NCBI RefSeq assembly: GCF_014235875.1
Contig: NZ_JACJUK010000002.1
Span: 248,001-312,000 of the forward strand
Length of the DNA stretch: 64,000 nt
Direction: 5' to 3'
From: Croceivirga lutea
GTDB taxonomy: Bacteria; Bacteroidota; Bacteroidia; Flavobacteriales; Flavobacteriaceae
In this document: piece after piece, positions 1 through 64,000 of the stretch
How the letters are laid out: every line of letters starts with the position of its first letter
How positions within the stretch are numbered: position 1 is the stretch's first letter
Program-made: the position numbers and the translations under genes
The notes under the pieces: model-generated
What the model was told of the DNA's origin: nothing
Seen by the model: only the letters and a program-made list of their open reading frames with translations
Database searches by the model: none

Positions 1-2757
1 AAAGATGCTACTGGTGCTGTTGCTGCAGTAACGTCTGAAGATTTTAATGGTGGTGTTATTGCTTCTCCAGAACAATTAATACAAGGTAAAACTGCTGGTG
101 TTCAAATTACGCAAACTAGTGGTGAACCTGGAGCTGGGGTTGAATTAAGAATTAGAGGTACAAACTCTGTACGTTCTAATAATAATCCATTATTTGTGGT
201 TGATGGAGTGCCATTGGCTGGTGACGATACTTCCGCTAACGGTCAAGATACTGGTTTTGGTTCAGCAGGTTCTAGAAACCCGTTGAACTTCTTAAACCCA
301 GCTGATATTGAAAGCATAAGTGTTTTAAAAGATGCTTCTGCAACGGCTATTTACGGATCTAGGGGTGCTAATGGTGTTGTTATCATTACTACTAAAAGTG
401 GTAGATCAGGCGGTGGAAACTTTGAGTTTTCTTCTCAATTAAGTATCTCTAGCCCTGCCAATGAATATGATTTGTTAAGCGCTGGAGATTATTTACGAGC
501 TGTTGGTGATTATGGAGGAAATGTTGCGAACGCGAATTTCGGTTCTAATACAGATTGGCAAGATGTGGTTACTAGAACAGTAGCTTCTCAAAACCAAAAC
601 TTATCATGGTCTAACAACTACGGTGATGGAAACATAAGAGCTACTTTTGGTTATGGAAAACAATTTGGTGTTGTTGAAAACTCATCATTAGAGCGTTTAA
701 CCGGTAGATTAAACTGGAGCCACAGGTTCTTTGATAACAAATTGAGCTTAAATTTACAAGCAACTGTTTCTCGAGTTAACGATGAAGCTCCGCCAGTAAG
801 TGGTAGTGCTGGTTTCCGTGGTGACTTACTAGGTGCTGCTTATTCAGCAAATCCAACTTGGCCAAACAATGCCAATTTTAATCCTCAAGTTGGTTTACCT
901 GTTCCATCTAATGTTCTAGAAAACACGCAAAGTGTTTCTAATACAAATCGTTTCTTAGGAAACTTTTCAGCTGAGTATGCATTTACCCCTGAATTAAAAG
1001 GTAAAGTAACTTTTGGTTATGACACTTCTGAATCAACCAGATACTCAATGACAAACGCTAATATCATTGGTCTAGATAATGGATCTGCTGGTAATGGTAG
1101 AGGTAATGTTAATGATATTAACGTTGAAAACAGATTATTAGAAGCTACTCTTAACTATACTAAAGAATTTGAAAACTCAAATATTGATGTATTAGTTGGT
1201 TACTCTTTCCAAGATTTTGGTAGAGAAGGTAGAAATGTTCAAGGTTGGGGATTCAGTACTACAAACTTAGATAATATGGGTACTGATTTAGAAAACTCAG
1301 CAAACACTATTGAATCTTCTATTTCTGGTAGCTACCAGCAGTTTGGTATTGGTACAAACCAATCTGAGATTTTTGTTAATAGATTATTCCCTTCTGTTCA
1401 AACTGATTTTATTGCTCCTGAGCAAATTGCTGTACGTTCTATTTTTGCTGATACTTTTGATTTTACTGATGAGTTACAATCATTCTTTGGTAGAATTAAT
1501 TACTCCATTGCAGGTAAGTATTTATTTACTGGTACGGTTCGTGCTGACGGTTCATCTCGTTTTGGTCCTGACAACCAATATGGTATTTTCCCTTCTGCCG
1601 CATTTGCATGGCAAATTGGAGAAGAAGATTTTATTGGTGAAGCTATCTCTACATTAAAACTTAGAATTGGTGGTGGTATAACTGGTAACCAAGAAGGTTT
1701 AGGGTATGGTAACTTTGTTCGTCGTGAAAGATATGGAGGAACTGGTATCGCAAACGACGGGGCTATCAATGGTATTCCTGGAACTGGTGTAGTTTCTTTC
1801 GTAAACAACTCACTTAAATGGGAGGAAACCTTACAATATGGTGTAGGTCTTGACTTCGGTTTTAACAACGACAGACTTTCTGGATCTATTGACGTATACC
1901 GCAAAGAAACAAACGATTTATTATTGAGCTTACAATCTGCACAACCTGCTCCACAGCCATTTGTGTTTGATAATATTGATGATGGTAAAGTGATTAACCA
2001 AGGTATTGAATTTGCTTTAGGATATGATGTAGTACAGTCTGAAGATTTCAACTGGAACGCTTCTTTCAACATTGCTTACAATGACAATATCTTTGAAGAT
2101 TTCCCAGGTCAAATTCCTGCAGGTACCATTAGAGGTCAAGGTCTTTCATTAGCCTTTGCTCAAATTTTAGCTGGTGGTCAACCACTATTTTCTTATTATT
2201 TAAGAGATTTCCAAGGATTTGACGCTAATGGTCAACCAATTGGTGATGTTCAGCAATTTGTAGGCGAAGATGCCTTACCAGATATCAACGCTGGATTCTC
2301 AACTAATTTTAGCTATAAAAATTGGGATTTTTCTGCATACTTAGCGGGTCAGTTTGGTTTCTCTGTGTATAACAACACTAGAAATGCATTCTTTACTGCT
2401 GGTTCTATTGGTAATGCAAGAAATGTAACTTATGATGTTCTTACTTCAGGTGAAGCTCCAAATGCTGCAGCAGAAGTATCTACTCGCTTCTTAGAAAAAG
2501 GTGACTTTGTTCGTTTACAAAACGCAACCATTGGGTACAATGTGCCTCTAAAAGGTGATGGTTTGTTTAAGAGCTTAAGATTATCTGCTACAGGTCAAAA
2601 CTTGTTCTTAATCACTGATTACAGTGGATTAGATCCTGAAGTTAGTGTTCAACCAGGTTCAGGTGACCTTTTAAACGGTCTTCCAACTGCTGGTATAGAT
2701 TACACAGCTTTCCCAAGACCTCGCACAATAACTTTTGGTCTTAATGCTACTTTCTAA
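1..2757 (+). CDS. SusC/RagA-family TonB-linked outer-membrane receptor, 5' end missing
   Basis: The reading frame is open from the first base, so the N-terminus (signal peptide, carboxypeptidase-regulatory-like domain and TonB-interacting region) lies outside the window; 918 residues remain. The visible start is the plug domain: IQGKTAGVQI, the RIRGTNS motif, NPLFVVDGVPL and the ASATAIYGSRGANGVVIITT block are diagnostic for SusC-like proteins. The rest is an aromatic-rich 22-strand type barrel ending in Phe (GLNATF). SusC proteins import oligosaccharides or peptides across the outer membrane together with a SusD lid; the partner gene follows after 18 nt. Codons are strongly biased to GGT/GCT/ACT, as in highly expressed genes. 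The substrate cannot be told from sequence; no glycoside hydrolase or peptidase gene is adjacent in the window. Confidence 0.95.
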   Translation, partial: KDATGAVAAVTSEDFNGGVIASPEQLIQGKTAGVQITQTSGEPGAGVELRIRGTNSVRSNNNPLFVVDGVPLAGDDTSANGQDTGFGSAGSRNPLNFLNPADIESISVLKDASATAIYGSRGANGVVIITTKSGRSGGGNFEFSSQLSISSPANEYDLLSAGDYLRAVGDYGGNVANANFGSNTDWQDVVTRTVASQNQNLSWSNNYGDGNIRATFGYGKQFGVVENSSLERLTGRLNWSHRFFDNKLSLNLQATVSRVNDEAPPVSGSAGFRGDLLGAAYSANPTWPNNANFNPQVGLPVPSNVLENTQSVSNTNRFLGNFSAEYAFTPELKGKVTFGYDTSESTRYSMTNANIIGLDNGSAGNGRGNVNDINVENRLLEATLNYTKEFENSNIDVLVGYSFQDFGREGRNVQGWGFSTTNLDNMGTDLENSANTIESSISGSYQQFGIGTNQSEIFVNRLFPSVQTDFIAPEQIAVRSIFADTFDFTDELQSFFGRINYSIAGKYLFTGTVRADGSSRFGPDNQYGIFPSAAFAWQIGEEDFIGEAISTLKLRIGGGITGNQEGLGYGNFVRRERYGGTGIANDGAINGIPGTGVVSFVNNSLKWEETLQYGVGLDFGFNNDRLSGSIDVYRKETNDLLLSLQSAQPAPQPFVFDNIDDGKVINQGIEFALGYDVVQSEDFNWNASFNIAYNDNIFEDFPGQIPAGTIRGQGLSLAFAQILAGGQPLFSYYLRDFQGFDANGQPIGDVQQFVGEDALPDINAGFSTNFSYKNWDFSAYLAGQFGFSVYNNTRNAFFTAGSIGNARNVTYDVLTSGEAPNAAAEVSTRFLEKGDFVRLQNATIGYNVPLKGDGLFKSLRLSATGQNLFLITDYSGLDPEVSVQPGSGDLLNGLPTAGIDYTAFPRPRTITFGLNATF

Positions 2758-2775
2758 TTAAAAAAATTGAATAAA

Positions 2776-4344
2776 ATGAAAAGAAATCGAATTAAACTAT
2801 TCATGCTTACTGCTGCTACAGCGGTCTTAGCAGTCTCTTGTACAGATTTAGAGATTGAAGCAACTGATTCTATCATTGATGAGTCTACCGCTACTGGTGG
2901 TACATTTAATGGGGTTGAAGACCCACAAGCATCAATTGATAACATTTATAACGGATTTAACGGTATAGGTGACCAAGCTAACTTCTATGCTTTACAAGAA
3001 GTAGCTGGTGATTATGAGTTAGTACCTACAAGAGGTACAGACTGGGGTGACAATGGTATTTGGAGAACTTTACATGCGCACACTTGGGATCCAGGACACC
3101 AATACGTACTAAACGTATGGAACAACTGGAACCAAAGATTATTCTTAGCTTCTGAGGTATTAGACTCTAGAAGTAATGCATCTGCCGATGAAATTGCAGA
3201 CGCAAGCTTCTTAAGAGCTTTCTCAACATGGGTTATCATGGATATGTACGGTCAAGTTCCATTTAGACCAGTTGATGCTGGACCTCAAGAAAATCCAACT
3301 GTTCGTACTAGAACTGAAGCGTTAGCAGATGTTTTAGCTGATATTGATGTAGCAATTGCTGGTTTACCTTCTGTTGCCGCTGGCGATGTTGATAACCAAA
3401 GTAGAGCTTCTAAAGCAACAGCACGTTTCTTAAAAGCAAGAGTGTTACTAAATGCACATGTTTATGATGGTACTGGAACTCCTAGTTCTGCTAACATGCA
3501 AGAGGTAATTGATTTAGTTGATGAAATTGCTGCTGAAGGTTACGCTTTAGAAGATGACTTTTTTAACATTTTTGAGCAATCTGCTGACACTGAAACTATT
3601 TGGTGGTTACCAACTGGTGTAGGTAATCGTATCTGGAATGGTATGCACTACAACATCGTATCTCCTGACAACGGTGGAGGTGGTTGGAATGGGTTCTGCG
3701 TTCTATCAGATTTTTATGATTCATTCGAAGGACCTGCCGATACTAATCGTGCAGGAAATGGTCAAGAAGAGCGTCGTGGTTTTGTTCCTAATCCTGCAGA
3801 CGGAAATATTGAAGAAACTGGTGGTGTAGGATTTGGATTCTTAGTAGGTCAACAATACGGTGCTGATGGTGAACCATTAACTACTAGAAGTGGTCAACCA
3901 TTACAATTCACTAAAGAATTACCTGGATTAGTAGGTAACGGTGAAGACACTGGTATTAGAACAATTAAATATCACCCATTAGGTGATGGTGGTTCTTTCA
4001 GAGCTCATGAGATTATCTTTAGATATGCTGACGCTCATTTAATGAAGGCTGAAGCTATGTTACGTAATGGTGGTGATGCTACTGCTATGGTAAATGAACT
4101 ACGTGTTCTTAGAGATGCTACTCCACTTGGAACAGCTACTTTAGACGATATTTTAGCTGAAAGAGGTCGTGAGTTATACAAAGAAGCTATCAGAAGAACT
4201 GACTTGATTCGTTTTGACCAATTCACTAAAGATTGGCAGTTCAAAAACCCAGATGCAGTTGGTGATGCAAACAGAAACTTGTTCCCAATTCCAACATTAG
4301 CATTATTATCTAATCCTAACTTAGTTCAGAATCCTGGTTACTAA
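2776..4344 (+). CDS. SusD/RagB-family surface lipoprotein
   Basis: This 522-residue protein is the substrate-binding lid that pairs with the SusC porin encoded directly upstream. I chose the ATG at 2776 over a TTG three codons earlier because it gives a normal lipoprotein signal peptide (MKRNRIKLFMLTAATAVLAVSC, lipobox Cys22). The N-terminal region has the TPR-like helical SusD_3 pattern (FLRAFSTWVIMDMYGQVPF), and the C-terminal SusD/RagB domain shows ADAHLMKAEAMLRNGG, ELRVLRD and DILAERGRELYKEAIRRTDLIRF before the usual closing LFPIPTLALLSNPNLVQNPGY. The protein should sit on the outer face of the outer membrane. The operon ends here, at a strong terminator. Ligand unknown. Confidence 0.96.
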   Translation: MKRNRIKLFMLTAATAVLAVSCTDLEIEATDSIIDESTATGGTFNGVEDPQASIDNIYNGFNGIGDQANFYALQEVAGDYELVPTRGTDWGDNGIWRTLHAHTWDPGHQYVLNVWNNWNQRLFLASEVLDSRSNASADEIADASFLRAFSTWVIMDMYGQVPFRPVDAGPQENPTVRTRTEALADVLADIDVAIAGLPSVAAGDVDNQSRASKATARFLKARVLLNAHVYDGTGTPSSANMQEVIDLVDEIAAEGYALEDDFFNIFEQSADTETIWWLPTGVGNRIWNGMHYNIVSPDNGGGGWNGFCVLSDFYDSFEGPADTNRAGNGQEERRGFVPNPADGNIEETGGVGFGFLVGQQYGADGEPLTTRSGQPLQFTKELPGLVGNGEDTGIRTIKYHPLGDGGSFRAHEIIFRYADAHLMKAEAMLRNGGDATAMVNELRVLRDATPLGTATLDDILAERGRELYKEAIRRTDLIRFDQFTKDWQFKNPDAVGDANRNLFPIPTLALLSNPNLVQNPGY

Positions 4345-4370
4345 GAAATTAGATGTTTTAATTACAATAA

Positions 4371-4400
4371 AAGCCCGCTTTAATAGCGGGCTTTTTATTT
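4371..4400 (+). terminator. Rho-independent terminator after susD
   Basis: A 9-bp perfect stem (AAGCCCGCT at 4371-4379 with AGCGGGCTT at 4385-4393) with a 5-nt loop is followed by a T-rich tract. It lies 26 nt after the susD stop codon. Confidence 0.9.
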
Positions 4401-4705
4401 ACCCTGAGTTGCAAACTTATTAACTTCTAGTTGCTTGAATTACTTAAACTAGAACAATAGCTAAGTTTAAAAACACACCCACCCTTATAAATTAGAGCAA
4501 AATAGAACGAATACTGCAATAGGAGTTTATAACTTAAAACCATCCTTCTAAAAATTCTTTCCAAGCTTATATTAATCCTGTCCCAAAATAATAACCCATA
4601 TGCAGGGCTACTGTTTTTGACAATACCTCATTACTACTCAAGTATAAAGTTTACATAATTACCAATTCTATTATCTTTTGCATTGTAAAACATATACTGA
4701 TAGAA

Positions 4706-4737
4706 ATAAAAAAAAGGATGATTTTACAATCACCCCT
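4706..4737 (-). terminator. Rho-independent terminator after the symporter gene
   Basis: Read on the minus strand, an 8-bp stem (GGGTGATT / AATCATCC, one G-T pair; 4716-4723 with 4728-4735) and a 4-nt loop are followed by eight T residues (A-tract 4708-4715 on the plus strand). It lies about 25 nt beyond the symporter stop. Confidence 0.75.
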
Positions 4738-4761
4738 TCAGATTATCTAGCTCTTAATATA

Positions 4762-6411
4762 CTACTTAGCAAACATTACATAAATAGCTACAACAACTAG
4801 ACAAATAACTAAACCAACTTGTTTAACATACTTATAAGGTGTTATTTCAACTTGTTTGGTATACTCTTGCACATAAGCTTCACTTCTAGGCTTAAAATAT
4901 CCTATAATTAACATAATGGCTACATTTAGTAAAAATAGTATCGCCATTATATGCAAATAATGCGGATAAGCTTCCGCTTCAATTATTCGCAACGTAGTTT
5001 CATCTGTAATTCCTTTTGCTGCTGCTGCCTCTAATGCTGTTCCAACTCTATTTGGACCAATTATAAACTGACTAACAATGTAAAGTCCAGAACCTAAGAA
5101 AATTGCAATTTTTGCAGCAATAGCAGGTACTCTTTTGGTTAAATATCCTACAACAATAATTGTTAGAATCGGAATGTTATAAATACCATTAACCTCTTGC
5201 AAATAATCAAATATACTACCTGCACTATCTATTAATGGCGCTATAAACATTGCTGCCAAAGCTAGACAAACACCAAAAACTTTTCCATACTTTACAACTG
5301 TTCGTTCTGATGCTTCTTTGTTAATATGCTGTTTGTATATATCTAAACCAAAAAGGGTTACAGAACTATTTAACACACTATTAAAAGAACTCAATATTGC
5401 ACCAAAAAGAACGGCAGCAAAAAATCCTACTAATGGTTTTGGAAGCACTGCTCGCACCAATTCTCCATAAGCCATATTAGAAGCTATTTCACCATTGAAA
5501 TATTGGTAAGCAATCATACCAGGAAGAACTAGTATTACAGGCCCCAAAATCTTAATAAATGCAGCTAATAACAACCCTTTCTGACCTTCAGCTAAATTTT
5601 TGGCTCCAAGAGCACGTTGAATAATTTGCTGATTTGTACCCCAATAAAATAACTGCACCAACATCATACCCGTAAATAGGGTAACAAAGGGGACTTCTTG
5701 CCAAAATTCACCTGTTGAATCTAAACGCTCCGCTTGATTTGCAGAAAGTGATTCTAACCCTTCAATTACGCTACCATCACCAATAGCCATTAATCCAAAT
5801 ACTGGGATTAAAATACCCCCAATTAAAAGTCCAACTGCATTTATACTATCAGATACAGCAACTGCTTTTAACCCACCAAAAACAGCGTAAATTGAACCAA
5901 TTACGCCAATACCCCAAATACATATAATTACTGATGTTTTATCTGAAACATTCAGCAATTCTGGAATATTAAACATGCCGCTTATAGCAACTGAACCAGA
6001 ATATAAAATCACGGGTAACAGCACTACTACATAACCTGTTAAAAACAGGCCAGAAGTAATGGTTTTAGTAGCCACATCAAACCGTTTAGCTAAGAACTGC
6101 GGCACCGTTGTTAATCCTCCTTTTAAGTATCTAGGTAGTAAAAATATAGCAGTAACCACCATTGTAATAGCAGCTAAAGTTTCCCATGCCATAACAGATA
6201 ACCCATCTTTATATGCACTACCATTTAACCCAACAATTTGTTCTGTTGATAAATTGGTCAATAATAAAGAACCTGCAATTACTCCAGCAGTCAGACTTCT
6301 TCCGGCAAGAAAATAACCATCAGATGTTTTTTCGTCAGTTTTTCTAGTTGCTAAATATGCTATTAGTCCCACTAAGGCGGTAAATCCTACAAACGAGAGA
6401 ATGCCAATCAT
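4762..6411 (-). CDS. Sodium:solute symporter (SSS family)
   Basis: This 549-residue polytopic inner-membrane protein has about 14 hydrophobic segments. The family signatures are visible: DGYFLAGRSLTAGVIAGSLLLTNLS near the N-terminus, VPQFLAKRFD, IYAVFGGLKAVAVSDSINAV, and the QQIIQRALGAK motif in the middle. It resembles the sugar-transporting branch (vSGLT/YidK-like) more than proline or pantothenate carriers, but this is a family-level impression and the substrate is unproven. It is transcribed divergently from the six-gene operon starting at 6568 and convergently with susCD. Sitting between a SusCD pair and a surface lipoprotein operon, it is a candidate inner-membrane uptake step for whatever those systems deliver. 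Confidence 0.92.
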   Translation of the reverse strand: MIGILSFVGFTALVGLIAYLATRKTDEKTSDGYFLAGRSLTAGVIAGSLLLTNLSTEQIVGLNGSAYKDGLSVMAWETLAAITMVVTAIFLLPRYLKGGLTTVPQFLAKRFDVATKTITSGLFLTGYVVVLLPVILYSGSVAISGMFNIPELLNVSDKTSVIICIWGIGVIGSIYAVFGGLKAVAVSDSINAVGLLIGGILIPVFGLMAIGDGSVIEGLESLSANQAERLDSTGEFWQEVPFVTLFTGMMLVQLFYWGTNQQIIQRALGAKNLAEGQKGLLLAAFIKILGPVILVLPGMIAYQYFNGEIASNMAYGELVRAVLPKPLVGFFAAVLFGAILSSFNSVLNSSVTLFGLDIYKQHINKEASERTVVKYGKVFGVCLALAAMFIAPLIDSAGSIFDYLQEVNGIYNIPILTIIVVGYLTKRVPAIAAKIAIFLGSGLYIVSQFIIGPNRVGTALEAAAAKGITDETTLRIIEAEAYPHYLHIMAILFLLNVAIMLIIGYFKPRSEAYVQEYTKQVEITPYKYVKQVGLVICLVVVAIYVMFAK

Positions 6412-6567
6412 GATTTATTAGTTTAGTTAGTTGTAAAATCAGAATTATTCTTAAAGTAAAAGAAATCAGACCAAAATAACACAACCTTAACAATTTTTGT
6501 ACATCTATCTTAAAAACTTCTGACAATTAGATTCATTATCTTGCAAAGCCAATTACAGAAATGGAGA

Positions 6568-9500
6568 ATGATTAGGGTTTTAAAGGCATTTTTTCTTTTA
6601 ATTGTACTAGTAGGCTGTAATGAAAAAAAACAATCATATGTATTTTCAGAGCTCCCTTCTACTGCTACTGGAATTCAATTTTCAAATACACTGAAGCAAC
6701 ATCCAGAATTAAATATTTTAACCTATCTGTACTACTATAACGGTGCTGGGGTAACTACTGCTGATTTTAACAATGATGGTTTAGTTGATATTTATTTCAC
6801 CAGCAATCAAGGGGCTGACAAACTATATCTAAATCACGGAGATTTTAAGTTTACGGATATTACAACCATTGCCAATATTAACAATTCTAGTGGTTGGTCA
6901 ACTGGGGTTACACAAGTAGATATTAACGCGGATGGGTTATTAGATATTTATATTTGTAAGGTTGCTAACTACAAAAATCTAGCAGGTCATAACTTATTGT
7001 ATGTTAATCAAGGAATTAATGATGATGGCATCCCCATTTTTAAAGAACAAAGCAAAGATTTTGGTTTAGATTTTTCTGGATTTTCTACACAAGCCGGTTT
7101 TTTAGATTATGATTTAGACGGAGATTTAGACATGTACTTGTTAAACCATTCTGTTCATCCGAACCGAACTTATGGTAAAGGTGCTAAAAGAAAACAAGTT
7201 GATGCATTTGCAGGAGATAGACTTTACCAAAACAATGATAGCTTCTTTAAAGATGTTTCTTCAACTGCCGGAATTTTTCAAGGAAGTATTGGCTACGGAT
7301 TAGGGATTTCAATTGCAGATATCAATAATGACCGTTACCCTGATATCTACGTTGGTAATGATTTTTTTGAAAACGACTACCTCTACGTAAACCAAAAAAA
7401 TGGCACATTTAAAGAAGTTATTAGTCAAAAAAATCCTTTAGGCCACACTTCTCATTACTCTATGGGCAATGCACTAGCTGACCTTAATAATGATGGATTA
7501 CAAGACATTATCTCTCTAGATATGCTACCAGAAAATTTAAAAACCTACAAAACTTCTGGTTTAGAATACGGATTTCCTATTTACCAACAATATTTAAAAA
7601 ATGGGTACAATCCGCAGTTCATGCAAAACACATTGCATTTAAATAACGGCAATACTTTTTCAGAAATTGCTGAATTATCTGGAATTGCAGCTACAGAATG
7701 GTCTTGGTCTCCTTTACTTGCAGATTTTGATAATGATGGTTTAAAAGACATTTACATAACCAATGGAATCTTGGGTGCTACCAATGATATGGATTACATG
7801 AATTTTATTGCCAATGCTGATATTCAAAAACGTATTGAAGGTGGTATGAAAAGTTCTGACATGCCATTAACTAAAGAAATACCGGCTAAAAAAGTAACCA
7901 ATTATTTTTTCAAAAGTGCGAACGGCTACTCCTTTAAAAATGTTACTAAAGACTGGTCGCCAACATCAAAATCTTTCAGCAATGGGGCATCTTATGCCGA
8001 TTTAGATAATGATGGAGATTTAGATTTAGTGGTTAATAATGTAAATGAAAAGGCCTTTATTTTAAAAAACAACAGTAATTACAATCATGGTTTTTTAAGG
8101 GTAAATCTGGATGGAGAAAACTCAAATAAATTTGGAGTTGGATGCAAATTAGTTCTGTACCAAAAAGACAAATCTCAGACCTTAGAACATTTTCCAACAA
8201 GGGGTTATTTATCTGCAGTATCCAATACGCTTCATTTTGGTTTGGGTAAGGGCAAAATAGATTCTTTATTGGTTTTATGGCCTTCTGGAAAGTCTCAAAT
8301 ACTGAAAAATATAGAATCCAATACATTGCTAAGACTAAAAGAAAATGAGGCTCAGAATACCATTCCTGAATTTAAAGCAAAATCCAACTCTTTTCTAAAG
8401 TCAAAAATGGGTATAGGTTTTTTGCATAAAGAAAATGGCTCATTAGACTTTGACCGTGAACCATTAGCTCCTTTTGCCAATTCTAATTGGGGGCCAACTA
8501 TTGCAGTTGCAGATATTGACCAAAATGGTCTTGAAGATATTTTTCTTGGAGGAGCAAAAAATCAAGCTTCCAAGCTTTTTTTACAAAACACCGATGGTAC
8601 TTTTATACCTTCTCAAAATGAACTATTTGAGCAAAGCAAATTAAATGAAGATACCGCTTCACTATTTGTAGATGTAAATAATGATGGTTTTCTAGACTTA
8701 ATTGTGGCCAGTGGAGGAAATGAATTCAGCAATGGCACGGCAATTCAACCACGATTATATGTAAACAACAAGGGTATTTTAAAACTTAACAAAACTGGCT
8801 TTCCTACTATAGAAAGCAATATTTCTTCAATAAATAGTTTTGATTTTGAAAATGATGGTGATTTAGATCTCATTTTTACCTCAAACACCATTCCAGGAGC
8901 ATTTGGTAAAACCCCTAAGCAATATTTATTACGTAATAATGGAGATGGCAAATTCACAAATAGCACAATAGATTTGGCTTCAAAGTTTGCAATGGTTGGT
9001 AACGTTACAGAAAGTGTTGTCTTTGATATAGATGAAAATGGTTATGCTGATATTATTGTCGTTGGTCAGTGGATGCCAGTTACGTTATTTCTTAACAACG
9101 GTAAAGAACTAAAAAAATCTAACGTAGATGCATTTAAAAACACAAATGGACTATGGAATACTATTCACGCAACTGATTTTGACAATGATGGTGATTTAGA
9201 TATCTTCTGCGGTAATTGGGGGTTAAACTCTAAACTTAGTGCCAGCGCTGAAAAACCTTTGAAATTGTATAGAAATGATTTTGATGGTAACGGTAAAGTT
9301 GAACCATTGGTTACTTATTTTCATGGTGATATTGAAACTCCATTCGCATCCAAAGATGATTTAGTAAAACAACTTCCTTTTTTGAACAAAAGTTACCTTT
9401 CTTACCATGAATTTGCATCTGCAAGTGTCTCAGAGTTATTTGGTAATGACAAACTCAAAAAGGCAGAACAAAAATTTGTTACTGAACTTAAGAGTTGTTA

Positions 9501-9864
9501 CTTCGAAAATATGGGTAAAGGAAAATTCAAAAAGCATCCACTACCCTGGCTAGCTCAACAAGCTCCTATTTTCGACATAATTTCAGATGATTTTAATAAC
9601 GATAATAATACCGATATTTTAATTACCGGAAACAACTTTGAAATTAACACCCAACTTGGTCGCTTAGATGCTTTACGAGGGTTATTTTTGCAAAACGATA
9701 AAAATGAGGGTTTTAAAATTGAAATCACTCAAAACTTAGAAATACTTGGTGCTGTTAGAAACAGTAATACCATAACTATACAAAATACCAAAAACTATAT
9801 CATTGGTCAGAACAACGGTCCATTGTTAATGTTTGAGAAACTAAATGAAACAAATGAGAATTAA
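6568..9864 (+). CDS. FG-GAP/VCBS repeat lipoprotein with ASPIC/UnbV domain (paralogue A)
   Basis: A 1098-residue lipoprotein (start ATG 6568; lipobox ending Cys17, LIVLVGC). It carries many DxNxDGxxD-type calcium-binding propeller repeats (for example ADFNNDGLVDIYF, DYDLDGDLDMYLL, DLDNDGDLDLVVNN). At about residues 505-590 there is an ASPIC/UnbV domain: NKFGVGCKL, FPTRGYLSAVSNTLHFGLG, SLLVLWPSGK. A second set of propeller repeats follows to the C-terminus, so the layout is propeller - UnbV - propeller (CRTAC1-like). An upstream in-frame TTG at 6541 would put nine residues before a normal signal peptide and is less likely. It opens a tight operon and overlaps the next, paralogous gene. Function unknown; surface exposure is inferred from the lipoprotein signal and calcium-propeller content. 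Confidence 0.9.
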   Translation: MIRVLKAFFLLIVLVGCNEKKQSYVFSELPSTATGIQFSNTLKQHPELNILTYLYYYNGAGVTTADFNNDGLVDIYFTSNQGADKLYLNHGDFKFTDITTIANINNSSGWSTGVTQVDINADGLLDIYICKVANYKNLAGHNLLYVNQGINDDGIPIFKEQSKDFGLDFSGFSTQAGFLDYDLDGDLDMYLLNHSVHPNRTYGKGAKRKQVDAFAGDRLYQNNDSFFKDVSSTAGIFQGSIGYGLGISIADINNDRYPDIYVGNDFFENDYLYVNQKNGTFKEVISQKNPLGHTSHYSMGNALADLNNDGLQDIISLDMLPENLKTYKTSGLEYGFPIYQQYLKNGYNPQFMQNTLHLNNGNTFSEIAELSGIAATEWSWSPLLADFDNDGLKDIYITNGILGATNDMDYMNFIANADIQKRIEGGMKSSDMPLTKEIPAKKVTNYFFKSANGYSFKNVTKDWSPTSKSFSNGASYADLDNDGDLDLVVNNVNEKAFILKNNSNYNHGFLRVNLDGENSNKFGVGCKLVLYQKDKSQTLEHFPTRGYLSAVSNTLHFGLGKGKIDSLLVLWPSGKSQILKNIESNTLLRLKENEAQNTIPEFKAKSNSFLKSKMGIGFLHKENGSLDFDREPLAPFANSNWGPTIAVADIDQNGLEDIFLGGAKNQASKLFLQNTDGTFIPSQNELFEQSKLNEDTASLFVDVNNDGFLDLIVASGGNEFSNGTAIQPRLYVNNKGILKLNKTGFPTIESNISSINSFDFENDGDLDLIFTSNTIPGAFGKTPKQYLLRNNGDGKFTNSTIDLASKFAMVGNVTESVVFDIDENGYADIIVVGQWMPVTLFLNNGKELKKSNVDAFKNTNGLWNTIHATDFDNDGDLDIFCGNWGLNSKLSASAEKPLKLYRNDFDGNGKVEPLVTYFHGDIETPFASKDDLVKQLPFLNKSYLSYHEFASASVSELFGNDKLKKAEQKFVTELKSCYFENMGKGKFKKHPLPWLAQQAPIFDIISDDFNNDNNTDILITGNNFEINTQLGRLDALRGLFLQNDKNEGFKIEITQNLEILGAVRNSNTITIQNTKNYIIGQNNGPLLMFEKLNETNEN

Positions 9865-12800
9865 CCTTAGTGTTTTACTAATGATTGTATTATTTGCTTC
9901 GTGCAAAAAACAATCTAATGTCGTAGAAGAAAAAGAAGAAAAAACCCTGTTCACTTTGCTTTCTCAAGAAGAAACGGGTGTTACATTTAACAACGCTGTT
10001 GAAAACCAAAAGGACTTTAATATTTTTAAATACCGCAATTTTTATAATGGAGGTGGCGTAGCTATTGGTGACATTAATAATGATGGCTTAGCAGACATTT
10101 TTCTAACAGGAAACATGGTCGCAAATAAACTTTACCTAAATAAAGGAGATTTTAAATTCGAAGATATTTCAGAAAACGCGGGCGTTACTGGCAACAAACC
10201 TTGGTCTACTGGGGTTATGATGGTTGATGTTAATGCCGATGGCTTACTAGATATTTATGTTAGTAACGCCGGTAATATGGAGGGCAACAATCATGATAAT
10301 GACCTCTACATTAACAATGGTGATTTAACTTTTACAGAAAAGGCAAAAGAATTTAATTTAGCCGAAACAGGGTTTACTACACATGCTTCCTTTTTTGATT
10401 ATGATAAAGATGGTGATTTAGATGCCTACATACTTAATAATAGTAACATCCCGGTAAGTAGTTTAGGTTATGCCGAGCAACGAGAGGTAAGAGCACAAGA
10501 TTGGGAAGGTGTTCCGCACATTTTTAGAGGTGTAGGTGATATGCTTTTACGTAATGATAATGGAAACTTTGTAGATGTTAGTGAAGAAGCCGGTATTTAT
10601 GGAAGTTTAATTGGCTTTGGCTTGGGTGTTTTAGTTACAGACATCAACAAAGACCAATGGCCAGACATTTATGTTTCTAATGATTTCTATGAAAGAGATT
10701 ACCTCTATATTAATCAAAAAGATGGCACTTTTACTGAAGAAATTAAGAACTATACCTCTCACCTAAGCCTTTCTGCTATGGGTATTGATATTGGTGATAT
10801 TAATAATGATGGTAACAATGATATTTTTATAACTGATATGCTTCCTGAAGCTGAACAACGTGTAAAATCAGTAATGGAATTTGAGGGGTATAATGTTTAT
10901 AAACTTAAACAAAGTAAAGATTTTTATCAGCAGTACATTCAAAACACTTTACAACTCAACAACGGCAATGGCACCTTTTCTGAGGTAGCCTATTTCAGTG
11001 GTGTAGATGCCACAGACTGGAGCTGGGCTGGTTTAATGTTTGATATGAACAATGATGGTTTTAAAGACATCTTTGTCTCAAACGGTATTAATCATGACCT
11101 TACAGATTTGGATTTTGTAGACTTCTTTGCTAATGAAATTATTCAGAAAATGGCATTAACAGGCCGCAAAGAATCCATAGATTCCATCATTAACAAAATG
11201 CCTATTAAACCCCAACCCAACTATGCTTTTAAAAATAATGGAGACATTACTTTTAACAACGCTAATAAAGAATGGGGCTTTGAACTTCCTACACGTTCTA
11301 ATGGGGCTGCTTATGGCGATTTGGATAACGATGGTGATTTAGACCTCGTAATTAATAATGTAAATACGCCTGCCTTTATTTACAAGAACAATAGCGAGTC
11401 TATGACCGACCATAATTTTATAAAACTAAAGTTTAAAGGTGAAGGCAATAACACATTTGCCATTGGAACATCAGTTGATTTTTACTTTGGAGACAACATA
11501 GTTAACCAAGAACTCATGCCCTCTAGAGGTTTTCAGTCTTCAATGGATTATGATATGACGTTTGGTCTTGGAACATTTGAAAAACTTGATTCTATCAGAG
11601 TGGTATATCCCAACAATAAAACGGTTACATTAAAAGATGTTCAGGCTAATCAAACCTTAACACTTAGTCAAGCTGAGGCAACCCAAATCTACAAACCATC
11701 TAAACCTTCTGCTACAAAAACCTTGTTGAACGAAATTGACAATAGTAAGCTAATAGCTCATAAAGAGAATTTTTACAATGACTTTGATTTTGAAGGACTC
11801 ATTTATAAAAAAATATCTCAAGAAGGCCCTGCAATGGCTGTTGGTGATGTAAATGGTGATGGCCATGAAGATGTTTTTATAGGTGGTGCTAAAGGTGAAG
11901 CCGGCACGTTATACCTACATAGTGGTAAAGGTATTTTAACTAAAACGAGTCAGAACGTTTTATTCGAAGACAAAGATTTAGAAGATGTTGCTGCAACTTT
12001 TTTTGACGCTGATAACGACGGTGATTTAGACCTTGTAATTGGTTCTGGCGGTAACGATATTAACTTAGACCGCAGCTACTACAAACCACGCCTTTATATG
12101 AATAATGGTAAGGGTAAATTTAGTAAAGCTGAGAAAGATTTACCTTCTGTTTTTAAGAATATTTCAACCATTGCGGCACATGATTATGACGCAGATGGCG
12201 ATGTTGACCTTTTTGTAGGTTCAAGAAGTGTGGTTGGTGTTTATGGGGTAAATCCTGAACATATGCTACTTCAAAATAATGGTAATGGTGAATTCACCAA
12301 TGTTACAGAAAAGTCTGGTTATGACTTAAAAGATGCAGGCATGGTAACCGCTTCTGTATGGGTAGATATTGATGGTGATACTAAAAAAGACTTGGTAACA
12401 GTCTCTGATTGGGGAACACCTCAAATTTATAAAAACTCAGGACGTAGAATACGTAAAATAAATTCTTCCTTAGATAGCTTATCAGGATGGTGGAATACTG
12501 TTGAAACTGCAGATTTAGATGGTGACGGTGATATGGATTTGGTGCTAGGTAACCACGGTGCCAACCTTCATTACAAACCAGAATTAGACAAACCAATGAA
12601 AATTTGGGTAAACGATTTTGATAACAATGGTACAATTGAGCAAATAGTAACCCAAACTGAAAATGGTGGTGATTATCCTATTCTTCAGAAAAAAGAAGTA
12701 ACCGCTCAGTTAGTTTCGCTAAAAAAAGAAAACTTAAAAGCTTCTGATTACGCCAGTAGAACTATTCAAGAATTATTTCCAGAAAACGTAATTGCAAAAT

Positions 12801-13192
12801 CAATTGTAAAACCTGTAAATTTCTCAGAATCTGTAGTTGCTTACAATGATGGCAGTGGTAACTTCACTGTCAAAAAATTACCCTCTAGGGTTCAATTATC
12901 ATGTGTTTGTGGCATTACTTGTACCGATGTTAATAATGATGGTAATCTAGACCTAATTATGGCAGGTAACGATTTTGAATATAAGCCACAATTTTCTAGG
13001 CTAGATGCTAACTACGGTAATGTTTTAGTAAGTAATGGAAACCAAGATTTTGAATGGCAAGACTATCAAAAAAGTGGATTCTTTATAAGAGATGAAGTAA
13101 AAGACTTAAAGCAGTTTGCAGACAAAGCAGGTAACAAATTTATCATTGCAGCAATTAATGAGAATAAACCTAAAATCTATGCGCTTCAATAA
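9845..13192 (+). CDS. FG-GAP/VCBS repeat lipoprotein with ASPIC/UnbV domain (paralogue B)
   Basis: Second of three tandem paralogues, 1115 residues. The signal peptide ends at lipobox Cys20 (VLFASC). Propeller repeats such as GDINNDGLADIFL, DYDKDGDLDAYIL and DLDNDGDLDLVINN fill the first half; the ASPIC/UnbV domain lies at about residues 523-608 (FAIGTSVDFYF, MPSRGFQSSMDYDMTFGLG, VVYPNNK); further repeats follow (DADNDGDLDLVIGSGGN, DLDGDGDMDLVLGNHG). The ATG at 9845 lies inside the end of paralogue A (20-nt overlap); an alternative ATG at 9854 leaves an 11-nt overlap and an equally good signal peptide. The overlap implies translational coupling. It differs from A and C enough to be an old duplication, not a recent one. 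Function unknown. Confidence 0.9.
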   Translation: MKQMRINLSVLLMIVLFASCKKQSNVVEEKEEKTLFTLLSQEETGVTFNNAVENQKDFNIFKYRNFYNGGGVAIGDINNDGLADIFLTGNMVANKLYLNKGDFKFEDISENAGVTGNKPWSTGVMMVDVNADGLLDIYVSNAGNMEGNNHDNDLYINNGDLTFTEKAKEFNLAETGFTTHASFFDYDKDGDLDAYILNNSNIPVSSLGYAEQREVRAQDWEGVPHIFRGVGDMLLRNDNGNFVDVSEEAGIYGSLIGFGLGVLVTDINKDQWPDIYVSNDFYERDYLYINQKDGTFTEEIKNYTSHLSLSAMGIDIGDINNDGNNDIFITDMLPEAEQRVKSVMEFEGYNVYKLKQSKDFYQQYIQNTLQLNNGNGTFSEVAYFSGVDATDWSWAGLMFDMNNDGFKDIFVSNGINHDLTDLDFVDFFANEIIQKMALTGRKESIDSIINKMPIKPQPNYAFKNNGDITFNNANKEWGFELPTRSNGAAYGDLDNDGDLDLVINNVNTPAFIYKNNSESMTDHNFIKLKFKGEGNNTFAIGTSVDFYFGDNIVNQELMPSRGFQSSMDYDMTFGLGTFEKLDSIRVVYPNNKTVTLKDVQANQTLTLSQAEATQIYKPSKPSATKTLLNEIDNSKLIAHKENFYNDFDFEGLIYKKISQEGPAMAVGDVNGDGHEDVFIGGAKGEAGTLYLHSGKGILTKTSQNVLFEDKDLEDVAATFFDADNDGDLDLVIGSGGNDINLDRSYYKPRLYMNNGKGKFSKAEKDLPSVFKNISTIAAHDYDADGDVDLFVGSRSVVGVYGVNPEHMLLQNNGNGEFTNVTEKSGYDLKDAGMVTASVWVDIDGDTKKDLVTVSDWGTPQIYKNSGRRIRKINSSLDSLSGWWNTVETADLDGDGDMDLVLGNHGANLHYKPELDKPMKIWVNDFDNNGTIEQIVTQTENGGDYPILQKKEVTAQLVSLKKENLKASDYASRTIQELFPENVIAKSIVKPVNFSESVVAYNDGSGNFTVKKLPSRVQLSCVCGITCTDVNNDGNLDLIMAGNDFEYKPQFSRLDANYGNVLVSNGNQDFEWQDYQKSGFFIRDEVKDLKQFADKAGNKFIIAAINENKPKIYALQ

Positions 13193-16100
13193 AGCTTTTA
13201 TTTTATTTTTTGGTCTTCTTGTTCTTTGTTGTTGCAACAGTAAAGAAGGTAGCCTATTTTCCCATCCTAAGGCTACTAAAACTGGTGTAACATTTAAAAA
13301 CACTTTAACCAGCACAGATGATTTAAACATTTTAGATTACCTCTATTTTTATAATGGCGGTGGTGTTGCCGTTGGTGATATAAATAATGATGGTCTCCCA
13401 GACATTTATTTTACCGGTAATCAAGTTAAAAACAAACTGTATCTCAATAAAGGCAACTTACAATTTGAAGATATTACTGAAAAAGCTGGGGTTGCTGGTA
13501 ATAGCGAATGGAATACCGGTACTGTCATGGCAGATGTTAATGGTGACGGTTTTCTAGATATCTACGTATGTGCAGTTATTGGTATAAATGGCTTTAACGG
13601 GTTTAATGAATTATTTATAAACAACGGTGATGGCACCTTCTCAGAGCAAGCCGCCAAATATGGTCTAGATTTAGATACCTACAGCAGTAATGCTGCTTTT
13701 TTTGATTTCGACTTAGATGGTGATTTAGATATGTACCTTCTTAACCACGCTGTACATACCGAAAACTCTTTTGGTAGAGTCAATCTCAGATACGAACGTA
13801 ATTACGAAACTGGAGACCGTCTTCTCAGAAATGATAACGGAAAATTTATTGATATAAGTGAAGAAGCTGGTATTTATGGTGGTATAAATGGTTATGGTTT
13901 AGGTTTATCAATAGCAGATTTTAATACTGACGGATATCCTGATATCTATGTTGGTAACGATTTTCATGAAGATGATTATTTTTATCTGAATAATGGAGAC
14001 GGCACTTTTACTGAAAGTTTAAAAAACCATTTTGGACATACTACTCGTTTCTCAATGGGTAATGATGTTGCAGACATTAATCATGATGGTTTACCAGATT
14101 TAATTTCTTTAGATATGTTACCAGAAGAAGAAGTTCCACTAAAAGCTTCTGAAGGCGATGATAACATTCAAACCCAACGTATACGTACAGAGCAATACGG
14201 TTATCATTATCAGTTTACGCGTAACATGCTTTTTGTAAATCAACCAGATGGTAAGTTTCTAGAAACTGCGTTAACTAGTGGAGTTGCCGCAACAGACTGG
14301 AGTTGGAGTGCTTTATTTGCTGATTTTGACCAAGATGGAGAACAAGACCTTTTTATTTCTAACGGTATTCCTAAAAGACCCAACGATTTAGATTTTATCA
14401 AGTTTGTTTCTAGTGATGAAATTCTAAAGAAAATTGACAACACCAAATTAGTAGATGACAAGGCACTAAGTTTAATGCCTTCTGGTAATAGTCACAATTA
14501 TGTTTTTAGAGGCAAAGGTAAACTTGGGTTTGAAGACTTGTCTAATGCGTGGATTACTAAAGACACTTTGATTTCTGGTGCTACTGCATATGCTGATTTC
14601 GACTTAGATGGAGACCTAGACCTTATTACTAATAATCTCAATGAAGAAGCAAAATTTTACATTAATCAAACAAACGATGCTAACAATTATATAAAGCTAA
14701 AGTTTAAGTATTCAGAAAAAAACTCGCACGGCATTGGAACCAAAGTTTACGCATATGTTGCTGGTAAGTTGTCTTACAAAGAATTACAACCTTCTAGAGG
14801 TTTTCAGGCGTCTTCAGAACCTATAATTCACTTTGGGTTTGGCCAAGAAGAAACTATTGATTCTCTTAAAATTATTTGGCCCAACAATCAATTTCAAGTA
14901 CTTACTCAGGTAAAGACTAATCAAACCTTAACTATTCAGCCAGAAAACACAAAACCCGTTAAATTTAAAGCTGATACTAGACCTAATAACCTACGATTTC
15001 AAAAATTAGAAGAGAAACTAGGATTAGACATTACGCATAAAGAGGATAATTACATTCATTTTAATCGTGAAAAATTAATCCCATATCAGGTTTCTGACAG
15101 AGGTCCTGCTGTTGCTTTTGAGGATATTAATAACGATGGTAAAAAAGATTTTTTTATTGGAGGTTCAAAATTTATTGCCAATCAAATTTACCTTCAGCAA
15201 GACTCCTTATTTGTTAGAAAAAAAATGCCTTTTGTAAACAATGATTCTATTAAAGAGGTAACTACCATTGCAGTAGTTGATGCTAATGGTGATTTACAAA
15301 ATGATATTATTCTAGGAAGTGGCGGTGCTGACTTTTTCGGAAATGCAGAAGCACTTACCGAAAGTTATTTTGTGGCAAGCGATTCCACTTTCACTAAAAA
15401 TTCTTTCCCTGAAATTTTTGAAAATACCTCGGTGATAATTCCCTATGATTTTGACCAAGATGGAGATGAAGATGTTTTTGTAGGTAGGCAGTCTATAACT
15501 GCAGCTTATGGCAAAAAACCAACCTCACAATTATTAGAAAACACCAACGGTAAGTTTAAGCCTGTACAACAAGAATCTTTTGCAGATTTAGGTATGGTAA
15601 CCAATGCTGTCTGGAGTGATTTTGACGGTGACAATCAAAAAGATTTAATCGTTGTTGGTGAGTGGATGCAACCGTACTTTTTTAAGAATACTAACGGAAA
15701 ATTTACGCCAATATCTTCTCCAAAAATTACTGGTTTATGGCAAAAAATAGCCCCTTTTGACATAGATGGTGATGGTGATCTAGACTATTTATTAGGTAAT
15801 TGGGGTACCAATTCTAAATTTAAAGCAACTGCAAACGCTCCAATGAAAATGTATGTTTCAGACTTTGATACTAACGGAACTTCTGAAACAGTGGTTACAA
15901 TTCAAAAAAATAATAAAGAATATACGCTCGCTACTCTTGATGACTTAGCGGGCCAAATGGTATCATTAAGAAAAAAGTTTACTAATTACCGCAGTTTCGC
16001 TGGCAAAACACTGTTAGAGATTTTTGATGAAAATCAATTAAAAAAAGCAAAAATTCTAGAGGTTAACACTTTAGAATCTGGCTATCTAAAAAACAACAAT

Positions 16101-16427
16101 GGTGAGTTTACCTTTGTTCCATTTACCCTTGAATTACAATTGGCTCCAATTTTAGAATTCTCAATATTTGATTTTGATAAAGATGGCAAAGTAGAAGCCT
16201 TAGCTGCCGGAAATTACTTTGGTGTTAAACCATACCATGGTCGATTTGATAGTTTTCCTGGAGCATTGATAAGTAATGAAAATGAAGTAATTTTAGGTGG
16301 TAACTTAGGGCTCGATTTTACACAAAAATCTATTCGAAAACTTCAAGTTTTTGAATTCAACGGCAAATTCTATTTACTTGCGGTTTTTAACAATGAAGAA
16401 GCACAACTATACCAAATAAATACGTAA
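13179..16427 (+). CDS. FG-GAP/VCBS repeat lipoprotein with ASPIC/UnbV domain (paralogue C)
   Basis: Third tandem paralogue, 1082 residues from the ATG at 13179, which overlaps paralogue B by 14 nt. An earlier in-frame start (13116) would add 21 residues in front of the obvious signal peptide MRFNKAFILFFGLLVLCCC (Cys17-19), so I rejected it. Propeller repeats (GDINNDGLPDIYFTGN, DFDLDGDLDMYLLNH, ADVNGDGFLDIYV) precede the ASPIC/UnbV domain at about residues 504-590 (HGIGTKVYAYV, QPSRGFQASSEPIIHFGFG, IIWPNNQ), and another repeat set follows (DIDGDGDLDYLLGNWGTNS). The next gene, a haloperoxidase-type lipoprotein, starts 3 nt after its stop. Function unknown. Confidence 0.9.
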   Translation: MRFNKAFILFFGLLVLCCCNSKEGSLFSHPKATKTGVTFKNTLTSTDDLNILDYLYFYNGGGVAVGDINNDGLPDIYFTGNQVKNKLYLNKGNLQFEDITEKAGVAGNSEWNTGTVMADVNGDGFLDIYVCAVIGINGFNGFNELFINNGDGTFSEQAAKYGLDLDTYSSNAAFFDFDLDGDLDMYLLNHAVHTENSFGRVNLRYERNYETGDRLLRNDNGKFIDISEEAGIYGGINGYGLGLSIADFNTDGYPDIYVGNDFHEDDYFYLNNGDGTFTESLKNHFGHTTRFSMGNDVADINHDGLPDLISLDMLPEEEVPLKASEGDDNIQTQRIRTEQYGYHYQFTRNMLFVNQPDGKFLETALTSGVAATDWSWSALFADFDQDGEQDLFISNGIPKRPNDLDFIKFVSSDEILKKIDNTKLVDDKALSLMPSGNSHNYVFRGKGKLGFEDLSNAWITKDTLISGATAYADFDLDGDLDLITNNLNEEAKFYINQTNDANNYIKLKFKYSEKNSHGIGTKVYAYVAGKLSYKELQPSRGFQASSEPIIHFGFGQEETIDSLKIIWPNNQFQVLTQVKTNQTLTIQPENTKPVKFKADTRPNNLRFQKLEEKLGLDITHKEDNYIHFNREKLIPYQVSDRGPAVAFEDINNDGKKDFFIGGSKFIANQIYLQQDSLFVRKKMPFVNNDSIKEVTTIAVVDANGDLQNDIILGSGGADFFGNAEALTESYFVASDSTFTKNSFPEIFENTSVIIPYDFDQDGDEDVFVGRQSITAAYGKKPTSQLLENTNGKFKPVQQESFADLGMVTNAVWSDFDGDNQKDLIVVGEWMQPYFFKNTNGKFTPISSPKITGLWQKIAPFDIDGDGDLDYLLGNWGTNSKFKATANAPMKMYVSDFDTNGTSETVVTIQKNNKEYTLATLDDLAGQMVSLRKKFTNYRSFAGKTLLEIFDENQLKKAKILEVNTLESGYLKNNNGEFTFVPFTLELQLAPILEFSIFDFDKDGKVEALAAGNYFGVKPYHGRFDSFPGALISNENEVILGGNLGLDFTQKSIRKLQVFEFNGKFYLLAVFNNEEAQLYQINT

Positions 16428-16430
16428 AAA

Positions 16431-17780
16431 ATGTTGAAAAGAATTTACATCCTATTTGGGGTAGTAATTTGTTTTACTGCCTGCAAAAAAGAGGTTAAAC
16501 CAATTGAAATTTCTCCAGAACAATATCATGCTTCTATAGATAAAGTTACAGAGGTTATGATTCATGATATTTTCTCGCCACCTGTAGCAAGTAGAATATA
16601 CGCATATCCAAATATTGCTGCTTATGAAATTTTGTCTCAAAAACACGAGAATTATAAATCTTTAAACGGTCAATTGCATCAATTAACAGCAATACCAACT
16701 CCAGAAGAAAATCAAACAGTAAATTATGAACTTGCTGCGCTAATTGCGCATATGCAACTTAGTAAAAGCTTAATCTTTTCAGAAGAACGTATAGAGGCGT
16801 TTCAAGATAGCCTTTACACCCAATGGTCTGCTGTCAATGAAGAAGAATTCAACAACTCAAAAACCTATGCTTTACAAGTGGTAGACCACATTAAAGAATG
16901 GATGAGTAAAGATAACTATAGCCAAACTAGAACTTTTCCAAAGTTTTCTGTAAACTCTGAAGACCCTTCTCGCTGGCAACCAACTCCACCTGCATATATG
17001 GATGGTATTGAACCTCATTGGAGTAAAATTCGACCTTTTGTTATTGACTCTTCCAATCAGTTTACACCCACTCCACCACCACCATTTTCTATGGAAGAAG
17101 GCTCTGATTTTTATAAAGAGGTTAAAGAGGTTTACGATATCAGTAATGAAATCACTCAAAAAGGAGATTCATCAGAAGAAGTAGCAATTGCTAAATTTTG
17201 GGATTGTAACCCCTATGTTTCGGTTACTCGAGGTCACCTAATGTTTGCTACTAAAAAAATAACACCGGGTGCCCATTGGATTGGTATTGTGAAAATTGCG
17301 GCAAAAAAATCGAATTCTGATGTAATGGAGACCATTTATGCATATACCAAAACTTCAATAGCTATTGCCGATGGTTTTATAAGTTGTTGGGATGAAAAAT
17401 ATCGAAGTAATCTAATTAGACCTGAAACCTTAATCAACCAACATATTGATGAAAGTTGGGAACCTGTTTTACAAACACCACCGTTTCCAGAATATACTAG
17501 TGGTCATAGTGTAGTTTCTGGTGCCGCCTCAGAAGCGCTAACCAGTATTTATGGTGATAATTTTGCTTTTGATGATGATACAGAAATTCCCTACGGATTA
17601 CCTGTACGTTCTTTTCCATCTTTTAGAAAAGCAGCAGAAGAAGCAGCTATCAGCAGAATGTATGGTGGTATACACTATAGAGCTGCAGTCGAAGTAGGCA
17701 TTAAACAAGGTAGAGACCTAGGTACTTTTATAGTTGACAATCTAGAAATGAAAGTTGACCAAAACGTAGCAAGCAATTAA
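16431..17780 (+). CDS. Vanadium-dependent haloperoxidase / PAP2-superfamily lipoprotein
   Basis: 449 residues with a lipoprotein signal (FTAC, Cys18). All parts of the PAP2/vanadium-haloperoxidase oxyanion pocket are present: K323-x6-R330-P331 (KYRSNLIRP), T356-S357-G358-H359, and S408-R409-x5-H415 (SRMYGGIHYRAA). In this fold the same pocket binds either vanadate (halide oxidation with peroxide) or phosphate (phosphatase), and sequence alone does not decide which. The length and the GGIHYRAAxEVG ending are like the bacterial vanadium-dependent haloperoxidase family common in marine Bacteroidota. Encoded 3 nt after the third ASPIC/UnbV lipoprotein and 5 nt before the next gene, so certainly co-transcribed. 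Location is probably periplasmic or surface, lipid-anchored. Confidence 0.85.
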   Translation: MLKRIYILFGVVICFTACKKEVKPIEISPEQYHASIDKVTEVMIHDIFSPPVASRIYAYPNIAAYEILSQKHENYKSLNGQLHQLTAIPTPEENQTVNYELAALIAHMQLSKSLIFSEERIEAFQDSLYTQWSAVNEEEFNNSKTYALQVVDHIKEWMSKDNYSQTRTFPKFSVNSEDPSRWQPTPPAYMDGIEPHWSKIRPFVIDSSNQFTPTPPPPFSMEEGSDFYKEVKEVYDISNEITQKGDSSEEVAIAKFWDCNPYVSVTRGHLMFATKKITPGAHWIGIVKIAAKKSNSDVMETIYAYTKTSIAIADGFISCWDEKYRSNLIRPETLINQHIDESWEPVLQTPPFPEYTSGHSVVSGAASEALTSIYGDNFAFDDDTEIPYGLPVRSFPSFRKAAEEAAISRMYGGIHYRAAVEVGIKQGRDLGTFIVDNLEMKVDQNVASN

Positions 17781-17785
17781 GGTAA

Positions 17786-18685
17786 ATGAAGAAAGTTTTA
17801 AGTGTAATTTTATTTGTAGCGGTAGCGGCTTTAGTCTGGTACTTGTTTATAAATCCTTACGATTATCGAGTTCGGTTTAAGGCAAACACTTTTGCAGGTG
17901 CTATAAATCAAACCATAAAGACATGGGATAAGACCAAAACCGTGGTTGAACCTGTTATCCAAGAAGGAGATATTTACCATTTAAAACAACAATTAAAATT
18001 TGGTGATTCAATACAAACCTACAATTGGCAGATAGAACCTATAGATGCTACTACTTCTTTAGTTAAAATTGGTATTAAAGACAAGAATAATAGTTTGTTA
18101 AACAGATTAACCATTCCGTTTAAGGATACTGATTTTGAAAATCGAACTAAAAAAGAATTGCTAGAATTTAATGATGTACTCTCAGAACACATTAAAATTT
18201 TTAAAGTAAAAATAGAAGGCGAAGAAGAGTTAGGAGCCACCTCTTGTGCATGTGTTTCTTTAGCAGGACCTCAAATGTCTAAAGCTAACGGCATGATGCA
18301 GAATTATAACTATCTCAGCTCTTTAGTAAGCCAGTACGACATTGAATTAAATGGTAGACCATTTATTCAAGTAAATCATTGGGATATGCAAAAAGATAGT
18401 ATTTCGTACGACTTTTGTTTTCCCATTATCCCATCAGAGAACCTTCCAGAATGGAAAAATATCTCGTATAAAAAGTTTTATGGCGGAACCATGCTAAAAG
18501 CTATTTATAATGGCAATTATATTACTTCTGACAGAGCTTGGTATGCTTTATTAGACTATGCAGATAAAAATAATATAGCCGTTGAAAACACCCCTGTAGA
18601 GTTTTTCTTTAACAACCCTAATATGGGGGTTAATGAAACCTCTTGGAAAGCAGAAATTTATTTACCCTTAAAAGTCAATGATTAA
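17786..18685 (+). CDS. Membrane-anchored SRPBCC + GyrI-like effector-binding protein
   Basis: 299 residues. An N-terminal membrane anchor (residues about 4-21) is followed by a SRPBCC/polyketide-cyclase-like half and, from about residue 150, a GyrI-like/AraC effector-binding domain (EWKNISYKKFYGGTMLKAIY, YADKNNIAVENTPVEFFFNN, ending ETSWKAEIYLPLK). Such effector-binding folds bind small hydrophobic ligands; in regulators they are linked to a helix-turn-helix, but none is present here, so a transcription role is unlikely. The gene lies 5 nt after the haloperoxidase gene and overlaps the next by 8 nt. It may bind a product or substrate of the operon; that is inference. Confidence 0.7.
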   Translation: MKKVLSVILFVAVAALVWYLFINPYDYRVRFKANTFAGAINQTIKTWDKTKTVVEPVIQEGDIYHLKQQLKFGDSIQTYNWQIEPIDATTSLVKIGIKDKNNSLLNRLTIPFKDTDFENRTKKELLEFNDVLSEHIKIFKVKIEGEEELGATSCACVSLAGPQMSKANGMMQNYNYLSSLVSQYDIELNGRPFIQVNHWDMQKDSISYDFCFPIIPSENLPEWKNISYKKFYGGTMLKAIYNGNYITSDRAWYALLDYADKNNIAVENTPVEFFFNNPNMGVNETSWKAEIYLPLKVND

Positions 18686-19541
18686 AAACCTAAGTTTCTT
18701 TTTACTTTATTGCTTTGGCTTTTTACTAGCCAATTGCCAGAATCACGGTAAACTGGAAATTGTAACAGATTTACCTTCTAGTTTAAAAGAAACCTCTGGG
18801 TTAGTATCGTATACCAATTATAGTTTTTGGGCTATTGAGGATAGTGGAAACGCTGACCGTATTTATCAACTAAATTTTAAAGGCGAAATTCTAAAAGATT
18901 TAAAGGTCAAAAATGGGAAAAATCAAGATTGGGAAGACTTAACCAAAGATAAGCTCGGCAATATATATATTGGTGACTTTGGAAATAATGCTAACACCAG
19001 AAAAAATCTGGTAATTTACAAGTTGCCGAATCCTGAAATTGAGCCTGGTGACAAAATTGATGCTGAAAAAATTGAGTTTTCATATCCTGAACAAAAAGAA
19101 TTCCCACCTAAAAAAGACGCACTTTATTTTGATGCTGAAGCCTTTTTTCATTGGAACAAAGCTCTTTACCTTATTACAAAGAATAGAAGTAGACCTTACG
19201 ATGGTAAAGCTTACATCTATAAAATACCAGATGAGCCCGGAGAGTATAAAGCTGAATTAGTTACAGAGTGGACCATTTGTGAAGATGCCAATTCTTGCTC
19301 TGCTACTTCTGCGGCCATATCTGAAGATGAAAAAACCATTGCCATTCTAACATATGGTAAATTGCTACTGTTTACTGATTTTACCTCAGCTAATTTTGTT
19401 CAGGGAAAGCTAGAAACTATTGACTTAAATTATAGGTCACAGTTAGAGGCAGTTTGTTTTCTAAACAATTCAACATTGCTTTTAGCAGATGAAAGAGTTA
19501 AGATTACGGGTGGTAATTTATATCAATTTCATTTGAATTAA
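18678..19541 (+). CDS. Beta-propeller-like lipoprotein of unknown function
   Basis: 287 residues with a signal peptide ending in a likely lipobox (LLANC, Cys20). The body has repeating propeller-like strands (SYTNYSFWAIEDSGNADRI, DLTKDKLGNIYIGDFGNN, FDAEAFFHWNKALYLITKN, QLEAVCFLNNSTLLLADE). The pattern resembles uncharacterised SMP-30/phytase-like six-bladed propellers of Bacteroidota, but I cannot assign an activity. It overlaps the preceding gene by 8 nt and is the last gene of the operon that starts at 6568; the next gene is convergent, only 2 nt away, with no room for a separate terminator. Confidence 0.6.
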   Translation: MIKNLSFFLLYCFGFLLANCQNHGKLEIVTDLPSSLKETSGLVSYTNYSFWAIEDSGNADRIYQLNFKGEILKDLKVKNGKNQDWEDLTKDKLGNIYIGDFGNNANTRKNLVIYKLPNPEIEPGDKIDAEKIEFSYPEQKEFPPKKDALYFDAEAFFHWNKALYLITKNRSRPYDGKAYIYKIPDEPGEYKAELVTEWTICEDANSCSATSAAISEDEKTIAILTYGKLLLFTDFTSANFVQGKLETIDLNYRSQLEAVCFLNNSTLLLADERVKITGGNLYQFHLN

Positions 19542-19543
19542 TC

Positions 19544-22500
19544 TTAGAATCCAAAACCTACTCCAAAGGCAAAACGCAAGCCATCATCACTATTAAACAA
19601 CCCAAAGTTTGCTGAAATTAAATCAGAGCCATTAACAAAAAAACCGCCCCCATAGGAGGTATGCCAAATATTTGAATTGTCGTTATCTAACCATACTCTA
19701 CCATAATCAAATCCGCCATAAATACCAGGTGTTATGGGTAATAGGCTTGTTTTAGCACGTCTAAAACTGTAACGGATATCTGTATTTTGATAAAACGATT
19801 TTTTTCCATTAAATCGTTGAAAACGAAAACCTCTTAGACCATTATTAGCCCCGATGTTTGCTGCTTGATAAAACTCAAAATCGTTTCCAATATTAAAATG
19901 TGCTTTTGCTTTAGTTGCAAACACCAATCTGCCATTTGGTATTAGTTGCCTATCATAACCTAAACTCGGAATAATATACCCATAAGACCGGCCAGACTGG
20001 CTCAAATTAGTCTTAAAACCACCTTCGAGCTGTATTTCCATACCCAAGGTTGGAAAGGCTTCATTATCAAAATTACGATAGGCATAAGACGCATTAACCC
20101 CAAAAAAATCTTGTTGCGTATCTCTCCCTTGTCCTGAATAAAAATCTTCAATAAATCTACCTTCAGTTTCTTCAACATCATAATTTTCGTAAGAGGCTCC
20201 AATCTTTGCAACAGAACCCATTCTGCCTCGCCAAACCAAAGAAGGATTTATAGTTATGGTTCTTATTTTAACTCTATTAAAATCTAAATCAAGTTCATCA
20301 TCATTATTAATGGTTTCATTACCAAAACCAAAGAAATTTCTACTAAAATTAGGCGTGGTAAATCTAGATGCTACTTCTAAATTAACGCCTTCTATTACGT
20401 TTGTAAACTCACTAGAATGGCTAAAATCTAATCCGCTAGTAGCAAAATAAAAATAACCCGCTAAGGTATGCTGTGAGGTAAAGGGGTTTTGTCTAAACCC
20501 ATTATAAGTATAGGTGTTTGTAAACCCAAGTTTTACACCGTCATCAGGATTAAATCCAATAGCTGGCAAAAACTGATTGTTACTGGCTTTAATTTTTAGA
20601 AATTGATAGGTGTTAGTGTCATAATCATTGATTTTTTTATGTTTACCACCTAAGGCCTCATCATAAGTGTTGGGCTTTTCTTTGAAATCATAGGTCTTTA
20701 TATTCTTAGCAGCAACAGCTATTTTATAAATATCGTTGTTATGACCACCAACTAATCTAATTTTAATTTTTCCTTGATTGGATGGTATTTCAAAAACATC
20801 ATCATCATCTAAACCATAAACCCAAATTTCTTTTGTGAGACTAGGGTCAAAAGTTTTATTGTAAAATAAATCTTTCTTTTTTCCTCCTTTAATTCTGTAA
20901 ACTTTAACTGAAACCGACCCATCTGTTAGCCCATTTAATTCAAAATAATCATCTTTATCTGTACCTGTAATAACTGTGTATTTATTAAGCACTTTGTAAT
21001 ATGCTTTGGCAGTTTCAACCAAATTAGCCTTACGTGCTAATAACACTTCTTTAATTTTTGGTGCAGTTGCTTGCCTTACCTCTGGCGGAAAAGCTACTAA
21101 TGATTTGTCTACAATTTCTGGCGAAATGTTATTTTGAATAAACTCAGCCTCAGCAATCCATGTATCTAATGTGGTTTCTGATAAAAGAGCCATATCTAAT
21201 GCAAAGGTCATTGGTGAAGAATTAAACCCCTTAACACTTTTAATTTCTTTGTTAAACCCTTCAAATAAACGCAACGCCGGAACTGTTCTAGAGGCAAATT
21301 TCATGAGTGCACCATCTCCCATTATCGAAAATACTTGGTCTCTATCTCTGGGAATTGGTCTAAAGATTTTATCACCATTTTCTTGTTCTACCTCAACCCA
21401 ACGCCATTGGTCTGTATGGCGGTCCCAATCGCCTAACAACATATCAAACAATCGAGCTCTAACGTACATGGGCTTATCTAGCTTATACTCTTCATCTTCT
21501 CGCAGTTTTTCAATAAAATCAGTTGTGCTTTCTATTTTTTTAGCATAGCCAAAACTGGCAATATTATGACCTTCAGAGGTATGTTCTTCAATCATATATA
21601 AAGCATTACCAAAATCTGTATTGTAACCACCAAGCGCTTCTTGTTTTGGCACATAGAATAATTTAGGATTTGTATGATATAAACCAACAGCATCTGACAA
21701 CTCCCCTACTGCAAAAGGAGCATATGGATGGGAGCCCGTATAAAAATCTTGAAGCAAGGCTTCTGTTGCAGTGTCTTCAAATTCACCAATTACATATTGG
21801 TCTTTAAATGCTAAGGATTGCAGATAAACTTCAGCGCTTTTGCGTAGGGCACGCATTACAAATTGCCGACCATCTTTATGTTCTAAACGTAATGATAATG
21901 ATTGATGCCCACCTCCTTTTTTAACCGGTTTTAAACCGCCATACAAGGTGTCTAAATTAACTGTTGGTGCTTCAATTTTTGTACTGTAGTATTTTCGATA
22001 TCTATCACCCCAAATAGCTTTGTAAAAACCAGATTTATCGGTTTCTTCTTCTGAATAGATAGAAGCCCTTACGGTTGGTAGAAATTCGTCTACATTCTCA
22101 TATTTTTCAAACTGTTTTTCCGCCGGTAAAACTGTAGTGCTGTAGATTAATTCTTCTGAATCTTCTTCAACGCCATAAAAATCCACTGTAGAGGAACCAT
22201 CTTTAAAGACTTTTAGTATTGCATACCCCATCATACCTGTTGAAAACTTACTACCATTTAATAGTCTTGTTGCTCCTTTTTTAGCTCCTGAACCGCTAAC
22301 AATTTGCGGAGTGTTTTCTTCTACAATGTATTGTAAAGTATGCTCATGACCAGAGACAAAAATGACCTTATCTGAAAACTGTGCTAGCGTTACAATTCTA
22401 TTTTTTAAATCGTTATATATTTTGCTTTGTTGGTCAGCAATACTAGCGCCTGAAGTTTTTCGCAGTTCGTTAATCACAGTACCCAAAACAGGCAATGGAA

Positions 22501-23257
22501 CTTTTACATGACTAGAGGGATAAAATTGTTTTTTAAATGAATACTGCCCGCCATGTGGACCATAAGTAAACATGGGATGGTGTAATGCTATTATGGTAGT
22601 TTTTTGTCTACTATCTTTAATTTCGTCTTCTAACTCTAGCAAAAAACGTTCACGGTCTTTTATTTCACATTTATCATTAATATCTGGTCGATTGTTCCAA
22701 TTGGTTAAGTACCATTCTGTATCAATTGTAATTACTCTTACATTATCACCAGCATCAAAAGCTTCTATTGGACACCCATTCTCAGGAAAGAAAACCTCTT
22801 TACTACCCAATTGTTCTTCAATGTAATTCTCCTCTCTTTTTAAACCTATGAGGCCTTCTGTATACCAATCATGATTACCAGGAATAAAAACACGTTTACC
22901 TTTAAAATTTTCAAGGGTTTTTAGTTGTGCATCTAAATGATTTTTAGCCTCTAGATAGGCAATAGTTGAATCTTTAGGGTCTGGTAAACCAGCTGGATAA
23001 ATATTATCCCCTAAAAAAATTGCTGTACTCTTTTTAGATGCAGTATCTAACTTGGCTTTAAAACTTATGAGCGCTTTATTCATACCTCCCATAGGTGATA
23101 AACCAGCATCACCAATTAAATAAAAAGTATGAGCAACTTTTTTGTTTGGCATAACTGATTTACCATCAAATTCTTGTTGGTATTTTGCTTTATAGGTTGC
23201 ACACCCAAAGAGCAATAACAATGCCATTGCAGAAGTTGCAATTTTTTTCAAAGCCAT
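19544..23257 (-). CDS. Metallophosphoesterase - kinase-like segment - Omp85 barrel fusion (active phosphoesterase)
   Basis: 1237-residue lipoprotein from ATG 23257 (MALKKIATSA..., lipobox Cys19, LLFGC). Residues about 40-330 are a purple-acid-phosphatase-type calcineurin fold with all metal motifs: GDAG (D50), GDNIY (D84), GNHD (127-130), HH (226-227), GHEH (303-306). Residues about 440-645 hold a Gly-rich loop (GGGHQS, 448-453), VMRALRK (467-473), GDWDRHTDQW (609-618) and RDRD (637-640), which look kinase-like. Residues about 763-845 have RTX-like GTDKDD, GLDDDD and GGHNND turns. From about 900 a bacterial-surface-antigen (Omp85) barrel runs to the terminal Phe and includes the conserved NNGLRGFR motif. 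The phosphatase-plus-barrel layout matches what has been called metallo-Omp85. A paralogue is at 28664-32401. The next gene starts divergently 45 bp away. Confidence 0.85.
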   Translation of the reverse strand: MALKKIATSAMALLLLFGCATYKAKYQQEFDGKSVMPNKKVAHTFYLIGDAGLSPMGGMNKALISFKAKLDTASKKSTAIFLGDNIYPAGLPDPKDSTIAYLEAKNHLDAQLKTLENFKGKRVFIPGNHDWYTEGLIGLKREENYIEEQLGSKEVFFPENGCPIEAFDAGDNVRVITIDTEWYLTNWNNRPDINDKCEIKDRERFLLELEDEIKDSRQKTTIIALHHPMFTYGPHGGQYSFKKQFYPSSHVKVPLPVLGTVINELRKTSGASIADQQSKIYNDLKNRIVTLAQFSDKVIFVSGHEHTLQYIVEENTPQIVSGSGAKKGATRLLNGSKFSTGMMGYAILKVFKDGSSTVDFYGVEEDSEELIYSTTVLPAEKQFEKYENVDEFLPTVRASIYSEEETDKSGFYKAIWGDRYRKYYSTKIEAPTVNLDTLYGGLKPVKKGGGHQSLSLRLEHKDGRQFVMRALRKSAEVYLQSLAFKDQYVIGEFEDTATEALLQDFYTGSHPYAPFAVGELSDAVGLYHTNPKLFYVPKQEALGGYNTDFGNALYMIEEHTSEGHNIASFGYAKKIESTTDFIEKLREDEEYKLDKPMYVRARLFDMLLGDWDRHTDQWRWVEVEQENGDKIFRPIPRDRDQVFSIMGDGALMKFASRTVPALRLFEGFNKEIKSVKGFNSSPMTFALDMALLSETTLDTWIAEAEFIQNNISPEIVDKSLVAFPPEVRQATAPKIKEVLLARKANLVETAKAYYKVLNKYTVITGTDKDDYFELNGLTDGSVSVKVYRIKGGKKKDLFYNKTFDPSLTKEIWVYGLDDDDVFEIPSNQGKIKIRLVGGHNNDIYKIAVAAKNIKTYDFKEKPNTYDEALGGKHKKINDYDTNTYQFLKIKASNNQFLPAIGFNPDDGVKLGFTNTYTYNGFRQNPFTSQHTLAGYFYFATSGLDFSHSSEFTNVIEGVNLEVASRFTTPNFSRNFFGFGNETINNDDELDLDFNRVKIRTITINPSLVWRGRMGSVAKIGASYENYDVEETEGRFIEDFYSGQGRDTQQDFFGVNASYAYRNFDNEAFPTLGMEIQLEGGFKTNLSQSGRSYGYIIPSLGYDRQLIPNGRLVFATKAKAHFNIGNDFEFYQAANIGANNGLRGFRFQRFNGKKSFYQNTDIRYSFRRAKTSLLPITPGIYGGFDYGRVWLDNDNSNIWHTSYGGGFFVNGSDLISANFGLFNSDDGLRFAFGVGFGF

Positions 23258-23302
23258 ATGTTCAATGCAATTTTTGTATTTTGGAATCATCAATATACAA
23301 CT

Positions 23303-24520
23303 ATGTCAGAAACCGTTCAAAGAGCAGAGGAGTTTGTTACCAACCTTTTAACTAATTCTTTAAATTCTAGTTTTTTATACCACAATTTTAGACATACACA
23401 AAGGGTAGTAGAAAGTACAGAAGAGCTTATTGATAATATAAAATTAAAAGATGATGAACAAGAGGCTTTACGCTTAACCGCTTGGTTTCATGATACTGGA
23501 TACACAAAAGATTTAGAGAACCATGAAGCGCATAGTTGTGAAATAGCTAAGAAGTTTTTAACCGAACAAAAAACTGATGAAGACCAAATAGCTTTGGTAG
23601 AAAAACTAATAATGGCTACCAAAATGGGCCATGAGCCAGATGGTTTGTTAGAAGAAATTATTAGAGATGCAGATTCTTCTCACATTGGTCAAAAGAGTTA
23701 TCTAGAAACCTCTGATTTACTAAGGGAAGAATTATCATTATTAGGAAAGGCCAGCTATTCTTCAGAAGAGTGGAGAGAAAAAAACATTAAAATGTTCAGA
23801 ACCAAGCATAGATTTTATACAGACTATGCAATTGAGAATTGGCAATCTAGAAAAGACAAAAATCTTAAGAAATTAATCAAAGCAAAAAAGAGTAGAAACC
23901 AACTAGCTAAAAAAGAAAAATTAAAAGCTCAATTTAAAAGTGAAAGTCCTGAACGTGGAATACAAACCATGTATAGGGTTACAATGAGAAATCATTTAAA
24001 ACTAAGTGATATTGCTGATACAAAAGCTAATATTTTATTGTCTGTAAATGCAATTATTATCTCTTTAGTTCTTGCAAATTTAATTCCGAAACTAGATAAC
24101 CCTTCTAATGATTACCTGATTATACCTACAGCAATATTTGTATTATTTAGTATTGTTTCTATGATATTTGCTATTCTTGCTACTAGACCAAACGTAACTA
24201 GAGGAGAGTTTACAAAAGAAGATGTTGAACAGAAAAAAGTAAATCTACTTTTCTTTGGTAATTTTCATAAAATGGAATTACCAGATTACGAGTGGGCCAT
24301 ACAAGAACTTATAAAAGACAAAAAGTTTGTGTATTCAACCCTTACCAAAGACTTGTATTTTCTTGGTGTAGTGTTAAATAAAAAATACAACCTTTTACGC
24401 TGGACTTATACCATTTTTATGATAGGAATGATTTTATCTGTAATATCCTTTTTTGTGGCGTTAGAATTTTATGGCCCTGATAGAGTATTAGAATTACCAA
24501 CCCCTACACCAGATAATTAA
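23303..24520 (+). CDS. HD-domain protein fused to Pycsar-effector-like transmembrane module
   Basis: 405 residues from the ATG at 23303; an in-frame ATG at 23258 would add an unlikely 15-residue extension. Residues about 5-180 are an HD hydrolase domain: H31 (FRH), H63-D64 (AWFHDTGY), and RDAD at 121-124. A basic linker (about 183-215) leads to a membrane module: MYRVTMRNHLKLSDIADTKA (about 223-242), helix 245-262 (ILLSVNAIIISLVLANL), helix about 272-293, and a last helix about 369-388. The ADxKAxxLLxxN pattern is that of the PycTM domain (formerly DUF5706) of pyrimidine-cyclase antiphage effectors. No nucleotide cyclase gene is nearby. HD domains cut phosphoesters of nucleotides, so a nucleotide-controlled membrane protein is plausible, unproven. 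Confidence 0.8.
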   Translation: MSETVQRAEEFVTNLLTNSLNSSFLYHNFRHTQRVVESTEELIDNIKLKDDEQEALRLTAWFHDTGYTKDLENHEAHSCEIAKKFLTEQKTDEDQIALVEKLIMATKMGHEPDGLLEEIIRDADSSHIGQKSYLETSDLLREELSLLGKASYSSEEWREKNIKMFRTKHRFYTDYAIENWQSRKDKNLKKLIKAKKSRNQLAKKEKLKAQFKSESPERGIQTMYRVTMRNHLKLSDIADTKANILLSVNAIIISLVLANLIPKLDNPSNDYLIIPTAIFVLFSIVSMIFAILATRPNVTRGEFTKEDVEQKKVNLLFFGNFHKMELPDYEWAIQELIKDKKFVYSTLTKDLYFLGVVLNKKYNLLRWTYTIFMIGMILSVISFFVALEFYGPDRVLELPTPTPDN

Positions 24521-26889
24521 CTCTTAAGAGTTTCCATTAAATCTGCGTAGGTATAGGTTTTTTCTGGCTCTTCATCTTTTTTGTACAAGATTTCTGCGCG
24601 TATTGCTTTAAGGCCAGTAATACCTTGCAAACCTTCTAGTTCCACAACCTCAACATTATTGGTAAAATAGCCTTTAGATTTTAAGAAGTTAATGTAACGT
24701 AGGTATTCTCGCTCATCTTTCTTTTGTGAATAAACTATTGCTAATTTACCTTTTTGGGTAAGTCGTTCTTTAGTTCCTTTAATGTATGATTTATCAATTC
24801 GCTTTTTTATAACCTCATATCTTGCATTGTACGTACCATCCACATCGAACTTCTTTTCATCCATTCTAAATCTAATTGCCAAAGGCGTACTGTAAACCAA
24901 AATCAAAGAAGTAACATCTAAGGCTACTGGTAACTCTGGTTTTAAGCTATAGTACTTGTTTTCCATCTCACACATAACTTGTAGCTGCCAAAGGCGTAAG
25001 TTGTTTAGGTATAATGGATTAAATTCTTGTTCGTTGGCAATAGACTGCCCAATGTATAGATTATGCTCAACCCCGTCTGTTTTGTAACGTTCAAAATAGT
25101 GCGGATACATTAATTGGGCTTCTTGTTGTTTTTCATCAAGCAAAGCTGCAAGTTGCATATTTGTTTCGGTAACACTTTCATCATAATTACGTCTGTGGTC
25201 GTAATAGGATTCTGTTCCCATATCTATGGTACTCTGGTATGCTTTAATCTTGTTGGCTAACTTATCGTTAGTTTTCTTTAAATGTTTAAAAACAGGATTA
25301 ATCTCATCTTGAACAAAATCAAAAATTGCCTGTTCACTATTAGAATACAAGACGTCTTTAATGTCGTCTATATAACTATTCACTCTAAACATAAGCTCCT
25401 CGTAAATAGGTAACTTAAGTGTTGAAAGCGCTTCATTCAAAATTTTAGAGATTTCTGAAAGTTGAATTAACAAATCTCGTTGAATGGCTATATTTCTTTC
25501 TTTTGAAGAATCTTTAATATCTATTTGACCATAGAGTGGATAAACTTCTTTAAAAACAATTTCATTAAAAACAGGTCTATGACCCATAGTTTCCATAGTC
25601 ATAAACTTTTTAGCTTCTTCTTGAAACTTCCAGTAAACTGAGTCATGTACAGTAGTGCATTCATGCTGAATTACTGCATCAATCATATTTTTTTCTTCTT
25701 CTATAGAACGCAATACCGCAGAGACAATAAATGGCATAACATCTTCTAATTTTGTAGCGTTTATGCTATTTAAATCATTAATGTTAGGCGAAACAATTTC
25801 TAAAACACCTAGCAAATTGCCGTCTTGTGCAATTGGCGCTAGAATAGCACTATTGAAACCCTGTTCGTATAAATTTTTATAAGGTTGACCGTTATTTGAC
25901 TTTTTTACGCATTCTTTCAAATTTGCAATTGCAAATGATGTAGTTTCACCTATTAATTTTAAATAGGAGTGGTCACATAACATGCTATGGCAAGATTCTG
26001 CCTCTTGTTCTTTTAAGATAAAGCTATCAATACCCTTACCGTATATTTTGATGAATCTATTGGAATGAGAATCGTAGCCAGAGAAACCCACTTTAATATC
26101 TTTTAGTCTAAACAAAGACCTAAACGTGTCTTGAAAGTCGCCCATGAAGGTTTCACTTTCACGCTTGCCTTTTCCGATTAAGGTAGATTTAATCTCTGAA
26201 ATAGAATGTTCAGCGGTTACATCAAACAAATTAGAGATAACAAATCCTTTAATTAAAAAGCTATGAGGTGGTATTGTTTTTTTCCATAATTCCAAATTTT
26301 CAGCATTAGCCAAAAGCTCGTCGTAGTCTTTTTGAGTAAGCTTTTTTGCCTTATCTGTGGGTATAATCTCCACAAAATCTGCATTATATAGAATTCTATA
26401 ATGTCTCATTACACCGTTTGCATCTGGTATATCGTAAAAAAGTGGTCGTTTAAAATCTAAATTAAATCCATAATAAAAATTTAAAATTACCGTGGCTTGC
26501 ATTATATACTGCATTTCATCTCCCATAGTTCGCATTTCTAATTCAAACTCATCACCAGCATCTTTTAAGATTTGCTGAAAACGAGCTGTAGAATTAAATA
26601 CAACGCTATTGTATGCTACAGATGCCGCCTTAATTTCATTATGGGTTAAGGCCGAAGGAAATAAATCTGCTAGAATAATTCTAATAACATCTTTGTGTTG
26701 TTCAAGTATCTCAAGGTCATCAAAACCTTCTCTGAGAATAGGATAGGGCTCAACAGCTTTGAGTACCTCTTCTGCTCTTTCTACTTGTAAATGGTCATCA
26801 CTAGTAAGTAACCCCTCATAATGTTCTAGGAGTTTATTGAAACTTATTAGCTGCAAAAACGGGGTCTCTGTTTGTTTACCCTTTCTCAT
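24517..26889 (-). CDS. Large GAF-domain protein of unknown function
   Basis: 790 residues, no signal peptide, so cytoplasmic. A GAF-like sensor domain is visible at about residues 255-400 (KVGFSGYDSHSNRFIKIYG, GFNSAILAPIAQDGNLLGVLEIVSP). The N-terminal 250 and C-terminal 380 residues have no domain I recognise; they are mainly helical and charged, with a coiled-coil-like stretch around 460-600. There is no histidine-kinase, GGDEF or phosphatase motif. The gene is convergent with the HD-Pycsar-like gene and the two stop codons overlap (24517-24520). It is divergent from the metallophosphoesterase gene at 27011. It may be a ligand sensor in the same signalling neighbourhood, but no output domain can be named. 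Confidence 0.7.
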   Translation of the reverse strand: MRKGKQTETPFLQLISFNKLLEHYEGLLTSDDHLQVERAEEVLKAVEPYPILREGFDDLEILEQHKDVIRIILADLFPSALTHNEIKAASVAYNSVVFNSTARFQQILKDAGDEFELEMRTMGDEMQYIMQATVILNFYYGFNLDFKRPLFYDIPDANGVMRHYRILYNADFVEIIPTDKAKKLTQKDYDELLANAENLELWKKTIPPHSFLIKGFVISNLFDVTAEHSISEIKSTLIGKGKRESETFMGDFQDTFRSLFRLKDIKVGFSGYDSHSNRFIKIYGKGIDSFILKEQEAESCHSMLCDHSYLKLIGETTSFAIANLKECVKKSNNGQPYKNLYEQGFNSAILAPIAQDGNLLGVLEIVSPNINDLNSINATKLEDVMPFIVSAVLRSIEEEKNMIDAVIQHECTTVHDSVYWKFQEEAKKFMTMETMGHRPVFNEIVFKEVYPLYGQIDIKDSSKERNIAIQRDLLIQLSEISKILNEALSTLKLPIYEELMFRVNSYIDDIKDVLYSNSEQAIFDFVQDEINPVFKHLKKTNDKLANKIKAYQSTIDMGTESYYDHRRNYDESVTETNMQLAALLDEKQQEAQLMYPHYFERYKTDGVEHNLYIGQSIANEQEFNPLYLNNLRLWQLQVMCEMENKYYSLKPELPVALDVTSLILVYSTPLAIRFRMDEKKFDVDGTYNARYEVIKKRIDKSYIKGTKERLTQKGKLAIVYSQKKDEREYLRYINFLKSKGYFTNNVEVVELEGLQGITGLKAIRAEILYKKDEEPEKTYTYADLMETLKS

Positions 26890-27010
26890 AACTTCTTGGT
26901 CGTTAGATAGCCTGTAAAATTACAAAATCCTTAAATGGACTCCTGTTAAAGGAATCTTTAAGGTATTCAGAAAGATTTGTCGCATATTTAAGCTAAATAT
27001 TACATTTAAA

Positions 27011-27910
27011 ATGTCATCACAAAAAAGATTACAACGAGCGTACAAAAATGCGAAGCGAATTACCTTTGATGACACCTCTAGATTTATTGTGTTCAGCGAT
27101 TGTCATAGGGGTGATAATAGCTTTGCTGACGACTTTGCAAATAATCGAAATATCTATTTTCATGCGTTAAATCATTACTATAGAAATGGTTTTCAATATT
27201 GTGAATTAGGTGATGGTGATGAATTATGGGAAAACATCACTTTTGAGTCTATTTTTGAAGCCCACAAAAACGTATATAAACTACTAAGAGAATTTCACTT
27301 AGAAGGCAGACTACATATGGTTTGGGGCAATCATGATATGGTTTATAAAGATGCCGCCTATGTAGAAAACAACTTAAGTCATTATTTTGAACCAATTGAT
27401 GGTACAGACAAAGAACTATTTGAAGGTATTGAATATAATGAAGCACTAGTACTGCAGCATGAGACTACCCAACAAGAAATATTTTGCACGCACGGCCACC
27501 AAGCAGATTGGTGGAATTATGTTTGCTGGAAAGTAGGCAGGTTTTTGGTTCGTATTCTATGGAAACCCCTACAGGTTGTTGGTATTGCTGACCCTACAAG
27601 TCCGGCCAAAAACTACAAGGAAATGATTAGAATTGAAAAGCGAATTAAAAAATGGATTCTGAGTAACAATTTAAAGATGACCATTTCTGGTCATACACAC
27701 AGACCACGGTTTCCTGAACCAGGGCAAATACCTTTTTTTAATGATGGTAGCTGCGTACATCCAAGAAGTGTTACTGGAATTGAAATTGAAAACGGACATA
27801 TTTCCTTGATAAAATGGAAAATTGACACAAAAATAGATGGCACCTTACAAGTAGTACGGGTATTGCTAGAAGGCCCTCAAAAACTCGCAGATTATATGAG
27901 AGCTAATTAA
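27011..27910 (+). CDS. Calcineurin-like metallophosphoesterase
   Basis: 299 residues, cytoplasmic (no signal peptide). The full metal-binding set is present: FSDCHRGD (D30, H32), GDGDELWE (67-74), GNHD (106-109), a later His in the QHE/CTHGHQ region, and GHTH at 227-230. This motif order is that of the LpxH/YfcE-type metallophosphoesterases, but residues specific to lipid A UDP-diacylglucosamine hydrolysis cannot be confirmed by eye. It is divergent from the GAF protein gene (121-bp gap) and its end overlaps the convergent PepSY-like lipoprotein gene by 8 nt. It is the third phosphoesterase-type gene within 13 kb. Confidence 0.85.
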   Translation: MSSQKRLQRAYKNAKRITFDDTSRFIVFSDCHRGDNSFADDFANNRNIYFHALNHYYRNGFQYCELGDGDELWENITFESIFEAHKNVYKLLREFHLEGRLHMVWGNHDMVYKDAAYVENNLSHYFEPIDGTDKELFEGIEYNEALVLQHETTQQEIFCTHGHQADWWNYVCWKVGRFLVRILWKPLQVVGIADPTSPAKNYKEMIRIEKRIKKWILSNNLKMTISGHTHRPRFPEPGQIPFFNDGSCVHPRSVTGIEIENGHISLIKWKIDTKIDGTLQVVRVLLEGPQKLADYMRAN

Positions 27911-28337
27911 TTATTTGCCCGTCAGCCTTAAATTCTACATCTTTTTTATCCTTACCATCTTTTAGCTCCACATCATAAAACATACCTTTTGAGTGATGCT
28001 GAACTTCTTCTACCTCGTTAATATCCCAATCATCATATTTCTCCTCTAAAACGTCTAAGATTGCTTTTGGCAAATCATCTTCATCAATACTACGTTCAGT
28101 TTCAATCCAACTACCATTTGGTTTATAATCTGCTCTATATTTTTTACCATCAATTTTAAAATTGGCCTCAAAATTTCCGTTTTTATCAGTATGCCAATCT
28201 GGGTCATTTTCACCAGGATATTTTTGTTCAAAATTTCGCTGAACTGCATCTGGCACCTGCCCTTGACTTTCTGCACAACTTCCAAAAGTCAGCAAAAAAC
28301 AACTTAAAATTAAGATTGTATTTATTCTAATTGTCAT
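27903..28337 (-). CDS. PepSY-like (putative beta-lactamase-inhibitor-like) lipoprotein
   Basis: 144 residues from the ATG at 28337 (MTIRINTILILSCFLLTFGSC, lipobox Cys21). The mature part has two tandem PepSY-like units: QKYPGENDPDWHTDKNGNFE ... KKYRADYKPNGSWIETE and LEEKYDDWDINEVEEVQ ... GMFYDVELKDGKDKKDVEF. Proteins of this type are common in Bacteroidota periplasm and of unknown role; PepSY units are often thought to bind or inhibit proteases. An ATG four codons upstream (28349) is possible but weakens the signal peptide. It overlaps the preceding small lipoprotein gene by 11 nt, so the two are co-transcribed. Confidence 0.75.
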   Translation of the reverse strand: MTIRINTILILSCFLLTFGSCAESQGQVPDAVQRNFEQKYPGENDPDWHTDKNGNFEANFKIDGKKYRADYKPNGSWIETERSIDEDDLPKAILDVLEEKYDDWDINEVEEVQHHSKGMFYDVELKDGKDKKDVEFKADGQIIN

Positions 28338-28545
28338 CTGTTTCTCCATCTAATTCTTCTTTTACATCATCATAGGCACCTTTAATTTCTTCCCCTGCTC
28401 TTTCTGCTCCATCTTCAACCTCATCTGCAACTCTTTCAATTTCGTTATCGACATCATCTGTTTCTTTTTTTGTTTCCCTGCAAGACACTATTAATAGTGA
28501 AAATAACAGACCAGACAAAACAACTGATTTTGTATATTTTTTCAT
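28327..28545 (-). CDS. Small acidic helical lipoprotein
   Basis: 72 residues from the ATG at 28545 (MKKYTKSVVLSGLLFSLLIVSC, lipobox Cys22). The mature part is about 50 residues, very acidic, with a heptad-like alternation (DNEIERVADEVEDGAERAGEEI) that predicts an amphipathic helix. It resembles small Bacteroidota lipoproteins related to entericidin/YtxH-like helical proteins, with no known function. It is the first gene of a two-gene operon with the PepSY-like lipoprotein. A longer start at 28593 would place 16 residues before the signal peptide and was rejected. Confidence 0.65.
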   Translation of the reverse strand: MKKYTKSVVLSGLLFSLLIVSCRETKKETDDVDNEIERVADEVEDGAERAGEEIKGAYDDVKEELDGETDDN

Positions 28546-28663
28546 AACTGTATTATTTAATGGGCAAAATATAGAGACAATTTTTGGGCTCAATCCCTAA
28601 AAATAGAGTTTGGGTTAAACAAAAAATCTATAGCATTAACATTTGTTGCTTTTTATAACCTAA

Positions 28664-31600
28664 TTGCCAAGATTACTTAAAATAATAGTCAAATTGTTTA
28701 AAAACATCCTTTATTCAAATCATAAACTTACTTCAATTATTGCCTTACTAGCTATGCTAACACTTGGTTCATGCGCAACCTATACTATGCAGCAGAACAA
28801 AAAGCTTAAAACCAATACTTCAACCAACAAAAACATAAAACATAGTATTTATCTTACTGGAGGATACGGTGATGTTGCAGATAAAAAAGTACTATCGTTA
28901 TTAAAAGATGAACTCTCCAAAGCAAGTGAGAACGCTACTCTACTATTTACCGGAGATAATATTTCTAAACATCCTAAAAGTTGGGAGGAAGAAAAACAAC
29001 ATATTAATGCGCAACTAGAATTACGAAAAGCCTTTAAAGGGCAAACCATTTTTATGCCTGGTAATAATGAATGGGAAAGTTATAATGTAGATTTAATAGA
29101 ACATTCAGAAGAATATATAGACGATTTAGATAATGAGAATGTAGAATTTTATCCTGAAAATGGTTGCCCAATTGAACACCAAGTCATTAATGAAGATTTG
29201 GATTTGATACTGGTGGATTCTAAATGGTTTATTGCTAACTGGTCTAGAATCGAAAATATAAATAAGTATTGTACAGATATTATTACTAGAAGGCGCTTTC
29301 TTGAAGAGTTGGAAGGATATATTAGTGACGGGCAAAACAAAAATATAATTATTGCCATGCACCACCCCATTTTTAGTAATGGTAAGTTCGCTGGTAATGA
29401 AACCTTGGCTAATCACTTAACCCCTCTACCCGTTGTTGGAACTATACTCAACTTAATTGAAGATTTAGGAGCATTCGACCCCGCTAGATTAGAATCTAGA
29501 CGCTATAATTATTTACGTATTATGGTTGCTGCTTTGGCACAAAAATCTGATAGAATAACAGTAGTTTCTGGTCATGAAGAAAGCCTTCAATACCTAAAAA
29601 GTGAAAATACACACCAAATAATTTCTGGCTCTCTAGCAAATAAAACCGCAACACATTTAAACACAGAACGAATATCAACTATTGGAGGACAGTTAAAGTA
29701 TGATGGGCAATTTACTTTTGGTTCTAAAGGTTTTGCCAAATTAGATTATTTTGATGACGGGTCTTCTCAGGTAACTTTTTTTGATGAAAATGGTGAAACA
29801 CACACCATGCCTGTTCTAGAAAAATTACCAAAACTAGAACCTAATAAGGCGTATCCAAAATTTGAAGCTGGATATAAAACTACTACCATATTAGAACCTG
29901 AGGAAACTAAAAGAACCAGATTCTACAAAACCATGTGGGGCGAACGTTATAGAGACTATTTTAGTAAAGAGGTAACTGCACCAATAGTTAAACTAGATAC
30001 ACTTTATGGTGGGTTAAAAGTGACTAAAAAAGGAGGTGGCCATCAATCGTATTCCATACGCCTAGAAGATGAAAATGGTAGAGAATATGCTATGCGGTCT
30101 TTACGTAAAGACGCTATTAAATTCTTAAAATTTAAAATACCCGGTGTTGCCTTTAATGAAGAAAACTACGAAGGCTCTTTACCAGAAGACATAATTTCTG
30201 ACTTTTTCTCAACGGCTCATCCTTTTATGCAGTTAGCTATAAGCCCAATGGCCAGAGCCGTTGAAGTAAATCATTCACAACCAGATTTATTCTATGTACC
30301 TAAACAAGATGCCTTAGGTTTTTTAAATTCAGAATTCGGAGATGAACTCTATTTTATAGAAGAAAGACCATCTGATGAACAATTGTATTATAAAGGATAT
30401 AGAAAAGCCATTGATGAAAAGGGTAGAATAGACGAGTTTGAGAGTACTACAGATATGCTAGAAAAAATCAAGGAAGATGAAGAGTTTTCTGTAGATGAAG
30501 AAAGTTTTATACGCGCTCGCGTTTTTGATATGTTAATTGGCGATTGGGACCGTCACCAAGACCAATGGCGATGGGTAGAATTTGAAATTAATGATGACAA
30601 AAAAACATTTTACCCCGTACCTAGAGATAGAGATAATGCATTTCCAAAATTTGATTCGTTTTTAATGAAACTTGCAAAAGTTTTTATTCCAGAAACAAGA
30701 CGATTTCAATCTTTTAAAGATTCTTATAGCAGCGTTAAATGGTTAAACAATGGTGGTAATAAATTAGACCGTGCTGTTTTGGTAAAGCTTCCTCCAAAAG
30801 CTTGGGAACAACAAGCCAAATTCATTCAAGATAAGCTAAGTAAAGAGATTATTGATGCTGCATTTAATAGATTACCAAAAGAGGTTCAGGACCAAACTTT
30901 AACGCAAATCAAACAAACTCTAATAAATCGACTAGAAACCTTACCTGAGCAGGCAAAAAAATATGGGGAAAGTTTAGCTAAAATGGTAGCAATTCACGGT
31001 ACCGAAAAAGATGATGTATTTGATATAATTCACTTAAAAGATGGAAAAACCAAAGTGAGTGTAAGAAGACTTCTGAGTAATGAAAAAAATGAACTTATCT
31101 ATGAACGAACCTTTGATGCTGAATTAACTAAAGAATTATGGATTTATGGTTTAGGAGATAATGATGTTTTTAAAGTTGAACAACAAAGTAACCCAAAAAT
31201 ATTAGTTCGACTAATTGGTGGTTACGGTCAAGACAGCTACCAGATTGCAAACACCAAAAAAACTAGAGTCTACGATTGGAAACATGAAAAAGCCATTTTT
31301 GAAAACAAAAAGCCCATTACACAGCTTACCGATGTTTATAAAACCAATACATATCACTGGCGATATTTTGAAGAAAACAATAATATTTTAAGACCAAATA
31401 TTGGTTTTAGAACAGATGATGGTTTCTATTTAGGTGCTACAAACATTTATAGAAATAATGGTTTTAATATGAACGATTTTCGTCAGAAACATACTTTGGC
31501 GGCCAATTATTACTTTAAATTTTCTGCTGTAGAATTAAAATACCAAAGCATTTTTGCCAATATTTTTCCGAAATGGAATTTTGAAATTGATGGGTATTTT

Positions 31601-32401
31601 ACCTCTGACCGTTACTCTACTAACTTTTTTGGCTTTGGTAATGAAACTCCAAACTTAGAAGACCAGTTGGGTAGAGATTTTTATCGTTCTCGATTACAAC
31701 AAATTAAACTAAAAGCTGGTATTGCCTACCATACGTTAAAGATTAAGGCACTTTACGAATCTTTTAAAACCAAGGAAATTGACTCCCGTTTTTTCACTCC
31801 CTCTAACATCAATACCAATGCATTTGATTTACAACATTACGTAGGTGGAGAAACCAGTCTTTTCTACTACAACCAAAACGCAAATGATTTTCCAACAAAA
31901 TCAATTTATTTTGGGTTAACCGGTGGTTACAAACTCAATCCATCAATAAGTGAAAATAGGTTTGGTTATGTTAGTTTTAATACAAAAATTACTCACAAGG
32001 TAATTCCATCAGGTAAATTGGTATTAAGTACTAAAGCCGAAGTTAAGACCAATATTGGCAACAATTATTTCTTTTACCATGCGCCTTCTTTAGGCGGTAA
32101 TAACGGTTTACGAGGATTTAGAGATGAGCGCTTTTCTGGTAAAACTTATTTTTATCAAACCTCAGATTTAAGATTATTGGTCAAAAGATATGCAACTGCT
32201 GTAACTCCAATAACTATAGGAATTTATGGAGGATTTGATTATGGTAGAGTTTGGCAGCCAGGAGAAGATTCTACTAAATGGCACACCTCTCAAGGTTTAG
32301 GTATTTGGGTAGGTAGTTTAAATTTTATAACAGCAAGTGCAGGATTTTTTAATTCTTCTGATGGTAACATTATTCAAGTAGGCTTAGGTTTTGATTTTTG
32401 A
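28664..32401 (+). CDS. Metallophosphoesterase-like (degenerate) - kinase-like segment - Omp85 barrel fusion, paralogue
   Basis: 1245 residues if read from the TTG at 28664, which directly follows an in-frame stop; no ATG precedes the signal peptide, so the start is TTG (28664 or 28694). Lipobox Cys37 (LTLGSC). It is full-length kin of the protein at 19544-23257, but the phosphoesterase ligands are lost: GDAG becomes GGYG (66-69), GDNIY becomes GDNIS, GNHD becomes GNNE (133-136), GHEH becomes GHEE (303-306); only HH (233-234) stays. In contrast the middle segment keeps GGGHQS (457-462), AMRSLRK (476-482), GDWDRHQDQW (626-635) and RDRD (654-657). The barrel ends in DF and keeps NNGLRGFR. I infer an outer-membrane protein with a non-catalytic phosphoesterase domain. 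Confidence 0.82.
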   Translation: MPRLLKIIVKLFKNILYSNHKLTSIIALLAMLTLGSCATYTMQQNKKLKTNTSTNKNIKHSIYLTGGYGDVADKKVLSLLKDELSKASENATLLFTGDNISKHPKSWEEEKQHINAQLELRKAFKGQTIFMPGNNEWESYNVDLIEHSEEYIDDLDNENVEFYPENGCPIEHQVINEDLDLILVDSKWFIANWSRIENINKYCTDIITRRRFLEELEGYISDGQNKNIIIAMHHPIFSNGKFAGNETLANHLTPLPVVGTILNLIEDLGAFDPARLESRRYNYLRIMVAALAQKSDRITVVSGHEESLQYLKSENTHQIISGSLANKTATHLNTERISTIGGQLKYDGQFTFGSKGFAKLDYFDDGSSQVTFFDENGETHTMPVLEKLPKLEPNKAYPKFEAGYKTTTILEPEETKRTRFYKTMWGERYRDYFSKEVTAPIVKLDTLYGGLKVTKKGGGHQSYSIRLEDENGREYAMRSLRKDAIKFLKFKIPGVAFNEENYEGSLPEDIISDFFSTAHPFMQLAISPMARAVEVNHSQPDLFYVPKQDALGFLNSEFGDELYFIEERPSDEQLYYKGYRKAIDEKGRIDEFESTTDMLEKIKEDEEFSVDEESFIRARVFDMLIGDWDRHQDQWRWVEFEINDDKKTFYPVPRDRDNAFPKFDSFLMKLAKVFIPETRRFQSFKDSYSSVKWLNNGGNKLDRAVLVKLPPKAWEQQAKFIQDKLSKEIIDAAFNRLPKEVQDQTLTQIKQTLINRLETLPEQAKKYGESLAKMVAIHGTEKDDVFDIIHLKDGKTKVSVRRLLSNEKNELIYERTFDAELTKELWIYGLGDNDVFKVEQQSNPKILVRLIGGYGQDSYQIANTKKTRVYDWKHEKAIFENKKPITQLTDVYKTNTYHWRYFEENNNILRPNIGFRTDDGFYLGATNIYRNNGFNMNDFRQKHTLAANYYFKFSAVELKYQSIFANIFPKWNFEIDGYFTSDRYSTNFFGFGNETPNLEDQLGRDFYRSRLQQIKLKAGIAYHTLKIKALYESFKTKEIDSRFFTPSNINTNAFDLQHYVGGETSLFYYNQNANDFPTKSIYFGLTGGYKLNPSISENRFGYVSFNTKITHKVIPSGKLVLSTKAEVKTNIGNNYFFYHAPSLGGNNGLRGFRDERFSGKTYFYQTSDLRLLVKRYATAVTPITIGIYGGFDYGRVWQPGEDSTKWHTSQGLGIWVGSLNFITASAGFFNSSDGNIIQVGLGFDF

Positions 32402-32528
32402 TAAAAAAATCTCTTTGCTATTCAACAGAAATCCCAATTCATCGAATTAATATCAAGTTTAACAGGCTTTTATAGGAAAAATGGCGTGGTCTTTGTTAAC
32501 TTTAGTTTAGAGTAACGACTCATATGCT

Positions 32529-33167
32529 ATGAAAAAACTGTGGTTCTTAGTTTTTCTGCTTGTAGGATGTTCTGCTTTTGCTCAAGGCGGAGATATACCT
32601 ACAACAAAGCCTTTAAAAATTGGTCCAAACAATAATTTAGATGCAAAGGCCAGTAATCAAGGCTCAGTTTTACGCATGCCTACCATGTTTGACCAAGACA
32701 GTTTTAAAGAGGATAACACACCTAACATTCAAATGTTACCAGAAAATGAATTGGTTCAAGCGGGGCACGATATGAAGATAGAACCAAAATTTCTTGCCAA
32801 AAAAGAGAAGGAATCTACTCAACATTTTGGAGACCAATACCTTGGTGACTTTTCTACCAAAGCCGCTTTTGTTGGTGTTGTAGCTCGTGACCATGAATAT
32901 GTAGATGGTGACCGTGTTAAAATTTATCTGAATGGAGAAGTAGTGGAATACAATCTAATGCTTGCCGGTACATTTAAAGGCATAAATATTGACCTGGTAA
33001 AAGGTTTTAACCGCATTGATTTTGAAGCACTAAATCAAGGTTCATCAGGGCCTAATACCGCCCAGATAGTGGTTACAGATTCTGAAGGAAATATAATTCA
33101 TAATAACCGTTGGAATCTTTCAACGGGTTCTAAAGCAAGTCTTATTGTTGTACGTGAAGAGGAGTAA
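32529..33167 (+). CDS. Secreted protein of unknown function
   Basis: 212 residues with an N-terminal signal peptide; cleavage after Ala-Phe-Ala (about residue 19) fits better than a lipobox at Cys14. The middle is polar and low in recognisable motifs; the last about 95 residues look like a beta-sandwich (VGVVARDHEYVDGDRVKIYL, FKGINIDLVKGFNRIDFEAL, AQIVVTDSEGNIIHNNRW). I do not recognise a named family. It stands alone, 127 bp after the Omp85 fusion gene, and ends 5 nt from the convergent acylase gene. Confidence 0.6.
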   Translation: MKKLWFLVFLLVGCSAFAQGGDIPTTKPLKIGPNNNLDAKASNQGSVLRMPTMFDQDSFKEDNTPNIQMLPENELVQAGHDMKIEPKFLAKKEKESTQHFGDQYLGDFSTKAAFVGVVARDHEYVDGDRVKIYLNGEVVEYNLMLAGTFKGINIDLVKGFNRIDFEALNQGSSGPNTAQIVVTDSEGNIIHNNRWNLSTGSKASLIVVREEE

Positions 33168-33172
33168 GTAAT

Positions 33173-35350
33173 TTAGTCCCCTGGCTTGTATGTGCGTTGC
33201 GCTCTTTGTAAAACTTCTTCTTTATAATAAGCTACCGTTTTCCAATCTTGATTAATATAGCGTTGTGTTTGGTCATCAAAATGAGGTGATTTTGGGTCTC
33301 CACTTTGTCCACCCGCCAAAATAGATTTGGCTTTTACTTTATCTCCAAATTCAACCACTGCAGCAAAACTATTACCTCTAGTACCGTATATTTTTCGGGT
33401 ATTATTATTGTAACGTGCACCATAAGCTGCTAGCGCGCCCCATCTTCCACTAGCAAAACCAACGGCCTCACTTGGCTTGTCATCATCAAATGCTTGTTTA
33501 ATGGCACCATTCAATCGTTGGTAACGGTTAACTTCTCCCCATGGAATTTCCCAAGTTCCAAAATCATTATCTAGTTGGTCAACAGTAGCTTCAAATAATT
33601 CTAATTGTTTACTAGCAGGTACAAAGGTGGAAAACTGTTCAAATAATTCCATTGGTGATTTAGGTCTTTGAATCTCTCCAGAATACCCATACTCCATACA
33701 TTTTGTGCCATAATAATGTGCTAAAGTCATAGCAATAGCGTCTTTAGATGTGTTATAATCCCAATTTTTAAGTACTGTTATTGCTTGTTCTAGATTAGGA
33801 GATGGCAAAGCTTCATAAGCATTTACTAATTGTGGCAATAAGACCTTAAAAGCAGGTAGGTAAGGGTCATGAGCTAATTTTATTAAACTATCAATGGTGT
33901 AACCCTTTCTATCTTTTAAAAGTTCAATGGCATGAACTCCTCTAAAATTTTCTTGGTCTCTAGACATATATTTAGGATAATCGTTGCGTTTTGGACTATC
34001 ATCTAAAGCGGCCGTGTATGGTGTAGAGTTGCAGTTTTGAATCCAGCCTGTAGCCGGATTTTTAATTAAAATATTCTCGGTAACCGTATGCAAACCCTTC
34101 CAATCTGTTTTAGGGTTGCTACCATCAACCGGATTGGTATAATCAAAAATGGTATCTCTTCTGGGTACAAAATTACCATGGTAGTACGCAATATTACCTT
34201 CCGCATCGGCATATACCGTATTATTAGAGGAATTGGTTCTAATATCCATCATTTTTCTAAACCCATTATATCCATCTTGTTTGGTTCTCACATACGATTG
34301 TTCCAAAGCCTTTACAGGTTCCCACATCATGGCAGAAGCTGTCCAGTAACCATTTTCTACATGGGTTATTGGTCCATGATGGGTTCTATAAACAGGAAAT
34401 TCTTTTTCCGCTAGCTCCAACCCATCTTTATACTTTAAGGTAACCATCATTGAGTCTACCGGTCTTAATTCTTCGCCATATTGATATAAAAGTTGGCCTT
34501 CATCCTTTACAATAGTTTCCATAAACTCATCCATAACATCTGTATAGGTGCTTGTATGCATCCAGCCTGTTTTCTCGTTAAATCCTTGGTAAACAAAGAA
34601 CTGACCCCAGGTTACCGCGCCATAAGCATTTAGACCTTCTTCAGAAACAACATGAACTTCTCCCCTGAAATAAAAAGAGGTATGCGGATTAATAAGCAAC
34701 ATGGCGTTACCACTTTGGGTTAAGTCACCAGAAATAGCAATACCATTAGAACCAGCAGGTTCTGCCATTTCTTCCATTTTTTTTATTTGATATTCTTCTA
34801 AAGCTGGTAATTCTAATCCACTCTCGTAAAAAGCTTTTATCTTATTTATAGAAATTCTTTCGATATCTCCACCAATACTTCCTTCACTAAAATACATAGG
34901 CATCCAAGGTTCAAAGCGTGTTAGTAATTTAGGTTGAACTTCTGGGTGTGTATGTAAATAGTAATTAATGCCGTCAGCAAATGCAACGCATAACTTTTGA
35001 AGCCAATCTGGAGCACTTTTGTATTTTTCTTTGGCTTCTTCTTCGGTCATAAATAAATTAGCTCGCAAATCACTATACAAGGCTTCCTCTCCTTCAACCT
35101 CCGCTAATCTGCCAGTTGCCCAAATATAATTTTGTTCTACTCTGTTAAAATCGTCCTCGCATTGTGCGTATAATAATCCAAAGACAGCATCTGCATCAGT
35201 TTTTCCATAAATATGAGGTACGCCAAAATCATCTCTTATGATGGTAATATTTTCAGCTTGGGCTTCCCAATTAGCAACTTCAGCAGAAACTTTTTCTTCA
35301 GTTTTACAGGCTGTAACTACTAAAAACAAACAAAAGAGTACTTTTTTCAT
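33173..35350 (-). CDS. Penicillin-acylase-family Ntn hydrolase (lipoprotein)
   Basis: 725 residues with a lipoprotein signal (VVTAC, Cys15). The N-terminal A-chain region carries IIRDDFGVPHIYGKT and GLLYAQCEDDFNRVEQN. The autoprocessing site is visible as AGSN with the nucleophile Ser201 that becomes the B-chain N-terminus; INPHTSFYFRGEVH and GFNEKTGWMHTSTYTD follow, as in aculeacin-type and acyl-homoserine-lactone acylases. Family members hydrolyse amide bonds of acylated amines; the substrate here is unknown. Unlike many penicillin acylases it has a lipid anchor, so it acts in the periplasm or on the surface. The gene stands alone, convergent with a secreted-protein gene and divergent from the ABC exporter. 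Confidence 0.9.
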   Translation of the reverse strand: MKKVLFCLFLVVTACKTEEKVSAEVANWEAQAENITIIRDDFGVPHIYGKTDADAVFGLLYAQCEDDFNRVEQNYIWATGRLAEVEGEEALYSDLRANLFMTEEEAKEKYKSAPDWLQKLCVAFADGINYYLHTHPEVQPKLLTRFEPWMPMYFSEGSIGGDIERISINKIKAFYESGLELPALEEYQIKKMEEMAEPAGSNGIAISGDLTQSGNAMLLINPHTSFYFRGEVHVVSEEGLNAYGAVTWGQFFVYQGFNEKTGWMHTSTYTDVMDEFMETIVKDEGQLLYQYGEELRPVDSMMVTLKYKDGLELAEKEFPVYRTHHGPITHVENGYWTASAMMWEPVKALEQSYVRTKQDGYNGFRKMMDIRTNSSNNTVYADAEGNIAYYHGNFVPRRDTIFDYTNPVDGSNPKTDWKGLHTVTENILIKNPATGWIQNCNSTPYTAALDDSPKRNDYPKYMSRDQENFRGVHAIELLKDRKGYTIDSLIKLAHDPYLPAFKVLLPQLVNAYEALPSPNLEQAITVLKNWDYNTSKDAIAMTLAHYYGTKCMEYGYSGEIQRPKSPMELFEQFSTFVPASKQLELFEATVDQLDNDFGTWEIPWGEVNRYQRLNGAIKQAFDDDKPSEAVGFASGRWGALAAYGARYNNNTRKIYGTRGNSFAAVVEFGDKVKAKSILAGGQSGDPKSPHFDDQTQRYINQDWKTVAYYKEEVLQRAQRTYKPGD

Positions 35351-35481
35351 AAGAGTTAGTTGAATGTGTTTTTAAAGATAACCACTACATAGTCATTTAA
35401 AAAATATAAGCGTAGGCAAAAGCTTACAATGAGCAGTGTTTTGAAGTATTTAAATTACCTTGCACCTTTTTCTTATAACAC

Positions 35482-37221
35482 ATGGCAGACAAAAAAGTTA
35501 GTATACTTAAAGCATTCAAAACCATAATTTGGCCAAGAAGAAAACTAGTGCTCTTAGGGCTTTTGTTAATCATTATTAGTAAGGCTGCTAGTTTTGTTGC
35601 GCCAGTATCACTTCGGTATTTTTTAGATGATATAGTACCAAACAAGAATTATGAGCTTCTAAAAATTTTAGTTACCGTAGTTATTCTTGCTTTTTTAGTA
35701 CAAGCGGTAATGTCTTTTTTATTGACAAAAGTATTAAGCATTCAGGCACAATACATGATATCAGAATTAAGAGCTCAGGTTCAGAAACAAGTACTTTCAC
35801 TCCCTATTCAATTTTTTGACAACACCAAGTCTGGGGCTTTGGTTTCTAGAATTATGAGTGATGTTGAAGGTGTTCGAAACTTAATTGGAACAGGCTTGGT
35901 ACAGTTAGTTGGTGGAACCATTACTGCTGTTGTTTCGTTAATTCTTCTCATTAGAATTAGCCCAAGTATGACCTTGCTCACATTTATCCCTTTAATGGTT
36001 TTTGCAGTAATTGCACTTAAAGCATTTAAAATAATTAGACCCGTTTTTAGAGATAGAGGTAAGATTAATGCCGAAGTTAAAGGTAGATTAACAGAAACTC
36101 TTGGCGGTATACGTGTAATAAAAGGGTTTAATGCTGAAGAACAAGAAGCACAAGTTTTTGAGGTTGGTGTAGAACGTTTATATAAAAACGTAAAAAAAAG
36201 TCTTACCGCAACCGCAGTAATGACAAGCTCATCAACTTTTTTACTAGGCTTGGCTACTACAGGAATTATGATGGGATATGGTGGTTACAAAATGATGCAA
36301 GGCGAAATAACCACTGGCGAATATTTTGAGTTTACATTTTTACTTGCACTAATGGTGGCTCCTATTGTGCAAATGAGTAATATTGGAAGTCAACTTACCG
36401 AAGCGCTTGCAGGCCTCGACCGCACAGAAGAGTTAATGAACGAGATGGCCGAGGCAGATGATGCCAATAGAACCATTACGCTCCATAACATTAAAGGAAA
36501 TATGGTGTTTACCAATGTTTCTTTTGCTTATGAAGAAGATAAAGAGGTGCTTCATAATATTAGTTTTGAGGCAAACTCAGGAGAAGTTATTGCCCTTGTT
36601 GGTAGTTCTGGTTCTGGTAAATCTACTATCGCTGGCTTGGCAGCTACGTTTTTAAATCCTGACGATGGCACAATCACTATTGATGGTCATGACTTGAGCC
36701 AAGTCAACCTTAAAAGTTTTAGACAATTTTTAGGAGTGGTATTGCAAGACGACTTTTTATTTGAAGGCAGCATACGTAATAATATTCTTTTTCCACGGCC
36801 CGATGCTACTGAAGAAGAATTACAAAGCGCAATTAAAGCTGCTTACGTAGATGAATTCACTGACCGTTTTGATGAAGGTTTAGACACCCTAATTGGTGAA
36901 CGTGGTATAAAACTATCTGGTGGCCAGCGACAACGTATTGCTATTGCAAGAGCGGTTTTAGCTGACCCAAGAATTTTAATCTTAGATGAAGCTACTTCTA
37001 ACTTAGATACCGAAAGCGAAGCGTTGATTCAAAAAAGTTTAGCTGAATTAACTAAAGGCAGAACCACTTTTGTTATTGCACACAGGTTAAGCACCATTAG
37101 AAAGGCAAATCTTATTCTTGTTCTGGAAAACGGGCATATTGTGGAACGGGGAACACATGACGAATTAATAGCTAAAGAAGGCCGGTATTATAATCTGTTT
37201 ACCTACCAAGCTAGAATTTAA
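35482..37221 (+). CDS. ABC-type exporter half-transporter (MsbA-like, fused permease and ATPase)
   Basis: 579 residues: six membrane helices in the first about 310 residues, then an ATPase with Walker A GSSGSGKST (374-382), signature LSGGQRQR (about 477-484), Walker B ILILDEATSNLD, and the switch AHRLSTIRKA. The domain order and length are typical of homodimeric type IV exporters that flip lipids or drugs. No specific substrate can be given; MsbA, multidrug or lipid export are all possible. The gene is monocistronic: it starts 131 bp from the divergent acylase gene and ends 13 bp from the convergent ferredoxin gene. Confidence 0.9.
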   Translation: MADKKVSILKAFKTIIWPRRKLVLLGLLLIIISKAASFVAPVSLRYFLDDIVPNKNYELLKILVTVVILAFLVQAVMSFLLTKVLSIQAQYMISELRAQVQKQVLSLPIQFFDNTKSGALVSRIMSDVEGVRNLIGTGLVQLVGGTITAVVSLILLIRISPSMTLLTFIPLMVFAVIALKAFKIIRPVFRDRGKINAEVKGRLTETLGGIRVIKGFNAEEQEAQVFEVGVERLYKNVKKSLTATAVMTSSSTFLLGLATTGIMMGYGGYKMMQGEITTGEYFEFTFLLALMVAPIVQMSNIGSQLTEALAGLDRTEELMNEMAEADDANRTITLHNIKGNMVFTNVSFAYEEDKEVLHNISFEANSGEVIALVGSSGSGKSTIAGLAATFLNPDDGTITIDGHDLSQVNLKSFRQFLGVVLQDDFLFEGSIRNNILFPRPDATEEELQSAIKAAYVDEFTDRFDEGLDTLIGERGIKLSGGQRQRIAIARAVLADPRILILDEATSNLDTESEALIQKSLAELTKGRTTFVIAHRLSTIRKANLILVLENGHIVERGTHDELIAKEGRYYNLFTYQARI

Positions 37222-37234
37222 AAAAGATAGTGCA

Positions 37235-37567
37235 TTATAGTTCTTCTGGAGCTAACTCTACTTCTAAACCATTCATTTCTGGAGCAATATGCAGCTGACA
37301 ACCTAGCCTACTATTGTCTTTTACATTAAAAGCCTCTGCTAACATGGCTTCTTCGTCATCTGATTTTTCAGGTAATTCATGAGATGATAATACATAACAT
37401 TGACATGAAGCACACATAGCCATACCACCACAAATACCAATAGTACCTTCTGGAGCCAGTTCATACGAACGTACCACCTCCATTAAGTTCATGTTCATAT
37501 CTGTTGGCGCATCAACTTCATGCTTTACGCCTTCTCTATCAATGATTGTAATTTTTATATCTGACAT
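37235..37567 (-). CDS. 2Fe-2S ferredoxin (adrenodoxin type)
   Basis: 110 residues. Four cluster-binding cysteines are visible: GICGGMAMCASCQCYV gives the C-x5-C-x2-C set and LGCQL gives the fourth. The sequence is of the vertebrate/bacterial adrenodoxin-like type. It lies 76 bp downstream of the ferredoxin-NADP reductase gene on the same strand, so reductase and carrier are likely co-expressed. In this setting it may feed electrons to Fe-S cluster assembly (Nfu and Mrp genes are next upstream), which is inference. Confidence 0.92.
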   Translation of the reverse strand: MSDIKITIIDREGVKHEVDAPTDMNMNLMEVVRSYELAPEGTIGICGGMAMCASCQCYVLSSHELPEKSDDEEAMLAEAFNVKDNSRLGCQLHIAPEMNGLEVELAPEEL

Positions 37568-37643
37568 ACCTTAAAATCGACTGCAAAAAAAAGAAGAAAC
37601 CTTTAAATAACCTACTATTTTAATAGGGTATTTAAAGTTTAAA

Positions 37644-38702
37644 TTACTCAATTGCTTTTACTACTGCCTTAGGGGCTTCCTTTTTACTGCCATCAAAACC
37701 TGTAACCCCACCAACGGTTGTATATTTCATTACATACTTCTTATCTGGATGAATAATTTGATAAGCACTTTGGCACATTAAAGTTGCTTCATGAAAACCA
37801 CATAAAATCAATTTTAATTTACCTGGGTAGGTATTTACATCACCTATTGCAAAAACACCAGGAATATTTGTTTGATAATCTAAAGTGTTATCTACTTTAA
37901 TGGCATTTTTTTCAATTTCTAAACCCCAATCTGCTAGCGGACCTAATTTTGGTGACAAACCAAAAAGTGGAATAAAATTATCAACAACGATTTGAGTTTC
38001 TTCTTCGGTAGTAGTTTTTTTAACGGTTACCGATGTTAAGATATCATCGCCATTTAAGGCAACCACTTCCGCTGGTGTAATAAGATTTACTTTACCTAAA
38101 TTCTTTAACTCTTGTACTTTTTCAACGGAGTCTAAGGCCCCTCTAAATTCGTTTCTGCGGTGAACTAAAGTAACCTCAGAAGCTACTTCTGCTAAGAAAA
38201 TAGTCCAGTCGAGTGCAGAATCTCCCCCACCTGCTATTAATACTTTTTTGTCACGATATACCTCTGGGTCTTTAATCATATACGCCACACCGTTATCTTC
38301 AAACTTTGCCAAGTTCTCCAATTGTGGTTTTCTAGGCTCAAAACTGCCTAAGCCCCCAGCAATAGCTACGATAGGCGCATGATGTTTTGTTCCTTTATTC
38401 GTAGTTACAATAAACGAACCGTCTGCTAACTTTTCTAACGTATCTGCGCGTTCACCTAAGGTAAACCCAGGTTGAAACGCCTTAATTTGTTCCATTAAAT
38501 TATTCACTAAATCTCCGGCTAAAACTTCTGGAAAACCAGGAATATCGTAAATGGGTTTCTTAGGATATATTTCTGCACATTGCCCACCTGGTTGTGGTAA
38601 GGCATCTATTAAATGGCACTTTAATTTTAATAAGCCGGCTTCAAAAACAGTAAAAAGACCTGTGGGGCCAGCGCCAATTATTAAGATATCTGTTTCAATC
38701 AT
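37644..38702 (-). CDS. Ferredoxin-NADP+ reductase, thioredoxin-reductase-like
   Basis: 352 residues. FAD-binding GAGPTGLF (10-17), the PGGQCAEIYPKKPIYDIPG motif typical of this class in place of the redox CxxC of thioredoxin reductase, NADP-binding AGGGDSALDW, and the second FAD motif FAIGDVNTYPGK are all present. The enzyme transfers electrons between NADPH and ferredoxin or flavodoxin. The 2Fe-2S ferredoxin gene directly downstream is the probable partner. An exact -7 promoter element lies 26 nt upstream. Confidence 0.9.
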   Translation of the reverse strand: MIETDILIIGAGPTGLFTVFEAGLLKLKCHLIDALPQPGGQCAEIYPKKPIYDIPGFPEVLAGDLVNNLMEQIKAFQPGFTLGERADTLEKLADGSFIVTTNKGTKHHAPIVAIAGGLGSFEPRKPQLENLAKFEDNGVAYMIKDPEVYRDKKVLIAGGGDSALDWTIFLAEVASEVTLVHRRNEFRGALDSVEKVQELKNLGKVNLITPAEVVALNGDDILTSVTVKKTTTEEETQIVVDNFIPLFGLSPKLGPLADWGLEIEKNAIKVDNTLDYQTNIPGVFAIGDVNTYPGKLKLILCGFHEATLMCQSAYQIIHPDKKYVMKYTTVGGVTGFDGSKKEAPKAVVKAIE

Positions 38703-38727
38703 TTTTTATTGAAGGTAATTTAATTAG

Positions 38728-38735
38728 CAAATCTA
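38728..38735 (-). promoter_or_regulatory. Bacteroidota -7 element for the ferredoxin-NADP reductase gene
   Basis: Minus-strand TAGATTTG matches the TAnnTTTG consensus exactly and ends 26 nt before the start codon. I see no clear -33 TTTG at the usual distance. Confidence 0.5.
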
Positions 38736-38772
38736 TAGTTCATGACTGTTCTATGTCATGATAAATGTCATA

Positions 38773-39012
38773 CTAATTTATATTGATAACTTCTTCAATT
38801 TGAGGAGCGTATTTCTTAATTGTCATTTCTACACCACTCTTTAATGTCATTTGATTTACAGAACAACTTATACAATTACCTTCTAAACGAACTTTAACTG
38901 ATTTATCATCATCTATAGAAACCAAAGAAATATTTCCGCCATCGCTTACTAAAAACGGACGTATTTCTTCCAATGCTTTCTCAACGTTTAAACGAACTTC
39001 TTCAGATGTCAT
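38773..39012 (-). CDS. NifU-like C-terminal domain protein (Fe-S scaffold/carrier)
   Basis: 79 residues, the length of a stand-alone Nfu domain. The cluster-binding CxxC is present in GNCISCSVNQMTLKSGVE, and the N-terminus ALEEIRPFLVSDGGNISLV is the classic Nfu start. It carries Fe-S clusters to target proteins. Only 3 nt separate it from the upstream mrp gene, so the two are one transcript. It sits with Mrp, ferredoxin and its reductase in a Fe-S handling block. Confidence 0.93.
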   Translation of the reverse strand: MTSEEVRLNVEKALEEIRPFLVSDGGNISLVSIDDDKSVKVRLEGNCISCSVNQMTLKSGVEMTIKKYAPQIEEVININ

Positions 39013-39015
39013 TTT

Positions 39016-40152
39016 TTACTTTTTTACAGCAGCACAACCTGCCATTGTAGTTATTTTAATTGCCTCTGTAGGTGGTAGGTCTTCATTTCTTCTAACCAAT
39101 TCTTGTACTACATTCTTAGTTAAATCTTCAAATGCCTTTTCTATTGGGCTCGCTGTTTGCAATGCCGCTGGTCTACCTACATCACCTGCTTCACGTATAC
39201 TTTGTACCAACGGAATATCTCCTAAAAAGGGCACTTCTAAATCCTCTGCAAGGTTTTTTGCACCATCTTTTCCAAAAATATAGTATTTGTTATCTGGCAA
39301 TTCTTCTGGTGTAAAGTAGGCCATATTTTCTATAATACCTAACACAGGCACTTTAATGGTCTCTTGCTGAAACATAGCAACACCTTTACGAGCATCAGCT
39401 AAAGCTATTTCTTGTGGCGTACTCACTACAACCGCACCCGTAACCGGTAATGATTGCATGATACTTAAATGTATATCTCCTGTGCCTGGAGGTAAATCTA
39501 ATAGTAGAAAATCTAGCTCACCCCAATGCGCATCAAAAATCATTTGATTTAAGGCTTTACTTGCCATTGGACCTCTCCAAATCACTGCCTGGTTAGGTTG
39601 TGTAAAAAAACCTATAGACAATAATTTTACGCCATAGTTCTCAACAGGCTTCATTTTATTTTTGCCGTCTACATTCACAGACAATGGTCTTTCTGTTGCC
39701 ACATCAAACATTATGGGCATAGAAGGCCCATAAATATCTGTATCTAACAAACCTACCTTAAAGCCCATTTTGGCTAAGGTCACCGCTAAATTTGCCGTAA
39801 CAGTTGACTTACCTACGCCACCTTTACCTGAAGCAACAGCTACTACATTTTGAATGCCTGGTATTGGCTTACCTTTAATTAAATTGGCTTGCGGTTTTGC
39901 TGGTGCCGCTACTTTAAGATTCACTTTTATCTTTGCTTTTTCATGAACTTTTTCGTGAATAACTTTAAGTATCTCAACTTCTGTTTTCTTACGCGCTTGT
40001 AAACTTGGGTTTTTAATAGTGATATCTACTTCTACCTCTTCGCCGAAAACCTGTACGTTTTTAACCGCACCACTTTCAACCATATTTTGACCTTCGCCAG
40101 GTACGGTTATTTTTTCTAGTGCTTTTATAATCTGCTTCTTATCTATCTTCAT
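39016..40152 (-). CDS. Mrp/ApbC-family P-loop ATPase, Fe-S cluster carrier
   Basis: 378 residues. A MIP18/DUF59 domain occupies residues about 1-80; then follows a deviant Walker A GKGGVGKST (109-117), DTDIYGPSMP, IWRGPMASKALNQM and LLLDLPPGTGD. These define the Mrp/NBP35 group, which bind and transfer Fe-S clusters in an ATP-dependent way. The CxxC pair found in many homologues before the IFG motif is missing here: that region reads MAYFTPEELPDNKYYIFG, so cluster binding must use other residues, perhaps the C-terminal Cys in MAGCAAVKK, or Nfu. It is the first gene of the mrp-nfu pair and has a good promoter upstream. Confidence 0.9.
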   Translation of the reverse strand: MKIDKKQIIKALEKITVPGEGQNMVESGAVKNVQVFGEEVEVDITIKNPSLQARKKTEVEILKVIHEKVHEKAKIKVNLKVAAPAKPQANLIKGKPIPGIQNVVAVASGKGGVGKSTVTANLAVTLAKMGFKVGLLDTDIYGPSMPIMFDVATERPLSVNVDGKNKMKPVENYGVKLLSIGFFTQPNQAVIWRGPMASKALNQMIFDAHWGELDFLLLDLPPGTGDIHLSIMQSLPVTGAVVVSTPQEIALADARKGVAMFQQETIKVPVLGIIENMAYFTPEELPDNKYYIFGKDGAKNLAEDLEVPFLGDIPLVQSIREAGDVGRPAALQTASPIEKAFEDLTKNVVQELVRRNEDLPPTEAIKITTMAGCAAVKK

Positions 40153-40196
40153 TCTTCTTTTTCTGCTTAACCGAAATTTTATAAATTTCTAGCATA

Positions 40197-40228
40197 CAAA
40201 GATACGGTTTGGAAGCTTGTTTTTGAAA
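40197..40228 (-). promoter_or_regulatory. Promoter of mrp-nfu
   Basis: On the minus strand, TATCTTTG (40204-40197) matches the -7 consensus TAnnTTTG exactly, and TTTC (40228-40225) stands 20 nt upstream, one base off the -33 TTTG. The start codon is 44 nt downstream. Confidence 0.6.
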
Positions 40229-40267
40229 CGAATTAATTGAAAGTAAGGATGATGAAATAGCTAAGGC

Positions 40268-40597
40268 TTATAACAATTCTAGAGAGGGATCCCAAAAAAG
40301 CGATTTAAAATTAACCACTTGATTATCTTTTATTTGCACACCTTCATTTTCTAACAATTGCTGCATAAGATTGGTGCCATCAAAATGATGTTTACCTGTT
40401 AGCACACCTACCCTATTTACCACTCTATGCGCTGGAACACTAGGCATGCTATGAGAATTATTCATGGCCCAACCCACCATTCTTGCACTTCTTGCTGCCC
40501 CTAAATATTTAGCTATAGCACCATAAGAGGTTACTCTACCGGGTGGAATTAATTTGGCAACCTCGTAAACTTTATCAAAGAAATTAGACTCTTCCAT
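40268..40597 (-). CDS. Alkyltransferase-like protein (MGMT family without active-site Cys)
   Basis: 109 residues, covering only the DNA-binding domain of O6-alkylguanine-DNA alkyltransferases. PPGRVTSYGAIAKYLG and ARMVGWAMNNSH are the helix-turn-helix and Arg-finger region. The active-site PCHR(V) reads PAHRVV here, so the acceptor Cys is replaced by Ala. Such alkyltransferase-like (ATL) proteins bind alkylated guanine and hand it to nucleotide excision repair and do not repair it themselves. Three nucleotides separate it from the upstream LysE-type gene; co-transcription is likely. Confidence 0.88.
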   Translation of the reverse strand: MEESNFFDKVYEVAKLIPPGRVTSYGAIAKYLGAARSARMVGWAMNNSHSMPSVPAHRVVNRVGVLTGKHHFDGTNLMQQLLENEGVQIKDNQVVNFKSLFWDPSLELL

Positions 40598-40600
40598 TCA

Positions 40601-41230
40601 CTAATAATTAATTCTAATTAGTGTAATTATCAAGAGTATTACCATTAAAACACCTAAAATATAATATGAGTTTTTGGAAAATTTTGAGCTATTGGCGTCT
40701 AGTTTATTAAAGTAAAAAACATACAAATACATTACTAAAAAAGTGCCTATACCTGCGCCTGCAATAAAAAATACTTCATCAATAATCTCATAAGTCATAA
40801 TACCGTTAGCTCCAAAAAAGGTGTTTAAGCCGCTATAAAAAGGTATCTGTAGAAAATTTAGTGATGCTAGAAAAAGACCTTTACCAAAGTCACCAAGTGT
40901 TTTGCCCTGTTTTATTTCTGCTGAATGTTGTATTTGTTTTCTTGTTGCCTTTATAAAGAAAAACACGGCTAGTACGGCAAAGACCACGACGGCAGCTTTC
41001 ATTAACCAACCAACTACGTGAGGATTTCGAATTAAAAATTTTGCAATTCGTACCGAAATATAGGCCTGTATTAAGACCATTACTGCAATACCTAAACTAA
41101 AAACAATACCACTTTTCTTGCCTTTTTCAACACTTATCTTAGCAGCATTAACGTTTAAAAGTCCTGGAGGAGCAGACGCTACAATAGCTGCCAGCAAAGT
41201 GGCAAAAAACAAAATGGGCAAGTGTTCCAT
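40601..41230 (-). CDS. LysE-family amino-acid/metabolite exporter
   Basis: 209 residues with six hydrophobic segments. The N-terminal motif APPGLLNVNAAKISVEKGKKSG is the family mark (PGP-type turn followed by a basic loop). LysE/RhtB proteins export amino acids or related small metabolites through the inner membrane; the substrate is not predictable. It lies 5 nt after trmB and 3 nt before the ATL gene, so the three form an operon. Confidence 0.85.
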   Translation of the reverse strand: MEHLPILFFATLLAAIVASAPPGLLNVNAAKISVEKGKKSGIVFSLGIAVMVLIQAYISVRIAKFLIRNPHVVGWLMKAAVVVFAVLAVFFFIKATRKQIQHSAEIKQGKTLGDFGKGLFLASLNFLQIPFYSGLNTFFGANGIMTYEIIDEVFFIAGAGIGTFLVMYLYVFYFNKLDANSSKFSKNSYYILGVLMVILLIITLIRINY

Positions 41231-41235
41231 TATTC

Positions 41236-41907
41236 TTAGTTGGTCAGTCGAAATTGAAGATAAGTAATTGCTTTATCAATTTCAAGATATTGCTTCTCAT
41301 AAAAAGTCTGAATCTCTAAAACTTCTTTTGGACTACCTGAATTTTTATAGATATTATGATTGGCATACAACACCTCATGACCTAAACCATGTAACAATCC
41401 TAAGGTATAGCCATGCATAAATTCACTATCTGTTTTTAAGTGAACAGTACCATTGGGCTTTAGAACTTTTTTATAGTTATCTAAAAAGACTTTGTTGGTC
41501 ATTCTATGTTTAGTTCTTTTATATTTTATCTGAGGGTCTGGAAAAGTAATCCATATTTCAGAGAGCTCTGCTACACCAAATACATAGGTTAAAAGCTCAA
41601 TTTGAGTTCTCACAAAAGCCACATTTGGCAAATCTTCATCAATAGCCGTTTTGGCTCCTCTCCAAAATCGAGCACCCTTAATATCAATGCCAATGAAATT
41701 TTTATTAGGAAATCTTTTGGCTAGTCCTACTGTATATTCCCCTTTACCACAACCTAATTCTACCACAATTGGATTATCATTCTTAAAAAAAGATTTCCAA
41801 TTACCTCTCCATTCAAAATCATGAAGCACCTCATCTCTAGTTGGTTGAATTACGTTAGAAAAAGTGGCATTCTCTGCAAACCGCTTTAGCTTATTCTTAC
41901 TTCCCAA
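41236..41907 (-). CDS. trmB: tRNA (guanine-N7-)-methyltransferase
   Basis: 223 residues. The SAM-binding VVELGCGKGEYT and the TrmB-specific ITFPDPQIKYKRTKHRMTN motif identify the enzyme that makes m7G46 in tRNA. The start codon is TTG at 41907, giving MGSKNKLKRFAENATF, which is the usual N-terminus in this group; no in-frame ATG is available upstream. An exact -7 promoter element lies 22 nt upstream of this TTG, supporting the choice. First gene of an operon with the LysE-type exporter and the ATL gene. Confidence 0.95.
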   Translation of the reverse strand: MGSKNKLKRFAENATFSNVIQPTRDEVLHDFEWRGNWKSFFKNDNPIVVELGCGKGEYTVGLAKRFPNKNFIGIDIKGARFWRGAKTAIDEDLPNVAFVRTQIELLTYVFGVAELSEIWITFPDPQIKYKRTKHRMTNKVFLDNYKKVLKPNGTVHLKTDSEFMHGYTLGLLHGLGHEVLYANHNIYKNSGSPKEVLEIQTFYEKQYLEIDKAITYLQFRLTN

Positions 41908-41928
41908 AACATAAATTTAAAGATTTGG

Positions 41929-41936
41929 CAAAGCTA
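41929..41936 (-). promoter_or_regulatory. Bacteroidota -7 element for trmB
   Basis: Minus-strand TAGCTTTG matches TAnnTTTG exactly, 21 nt before the TTG start codon of trmB. No clear -33 element. Confidence 0.5.
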
Positions 41937-41978
41937 AGGAAATCATTAGACCAGCCTGTTTTTGTTGCTTTGTAAATT

Positions 41979-43094
41979 ATGAAGTTCTCAACTAAAATTT
42001 TGGTAGCCCCATTAAATTGGGGTCTTGGGCATGCCACAAGATGCATACCCCTAATCAATGCTTTACTAGAAAACAAATTTGAAGTTTTTATAGCTTCTGA
42101 TGGTGTAGCTCTTGCGTTGCTGCGTAAAGAATTTCCGAACTTACCATTTTTTGAACTTTCTTCTTACCAGATTAAATACGCTGAAAAAGGAAAAAATTTT
42201 AAGCTAAAGATGCTGTGGGATTCTCCTAAAGTTTTAAAAGCGATGGCTAAGGAGAAAAAGCAAATCAAAAAAATTGTTGAAGCTCATCACATCGACGGTA
42301 TAATTTCAGACAATAGACTTGGAGTATTTTCAAAAAAAATTCCTTGTGTATTTATAACTCACCAACTCAATGTTTTATCTGGTAACACCACTTGGTTTAG
42401 CTCTAAAATGCACCAAAAAATTATTCGAAAATTTGCAGAATGTTGGGTGCCAGACGTAGAAAATAAACCAAACCTAACCGGAAAACTTGGGCACTTAAAA
42501 AAATCAAAGCTTAAAATTAGATACCTGGGTCCGTTAAGTAGATTTGAAAAAACTAAGGTCGAAGAAAGATTCGATTTATTGGTGTTATTATCTGGACCAG
42601 AACCCCAACGAACCTTTTTAGAAGAAAAATTACTTGAGCAATTAATTAGCTATAATGGCAAAGTTGTATTCGTAAAAGGCAAAATTGAAGAGCAGCAAAC
42701 TCAAGAAAATATAGCATTAAAGAAAGGAAGCATTCAATTAGTCAACTTTATGCAGTCTAAGGAGTTGGCAGCTGCCATTAATGCCAGTAAGCTTGTGCTT
42801 TGCCGTTCTGGCTATACCACGGTTATGGATTTGGCTAAACTTGAAAAAAAGGCGTTTTTTATTCCAACACCTGGCCAATACGAGCAAGTATACCTTGCAA
42901 AAAGGTTAGACAAATTAGGTTTAGTGCCTTTTGCTAAACAAGAAGACTTTAAACTAAAAGATTTAAAAAGGGTAAAGCGTTATGAAGGATTAGCTAAACT
43001 TGAAGATTCTTCAACCAATTTTTCTGAGTTGTTTTCTGTTTTTTCTAGCGTAAAAGAGAATTCAGAACCCACATCAACTTCGCTTTCTACATAA
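41979..43094 (+). CDS. MurG-like glycosyltransferase
   Basis: 371 residues. The N-terminus LVAPLNWGLGHATRCIPL is the nucleotide-sugar glycosyltransferase GT-B start with the GLGHATR glycine loop. The C-terminal half has SGPEPQRTFLEEKL and LVLCRSGYTTVMDLAKLEKKAFFIPTPGQYEQ (kept here as separate short motifs: RSGYTTVMDL, PTPGQYEQ), the GT28-type donor-binding site. Probably cytoplasmic, with an unknown acceptor. The last about 38 codons overlap, in antisense, the 3' end of the histidine kinase gene by 115 bp, an unusually long convergent overlap. Confidence 0.85.
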   Translation: MKFSTKILVAPLNWGLGHATRCIPLINALLENKFEVFIASDGVALALLRKEFPNLPFFELSSYQIKYAEKGKNFKLKMLWDSPKVLKAMAKEKKQIKKIVEAHHIDGIISDNRLGVFSKKIPCVFITHQLNVLSGNTTWFSSKMHQKIIRKFAECWVPDVENKPNLTGKLGHLKKSKLKIRYLGPLSRFEKTKVEERFDLLVLLSGPEPQRTFLEEKLLEQLISYNGKVVFVKGKIEEQQTQENIALKKGSIQLVNFMQSKELAAAINASKLVLCRSGYTTVMDLAKLEKKAFFIPTPGQYEQVYLAKRLDKLGLVPFAKQEDFKLKDLKRVKRYEGLAKLEDSSTNFSELFSVFSSVKENSEPTSTSLST

Positions 43095-44074
43095 ATTTTT
43101 TCTCCGTGAGCTTCCACAATATGTTTTACAATTGCAAGGCCTAATCCTGAACCACCTTCTTTACGACTACCACTTTGATCTACACGGTAAAAACGCTCAA
43201 ATAACCTAGGAATATGCTGTTTCGGAATTCCTTCACCATTATCTGTAACCCTAACAATAACCTTATTGCGAATTAAATTCTCTACGCTAATTTCTGTTGT
43301 ACCGTTTTTATGACCATACTTAATTGAATTGACCAATAAATTGGTTAATACTTGCTGTATTTTTTCTTGGTCAGCATAAACCATAATAGGTTCTGGGTAT
43401 TCAATATCAAAAGTTAGCGTAATTTCTTTCTTGGCAGCTTTCATCTCTAGCAATTCAAATACATTTTGAATTAATTCTATAATGTCAAAATACTTTTTAT
43501 CTAAACGAAGGTTGCCTGCTTCGAACTTGGTGATTAAATCTAAATCTTTTACTATATAAATAAGACGCTCTACACCTTTACTAGCACGTTCTAAATATTT
43601 GGTGCGTACCTTTTTGTCTTTAATTGCGCCATCTAAAAGCGTTAAAATGTAGCCTTGAACCGTAAAGAGTGGCGTTTTTAGTTCGTGAGAAACATTACCT
43701 AAAAAGTCTTTGCGGTACTCTTCTCGAATCTTTAGGGTATCAATTTCAATTTTTTTGTCTTCGGCAAACTTTCCTAACTCCTCAGTTAAGGTTTTCATAT
43801 CTGTCGTAATTGGCTTTGACGAGAATGTGGCAGATTCTAAAAGCGAAAAATCATCATAAATCTTTTTAATTCGACGGTAAATAAATCGCTCTACACGAAC
43901 TTGAATAACTATAAGGGAAACCACGAAAACTAGCAAGCTAATGCCCAAAGTAGCCCACCAATTAAAAGTATTGAGAATAAGCTGAAAGACAATTAACATA
44001 GCGATAACCAATATGAAAATCATAAAAGATGATCGCAATGCAAACCTATATGACTTTACAAGCTTTGTAGCCAT
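42980..44074 (-). CDS. PhoR-like sensor histidine kinase
   Basis: 364 residues: two membrane helices (about 16-34 and 39-58), a short linker, the phosphoacceptor HELKTP with His130, the N-box NLLVNSIKYG, and the G-boxes DNGEGIP and GGSGLGLAIVKHIVE. There is almost no periplasmic loop, as in PhoR-type kinases which sense through a membrane partner. Its start codon shares one base with the response-regulator stop (TAATG), so translation is coupled. The C-terminal tail beyond the catalytic domain overlaps the convergent glycosyltransferase gene. The PhoR name is supported by the pairing with a PhoB-type regulator and the half-sites in the adjacent promoter, not by direct proof. Confidence 0.9.
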   Translation of the reverse strand: MATKLVKSYRFALRSSFMIFILVIAMLIVFQLILNTFNWWATLGISLLVFVVSLIVIQVRVERFIYRRIKKIYDDFSLLESATFSSKPITTDMKTLTEELGKFAEDKKIEIDTLKIREEYRKDFLGNVSHELKTPLFTVQGYILTLLDGAIKDKKVRTKYLERASKGVERLIYIVKDLDLITKFEAGNLRLDKKYFDIIELIQNVFELLEMKAAKKEITLTFDIEYPEPIMVYADQEKIQQVLTNLLVNSIKYGHKNGTTEISVENLIRNKVIVRVTDNGEGIPKQHIPRLFERFYRVDQSGSRKEGGSGLGLAIVKHIVEAHGEKIYVESEVDVGSEFSFTLEKTENNSEKLVEESSSLANPS

Positions 44075-44760
44075 TACAGTACAAACTTATAGCCTACCCC
44101 TTTTACCGTTTTAAAATGGTGGTCGCCTATTTTTTCACGAAGTTTTCTAATATGTACATCAATTGTTCTACCGCCAACAACTACCTCGTTACCCCAAACC
44201 TTATCTAGAATAACTTCTCTTTTAAATACTTTGCTTGGTTTTGAAGTCAATAAAGACAGTAATTCAAATTCTTTTCTAGGTAAGATAATTTCTTCACCGT
44301 CATTAATAATTTTATACTCTTCACGGTTAATCACAATATTGCCCACTTTTACAATATCTTCAACCTCTTCTTTATCTTCTTTAAGTCTTCTTAAAAGCGC
44401 TTTAACCTTGCTAACCAATACTTTTGGTTTTATAGGTTTGGTAATGTAATCGTCAGCACCAGCTTCAAAACCAGCAACTTGCGAATAGTCTTCACCTCGG
44501 GCAGTTAAAAAGGCAATGATACTATTTTCTAATCCTGGAGTATTACGTATAACCTCGCAGGCTTCAATACCATCCATTTCTGGCATCATTACATCTAAAA
44601 TAATTAAATGCGGTTGTTTCTTTTTAGCCTTAGCTACACCCTCTGCCCCATTCTTTGCGGTGTAAACCTCATAGCCTTCGGCAGATAAATTATAACTAAC
44701 AATTTCTAAAATGTCTGGTTCGTCATCTACCAAAAGAATGCGAATATCTTTTGTTTTCAT
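44074..44760 (-). CDS. PhoB/OmpR-type response regulator
   Basis: 228 residues from the ATG at 44760 (MKTKDIRILLVDDEPD); a start seven codons upstream is less likely. Receiver domain with D12-D13, phosphoacceptor Asp56 (LDVMMPEMDG), and Lys in the DDYITKPIKP motif. The C-terminal winged helix shows KEFELLSLLTSKPSKVFKRE, GRTIDVHIRKLREKIG and VKGVGYKF. It works with the kinase gene that follows and overlaps by one base. A divergent 175-bp region to the TonB receptor gene contains 11-bp-phased repeats of the sort bound by PhoB/PhoP regulators, so autoregulation and control of 44936-50951 are likely. Confidence 0.93.
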   Translation of the reverse strand: MKTKDIRILLVDDEPDILEIVSYNLSAEGYEVYTAKNGAEGVAKAKKKQPHLIILDVMMPEMDGIEACEVIRNTPGLENSIIAFLTARGEDYSQVAGFEAGADDYITKPIKPKVLVSKVKALLRRLKEDKEEVEDIVKVGNIVINREEYKIINDGEEIILPRKEFELLSLLTSKPSKVFKREVILDKVWGNEVVVGGRTIDVHIRKLREKIGDHHFKTVKGVGYKFVL

Positions 44761-44774
44761 GGTTGGAATATTTC

Positions 44775-44888
44775 TTAACATCCAAATGTAAATATATTAA
44801 ACACAATGGTTTTCACCCTTAACATTGATTTAATGTGGTAACACTAAAGTAACCTTATTGAAAAAAACACTTAACATACAAGTAACAT
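44775..44888 (+). promoter_or_regulatory. Array of phased TTAACAT/GTAACAT half-sites, putative PHO box
   Basis: Seven-base half-sites on one strand: TTAACAT 44775, TTAAACA 44797, TTAACAT 44819, GTAACAC 44838, GTAACCT 44849, TTAACAT 44871, GTAACAT 44882. Steps are 22, 22, 19, 11, 22 and 11 bp; the two adjacent pairs each have a 7-bp repeat, 4-bp spacer, 7-bp repeat, which is the layout of PhoB boxes, and the wording resembles Bacillus PhoP boxes (TTAACA). The last site ends 47 nt before the TonB receptor start; a weak -7 element (GTTCTTTG, 44908-44915) follows 19 nt after it. Confidence 0.55.
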
Positions 44889-44935
44889 GACATTTAAAGT
44901 GTGTAGCGTTCTTTGCGCCAAATTCTTACCTAGAA

Positions 44936-47863
44936 ATGAAATTGAAATTACTGATTTTTTCCTTGTTCACAATAATGTGCGCAAGTGCCCAGCAAACAGG
45001 AAGTGTTGTTGGGAAAGTTACAGACAGAGAAATGAATGATGACCCTCTTCCTTTCGCCAATGTTTTAATTAAAGGTACAACCACCGGTACTACTACAGAT
45101 TTTGATGGTCTTTATGAAATTGCTGACCTAGAGCCTGGTATCTACACCATAGAATTTAGTTATTTAGGCTATGAAACAGTGGATATTCCTAATGTAACCA
45201 TTGAAGCTGGTAAAGTTACCACAGTTAATGTACCCATGAGTGCAGGTGGTGGACTTTCTTTAGATGAAGTAGTGGTAACCACAGTTGCCAGAAAAGATTC
45301 TGAAGTTGCTTTATTATTAGACCAAAAAAATGCAGTTACTGTTGTTGAAAGTATTGGTGCTAAAGAGTTGGGTGATTTAGGTATTTCTGATGCTAAAACA
45401 GCAACAACCAAAATTTCTGGTGTTTCTGAAAGCGAAGCTTCTGGAGATATTTTTGTACGTGGGCTTGGTGATAGGTATTTATCTACCACGCTAAATGGTC
45501 TACCTATACCTTCTGATAACGTAGACAAAAAGAATATTAATTTAGGTTTATTCCCTACACGAGTTATTCAGAATGTAAGTATTAGCAAAACGTATGCAGC
45601 TAGAACCTCAGCAGACCAAGCTTCTGGTAATATTAATATAACCTCAAGAGAACTAATAGGTAGCTCAGAGCTAAGTGTTGGTATTTCTGGTGGTGTTAAC
45701 TCATCTGTAAATGAAGATGGAGCTAAAGATAATTTCAAAATTAGCCCCAATCTAGCTGATGAAACCACTTTTGGTTTTTATGACCCTAATAGTAATTTAA
45801 TTCAACAGTTAACAGAACAATCCTGGGACCCGTCCATAAAAAGCAATCCTTACAACTACGGTTTAAACCTAACTTTAGGTAAAAAGTTTTTTGACGGAAA
45901 ACTATCTTTTGTACTTACAGGTTCCCATGATGAAAGTTATAGATTTAATAGAGGAGTTTATCAAATCTTAGAATACGGTTTTGTTCAAGTTGGTGCTTCT
46001 GATTATACCACTTTTGAATCAGAAATTAACAATACCGCTTTATTAGATTTAACCTGGTTTATTAATGATAAAAACAAGTTAAAATCGACTACTACATATT
46101 TAAGCACCTTAACTGATGAGGTAGTTGAATTTGGTAGAAATGGTGAAGCGCAGGTTAGTGATGATACAGGTGCTTTTAGTAGTTTTGGAATTCCTTTAGA
46201 ATTTGTTAGAGACCAAAATACTAAGCAAACTAACCTGTTAGTAAGCCAATTACTTGGTGAGCATAAACTATCTGAAAAAAACCAGTTAAACTGGGCTTTC
46301 GGTTATAATTTATTGAATGCAGATGAACCAAACCGTATTCGTAATCAGGTATTTTTTGATACTACACCAGAAAGTTCAGTAGCGCTAAACTCGCAGGGTG
46401 GCTTTAACCAAAGAAAAGCTGCGCAGCTAATTGAGGATAACGAATACAATGGCTACATTAAAGATGTTCTACACATCTTAAAAGAAGAAGATTCTAATAA
46501 GGCTTTTGATATTGAGTTAGGTGTGTTCTATCGAAATAAAGAAAGAGACTTTAGTTCTGAATTCGTTGGGGTTGTAGAGTCTAATAATGTAGATAGATTT
46601 AGCACACGTTCTTCTAGTTTAGATGATTTAAATTCTATAATTTCTACTCAAAATTTTGGGAATGGTTCACTTGAAGTTCGCAGATTAAGTTTGAATCAAA
46701 ATGGTGTTCCCCAAGATATATATACTGGAGAATACACTTCTCAAGCGGCCTATGCCGACTTTAATGTAGCCTTAAATAAATTAAATATTAGTGCAGGTTT
46801 AAGAGCGCAAAAAGATGATATTAATGTTATTTACGATGTGGGTGGTAGTGGAACACGTTTAGTTGGTGAAACCAACCAAGAATACCAAAATTTCTACCCG
46901 AGTTTAAATTTAAAGTATACACTAAACGATAAGCATGCTTTACGTTTTGCCGCAAGTAGAACTATTACACTACCTGAATTTAAAGAAATAGCTCCTTTTA
47001 GATATGTTGCTCCTTCTGGACAAGAAGTTACAGGTAATGCTGATAATTTAACTGCTTCTTTTACCAACAACTTTGATATTAAGTGGGAATTCTTTCCATC
47101 TAATGATCAGTTAATTTCTTTAGCCGTTTTCTACAAAGACATTAAAGATCCAATTAACAGAACGGTTCAAAGAGGTGGTGAAAGTATTTGGACTTATGAA
47201 AATACCGGAGAAAAGGCCGAAGTGTTAGGTTTAGAATTGGAAAGTAAACTAAACTTATTGAAGCCATATTATAATGAGGAGAATGATGTGTATTCAGGAG
47301 TAGATTTAAGTTTGGTGTTCAATGCAACAGTAATGCATCATGAACAAGACCTAAAATTTGTACCTACAGATGACGGGTTAAGTGCCCTTGAATTTTTCAA
47401 ATTTGGAACTAACAACACTACAGGTTTAGAAGGTGCTTCTGATTTTATCTTAAACACCAACCTAAATCTTAAAACCTCATCTGAAAATCCATTTACAGCA
47501 TCTTTAAATGCTAATTACGCATCAGATAAAATATATGTTTTGGGTAGTCCTGAAGGTTTTGCTATCTACGACTATTCTTATAATGACAACATAATAGAGA
47601 AAGGTTTTGTGGTTTTAAACGGTAGAATCAGCAAAGAGTTCGCTGAAAAATGGCAAGTTTCTTTAAGCGGACAAAATCTTTTAAACCCTGAAATAAAAAG
47701 AACACAAGGTGTTCTTGATAATAGAAACGAAATAAGAGCTTTTTCTGATGACATTAATGAAAGGTTAGGGCCTAATGCACCAGAAAGAATTATTAGAACA
47801 GAAACCGTAAGATCATACAAATTAGGTAGAACTATTGGTATTGGTCTTACATATACTTTTTAA
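44936..47863 (+). CDS. TonB-dependent outer-membrane receptor with carboxypeptidase-regulatory-like domain
   Basis: 975 residues. Signal peptide to about residue 18 (TIMCASA), then a beta-sandwich domain of about 80 residues (GSVVGKVTDRE, FANVLIKGTTTGTTTDFDGL, FSYLGYETV), a plug (SGVSESEASGDIFVRGLGDR, LNGLPIPSDN, NVSISKTYAARTSADQASGN) and a barrel ending in Phe (GIGLTYTF). Unlike the gene at position 1, it lacks a SusD partner; instead a large repeat lipoprotein follows after 55 nt. It is divergent from the PhoB/PhoR-like pair and lies under a putative PHO box, so uptake of a phosphate-containing compound during phosphate limitation is my inference. Confidence 0.92.
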   Translation: MKLKLLIFSLFTIMCASAQQTGSVVGKVTDREMNDDPLPFANVLIKGTTTGTTTDFDGLYEIADLEPGIYTIEFSYLGYETVDIPNVTIEAGKVTTVNVPMSAGGGLSLDEVVVTTVARKDSEVALLLDQKNAVTVVESIGAKELGDLGISDAKTATTKISGVSESEASGDIFVRGLGDRYLSTTLNGLPIPSDNVDKKNINLGLFPTRVIQNVSISKTYAARTSADQASGNINITSRELIGSSELSVGISGGVNSSVNEDGAKDNFKISPNLADETTFGFYDPNSNLIQQLTEQSWDPSIKSNPYNYGLNLTLGKKFFDGKLSFVLTGSHDESYRFNRGVYQILEYGFVQVGASDYTTFESEINNTALLDLTWFINDKNKLKSTTTYLSTLTDEVVEFGRNGEAQVSDDTGAFSSFGIPLEFVRDQNTKQTNLLVSQLLGEHKLSEKNQLNWAFGYNLLNADEPNRIRNQVFFDTTPESSVALNSQGGFNQRKAAQLIEDNEYNGYIKDVLHILKEEDSNKAFDIELGVFYRNKERDFSSEFVGVVESNNVDRFSTRSSSLDDLNSIISTQNFGNGSLEVRRLSLNQNGVPQDIYTGEYTSQAAYADFNVALNKLNISAGLRAQKDDINVIYDVGGSGTRLVGETNQEYQNFYPSLNLKYTLNDKHALRFAASRTITLPEFKEIAPFRYVAPSGQEVTGNADNLTASFTNNFDIKWEFFPSNDQLISLAVFYKDIKDPINRTVQRGGESIWTYENTGEKAEVLGLELESKLNLLKPYYNEENDVYSGVDLSLVFNATVMHHEQDLKFVPTDDGLSALEFFKFGTNNTTGLEGASDFILNTNLNLKTSSENPFTASLNANYASDKIYVLGSPEGFAIYDYSYNDNIIEKGFVVLNGRISKEFAEKWQVSLSGQNLLNPEIKRTQGVLDNRNEIRAFSDDINERLGPNAPERIIRTETVRSYKLGRTIGIGLTYTF

Positions 47864-47918
47864 CTCTTTAAACACTAAAATTTAAATATTAAACCCTAAT
47901 TAAATTCTAAACCCTATT

Positions 47919-50900
47919 ATGAAAACGAAAGTCTTTAAAATTACAATGCTTTTCGTTGCGGCTTCAGCCTTGATTTTGTCAAGCTGTAGCAGTGATGATG
48001 GAGATACTGGCCCTACCTGTAGTGACGGTATCCAAAACGGAATAGAAACTGGTGTAGACTGCGGCGGTACTTGCCCGAACACATGTGAGGTAGAACCAAC
48101 TTGTACTGATGGTATTCAGAACGGTGATGAAACTGGTGTTGACTGTGGTGGTTCTTGCGATGCTTGTCCTGCTGAATCAGTTGATTTAACTACAATGAGC
48201 CCTATTACTGCTGACATGACCTTAGATGCAGCTGTTGAATACACTTTATCTGGTCAAGTAAGTGTTGAAAGTGGTGCAACCTTAACTATACCAGCTGGTA
48301 CGGTTATTACTGCTGCTGCTGCCTCTGGTGATGAGACTAGTACTTATTTGGTTATTCAAAAAGGTGGTGCTATTGATGTTCAAGGTACTTCTTCTAGTCC
48401 TGTAATAATGACTTCAAGCAACGAAACTCCTGGTGACTGGGGTGGTTTAGTTGTTGCTGGTAACGCTACTACTACTAAAGGTGTAGATGCTACTGCTGAA
48501 GTTGGTGAAATTACTTATGGTGGTACTGATGATGCTGATAGCTCTGGTAGCATTGAATACTTAATTATCAACTATGCTGGTGCTCAAATTAATCCTGAGT
48601 CTCAATACAACGGTCTTACTTTATATGCTGTAGGTTCTGAAACTACTATCGAAAACGTAGCTATCTTAAATGGTACTGACGATGGTGTTGAATTCTTTGG
48701 TGGAACTGTTTCTGCTTCTAAATTCTACTTAGAAAACAACCAAGATGATGCTGTTGACTGGACAGAAGGTTGGAACGGTACATTAACTGATGCTTATGTG
48801 TTACATACTGAAGCTGGTTTCTCTACGGCTGTTGAAGCTGATGGTGATAACAACAACCCATCTTTAGTAAACTTTACTGCGGTTTCTACTGTTGGTGGTA
48901 CTGCTTTACAATTCAAAAAAGAATCTGGTGCTACAATCACTGGTCTTTCTTTAACTGGTTATGACACTTCTATCGACTATAGAGATGGTGGTGCTGTTAC
49001 TAACGTAACTATCGAAGGTGAAACTTCTAACCCTGCCTTATCTTATGTTGCTCCTGCTACTGTTGATGTTGATATCTTTAGCTGGGTAGGCACTAACAAT
49101 ACTGTTGAAAGTAACGTATTAAGCGGTGCTATAGGTTCTGATTTAACTTTAGACCCTGCAATTGATTACTTCCTAGAAGGTAATTTAAGTATCGAATCTG
49201 GTGCTACATTAACTATCCCTGCTGGTACAAGAATTGTTGCTGATGTTCAGGCGGGTGAAGAAACTAGTACGTATATCGTAGTTCAAAAAGGAGCTCAAAT
49301 TGATGTTCAAGGTACTGCTGCTGAGCCAGTAATTATGACTTCTGTTAGCGAAACTCCTGGTGACTGGGGTGGTTTAGTTATCGCTGGTGACGCTACTACT
49401 ACTAAAGGTGTAGATGCTACTGCTGAAGTTGGTGAAATTACTTATGGTGGTACAAATGACACAGATAGCTCTGGTAGCATTGCATACTTAATTATCAACT
49501 ATGCTGGTGCTCAAATTAATCCTGAGTCTCAATACAATGGTCTTACTTTATATGCTGTAGGTTCTGAAACTACTATCGAAAACGTTGCTATCTTAAATGG
49601 TACTGACGATGGTGTTGAATTCTTTGGTGGTACTGTTTCTGCTTCTAAATTCTACTTAGAAAACAACCAAGATGATGCTGTTGACTGGACAGAAGGTTGG
49701 AACGGTACATTAACTGATGCTTATGTGTTACATACTGAAGCTGGTTTCTCTACGGCTGTTGAAGCTGATGGTGATAACAACAACCCATCTTTAGTAAACT
49801 TTACTGCGGTTTCTACCGTTGGCGGTACTGCTTTACAATTCAAAAAAGAATCTGGTGCTACAATCACTGGTCTTTCTTTAACTGGCTATGACACTTCTAT
49901 CGACTATAGAGATGGTGGTGCTGTTACTAACGTAACTATCGAAGGTGCTACTTCTGACCCAGCATTAACTTATGAAGGTCCTGCCACTGTAAGTGCATCT
50001 TTATTTTCTTGGGCTACTGGTAACGCTGAAGCGCAATCAGCAGTTTTAACTGGTTCAGTTTCAGGTGCTGTAACTCTTGATGCAAACATCACTTACTTTT
50101 TAAATAGCTCTTTAAGCGTTGAAGATGGTGGTTCATTAACTATCCCAGCGGGTACTTTAATCGTTGCTGATTCAGAAGCTGGTGAAGAAACTAGTACGTA
50201 CATTGTTGTTCAAAAAGGTGGTACTATTGATATTCAAGGTACAGCTGCAAATCCAGTAGTAATGACTTCTGCTAACGAAACTCCTGGTGACTGGGGTGGT
50301 TTAGTTATCGCTGGTGACGCTACTACTACTAAAGGTGTAGATGCTACTGCTGAAGTAGGTGAAATTGCTTACGGTGGTACTAACGATGCTGATAGCTCTG
50401 GTAGCATTGAATACTTAATTATTAACTATGCTGGTGCTCAAATTAATCCTGAGTCTCAATACAACGGTCTTACTTTATATGCTGTAGGTTCTGAAACTAC
50501 TATCGATAACGTAGCTATCTTAAATGGTACTGACGATGGTGTTGAGTTCTTTGGTGGAACTGTTTCTGCTTCTAACTTTTATTTAGAAAATAACCAAGAC
50601 GATGCTATCGACTGGACAGAAGGTTGGAACGGTACATTAACCAATGCTTATGTTTTACATACTGAAGCTGGTTTCTCTACTGCTGTTGAAGCTGATGGTG
50701 ATAACAACAACCCTTCTTTGGTGAATTTAACTTGTGTATCTTCTGTTGGAGGTACTGCTTTACAATTCAAAAAAGAATCTGGTGCTACTATTACTGGTCT
50801 TTCTTTAACTGGTTATGATACTTCTATCGACTATAGAGATGGTGGTGCTGTTACTAACGTAACTATCGAAGGTGCTACCTCTGACCCAGCATTAACTTAT

Positions 50901-50951
50901 GAAGGTGCTGCAACTGTTGATGTAGCTATTTTTGACTGGGCATCTAACTAA
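47919..50951 (+). CDS. Surface lipoprotein with Cys-rich motifs and three 309-residue repeats
   Basis: 1010 residues. The lipobox Cys23 (ILSSC) is followed by SSDDGD, an acidic stretch like the lipoprotein surface-export signals of Bacteroidota, so the protein is probably outside the cell. Residues 34-83 hold two 28-residue Cys-rich motifs (DGIQNG-x-ETGVDCGG-x-C). Then three repeats of 309 residues follow, each starting near LTLDxxxxYFLxxxLSVESG and LTIPAGT, and rich in Gly/Thr/Val strands (GDWGGLVIAG, IENVAILNGTDDGVEFFGGT, YVLHTEAGFSTAVEADGDNN). This suggests a right-handed beta-helix. Codon use is strongly biased (GGT, GCT, ACT), fitting very high expression. No catalytic motif seen. Co-transcribed with the TonB receptor; strong terminator downstream. 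Confidence 0.85.
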   Translation: MKTKVFKITMLFVAASALILSSCSSDDGDTGPTCSDGIQNGIETGVDCGGTCPNTCEVEPTCTDGIQNGDETGVDCGGSCDACPAESVDLTTMSPITADMTLDAAVEYTLSGQVSVESGATLTIPAGTVITAAAASGDETSTYLVIQKGGAIDVQGTSSSPVIMTSSNETPGDWGGLVVAGNATTTKGVDATAEVGEITYGGTDDADSSGSIEYLIINYAGAQINPESQYNGLTLYAVGSETTIENVAILNGTDDGVEFFGGTVSASKFYLENNQDDAVDWTEGWNGTLTDAYVLHTEAGFSTAVEADGDNNNPSLVNFTAVSTVGGTALQFKKESGATITGLSLTGYDTSIDYRDGGAVTNVTIEGETSNPALSYVAPATVDVDIFSWVGTNNTVESNVLSGAIGSDLTLDPAIDYFLEGNLSIESGATLTIPAGTRIVADVQAGEETSTYIVVQKGAQIDVQGTAAEPVIMTSVSETPGDWGGLVIAGDATTTKGVDATAEVGEITYGGTNDTDSSGSIAYLIINYAGAQINPESQYNGLTLYAVGSETTIENVAILNGTDDGVEFFGGTVSASKFYLENNQDDAVDWTEGWNGTLTDAYVLHTEAGFSTAVEADGDNNNPSLVNFTAVSTVGGTALQFKKESGATITGLSLTGYDTSIDYRDGGAVTNVTIEGATSDPALTYEGPATVSASLFSWATGNAEAQSAVLTGSVSGAVTLDANITYFLNSSLSVEDGGSLTIPAGTLIVADSEAGEETSTYIVVQKGGTIDIQGTAANPVVMTSANETPGDWGGLVIAGDATTTKGVDATAEVGEIAYGGTNDADSSGSIEYLIINYAGAQINPESQYNGLTLYAVGSETTIDNVAILNGTDDGVEFFGGTVSASNFYLENNQDDAIDWTEGWNGTLTNAYVLHTEAGFSTAVEADGDNNNPSLVNLTCVSSVGGTALQFKKESGATITGLSLTGYDTSIDYRDGGAVTNVTIEGATSDPALTYEGAATVDVAIFDWASN
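48018..48167 (+). repeat. Two tandem 84-nt units encoding a Cys-rich DGIQNG motif
   Basis: Each unit encodes C-x-DGIQNG-x-ETGVDCGG-x-C-x(2,3)-C with a 28-residue period (Cys34-Cys56 and Cys62-Cys83). Four cysteines per unit suggest disulfides or metal binding in an exported protein. Confidence 0.85.
48213..49139 (+). repeat. 927-nt repeat unit 1
   Basis: First of three in-frame units with a period of exactly 927 nt (309 codons), measured from identical landmarks (for example the TTAACTAT of LTIPAGT at 48282, 49209 and 50136). The core, about 48419-49020, is almost identical in DNA to the core of unit 2; the flanking about 325 nt are diverged. Confidence 0.95.
49140..50066 (+). repeat. 927-nt repeat unit 2
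   Basis: Second unit. Core about 49346-49947 is nearly identical to that of unit 1 and very close to that of unit 3; the opening part (to about 49340) and the closing part (from about 49950) differ clearly from the others. Confidence 0.95.
50067..50951 (+). repeat. 927-nt repeat unit 3, shortened at its end
   Basis: Third unit, 885 nt including the stop codon; it ends with DVAIFDWASN where the others continue into a linker. Its core (about 50273-50874) has more synonymous differences than units 1 and 2 have between themselves, for example in the segment encoding NFYLENNQDDAIDW. Confidence 0.93.
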
Positions 50952-50975
50952 GTTTTAGCAACTAATTATATTCTA

Positions 50976-51002
50976 AAGCCTCGCAAATGCGGGGCTTTTT
51001 TT
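50976..51002 (+). terminator. Rho-independent terminator after the repeat lipoprotein gene
   Basis: 9-bp stem (50976-50984 with 50989-50997, one G-T pair) around a 4-nt loop, GC-rich, followed by a run of T residues; 24 nt after the stop codon. Confidence 0.9.
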
Positions 51003-51116
51003 ATGTCTTAGCTTTATTTTTATCAATTATTCTTTTTAATACTTCGATGAACTACACCAATCTTCGGTCAAGTACTGCATTTCATCGATCTTTTTAATTT
51101 TTGTCCCTCGCTAACC

Positions 51117-51147
51117 TTTCTATCTGAGGAGGTTATGACTATATTTG
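51117..51147 (+). promoter_or_regulatory. Promoter of the first sorting-domain mini-protein
   Basis: -7 element TATATTTG (51140-51147) matches TAnnTTTG exactly; TTTC at 51117-51120 stands 19 nt upstream, one base off the -33 TTTG. Start codon 27 nt downstream. Confidence 0.65.
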
Positions 51148-51174
51148 TGGCATACCCTTTGATAACTTACTTGC

Positions 51175-51489
51175 ATGAAGAAACTTTACCTAACGCTTTT
51201 CTTATTCTTTGCAGTAGCATCAATGGCCTTTGGTCAACTAGATCAAACCTCATCAGATATTGATGGATTAAAGTTATATCCCAACCCAACTACTTCTGGT
51301 AAAATATTTATTAGTACTGCGCAAAATGCTGCTAAACAGATTGCTGTTTTCGACGTTCTTGGAACAAAAGTTTTAGAAACTACACTTCTTGGTAAGGAAC
51401 TGAGCTTAGCCGAATTAAAAAAAGGAGTTTATATAATTAGGGTTGTTGAGAAAGATAATGTAGCCACTCGAAAGCTAATTATTAAGTAA
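51175..51489 (+). CDS. Minimal secreted protein consisting of a type IX secretion C-terminal sorting domain
   Basis: 104 residues: a signal peptide (MKKLYLTLFLFFAVASMAFG, cleavage before Gln21), about ten linker residues, and then a complete type A sorting domain: LKLYPNPTTSGKIFIS, KQIAVFDVLGTKVLET, LKKGVYIIRVVEKD and the closing RKLIIK. Such domains normally sit at the end of large exported enzymes or adhesins and direct them through the type IX system. Here there is almost no cargo. It could be a decoy, a regulator of the secretion machine, a small surface component or a remnant. A second gene of the same design follows. Confidence 0.88.
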   Translation: MKKLYLTLFLFFAVASMAFGQLDQTSSDIDGLKLYPNPTTSGKIFISTAQNAAKQIAVFDVLGTKVLETTLLGKELSLAELKKGVYIIRVVEKDNVATRKLIIK

Positions 51490-51608
51490 TTACTTACATT
51501 TCAAATATTTTAAAGCACACTTTGTCGGTTATTTTTAACCGTTAGTAGACAAGACCAACAGTATTCTTACATACACAACATAAACTATACACAATCATAG
51601 TCTAGACG

Positions 51609-51616
51609 TAATTTTG
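51609..51616 (+). promoter_or_regulatory. Bacteroidota -7 element for the second sorting-domain mini-protein
   Basis: TAATTTTG matches TAnnTTTG exactly, 26 nt before the start codon. No convincing -33 element. Confidence 0.5.
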
Positions 51617-51642
51617 TTGTGCAGTTCCCCAAATTTTAATGC

Positions 51643-51969
51643 ATGAAACAATTTTACTTTTTTTTCCTACTTATGAGCATCCCAATAGTTGTTGCTGGAC
51701 AAGATTTGGTTTCAGTAAACAACAAAAATTTTGAAGAAATTAAGGGGCTTAGGTTATATCCTAATCCGGCTTACGGAAACGAAGTTTACATTACTACTAA
51801 AAGTAATGATGATAAAGAAATAAAGGTTTTTGATGTTTTTGGTGAGGTAGTATTATCTAACAAGTTAGAAAACAATACGCTCAACATCACTAATCTTACC
51901 CCAGGTATCTATGTGGTACAGGTAGAAGAAAACAAAAAAACAATTACCAGAAAACTGGTAGTTAAATAA
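51643..51969 (+). CDS. Second minimal type IX sorting-domain protein
   Basis: 108 residues, built as the gene 154 bp upstream: signal peptide (to about residue 19, VVAGQ), short linker, and a type A sorting domain with LRLYPNPAYGNEVYITT, KEIKVFDVFGEVVLSN, LTPGIYVVQVEENKK and TRKLVVK at the end. Both proteins share order and length but are clearly diverged, so the pair is an old duplication that has been kept, which argues against decay. Separate promoter and a strong terminator make it its own transcription unit. Confidence 0.88.
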   Translation: MKQFYFFFLLMSIPIVVAGQDLVSVNNKNFEEIKGLRLYPNPAYGNEVYITTKSNDDKEIKVFDVFGEVVLSNKLENNTLNITNLTPGIYVVQVEENKKTITRKLVVK

Positions 51970-51992
51970 ACCAATTTCAATATTAACTATGA

Positions 51993-52020
51993 GCCTTGAT
52001 TTATCGTCAAGGCTTTTTTT
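51993..52020 (+). terminator. Rho-independent terminator after the second sorting-domain gene
   Basis: Perfect 7-bp stem GCCTTGA (51993-51999) with TCAAGGC (52007-52013), 7-nt loop, then seven T residues. Confidence 0.9.
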
Positions 52021-52026
52021 ATTCGC

Positions 52027-52034
52027 TAATTTTG
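52027..52034 (+). promoter_or_regulatory. -7 element directly abutting the LuxE-like gene (possible leaderless mRNA)
   Basis: TAATTTTG matches TAnnTTTG exactly and only four bases separate its G from the ATG at 52039, so transcription would begin at or next to the start codon. It lies immediately after the upstream terminator. Confidence 0.55.
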
Positions 52035-52038
52035 CACC

Positions 52039-53025
52039 ATGCAGCAAAGTTTAGAGGCATCCATATTTAAAATTAACACTACATCAGAATTTGATGCATT
52101 GGCTTTAAAAGTATTTGAATTTCAATATCATACTAATAGTATTTACAAAAGATATTGTGATTTAATAGGCGTTAACGTCAATTTTATAAAAACACCTTAT
52201 CAAATACCTTTTCTTCCTATTGAATTTTTTAAAAATCATAAAATAGTAAGTACTACAACTAAACCAGAAATAGAATTTACCAGTAGTGGTACTACTGCCA
52301 CCGGCACAAGCAAACATTTAGTTTCTAACTTAAGACTTTACGAGCAAAGCTTTATCAAAGGTTTTGAGTACTTCTATGGTCCTATTGAGGAGTACTGTAT
52401 TCTTGCCTTGCTACCTGCCTATTTAGAACGCCAAGGCTCTTCTTTGATTTATATGGTAGAGTCTTTTATGCAGCGTTCTAAACATTTAGAAAATGGGTTC
52501 TTTCTCTACAATCATGACACGCTCTACTCCAAATTACAGCAACTTGAAAAAATCAAACAAAAAACCTTGCTCATTGGTGTTTCTTTTGCGCTTCTAGACT
52601 TTGTAGAATCCTATAAAACAAAGCTAAATAATACAATTGTGATGGAGACAGGCGGAATGAAAGGTAGAAGAAAAGAAATTCTTAGAGATGAACTTCACCA
52701 AATTCTTAAAGCTGGTTTTGGAGTAAGTGATATACACTCAGAATACGGAATGACAGAATTGCTTTCTCAAGCGTATTCTAAAGGCAAAGGAATATTTGAA
52801 ACTCCACCATGGATGCGAATTTTCTCTAGAAATACAGAAGACCCCCTAACGCTACAAAATAAAGGCACCACCGGCGGACTAAATATTATTGATTTAGCTA
52901 ACCTAAATTCGTGTTCCTTTATTGCTACACAAGACCTTGGCCGAGTTCACAGAAATGGTGACTTTGAAGTTATTGGCAGGTTTGACCACTCTGATATTAG
53001 AGGATGCAATCTAATGGCCATGTAA
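52039..53025 (+). CDS. LuxE-like acyl-protein synthetase (ANL superfamily)
   Basis: 328 residues. The nucleotide-binding loop FTSSGTTATGTSKH (80-93), ETGGMKGRRKEILRDEL (about 205) and SEYGMTELLSQAY are the adenylate-forming motifs of the LuxE family, which activates a fatty acid with ATP and takes it onto a Cys. In bioluminescence LuxE works with LuxC/LuxD, but none is adjacent, so another acyl-transfer role is expected; Bacteroidota commonly carry such stand-alone homologues. The gene is monocistronic, with a promoter element only four bases from its ATG. Confidence 0.85.
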   Translation: MQQSLEASIFKINTTSEFDALALKVFEFQYHTNSIYKRYCDLIGVNVNFIKTPYQIPFLPIEFFKNHKIVSTTTKPEIEFTSSGTTATGTSKHLVSNLRLYEQSFIKGFEYFYGPIEEYCILALLPAYLERQGSSLIYMVESFMQRSKHLENGFFLYNHDTLYSKLQQLEKIKQKTLLIGVSFALLDFVESYKTKLNNTIVMETGGMKGRRKEILRDELHQILKAGFGVSDIHSEYGMTELLSQAYSKGKGIFETPPWMRIFSRNTEDPLTLQNKGTTGGLNIIDLANLNSCSFIATQDLGRVHRNGDFEVIGRFDHSDIRGCNLMAM

Positions 53026-53127
53026 CCACAACTGCCATACTTACAATACTTTAAGCTTTCTATACAATTTAACCTGATTGATTTTAAGAATGGTCTATCT
53101 TAAAAATTCAACCAATCTATATATAAT

Positions 53128-53664
53128 ATGAAACGCAAGCAATTTATTAAAACAAGTCTAACGGTAACTTCCGCGGCACTAGTTACACCCGTTTTTGGTT
53201 CTAGAACATCATTAAAAAAGAATTTAGACCCAAAAATTGTTAGAGCTAAAGAGGGTAAACAAGTTAATGTTATTGGAGATCAACAAACATTTAAATTAAC
53301 TGGTGAAGACACCGACGGACAATTTACGCTTATTGAAGAAGTAAATCCTCCGGGAACCATGATACCCCCTCATGTACACACTAAAGAAGACGAAATTTTT
53401 AAGGTTCTTGAAGGTGAGCTAGAGGTTACTGTAGGTAGTAATACTACTATTTTAAAAGCTGGAGATTTGGCGTTTGCCCCAAAAAACATTCCACATTCGT
53501 GGAAAGTTGTAGGGGAGATACCTTGCAAAACTATACTCAGCGCATTCCCCTCAGGAATAGAATTAATGTTTGAAGAATTGGGAGCATTACCTCCAGGAAA
53601 ACCAGATTTTCCAAAAGTGGCTGCTATTTGCAATCGCTACGGTATCTCTTTCTTAACCGCTTAG
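53128..53664 (+). CDS. Exported single-domain cupin protein
   Basis: 178 residues. The N-terminus MKRKQFIKTSLTVTSAALVTPVFG resembles a short Tat- or Sec-type signal (given here by its key part RKQFIKTSLTV). The cupin core is clear: GTMIPPHVHTKEDEIF with the metal-binding His-x-His and Glu, VLEGELEVTV, LKAGDLAFAPKNIPHSWK with the last His. Small cupins of this kind include quercetin dioxygenase-like and isomerase-like enzymes; no specific reaction can be given. The gene stands alone and ends 2 nt from the convergent tyrS. Confidence 0.85.
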   Translation: MKRKQFIKTSLTVTSAALVTPVFGSRTSLKKNLDPKIVRAKEGKQVNVIGDQQTFKLTGEDTDGQFTLIEEVNPPGTMIPPHVHTKEDEIFKVLEGELEVTVGSNTTILKAGDLAFAPKNIPHSWKVVGEIPCKTILSAFPSGIELMFEELGALPPGKPDFPKVAAICNRYGISFLTA

Positions 53665-53666
53665 TT

Positions 53667-54962
53667 CTATTTTACAATAAGAATAAAGTAGTTCTTTTTA
53701 CCTCGTTGAAGTAAGACAAATTTATCACTAATAAGGTCGGTAGTGGTTATGGTATAACTCTCACCGACTTTTTCTTTATTTACAGAAATTGAGTTTTGCT
53801 TCAACTCGCGTCTAGCTTCACCATTGGAACTTAAAAAACCTGTCTTAGCTGCTAAGGCTCCAATCATATCTAGCCCTTCTGTAATATCATCTTTAGAAAT
53901 TTCGGCTTGTGGAACACCCTCAAATACATCTAAAAATGTTTTTTCATTAAGCTGCTTTAAATCCGCTGAAGTAGACTTGCCAAATAGAATATTACTAGCC
54001 TTTACTGCATTTTCTAAATCTTCTGCTGAATGCACCATAGTAGTAACCTCTTCGGCCAATTTTTTCTGAAGTTGTCGTAAATGCGGTTCTTTTTTATGCT
54101 TAGCAACTAATTCTTCAATTTCGTCTTTACTTAAGAATGTAAATATCTTTATATACTTTTCAGCATCTTCATCTGAAGTATTTAGCCAATATTGATAAAA
54201 ACGGTATGGTGAAGTTCGTTCTGGGTCTAACCAAACGTTGCCACCTTCTGTTTTTCCAAATTTTGTTCCGTCTGCTTTTGTTATCAGTGGGCAAGTCAAT
54301 GCAAAACCTTTACCACCGCCAATACGTCTTATAAGTTCAGTACCTGTAGTTATGTTACCCCATTGGTCACTACCACCCATTTGCAGGGTGCAATTGTGCG
54401 CTTTGAATAGGTGCAAAAAATCATACCCTTGTACTAACTGATACGTAAATTCAGTAAAAGACATACCTTCTTTTGCTTCGGCAGAAAGTCTTTTTTTAAC
54501 TGAATCTTTAGCCATCATGTAATTAACCGTAATATGCTTACCTACATCACGAATGAAATCTAGAAAAGAAAAATCTTTCATCCAATCGTAATTATTCACA
54601 AGTAAAGCTGCATTAGGAGCATCACTATCAAAATCTAAAAATTTAGACAACTGATTTTTTATGGCTTCTTGATTATGCCTTAAAGTGGCTTCATCTAACA
54701 AGTTACGTTCTGCAGATTTTCCAGAAGGGTCTCCAATCATTCCCGTTGCTCCTCCTACTAAAGCCAGTGGCCTATGACCTGCTAATTGAAAATGTCTTAG
54801 TAACATTACCCCAACTAAATGACCAATATGTAAAGAGTCTGCTGTTGGGTCAATGCCCACATACGCAGATTGCATACCTTCTAATAAATGTTCTTCGGTA
54901 CCTGGCATAACATCATGTAACATTCCTCTCCAGGTAACTTCTTCAACAAAATTCTTCTGCAT
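53667..54962 (-). CDS. tyrS: Tyrosyl-tRNA synthetase
   Basis: 431 residues from ATG 54962 ([15 protein letters not shown]); a start ten codons upstream overlaps the -7 promoter element and was rejected. Class I signature HIGH at residues 45-48 (SLHIGHLVG), tyrosine-pocket YDFLHLF and [10 protein letters not shown], and the KMSKS-equivalent [10 protein letters not shown]-terminal S4 RNA-binding domain includes [19 protein letters not shown]. Essential translation enzyme, charging tRNA-Tyr. Monocistronic. Confidence 0.97.
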
Positions 54963-54989
54963 TTCTAAGCTTATTATGTATTGGATTTG

Positions 54990-54997
54990 CAAATATA
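54990..54997 (-). promoter_or_regulatory. Bacteroidota -7 element for tyrS
   Basis: Minus-strand TATATTTG matches TAnnTTTG exactly, 27 nt before the tyrS ATG. It supports the start at 54962. Confidence 0.55.
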
Positions 54998-55043
54998 GAA
55001 TCTTGGTTGGGCTTCAGCGTAATTTATTTAGCTACTTTTAAGC

Positions 55044-56048
55044 ATGATTTTAGTTACAGGAGCAACAGGTCTTGTTGGAGCGCATTTATTACACCGCCTA
55101 GTTCTTAAAGGTGAAAAAATCAGAGCCGTTTATAGAACAGAAAAACGGCGTTCTCAAGTTGAAAAAATCTTTAGTTATTATAGCGAAAACTCAAAAGAAT
55201 TAATTGAGAAAATAGAATGGTTGCCATGTGATATTACTGATGTACCCAAACTTAGTAAAGCGTTTAAAAACATCACCAAAGTCTACCATTGCGCTGCCTT
55301 TATCTCATTTGATCCCAGTAAATTATCTCAACTAACAAAAACAAATATCGAAGGCACCGCTAATATTGTAAACTTGGCTATTGCTAATAAGGTAGCTAAA
55401 ATCTGCTATGTAAGTTCCATTGCCACTTTAGGTTTACCAAAAAAAGATGAAGAAATTGATGAAAATACCGAATGGAACCCCACGAGCGCAAATGTATATT
55501 CTTTAACAAAATACGATGCTGAATTAGAAGTTTGGAGAGGTACTCAAGAAGGAGTACCAGCGGTAATTGTAAATCCTGGTGTTATTTTAGGACCTGGAAC
55601 TTGGAAAAGAGGTAGTGGTTCTTTTTTTAGTCGGTATTCTAGAAAACAAAACTACGCCTTACCGGGAAGCACAGGCTATATTGGCGTAGATGATGTAGTT
55701 GCAGTAATGACATTTTTAATGGATGCTGAAATAGAAAATGAAAGATTTGTCTTGGTCGCTGAAAATCTGCCATTCAAAACTGTACAAACACAAATTTTAA
55801 AGGCCTTTGGTTTACCTGCACCAAAGTATATGATTAAACCTTGGCAGCTTCAAGTATTCTGGAGACTAGATTGGCTACGGCATAAAATAACCGGCTCTAG
55901 AAGGGTTTTATCTAAAAATTTAGCCAATACCATACCTACTCACAGCACATATTCAGGTGAAAAATTAAAACAGTTTTATCCCGAGAAATTAGAACCGATA
56001 CAAGAAGTAATTAAAAAATGTTGTGCTATTTACGTTCAGGAACATTAG
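55044..56048 (+). CDS. NAD-dependent epimerase/dehydratase family protein (extended SDR)
   Basis: 334 residues. Rossmann motif GATGLVG (6-12), CDITD, a Ser in YVSSIATLG, and the catalytic YxxxK as YSLTK. VNPGVILGPGTWKRGSG is the typical substrate-side motif of extended SDRs. Close relatives are annotated as NAD-dependent epimerases or dihydroflavonol-reductase-like proteins; the substrate is unknown. The 3' end overlaps the convergent DUF4296 gene by 23 nt. Confidence 0.88.
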   Translation: MILVTGATGLVGAHLLHRLVLKGEKIRAVYRTEKRRSQVEKIFSYYSENSKELIEKIEWLPCDITDVPKLSKAFKNITKVYHCAAFISFDPSKLSQLTKTNIEGTANIVNLAIANKVAKICYVSSIATLGLPKKDEEIDENTEWNPTSANVYSLTKYDAELEVWRGTQEGVPAVIVNPGVILGPGTWKRGSGSFFSRYSRKQNYALPGSTGYIGVDDVVAVMTFLMDAEIENERFVLVAENLPFKTVQTQILKAFGLPAPKYMIKPWQLQVFWRLDWLRHKITGSRRVLSKNLANTIPTHSTYSGEKLKQFYPEKLEPIQEVIKKCCAIYVQEH

Positions 56049-56457
56049 CACTCCTTAATTTTTGAATGCTATCTGAGCGTTTTTCATTAGCCGCTTTTAT
56101 ACTATCTGCTCTTTTCTTTCTAGCCTCATCATACACTTCAGAAGCTGCCAAAAGTCTACTTTCGACTTCTTCATACATTAGTTGATATTCTAACGGTATA
56201 GAAGCATAATATTTATCACTACTAACATATTGCATACTATCTATACTGTGTTTTTTAAACAGGTACGGCATAATCTCATCAATGTTATTCTCTTTTAACG
56301 ATGCGGGATTTGTTGAACGTATACTGTTATAGATAGCCAAATCGTAATAAATGGCTATCATCTTTTCTTTTTCAATAAGATTATTAGGCTCTTCTACCAC
56401 TTTTTCACCACAAGAAAAAGCCAAAATCACCAATAAAAGAAAACAAAACTTTTTCAT
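56026..56457 (-). CDS. DUF4296 lipoprotein
   Basis: 143 residues with lipobox Cys16 (LAFSC). The pattern MIAIYYDLAIYNSIRSTNP, KHSIDSMQYVSSDKYYAS and YEEVESRLLAASEVY is that of the DUF4296 family, which is confined to Bacteroidota and lies regularly next to pyrC. Function unknown. Start codon and dihydroorotase stop share one base (TAATG), so translation is coupled. The C-terminal third is a charged helix. Confidence 0.88.
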   Translation of the reverse strand: MKKFCFLLLVILAFSCGEKVVEEPNNLIEKEKMIAIYYDLAIYNSIRSTNPASLKENNIDEIMPYLFKKHSIDSMQYVSSDKYYASIPLEYQLMYEEVESRLLAASEVYDEARKKRADSIKAANEKRSDSIQKLRSANVPERK

Positions 56458-57794
56458 TAATCTCTATCAAATGTAAGACGGCGCCCTGCTTTTTGTTTAT
56501 TTACCTTGCCATTTTCGTAAGCTAAAAATCCATTAACAAAGGTGCGCTTTACTTTGTGATCAAAGGTAACACCTTCAAAAGGTGACCATCCACATTTATA
56601 CAAAATATTAGCTTTTTTAACCTGCCATTTAGAATTTGGCGCAACCTCAACAAGGTCAGCAAAATAGCCTTCTTTAATATATCCTCTTTTTTCAATATCA
56701 AATAATAATGAAGGATTATGGCACATTTTTTCAACCACTTTTTCTATACTTATTTTACCCTCTGTATAACTCTGCAGCATTGCAGGTAGCGCATGTTGCA
56801 CTAAAGGACCACCTGAAGGCGCTTTAGTATACACATTCTGCTTTTCGTCCCAAGTATGCGGAGCATGGTCTGTTGCTACAACATCAAACCTATCATCTAG
56901 TAGGGCTTCCCATAACGCTGTTCTGTCTTTTGCAGTTTTTACAGCAGGGTTCCACTTTATTAATGTGCCTTTTTCTTGATAATCTTCATCTGAAAACCAC
57001 AAGTGATGAATACATACTTCTGAGGTAATTTTTTTATCCTTTAAAGGAATAGTATTGTCAAATAAGAATGTTTCTTTACCTGTAGAAACGTGAAAAACAT
57101 GAAGCCTCGCTCCTGTTTTTTTAGCTAGCGCTATAGCTCTAGAAGAAGATAAATAACAAGCTTCTTCACTACGTATAATAGGATGATATTTTATTGGAAT
57201 ATCATCACCATACTTTTCTTTATAAATTGCTAAATTATTTCTGATTGTAGTTTCATCTTCACAATGAGCAGAAATGACCATTTGGGTGTTCTTAAAGATG
57301 TTTTCAATAACCTGTTCATCATCTACCAACATGTTACCTGTTGAAGAACCTAAAAACAACTTAATTCCAGAACAACTTTTAGGGTCAACTTTTTTTAATT
57401 CTTCTAAATTGTCATTGGTGCCACCAAACAAAAATGAGTAATTGGCGTAAGACGAAGCTGCCGCCATTTGAAATTTTTCTTCTAATTTTTCAATGGTGGT
57501 AGTTTGCGGATTGGTATTAGGTTGCTCCATAAAGGAAGTAATACCCCCTGCAATAGCCGCGCTACTTTCTGTTGCAATAGTACCTTTGTGGGTTAATCCT
57601 GGTTCTCTAAAATGTACTTGGTCATCAATAACACCAGGAATCACCCAGTTTTCTTCGCAGTCAATAGTTTTAATGTTAGCTTCCGTAATGTTCGAATCTA
57701 ATCGCTCTATATATTCACCATGAATTAAAATATCTTGAACTTTTACCGTTCCTTCATTTACAGTTTTTGCATTTTTAAGTAGCACTTTACTCAT
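56457..57794 (-). CDS. pyrC: Dihydroorotase
   Basis: 445 residues. It cyclises carbamoyl-aspartate to dihydroorotate in pyrimidine synthesis. Amidohydrolase motifs: IDDQVHFREPG (about 56-66), the carboxylated-Lys region GIKLFLGSS, SAHCEDE, HVFHVSTG and VATDHAPHT. In place of the usual metal-binding His-x-His, the first His is Gln (Q59-V-H61); this is normal for the Bacteroidota branch. It follows the GT2 gene by one base and is followed by the coupled DUF4296 gene: a three-gene operon. Confidence 0.95.
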   Translation of the reverse strand: MSKVLLKNAKTVNEGTVKVQDILIHGEYIERLDSNITEANIKTIDCEENWVIPGVIDDQVHFREPGLTHKGTIATESSAAIAGGITSFMEQPNTNPQTTTIEKLEEKFQMAAASSYANYSFLFGGTNDNLEELKKVDPKSCSGIKLFLGSSTGNMLVDDEQVIENIFKNTQMVISAHCEDETTIRNNLAIYKEKYGDDIPIKYHPIIRSEEACYLSSSRAIALAKKTGARLHVFHVSTGKETFLFDNTIPLKDKKITSEVCIHHLWFSDEDYQEKGTLIKWNPAVKTAKDRTALWEALLDDRFDVVATDHAPHTWDEKQNVYTKAPSGGPLVQHALPAMLQSYTEGKISIEKVVEKMCHNPSLLFDIEKRGYIKEGYFADLVEVAPNSKWQVKKANILYKCGWSPFEGVTFDHKVKRTFVNGFLAYENGKVNKQKAGRRLTFDRD

Positions 57795-57795
57795 C

Positions 57796-58527
57796 TTACT
57801 GAAAACTTTTTTTATCGAAAATACTCCTAAATCGCATTTTTACAACTCCAAAAATAGCTTCCTTAATAATAGAGGTATTCATTTTAGATTGGCCGTTAAC
57901 CCGGTCTGTAAATACAATCGGAATTTCTTTTAAATTGAATTTTTTTAGATAGGCTCTATATTTCATCTCTATTTGAAATGCATACCCAATAAATCGAACC
58001 TTATCTAAATTAATAGCTTCTAACACCTTTCGTTGATAACAAACAAAACCTGCGGTTGGGTCATGCACTCGCATACCAGTTATTAACTTAACATACCAAG
58101 ATGCACCATAAGAAAGTAGTATTCTATTCAATGGCCAATTAACAACGTTAACTCCTTTTATATACCGTGAACCAATAGCGATGTCAGCACCATTTAAACA
58201 TGCTCGGTGTAAGCGCAACAGATCACTTGGAGTATGAGAAAAATCTGCGTCTATTTCAAAAATATAATTGTAGTGTTTTTCTAACGCCCATTTAAAACCG
58301 TGAATATACGCCTTACCTAATCCTGATTTTCCTGGTCTAACTTCTAAGAACAAACGCTCTCCAAATTTGGTCTGTAATTCTTGTACAACTTGCGCTGTAC
58401 CGTCTGGCGAATTATCGTCTACTACCAAAATGTGAAAAGGGGTTTTTAAATCTAAAATGGTCCTTATAATGGCTTCAATATTCTCAATTTCATTATAAGT
58501 TGGTATGATAACAAGACAGTCTGACAC
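57796..58527 (-). CDS. Polyprenol monophosphomannose synthase-type glycosyltransferase (GT2)
   Basis: 243 residues from a GTG at 58527, giving MSDCLVIIPTYNEIENI, the normal N-terminus of this family; a longer ATG start at 58596 would add 23 residues and lie upstream of the probable promoter. Motifs: VVDDNSPDGTA (nucleotide), FEIDADFSHTPSDL (DxD-type metal site), IGSRYIKG, and DPTAGFVCYQRKVL. Such DPM1-like enzymes transfer mannose or another sugar from the nucleotide donor to polyprenol phosphate, which then feeds GT39-type membrane transferases; one is encoded divergently at 58634, a fitting partner. Confidence 0.9.
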   Translation of the reverse strand: MSDCLVIIPTYNEIENIEAIIRTILDLKTPFHILVVDDNSPDGTAQVVQELQTKFGERLFLEVRPGKSGLGKAYIHGFKWALEKHYNYIFEIDADFSHTPSDLLRLHRACLNGADIAIGSRYIKGVNVVNWPLNRILLSYGASWYVKLITGMRVHDPTAGFVCYQRKVLEAINLDKVRFIGYAFQIEMKYRAYLKKFNLKEIPIVFTDRVNGQSKMNTSIIKEAIFGVVKMRFRSIFDKKSFQ

Positions 58528-58531
58528 TGGA

Positions 58532-58540
58532 CAAATTTTA
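58532..58540 (-). promoter_or_regulatory. Near-consensus -7 element abutting the GT2 start (possible leaderless mRNA)
   Basis: Minus-strand TAAAATTTG (one extra base against TAnnTTTG) ends four bases before the GTG start codon, the same geometry as at 52027-52039. Confidence 0.35.
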
Positions 58541-58605
58541 GCTTGTAAAAATAAGGGTTTGTAAAGATATGTAATTAAGCTACCAAACCACGGCAAAGGC
58601 TTTTG

Positions 58606-58613
58606 TAAATTTG
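58606..58613 (+). promoter_or_regulatory. Bacteroidota -7 element for the GT39 gene
   Basis: TAAATTTG matches TAnnTTTG exactly, 20 nt before the ATG at 58634. No -33 TTTG at the expected distance. Confidence 0.5.
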
Positions 58614-58633
58614 TACTTTAAATTAAATCAACC

Positions 58634-60310
58634 ATGCAGAAATACTTCCCTCGGCTTTTTCTATTACTCTTGGGATTACTGTTTTTAATCAACCTTCTAC
58701 AAAGCAATTTTACACAGTTGATTTATGATGAAGCCTATTATTGGTACTATGCTCAACATATGGCATGGGGTTATTTTGACCATCCGCCAATGATAGCGGG
58801 CATGATTAAGCTAAGTAGCTGGATAGCTACTGGTGAATTAGGGGTTAGATTGGTTACCACCGTATTCAGCGTGGGTACATTAGCATTACTATGGTTACAA
58901 ATAGACCATAAAGACAAAAACAAAAACATACCCTTGTTCTTTCTTTTAGTCTTTGCTATGCCTTTACTCAATGCCTACGGTTTTTTTACACTACCAGACA
59001 CCCCATTGCTATTTTTCTCAGCGCTTTTTTTACTAATCTATAAACGGTTTTTAGTAGAACCATCTTGGACTAAAGCCCTTGTAATGGGCATTGTAATGGC
59101 TGCCATGATGTATAGTAAGTACCATGCAGCTTTAATCATAATTTTTGTGCTACTTTCTAATATTTCTCTTTTAAAAAATAAGTATGCATGGGCCGCTGTT
59201 AGTGTAGCTTTATTAAGTTTTGTGCCACACTTTATTTGGCTAAATAAAAACGATTGGGTTACTATATTTTTTCATATTTACGAAAGACCCAATCAAGCAT
59301 ACACTTTTACAGGAAATACCCTAGGCTATCTAGTAAACCTTATTGCAAATTTTGGATTGCTTTTTCCTTTTGTTTATTGGGCACTTTATAAAACTAAAAT
59401 CACAGATAAATACACTAAAGCACTAGTTTACTTAAGTGTAGGGTTTATTCTGTTTTTCTTTATTTCAACATTTAATAGACGTTCTCAAGCCCAATGGGTT
59501 ATTGCCCTTTGTATACCGTTAACAGTACTAACCTACAATTGGTTACTACAAAATACAAAAGCAAGAATTTGGACGTTTCGTTTAGGAATAGCCAGTTTAT
59601 TACTTCTATTGTATGCTAGAGTTTGGCTCATTTACCAACCCTTATTACCAAAGGTTTTTGAGACCCATGGTAATAAAGCATTTACTGAACGTATTTTAGA
59701 AAAGGCGGACGGCGCAGCAGTAATTTTCGAGAATAGTTACCGTAGAGCATCAATGTTTAGTTTTTACGCTGGTCAACCTTCTTTCAGTTTAAACAATCTG
59801 TTTTATCGTTACAATCAATATGCGCTTGATGATTCTGAAAACTACTTTCAGGCCAAAAGAGTGGCGTATATTTCTCCGCATTATCCTGCAAAAGATTTTA
59901 AAGTAATGTATAAGGATAGTAGTTCGTTTAATGGAACTTTTATCGACAATTTTACTTCTTACCGAAAATTAAAAGTAATTATTCCAGAAGATGAGGTTTT
60001 ACTAGACGTAAACCCTATTGAAATAAAGATTTATAATCCTTACAAGGTTGATATACCTGTAGATTCTTTGAAATTTTACGGTGGATTTACAGATGGGTAT
60101 AAGAAAATGCAAAAATCTTATCCATTAGAACTCAACAAAGAATATTCACAGCTGCTATTAAAACAAGATACTACTACAGTGCATGTAAATATACCTAGTC
60201 TGCCAGAAAACGATTTTGAATATATTAGATTTGGCATTTTAGAGAATAATCTTTTTCCTGGAATAAACAGTAAACCCTATAAACTAGTATCTGGTGGAGG
60301 CAATAACTAG
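58634..60310 (+). CDS. GT39-family (ArnT/PMT-like) membrane glycosyltransferase
   Basis: 558 residues with about ten membrane helices in the first 340 residues. The first outer loop contains DEAYYWYYAQHMAWGYFDHPPM, given by its key parts DEAYYW and GYFDHPPM, which hold the catalytic Asp and the acceptor site of GT39 enzymes. LPDTPLLFF follows. The C-terminal about 200 residues are a periplasmic domain. These enzymes move a sugar from a polyprenyl-phosphate donor onto lipid A, protein or glycan outside the inner membrane. The GT2 gene divergent to it is the likely donor maker. Overlaps the next gene by 17 nt. Confidence 0.88.
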   Translation: MQKYFPRLFLLLLGLLFLINLLQSNFTQLIYDEAYYWYYAQHMAWGYFDHPPMIAGMIKLSSWIATGELGVRLVTTVFSVGTLALLWLQIDHKDKNKNIPLFFLLVFAMPLLNAYGFFTLPDTPLLFFSALFLLIYKRFLVEPSWTKALVMGIVMAAMMYSKYHAALIIIFVLLSNISLLKNKYAWAAVSVALLSFVPHFIWLNKNDWVTIFFHIYERPNQAYTFTGNTLGYLVNLIANFGLLFPFVYWALYKTKITDKYTKALVYLSVGFILFFFISTFNRRSQAQWVIALCIPLTVLTYNWLLQNTKARIWTFRLGIASLLLLLYARVWLIYQPLLPKVFETHGNKAFTERILEKADGAAVIFENSYRRASMFSFYAGQPSFSLNNLFYRYNQYALDDSENYFQAKRVAYISPHYPAKDFKVMYKDSSSFNGTFIDNFTSYRKLKVIIPEDEVLLDVNPIEIKIYNPYKVDIPVDSLKFYGGFTDGYKKMQKSYPLELNKEYSQLLLKQDTTTVHVNIPSLPENDFEYIRFGILENNLFPGINSKPYKLVSGGGNN

Positions 60311-60950
60311 ACAGATTCAAAATCTTGACCTGGTAACACTATTGTTATTTGTTTCGCTATGCGCCTTTGCAGGAGCTAAAATTTTTGACAAAAATAAATT
60401 TGGAGTTTATATAATTCTTCCTGTAAACAACAAATACTTAACCATTCACAATAAAAAAGGAAAACTAATTTCTTGGTTTCATTTACTAAATACAGCTTTT
60501 CAACTTCTTAACTTTTCAATTTTCGGGTATTTAACTATTAAAGTTTTTACTGCTAATCAATACTTAGAATTAAAAGACTTGCTCTGGTATTTGCTTTTAT
60601 GTCTCTTCTTTTTTGTAATGGTTAAGTTGATTTTACAGCTTTTAACTGGTTATATTTTTAATATTGAAAACCGAATTTTAGAATATATTTTCAACAAACA
60701 ATCTTATTTTAATTATAGTGCCCTTATAGCCTGTGTAGGAAACATTATTTTGGCGTATGTATTACCAGAATCTGTAACTGTGGTATACCTCATTATTGGG
60801 CTTATTTTTCTACTAAATATTGTAGGATTAGTTAATACAATAAAAACCCATCAAATCTATATTAAGTCTCACTTGTTGTATTTTATTTTGTACCTTTGCG
60901 CACTTGAAATTGCACCCCTAGTAATTTTTGGTAGCTATCTAAAAGGTTGA
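60294..60950 (+). CDS. DUF4271 membrane protein
   Basis: 218 residues, about six membrane helices; a Bacteroidota-specific family that lies regularly upstream of hemD. The start is GTG at 60294 (MEAITRQIQNLDLVTLLLF), inside the end of the GT39 gene; no ATG is available before the first helix. FSIFGYLTIKVF and WYLLLCLFFFVMVKLILQ are typical stretches. Function unknown. The stop lies 5 nt before the hemD ATG. Confidence 0.85.
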   Translation: MEAITRQIQNLDLVTLLLFVSLCAFAGAKIFDKNKFGVYIILPVNNKYLTIHNKKGKLISWFHLLNTAFQLLNFSIFGYLTIKVFTANQYLELKDLLWYLLLCLFFFVMVKLILQLLTGYIFNIENRILEYIFNKQSYFNYSALIACVGNIILAYVLPESVTVVYLIIGLIFLLNIVGLVNTIKTHQIYIKSHLLYFILYLCALEIAPLVIFGSYLKG

Positions 60951-60955
60951 AACAG

Positions 60956-61699
60956 ATGAAAGTAAAGACGATTTTGGTTTCACAACCAGAACCGAAAATG
61001 GAAAACTCTCCTTACTCACGACTTATTGACAAGGAAAAGGTAAAAGTTGATTTTAGACCTTTTATTCATGTAGAAGGTGTTCCTGCAAAGCAAGTACGTG
61101 AGCAAAAGATTGATTTATCTCAATTTACGGCTATAATTTTAACTAGTCGTAATTCTGTGGACCATTTCTTTAGAATTGCTGAAGAAATGCGTTTTAAAGT
61201 TCCAGACAGTATGAAATATTTCTGCCAGTCTGAAGCGGTTGCCTATTACCTTCAAAAGTATGTGGTTTACCGTAAGCGTAAAATTTATGTTGGTAAACGG
61301 TTGTTCAGTGATCTTACTCCAATGTTTAAAAAATATAAAGACGAAAAGTTTTTATTACCATCATCAGATGTTTTAAAAGCAGACGTTCCTAAGGTTTTAG
61401 ACGATTTAAAATTAGATTGGATAAGAGGTGTTTTTTATAAAACTGTTATTAGCGACCTTTCTGATTTAAGAAATGTGTATTATGACATTCTTGTTTTCTT
61501 TAGTCCTTCTGGTATAGAATCATTACTTCAAAACTTTCCAGATTTTGAACAAAACAATACAAGAATAGCGGTCTTTGGTAATAGTACTGTTAAAGCAGCC
61601 ACGACTGCTGGTTTACGAATAGACATTCAGGCTCCGACACCAGAAACACCGTCGATGACAATGGCATTGCAGAAGTACATTTCTGACGCCAACAAATAA
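60956..61699 (+). CDS. hemD: Uroporphyrinogen-III synthase
   Basis: 247 residues from the ATG at 60956 (MKVKTILVSQPEP); a TTG three codons earlier overlaps the previous stop and is less likely. It closes hydroxymethylbilane to uroporphyrinogen III in haem synthesis. Two-domain HemD pattern: ILTSRNSVDHFF, YFCQSEAVAYYLQKYV in the first part and VFFSPSGIESLLQNFP, IAVFGNSTVKAATTAGLR in the second, ending with TPSMTMALQKYI. Third gene of the run GT39-DUF4271-hemD; a bidirectional terminator follows. Confidence 0.9.
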   Translation: MKVKTILVSQPEPKMENSPYSRLIDKEKVKVDFRPFIHVEGVPAKQVREQKIDLSQFTAIILTSRNSVDHFFRIAEEMRFKVPDSMKYFCQSEAVAYYLQKYVVYRKRKIYVGKRLFSDLTPMFKKYKDEKFLLPSSDVLKADVPKVLDDLKLDWIRGVFYKTVISDLSDLRNVYYDILVFFSPSGIESLLQNFPDFEQNNTRIAVFGNSTVKAATTAGLRIDIQAPTPETPSMTMALQKYISDANK

Positions 61700-61704
61700 A
61701 TTAA

Positions 61705-61735
61705 AAAACCCAACTTAAAAAGTTGGGTTTTTTTA
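61705..61735. terminator. Bidirectional Rho-independent terminator
   Basis: 10-bp perfect stem AACCCAACTT (61707-61716) with AAGTTGGGTT (61720-61729), 3-nt loop, an A-tract on the left and a T-tract on the right, so it can stop transcription from hemD (+) and from the convergent gene at 61743 (-). Confidence 0.9.
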
Positions 61736-61742
61736 TGCTCTT

Positions 61743-62342
61743 TTACTTACCTCCATCCAATTTATCTTGTAACTTTTTCAACTCATCCCACTTACCTTGA
61801 TGGGCAAGTTTAGCCTGTTTAGGCCATGAGTTTGGTTTGTGCATGCGATATCTTGAACCTGCATTCTCCAAAATTGTAGCTAAGGTTTTTACCTTTGCTT
61901 CACTTAACAGTTTAAAGGTATTTATTCCGTTTTCTGCCAGCAAACCAGCAATTTTAGGACCTATTCCTTCAATTTTTGTTAAATCTTCTTTATTAGATTT
62001 TTTAACCGCCCTTTTAGGTTTAACCACATTTGTTAAATCAACTACACTATTATCAATTCCGTGAAAAGGCGATGGTACATAAGAATCTGCGGCATCGTCA
62101 TTAAACCAAGTAAAATCTAAGTTTACATACCTAAATTCATATTTACTACCATTTTTTAAAGTTACCTTTCTAACATAAGAACCCCTTTTCTTTTCCATTT
62201 TAAAATCTTCATCTGCCATTCTCCAATTATTGAAGTCTCCAATTAGGAATATATCTGATTCTGACGGAATGTTATTTGGGTCTAGCTTAAAGGTAACCTC
62301 AGTATGTTTACCATCTTTAGTAATATTTTTTTTAAGTGCCAT
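61743..62342 (-). CDS. CBM48/AMPK-like early-set domain fused to helix-hairpin-helix domain
   Basis: 199 residues, no signal peptide. Residues about 12-105 form an isoamylase/AMPK-beta-type Ig domain: SDIFLIGDFNNW, RKVTLKNGSKYEFRYV, TWFNDDAADSYVPSPFHGID, with the aromatic residues that bind glycogen-like chains in this fold. After a basic linker, residues about 125-195 form a helix-hairpin-helix unit (LTKIEGIGPKIAGLLAENGI, given by its key part EGIGPKIAGLL) with the tail RMHKPNSWPKQAKLAHQGKW known from proteins annotated near ribosomal L21-type or DUF4332 domains. A sugar-binding module with a nucleic-acid-binding-type module is an odd pair. Function unknown; monocistronic. Confidence 0.75.
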   Translation of the reverse strand: MALKKNITKDGKHTEVTFKLDPNNIPSESDIFLIGDFNNWRMADEDFKMEKKRGSYVRKVTLKNGSKYEFRYVNLDFTWFNDDAADSYVPSPFHGIDNSVVDLTNVVKPKRAVKKSNKEDLTKIEGIGPKIAGLLAENGINTFKLLSEAKVKTLATILENAGSRYRMHKPNSWPKQAKLAHQGKWDELKKLQDKLDGGK

Positions 62343-62364
62343 AATATGTGGATTAGATTACAAA

Positions 62365-62396
62365 CAAAAGTACTATTACAATTAACACGCAATCAA
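62365..62396 (-). promoter_or_regulatory. Promoter of the CBM48-like/HhH gene
   Basis: Minus-strand TACTTTTG (62372-62365) matches TAnnTTTG exactly. TTG triplets stand 17 and 21 nt upstream (within 62390-62396) as possible -33 elements. Start codon 22 nt downstream. Confidence 0.5.
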
Positions 62397-62450
62397 CTAT
62401 TTGAGTAAAATAATTGTAAGCTTTTACAATTCCACACAACTCAAATAATA

Positions 62451-64000
62451 CTAAAAAGCGTATCGCTGCGGACCTCCTCGTCTTATTTCTTCACTAGCGT
62501 AGGCCTCAAACTTTTTAAAATTATTTCTAAACGCATTAGATAACTTAAATGCCGTTGTGTAATACGCTTGGTCATCATTCCAAGTAGCTCTTGGACTTAA
62601 TACCTTCGTAGGCACACCCGGACATTCTCTTGGTTGTGCTACCCCAAAAACTGAATGTATGTGATAATTATCGTAGCTATACAGACCTAATTCACCACTT
62701 AACGCTGCGCTTATCATTGCTCTGGTGTATTTAAGTTCCATACGCGTACCAACTCCATAAGGTCCACCGGTCCAACCAGTATTAATTAACCATACATCAA
62801 CCCCAGATTTTTTCATCTTCTTGCTTAACATTTCAGCATAAACCGTAGGATGCAATGGCATAAATGGTGCACCAAAACATGCTGAAAAAGAGGGTTGCGG
62901 CTCTACAACACCTGCTTCTGTACCTGCAACTTTTGCAGTATACCCAGAAATAAAATGGTATGCCGCCTGTGATGGCGTTAATTTTGAAATTGGAGGTAGC
63001 ACACCAAATGCATCTGCTGTTAAAAAGAAAATATTTTTTACGTTTTCACCAATCGAAGGTTCTTGAATATTTTCTATATGATAGATGGGATAGCTAACTC
63101 GCGTATTCTGAGTTATAGAAGTATCTGCAAAATTTACATTACCACTATCATCCATAATCACATTTTCTAAAATGGCCCCTTTTTTAATTGCGCCATAGAT
63201 TTCTGGTTCTTTTTCTGCAGATAGGTTAATTACTTTGGCATAGCAACCACCTTCAAAATTAAAAACAGAATTATCTGGTGTCCAACCATGTTCATCATCT
63301 CCAATCAGCTTTCTATTTGGGTCTGTAGAAAGTGTGGTTTTACCTGTACCTGAAAGCCCAAAGAATATAGCGGTATCACCATCTTCGCCTACATTGGCAG
63401 AACAATGCATAGGCAATACATTCTTAAATGTTGGTAAAATAAAGTTTAAAGCTGAAAAAATACCTTTCTTAATTTCACCGGTATAGCCAGTTCCACCAAT
63501 AAGCGCAATTTTTCTAGTAAAGTTCAAAATGGCAAAATTGTGTTGTCTAGTGCCATCTTCTTCTGCATTAGCCATAAAACCAGGAGCGTTAACCACCGTC
63601 CATTCGGGTTCAAAATTGTCTAGTTCAGCTTCGGTAGGTCTTAAAAACATGTTGTATGCAAACATATTTGACCATGGGTATTCATTGATTACCCTTAGAT
63701 TCAATTTATAGTTTGCATCAGCGCATGCATAAGCATCTCTAACGTATAATTCTTTATTGTTTAAATAAGAAATTACCTTATCATATAACTTATCAAACGC
63801 TTCTGGTTCAAAAGGTATATTAATATCTCCCCACCAAATTTTCTCCTTAGTTATTGCATCTTTTACAATAAATCGGTCTTTAGGAGAACGACCGGTAAAT
63901 TCTCCTGTATTGATAGCAATTGCACCAAGAGAAGACTCTTTTCCTAAGTCTTTATCGAGTATTTCTTGATGTAGTTCGTTTGAGGTTAATTGGTATTTAA
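62451..64000 (-). CDS. pckA: Phosphoenolpyruvate carboxykinase (ATP), 5' end missing
   Basis: The frame stays open to the window end, so about 516 C-terminal residues are present and only a short N-terminus (about 20 residues) is missing; the start lies beyond 64000. Motifs: NTGEFTGRSPKDRFIV (substrate), CADANYKLNLRVINEYPW, the kinase-1a loop GLSGTGKTTLST, IGDDEHGW, and NTGWTGGPYGVGTRM. The enzyme turns oxaloacetate and ATP into phosphoenolpyruvate, the entry step of gluconeogenesis. The internal Met at 63704 is not the start. The ending RGGPQRYAF is complete. Confidence 0.97.
   Translation of the reverse strand, partial: KYQLTSNELHQEILDKDLGKESSLGAIAINTGEFTGRSPKDRFIVKDAITKEKIWWGDINIPFEPEAFDKLYDKVISYLNNKELYVRDAYACADANYKLNLRVINEYPWSNMFAYNMFLRPTEAELDNFEPEWTVVNAPGFMANAEEDGTRQHNFAILNFTRKIALIGGTGYTGEIKKGIFSALNFILPTFKNVLPMHCSANVGEDGDTAIFFGLSGTGKTTLSTDPNRKLIGDDEHGWTPDNSVFNFEGGCYAKVINLSAEKEPEIYGAIKKGAILENVIMDDSGNVNFADTSITQNTRVSYPIYHIENIQEPSIGENVKNIFFLTADAFGVLPPISKLTPSQAAYHFISGYTAKVAGTEAGVVEPQPSFSACFGAPFMPLHPTVYAEMLSKKMKKSGVDVWLINTGWTGGPYGVGTRMELKYTRAMISAALSGELGLYSYDNYHIHSVFGVAQPRECPGVPTKVLSPRATWNDDQAYYTTAFKLSNAFRNNFKKFEAYASEEIRRGGPQRYAF

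Follow-up and report, generated by a model that had tools for sequence, protein, structure and literature searches.

The 64,000-nucleotide stretch of the Croceivirga lutea genome analysed here (the window) holds a two-component gene pair that is divergent from a gene for a TonB-dependent receptor. On the minus strand lie phoB (44074..44760), which encodes an OmpR/PhoB-family response regulator of 228 aa from MKTKDIRILL with the Pfam domains Response_reg and Trans_reg_C, and phoR (42980..44074), which encodes a sensor histidine kinase of 364 aa with HisKA and HATPase_c domains. On the plus strand, the receptor gene (44936..47863; 975 aa, with CarboxypepD_reg, Plug and barrel) is followed by a gene (47919..50951) for a 1010-aa lipoprotein made of three repeats of ~300 aa, each predicted to be a parallel beta-helix. 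This was the fold that AlphaFold gave for one repeat (~300 residues, pLDDT 91), Foldseek matched that repeat to the beta-helices of pectate lyases (E 6e-5), and the modelled repeat shares 83-84% identity with the other two. Downstream of the lipoprotein gene are two small secreted proteins (51175-51489 and 51643-51969) with little beyond a signal peptide and a T9SS sorting domain. At the opposite end of the locus, a plus-strand glycosyltransferase gene (41979..43094; Glyco_tran_28_C, PF04101) and phoR have overlapping 3' ends, with 115 bp in common (42980-43094).

In their order and domains these genes match the phoBR/PUSIV locus of Flavobacterium johnsoniae, i.e., the glycosyltransferase, phoR, phoB, receptor and lipoprotein genes correspond to Fjoh_0541 and Fjoh_0543-0546. 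The receptor is the counterpart of Fjoh_0545 by position, domains and context, the glycosyltransferase that of the phosphate-induced Fjoh_0541 (pf04101), and the lipoprotein resembles FII (Fjoh_0546), whose published description agrees with the predicted beta-helix (PMC8115612). F. johnsoniae differs in having an extra porin gene, Fjoh_0542, within the cluster (Fjoh_0541-0546), and its operator was not described (PMC8115612). Its response to phosphate depletion is known, with log2 fold changes of 8.0 for the receptor, 9.9 for FII, 5.4 for the glycosyltransferase and 3.1 for phoB, and by the authors' account neither the receptor nor the lipoprotein responded to depletion of iron or nitrogen (PMC8115612). 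The gene system is already known from that species, and it is the operator word and the promoter register described below that are new relative to the literature searched.

The best matches of the window regulator among NCBIfam models were PhoB models, yet both scored below their cut-offs (TIGR02154, 213.8 of 296.2 bits; NF053854, 210.5 of 270 bits), and the PnpS/PhoR models that topped the list for the kinase were also below cut-off. The genome encodes three full-length OmpR-type regulators, and regulators adjacent to pstS in other genomes (L178, L250 and L257) are 57-60% identical to the window regulator, versus 33-38% to the other two. Judged by these identities, the window regulator is a PhoB ortholog.

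Between the start of phoB (44760, minus strand) and that of the receptor gene (44936, plus strand) are 175 bp, in which an earlier note on this DNA had counted seven half-sites. Six of them, all on the plus strand, match KTAAC exactly (44775 TTAACAT, 44819 TTAACAT, 44838 GTAACAC, 44849 GTAACCT, 44871 TTAACAT and 44882 GTAACAT); the seventh, at 44797, reads TTAAACA and, with its one extra base, is no half-site. The two pairs to which the note assigned an exact 7-4-7 geometry, 44838/44849 and 44871/44882, were borne out, and the remaining steps include the multiples of 11 that it described (22 and 33 bp). By chance 1.1 KTAAC words would be expected in the intergenic region, compared with the six found, and the opposite strand of the region has none. 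In-phase pairs, i.e., those separated by multiples of 11 bp, number seven versus 0.05 expected, seven was never reached when the region was shuffled 20,000 times with its dinucleotides preserved, and the chance of the phasing, conditional on there being six words, is ~0.0008. Since the lone word KTAACAT is not enriched in the window as a whole (32 copies in 64 kb versus 38 expected), what is unusual is the clustering, strand and phase. TAAC-N7-TAAC occurs five times on the two strands of the window, two of these within the array; another copy, at 6477-6500 before a 1098-aa ORF (6568-9864), is without the TTTG register discussed below and is probably there by chance.

With the receptor as query, 16 loci were fetched and their upstream regions aligned. 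The alignment contains columns at fixed distances, namely TTAACAT, TTAAT, TAAC, TAAC, TTAACAT, TAACAT, TTTACA and then TTCTTTGC, with almost no indels, and the array words stay put as the flanking sequence diverges. The earlier note proposed to look for the half-sites in relatives that share the gene order, and five of them are conserved there at fixed offsets. Measured from the TTTG of the receptor promoters, TAAC is found at -29 in 15/15, at -73 in 14/15, at -92 in 13/15, at -40 in 12/15 and at -62 in 10/15, and a single 11-bp phase is common to 51 of the 52 TAAC words between -80 and -15. The promoter-proximal box of three units, TTAACAT-N4-GTAACAT-N4-TTTAAAG (44871..44899, plus strand), accounts for the words at -40 and -29; its third unit, at 44893, is degenerate here and is mostly TTTACAG in the relatives. 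An upstream box, GTAACAC-N4-GTAACCT (44838..44855, plus strand), supplies those at -73 and -62. Farther out on the same strand are the distal half-site TTAACAT (44819..44825), with its TAAC at -92, and, 11 bp after it, a degenerate unit, TTAATGT (44830..44836), whose TTAAT columns are conserved across relatives; the units at -92 and -81 do not fall into the 11-bp phase that the remaining units share, which the operator reading does not explain. The degenerate units at 44893 and 44830 had been overlooked in the earlier note, along with the promoter element GTTCTTTGC. Its first half-site (44775..44781, plus strand) is a genuine TTAACAT that occurs in the window only and not in nine phoB-adjacent relatives; it is probably incidental, and we do not count it as a member of the array.

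Four of the fetched loci (L033, L037, L040 and L047) have a dGTPase gene instead of phoB as the divergent neighbour. The array is kept in all four, largely intact in three and more changed in L047, and therefore serves the receptor promoter. The TAAC at -92 is also present in relatives with the dGTPase neighbour, and the 19-bp step, which had been proposed to divide two operators for the divergent genes, is conserved even next to dGTPase and so is no such divider. Just downstream of the receptor-lipoprotein pair, L033 (10083-10129), L037 (10374-10420) and L047 (9908-9954) have a second strong Pho-box promoter, which precedes a porin-like gene in L037 and L047 and a small CarboxypepD gene in L033.

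The register of the array is measured from GTTCTTTGC (44908..44916, plus strand), which presumably serves the receptor operon as its -7 element and whose TTTG lies at 44912-44915. TTCTTTGC was found in 14/14 of the aligned receptor upstream sequences, and a TTTG at fixed distance is also present in the pst/porin and PiT promoters. On the minus strand, TACATTTG (44783..44790) likely acts as the -7 element for divergent transcription of phoBR, as presumed from its fit to the Bacteroidota consensus, TAnnTTTG; with a single exception, the phoB-adjacent relatives have CAAANGTA at the corresponding place.

The same repeat was encountered at phosphate-transport genes. Among Flavobacteriaceae pstS genes picked by protein family, without use of the array, TAAC at 11 bp was the top upstream repeat of all 4-mers at spacings of 5-40 bp (11/23 versus 0.2 expected), a spacing of 33 came next, and several promoters have a second TAAC pair 44 bp upstream of the first. 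When pstS was sampled from the whole class Bacteroidia, the 11-bp TAAC repeat was present upstream in 15 of 30 cases. Several of the Flavobacteriaceae pstS genes trail a porin gene and so have no promoter of their own. TAAC-N14-TTTG stands upstream of 14 of 15 porin genes that precede pstS, and two further units at 11-bp spacing usually accompany it; these sites were chosen by the -18 column, and the -29 and -40 columns were not used for the choice. The one porin checked is PF07396, phosphate-selective porin O/P. Relative to TTTG, the porin-pst promoters share the 11-bp phase of the receptor promoter, and the promoters of the PiT transporter in all eight genomes (8/8, including this one: G000:C13, locus L221) carry TAAC-N7-TAAC, the first word lying exactly 40 bp before TTTG (0.04 expected); these offsets, -40 and -29, are identical to those of the receptor promoter. 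The in-phase repeat that the earlier note proposed to seek near pst genes therefore precedes pstS, phosphate porins and the PiT transporter alike. In Croceivirga thetidis (L187, 1450-3047), dGTPase, a Pho box, a CarboxypepD protein, a MORN gene and the PiT transporter form one cluster, and small CarboxypepD genes similar to the one there are found near Pho boxes in L033, L037, L174 and L186.

Genomes were scanned by pattern and model searches. A promoter model built from receptor sequences only (R1) had its own site as the sole convincing genome match, and a 48-position model (R2), derived from the pst/porin promoters, picked out strong sites next to receptor clusters in relatives. The window site itself scores weakly in R2, at about 10 bits, because of its last unit, TTTAAAG, and its differing linkers, so the evidence at this site is carried by phase and register, not by the full sequence. 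In the DUF839/PhoX control loci, all 76 ORFs lacked an upstream box. In the receptor loci, boxes preceded the receptor genes and, apart from these, just one or two small genes of CarboxypepD type belonging to the same clusters; no Pho box was seen on reading the sequence upstream of the window's glycosyltransferase gene. The promoters of PhoX (PF05787) were dropped as a test of the regulon, the family being mostly DUF839-type and of mixed function; in Croceivirga radicis (L076), TTAAG/TTAAT words at a period of ~11 bp lie upstream of a PhoX-like gene and are perhaps a degenerate Pho box. A second type of array, of TTTACATTAAATTAACATTAAATTTACA, occurs in many Flavobacteriaceae near a MORN-repeat gene (beside aspS in most) or rsmG, e.g., at G000:C13:227957-228078 in this genome (L063 5958-6079, L110) and in L117, L124, L128, L129, L137, L109, L127 and L131. 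Its sites often point towards one another or away from the gene, and because of the latter orientation it was set aside as a further target; MORN-type genes are also part of porin-pst and PiT clusters.

The Bacillus PhoP box consists of TTAACA repeats. It and the cyanobacterial SphR box have nearly the same word as the array, an 11-bp period and two or three units, but they belong to other phyla and promoter types, and the regulator is just a family relative. In the SphR box there are three CTTAACCT repeats with 3-bp linkers, a word close to that of the array (PMC1906773). Pho boxes in general are built of 11-nt units, and the word varies among groups (PMC4415409). The array is like the PhoB box of Escherichia coli (CTGTCAT) in its head-to-tail 7+4 units and their fixed place just upstream of a core promoter element, and also in its PhoB-family regulator and phosphate-transport targets (PMC4415409), but it differs in the word TTAACAT, the Bacteroidota TTTG promoter, the placing of the units 18, 29 and 40 bp before TTTG and the extra box at -62/-73. 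Nearer to C. lutea, Riemerella anatipestifer, of the same order of bacteria, has a PhoB-type regulator, PhoP, that was shown to bind in vitro and whose DAP-seq motif has the same core word (TTTAACA), a TonB receptor promoter being among those tested; the motif was compared with that of ArcA, and neither a phosphate regulon nor a promoter register was given (PMC9603813). PhoB of Bacteroides fragilis binds the pst promoter, and no box sequence was found in the text of that paper (PMC3547664). A Bacteroidota Pho box with the geometry of the array was not found in the freely accessible literature searched.

Taken together, the array is very probably the PhoB operator, i.e., the Pho box, of the TonB-receptor/lipoprotein operon. 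The architecture of PhoB boxes, which the earlier note had recognised, is evident in the seven conserved bases repeated directly at an 11-bp period (in the two exact 7-4-7 pairs), in the fixed position relative to the promoter, in a repeat common to the phosphate-acquisition genes of the genome and its group (pst, porin and PiT), and in the PhoB ortholog that is encoded next door; the E. coli-type word CTGTCAT is lacking, the word here being KTAACAT. That PhoBR, the receptor and the repeat lipoprotein make up a phosphate-starvation surface system, also its proposal, is upheld by the conservation of the array, by its sharing with phosphate-transport genes and by the phosphate induction of the F. 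johnsoniae cluster (PMC8115612). For C. lutea itself we infer the binding of PhoB, the activation and the phosphate response. Phosphorylated PhoB, the product of the neighbouring gene, would bind the 11-bp units head to tail, occupying a proximal box of three units 18, 29 and 40 bp upstream of TTTG and, at 62 and 73 bp, an upstream box that is farther away by two to three turns of the helix. Bound PhoB would then bring RNA polymerase to a promoter that has no good upstream recognition element, and scarcity of phosphate would thereby switch on the receptor and its surface lipoprotein with the beta-helix fold, as well as PiT, which is encoded elsewhere.

Other readings of the array were weighed against this one. 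A chance cluster of AT-rich words, which the unenriched lone KTAACAT might bring to mind, has a negligible probability given the phasing unmatched by any shuffle and the positions held amid diverging flanks; the conservation of the array, together with the PiT and pst promoters, already rules it out. It is very unlikely that the operator belongs to another OmpR-family regulator: two further full-length members are encoded in the genome, all members of the family bind phased direct repeats, the word and period are common among them, and TTAAC words also stand before an RprX-like kinase, but the array adjoins phoB, its repeat and register are shared by the pst/porin and PiT promoters, and the pstS-adjacent regulators are orthologs of the window PhoB, not of the other two.

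The position of the array between two divergent promoters, together with the ~8-fold increase of phoB at low phosphate in F. johnsoniae (PMC8115612), could also mean that it mainly serves autoregulation of phoBR, with the receptor a bystander; this is highly improbable, as the units face the receptor promoter at a fixed register and are kept when dGTPase replaces phoB, and the unit nearest phoB, 44775, is the one that is not conserved. PhoB orthologs may instead be broad regulators, with the receptor answering another signal besides or instead of phosphate, as might be surmised from Riemerella, in which PhoP has binding sites before several hundred genes and was linked by the authors to stress and virulence (PMC9603813), and pstS was up, not down, in a double mutant (PMC5399024). 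We regard this as unlikely in view of the F. johnsoniae receptor and lipoprotein, which respond to depletion of phosphate and, by the authors' account, not of iron or nitrogen (PMC8115612).

Neither PhoU nor PstS was detected in the genome (no match to PF01895 or TIGR02136), and the classic Pst-PhoU-PhoR sensing route is therefore absent. The PiT transporter (L221 1423-3693, G000:C13), with a Pho box upstream, has 757 aa and a long C-terminal extension that is helical by eye and for which there was no Pfam match and no convincing PDB sequence match. A rather doubtful, wholly tentative proposal is that this is a Pho system lacking Pst and PhoU, in which the lone Pho-boxed PiT might take up phosphate and also signal the phosphate level to PhoR, the collection of phosphate compounds at the surface might fall to the receptor and the lipoprotein, and the operator might be one class-wide Bacteroidia Pho box in fixed phase to TTTG.

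For genomes that have neither Pst nor PhoU, the means by which PhoR detects phosphate thus becomes a directly testable question. More broadly, Bacteroidota are major degraders of organic phosphorus, and the rule that emerges, TAAC units 11 bp apart and 18, 29 and 40 bp before TTTG, would make phosphate regulons readable in many Bacteroidia genomes and help to place orphan TonB receptors and lipoproteins in phosphate rather than carbohydrate uptake.
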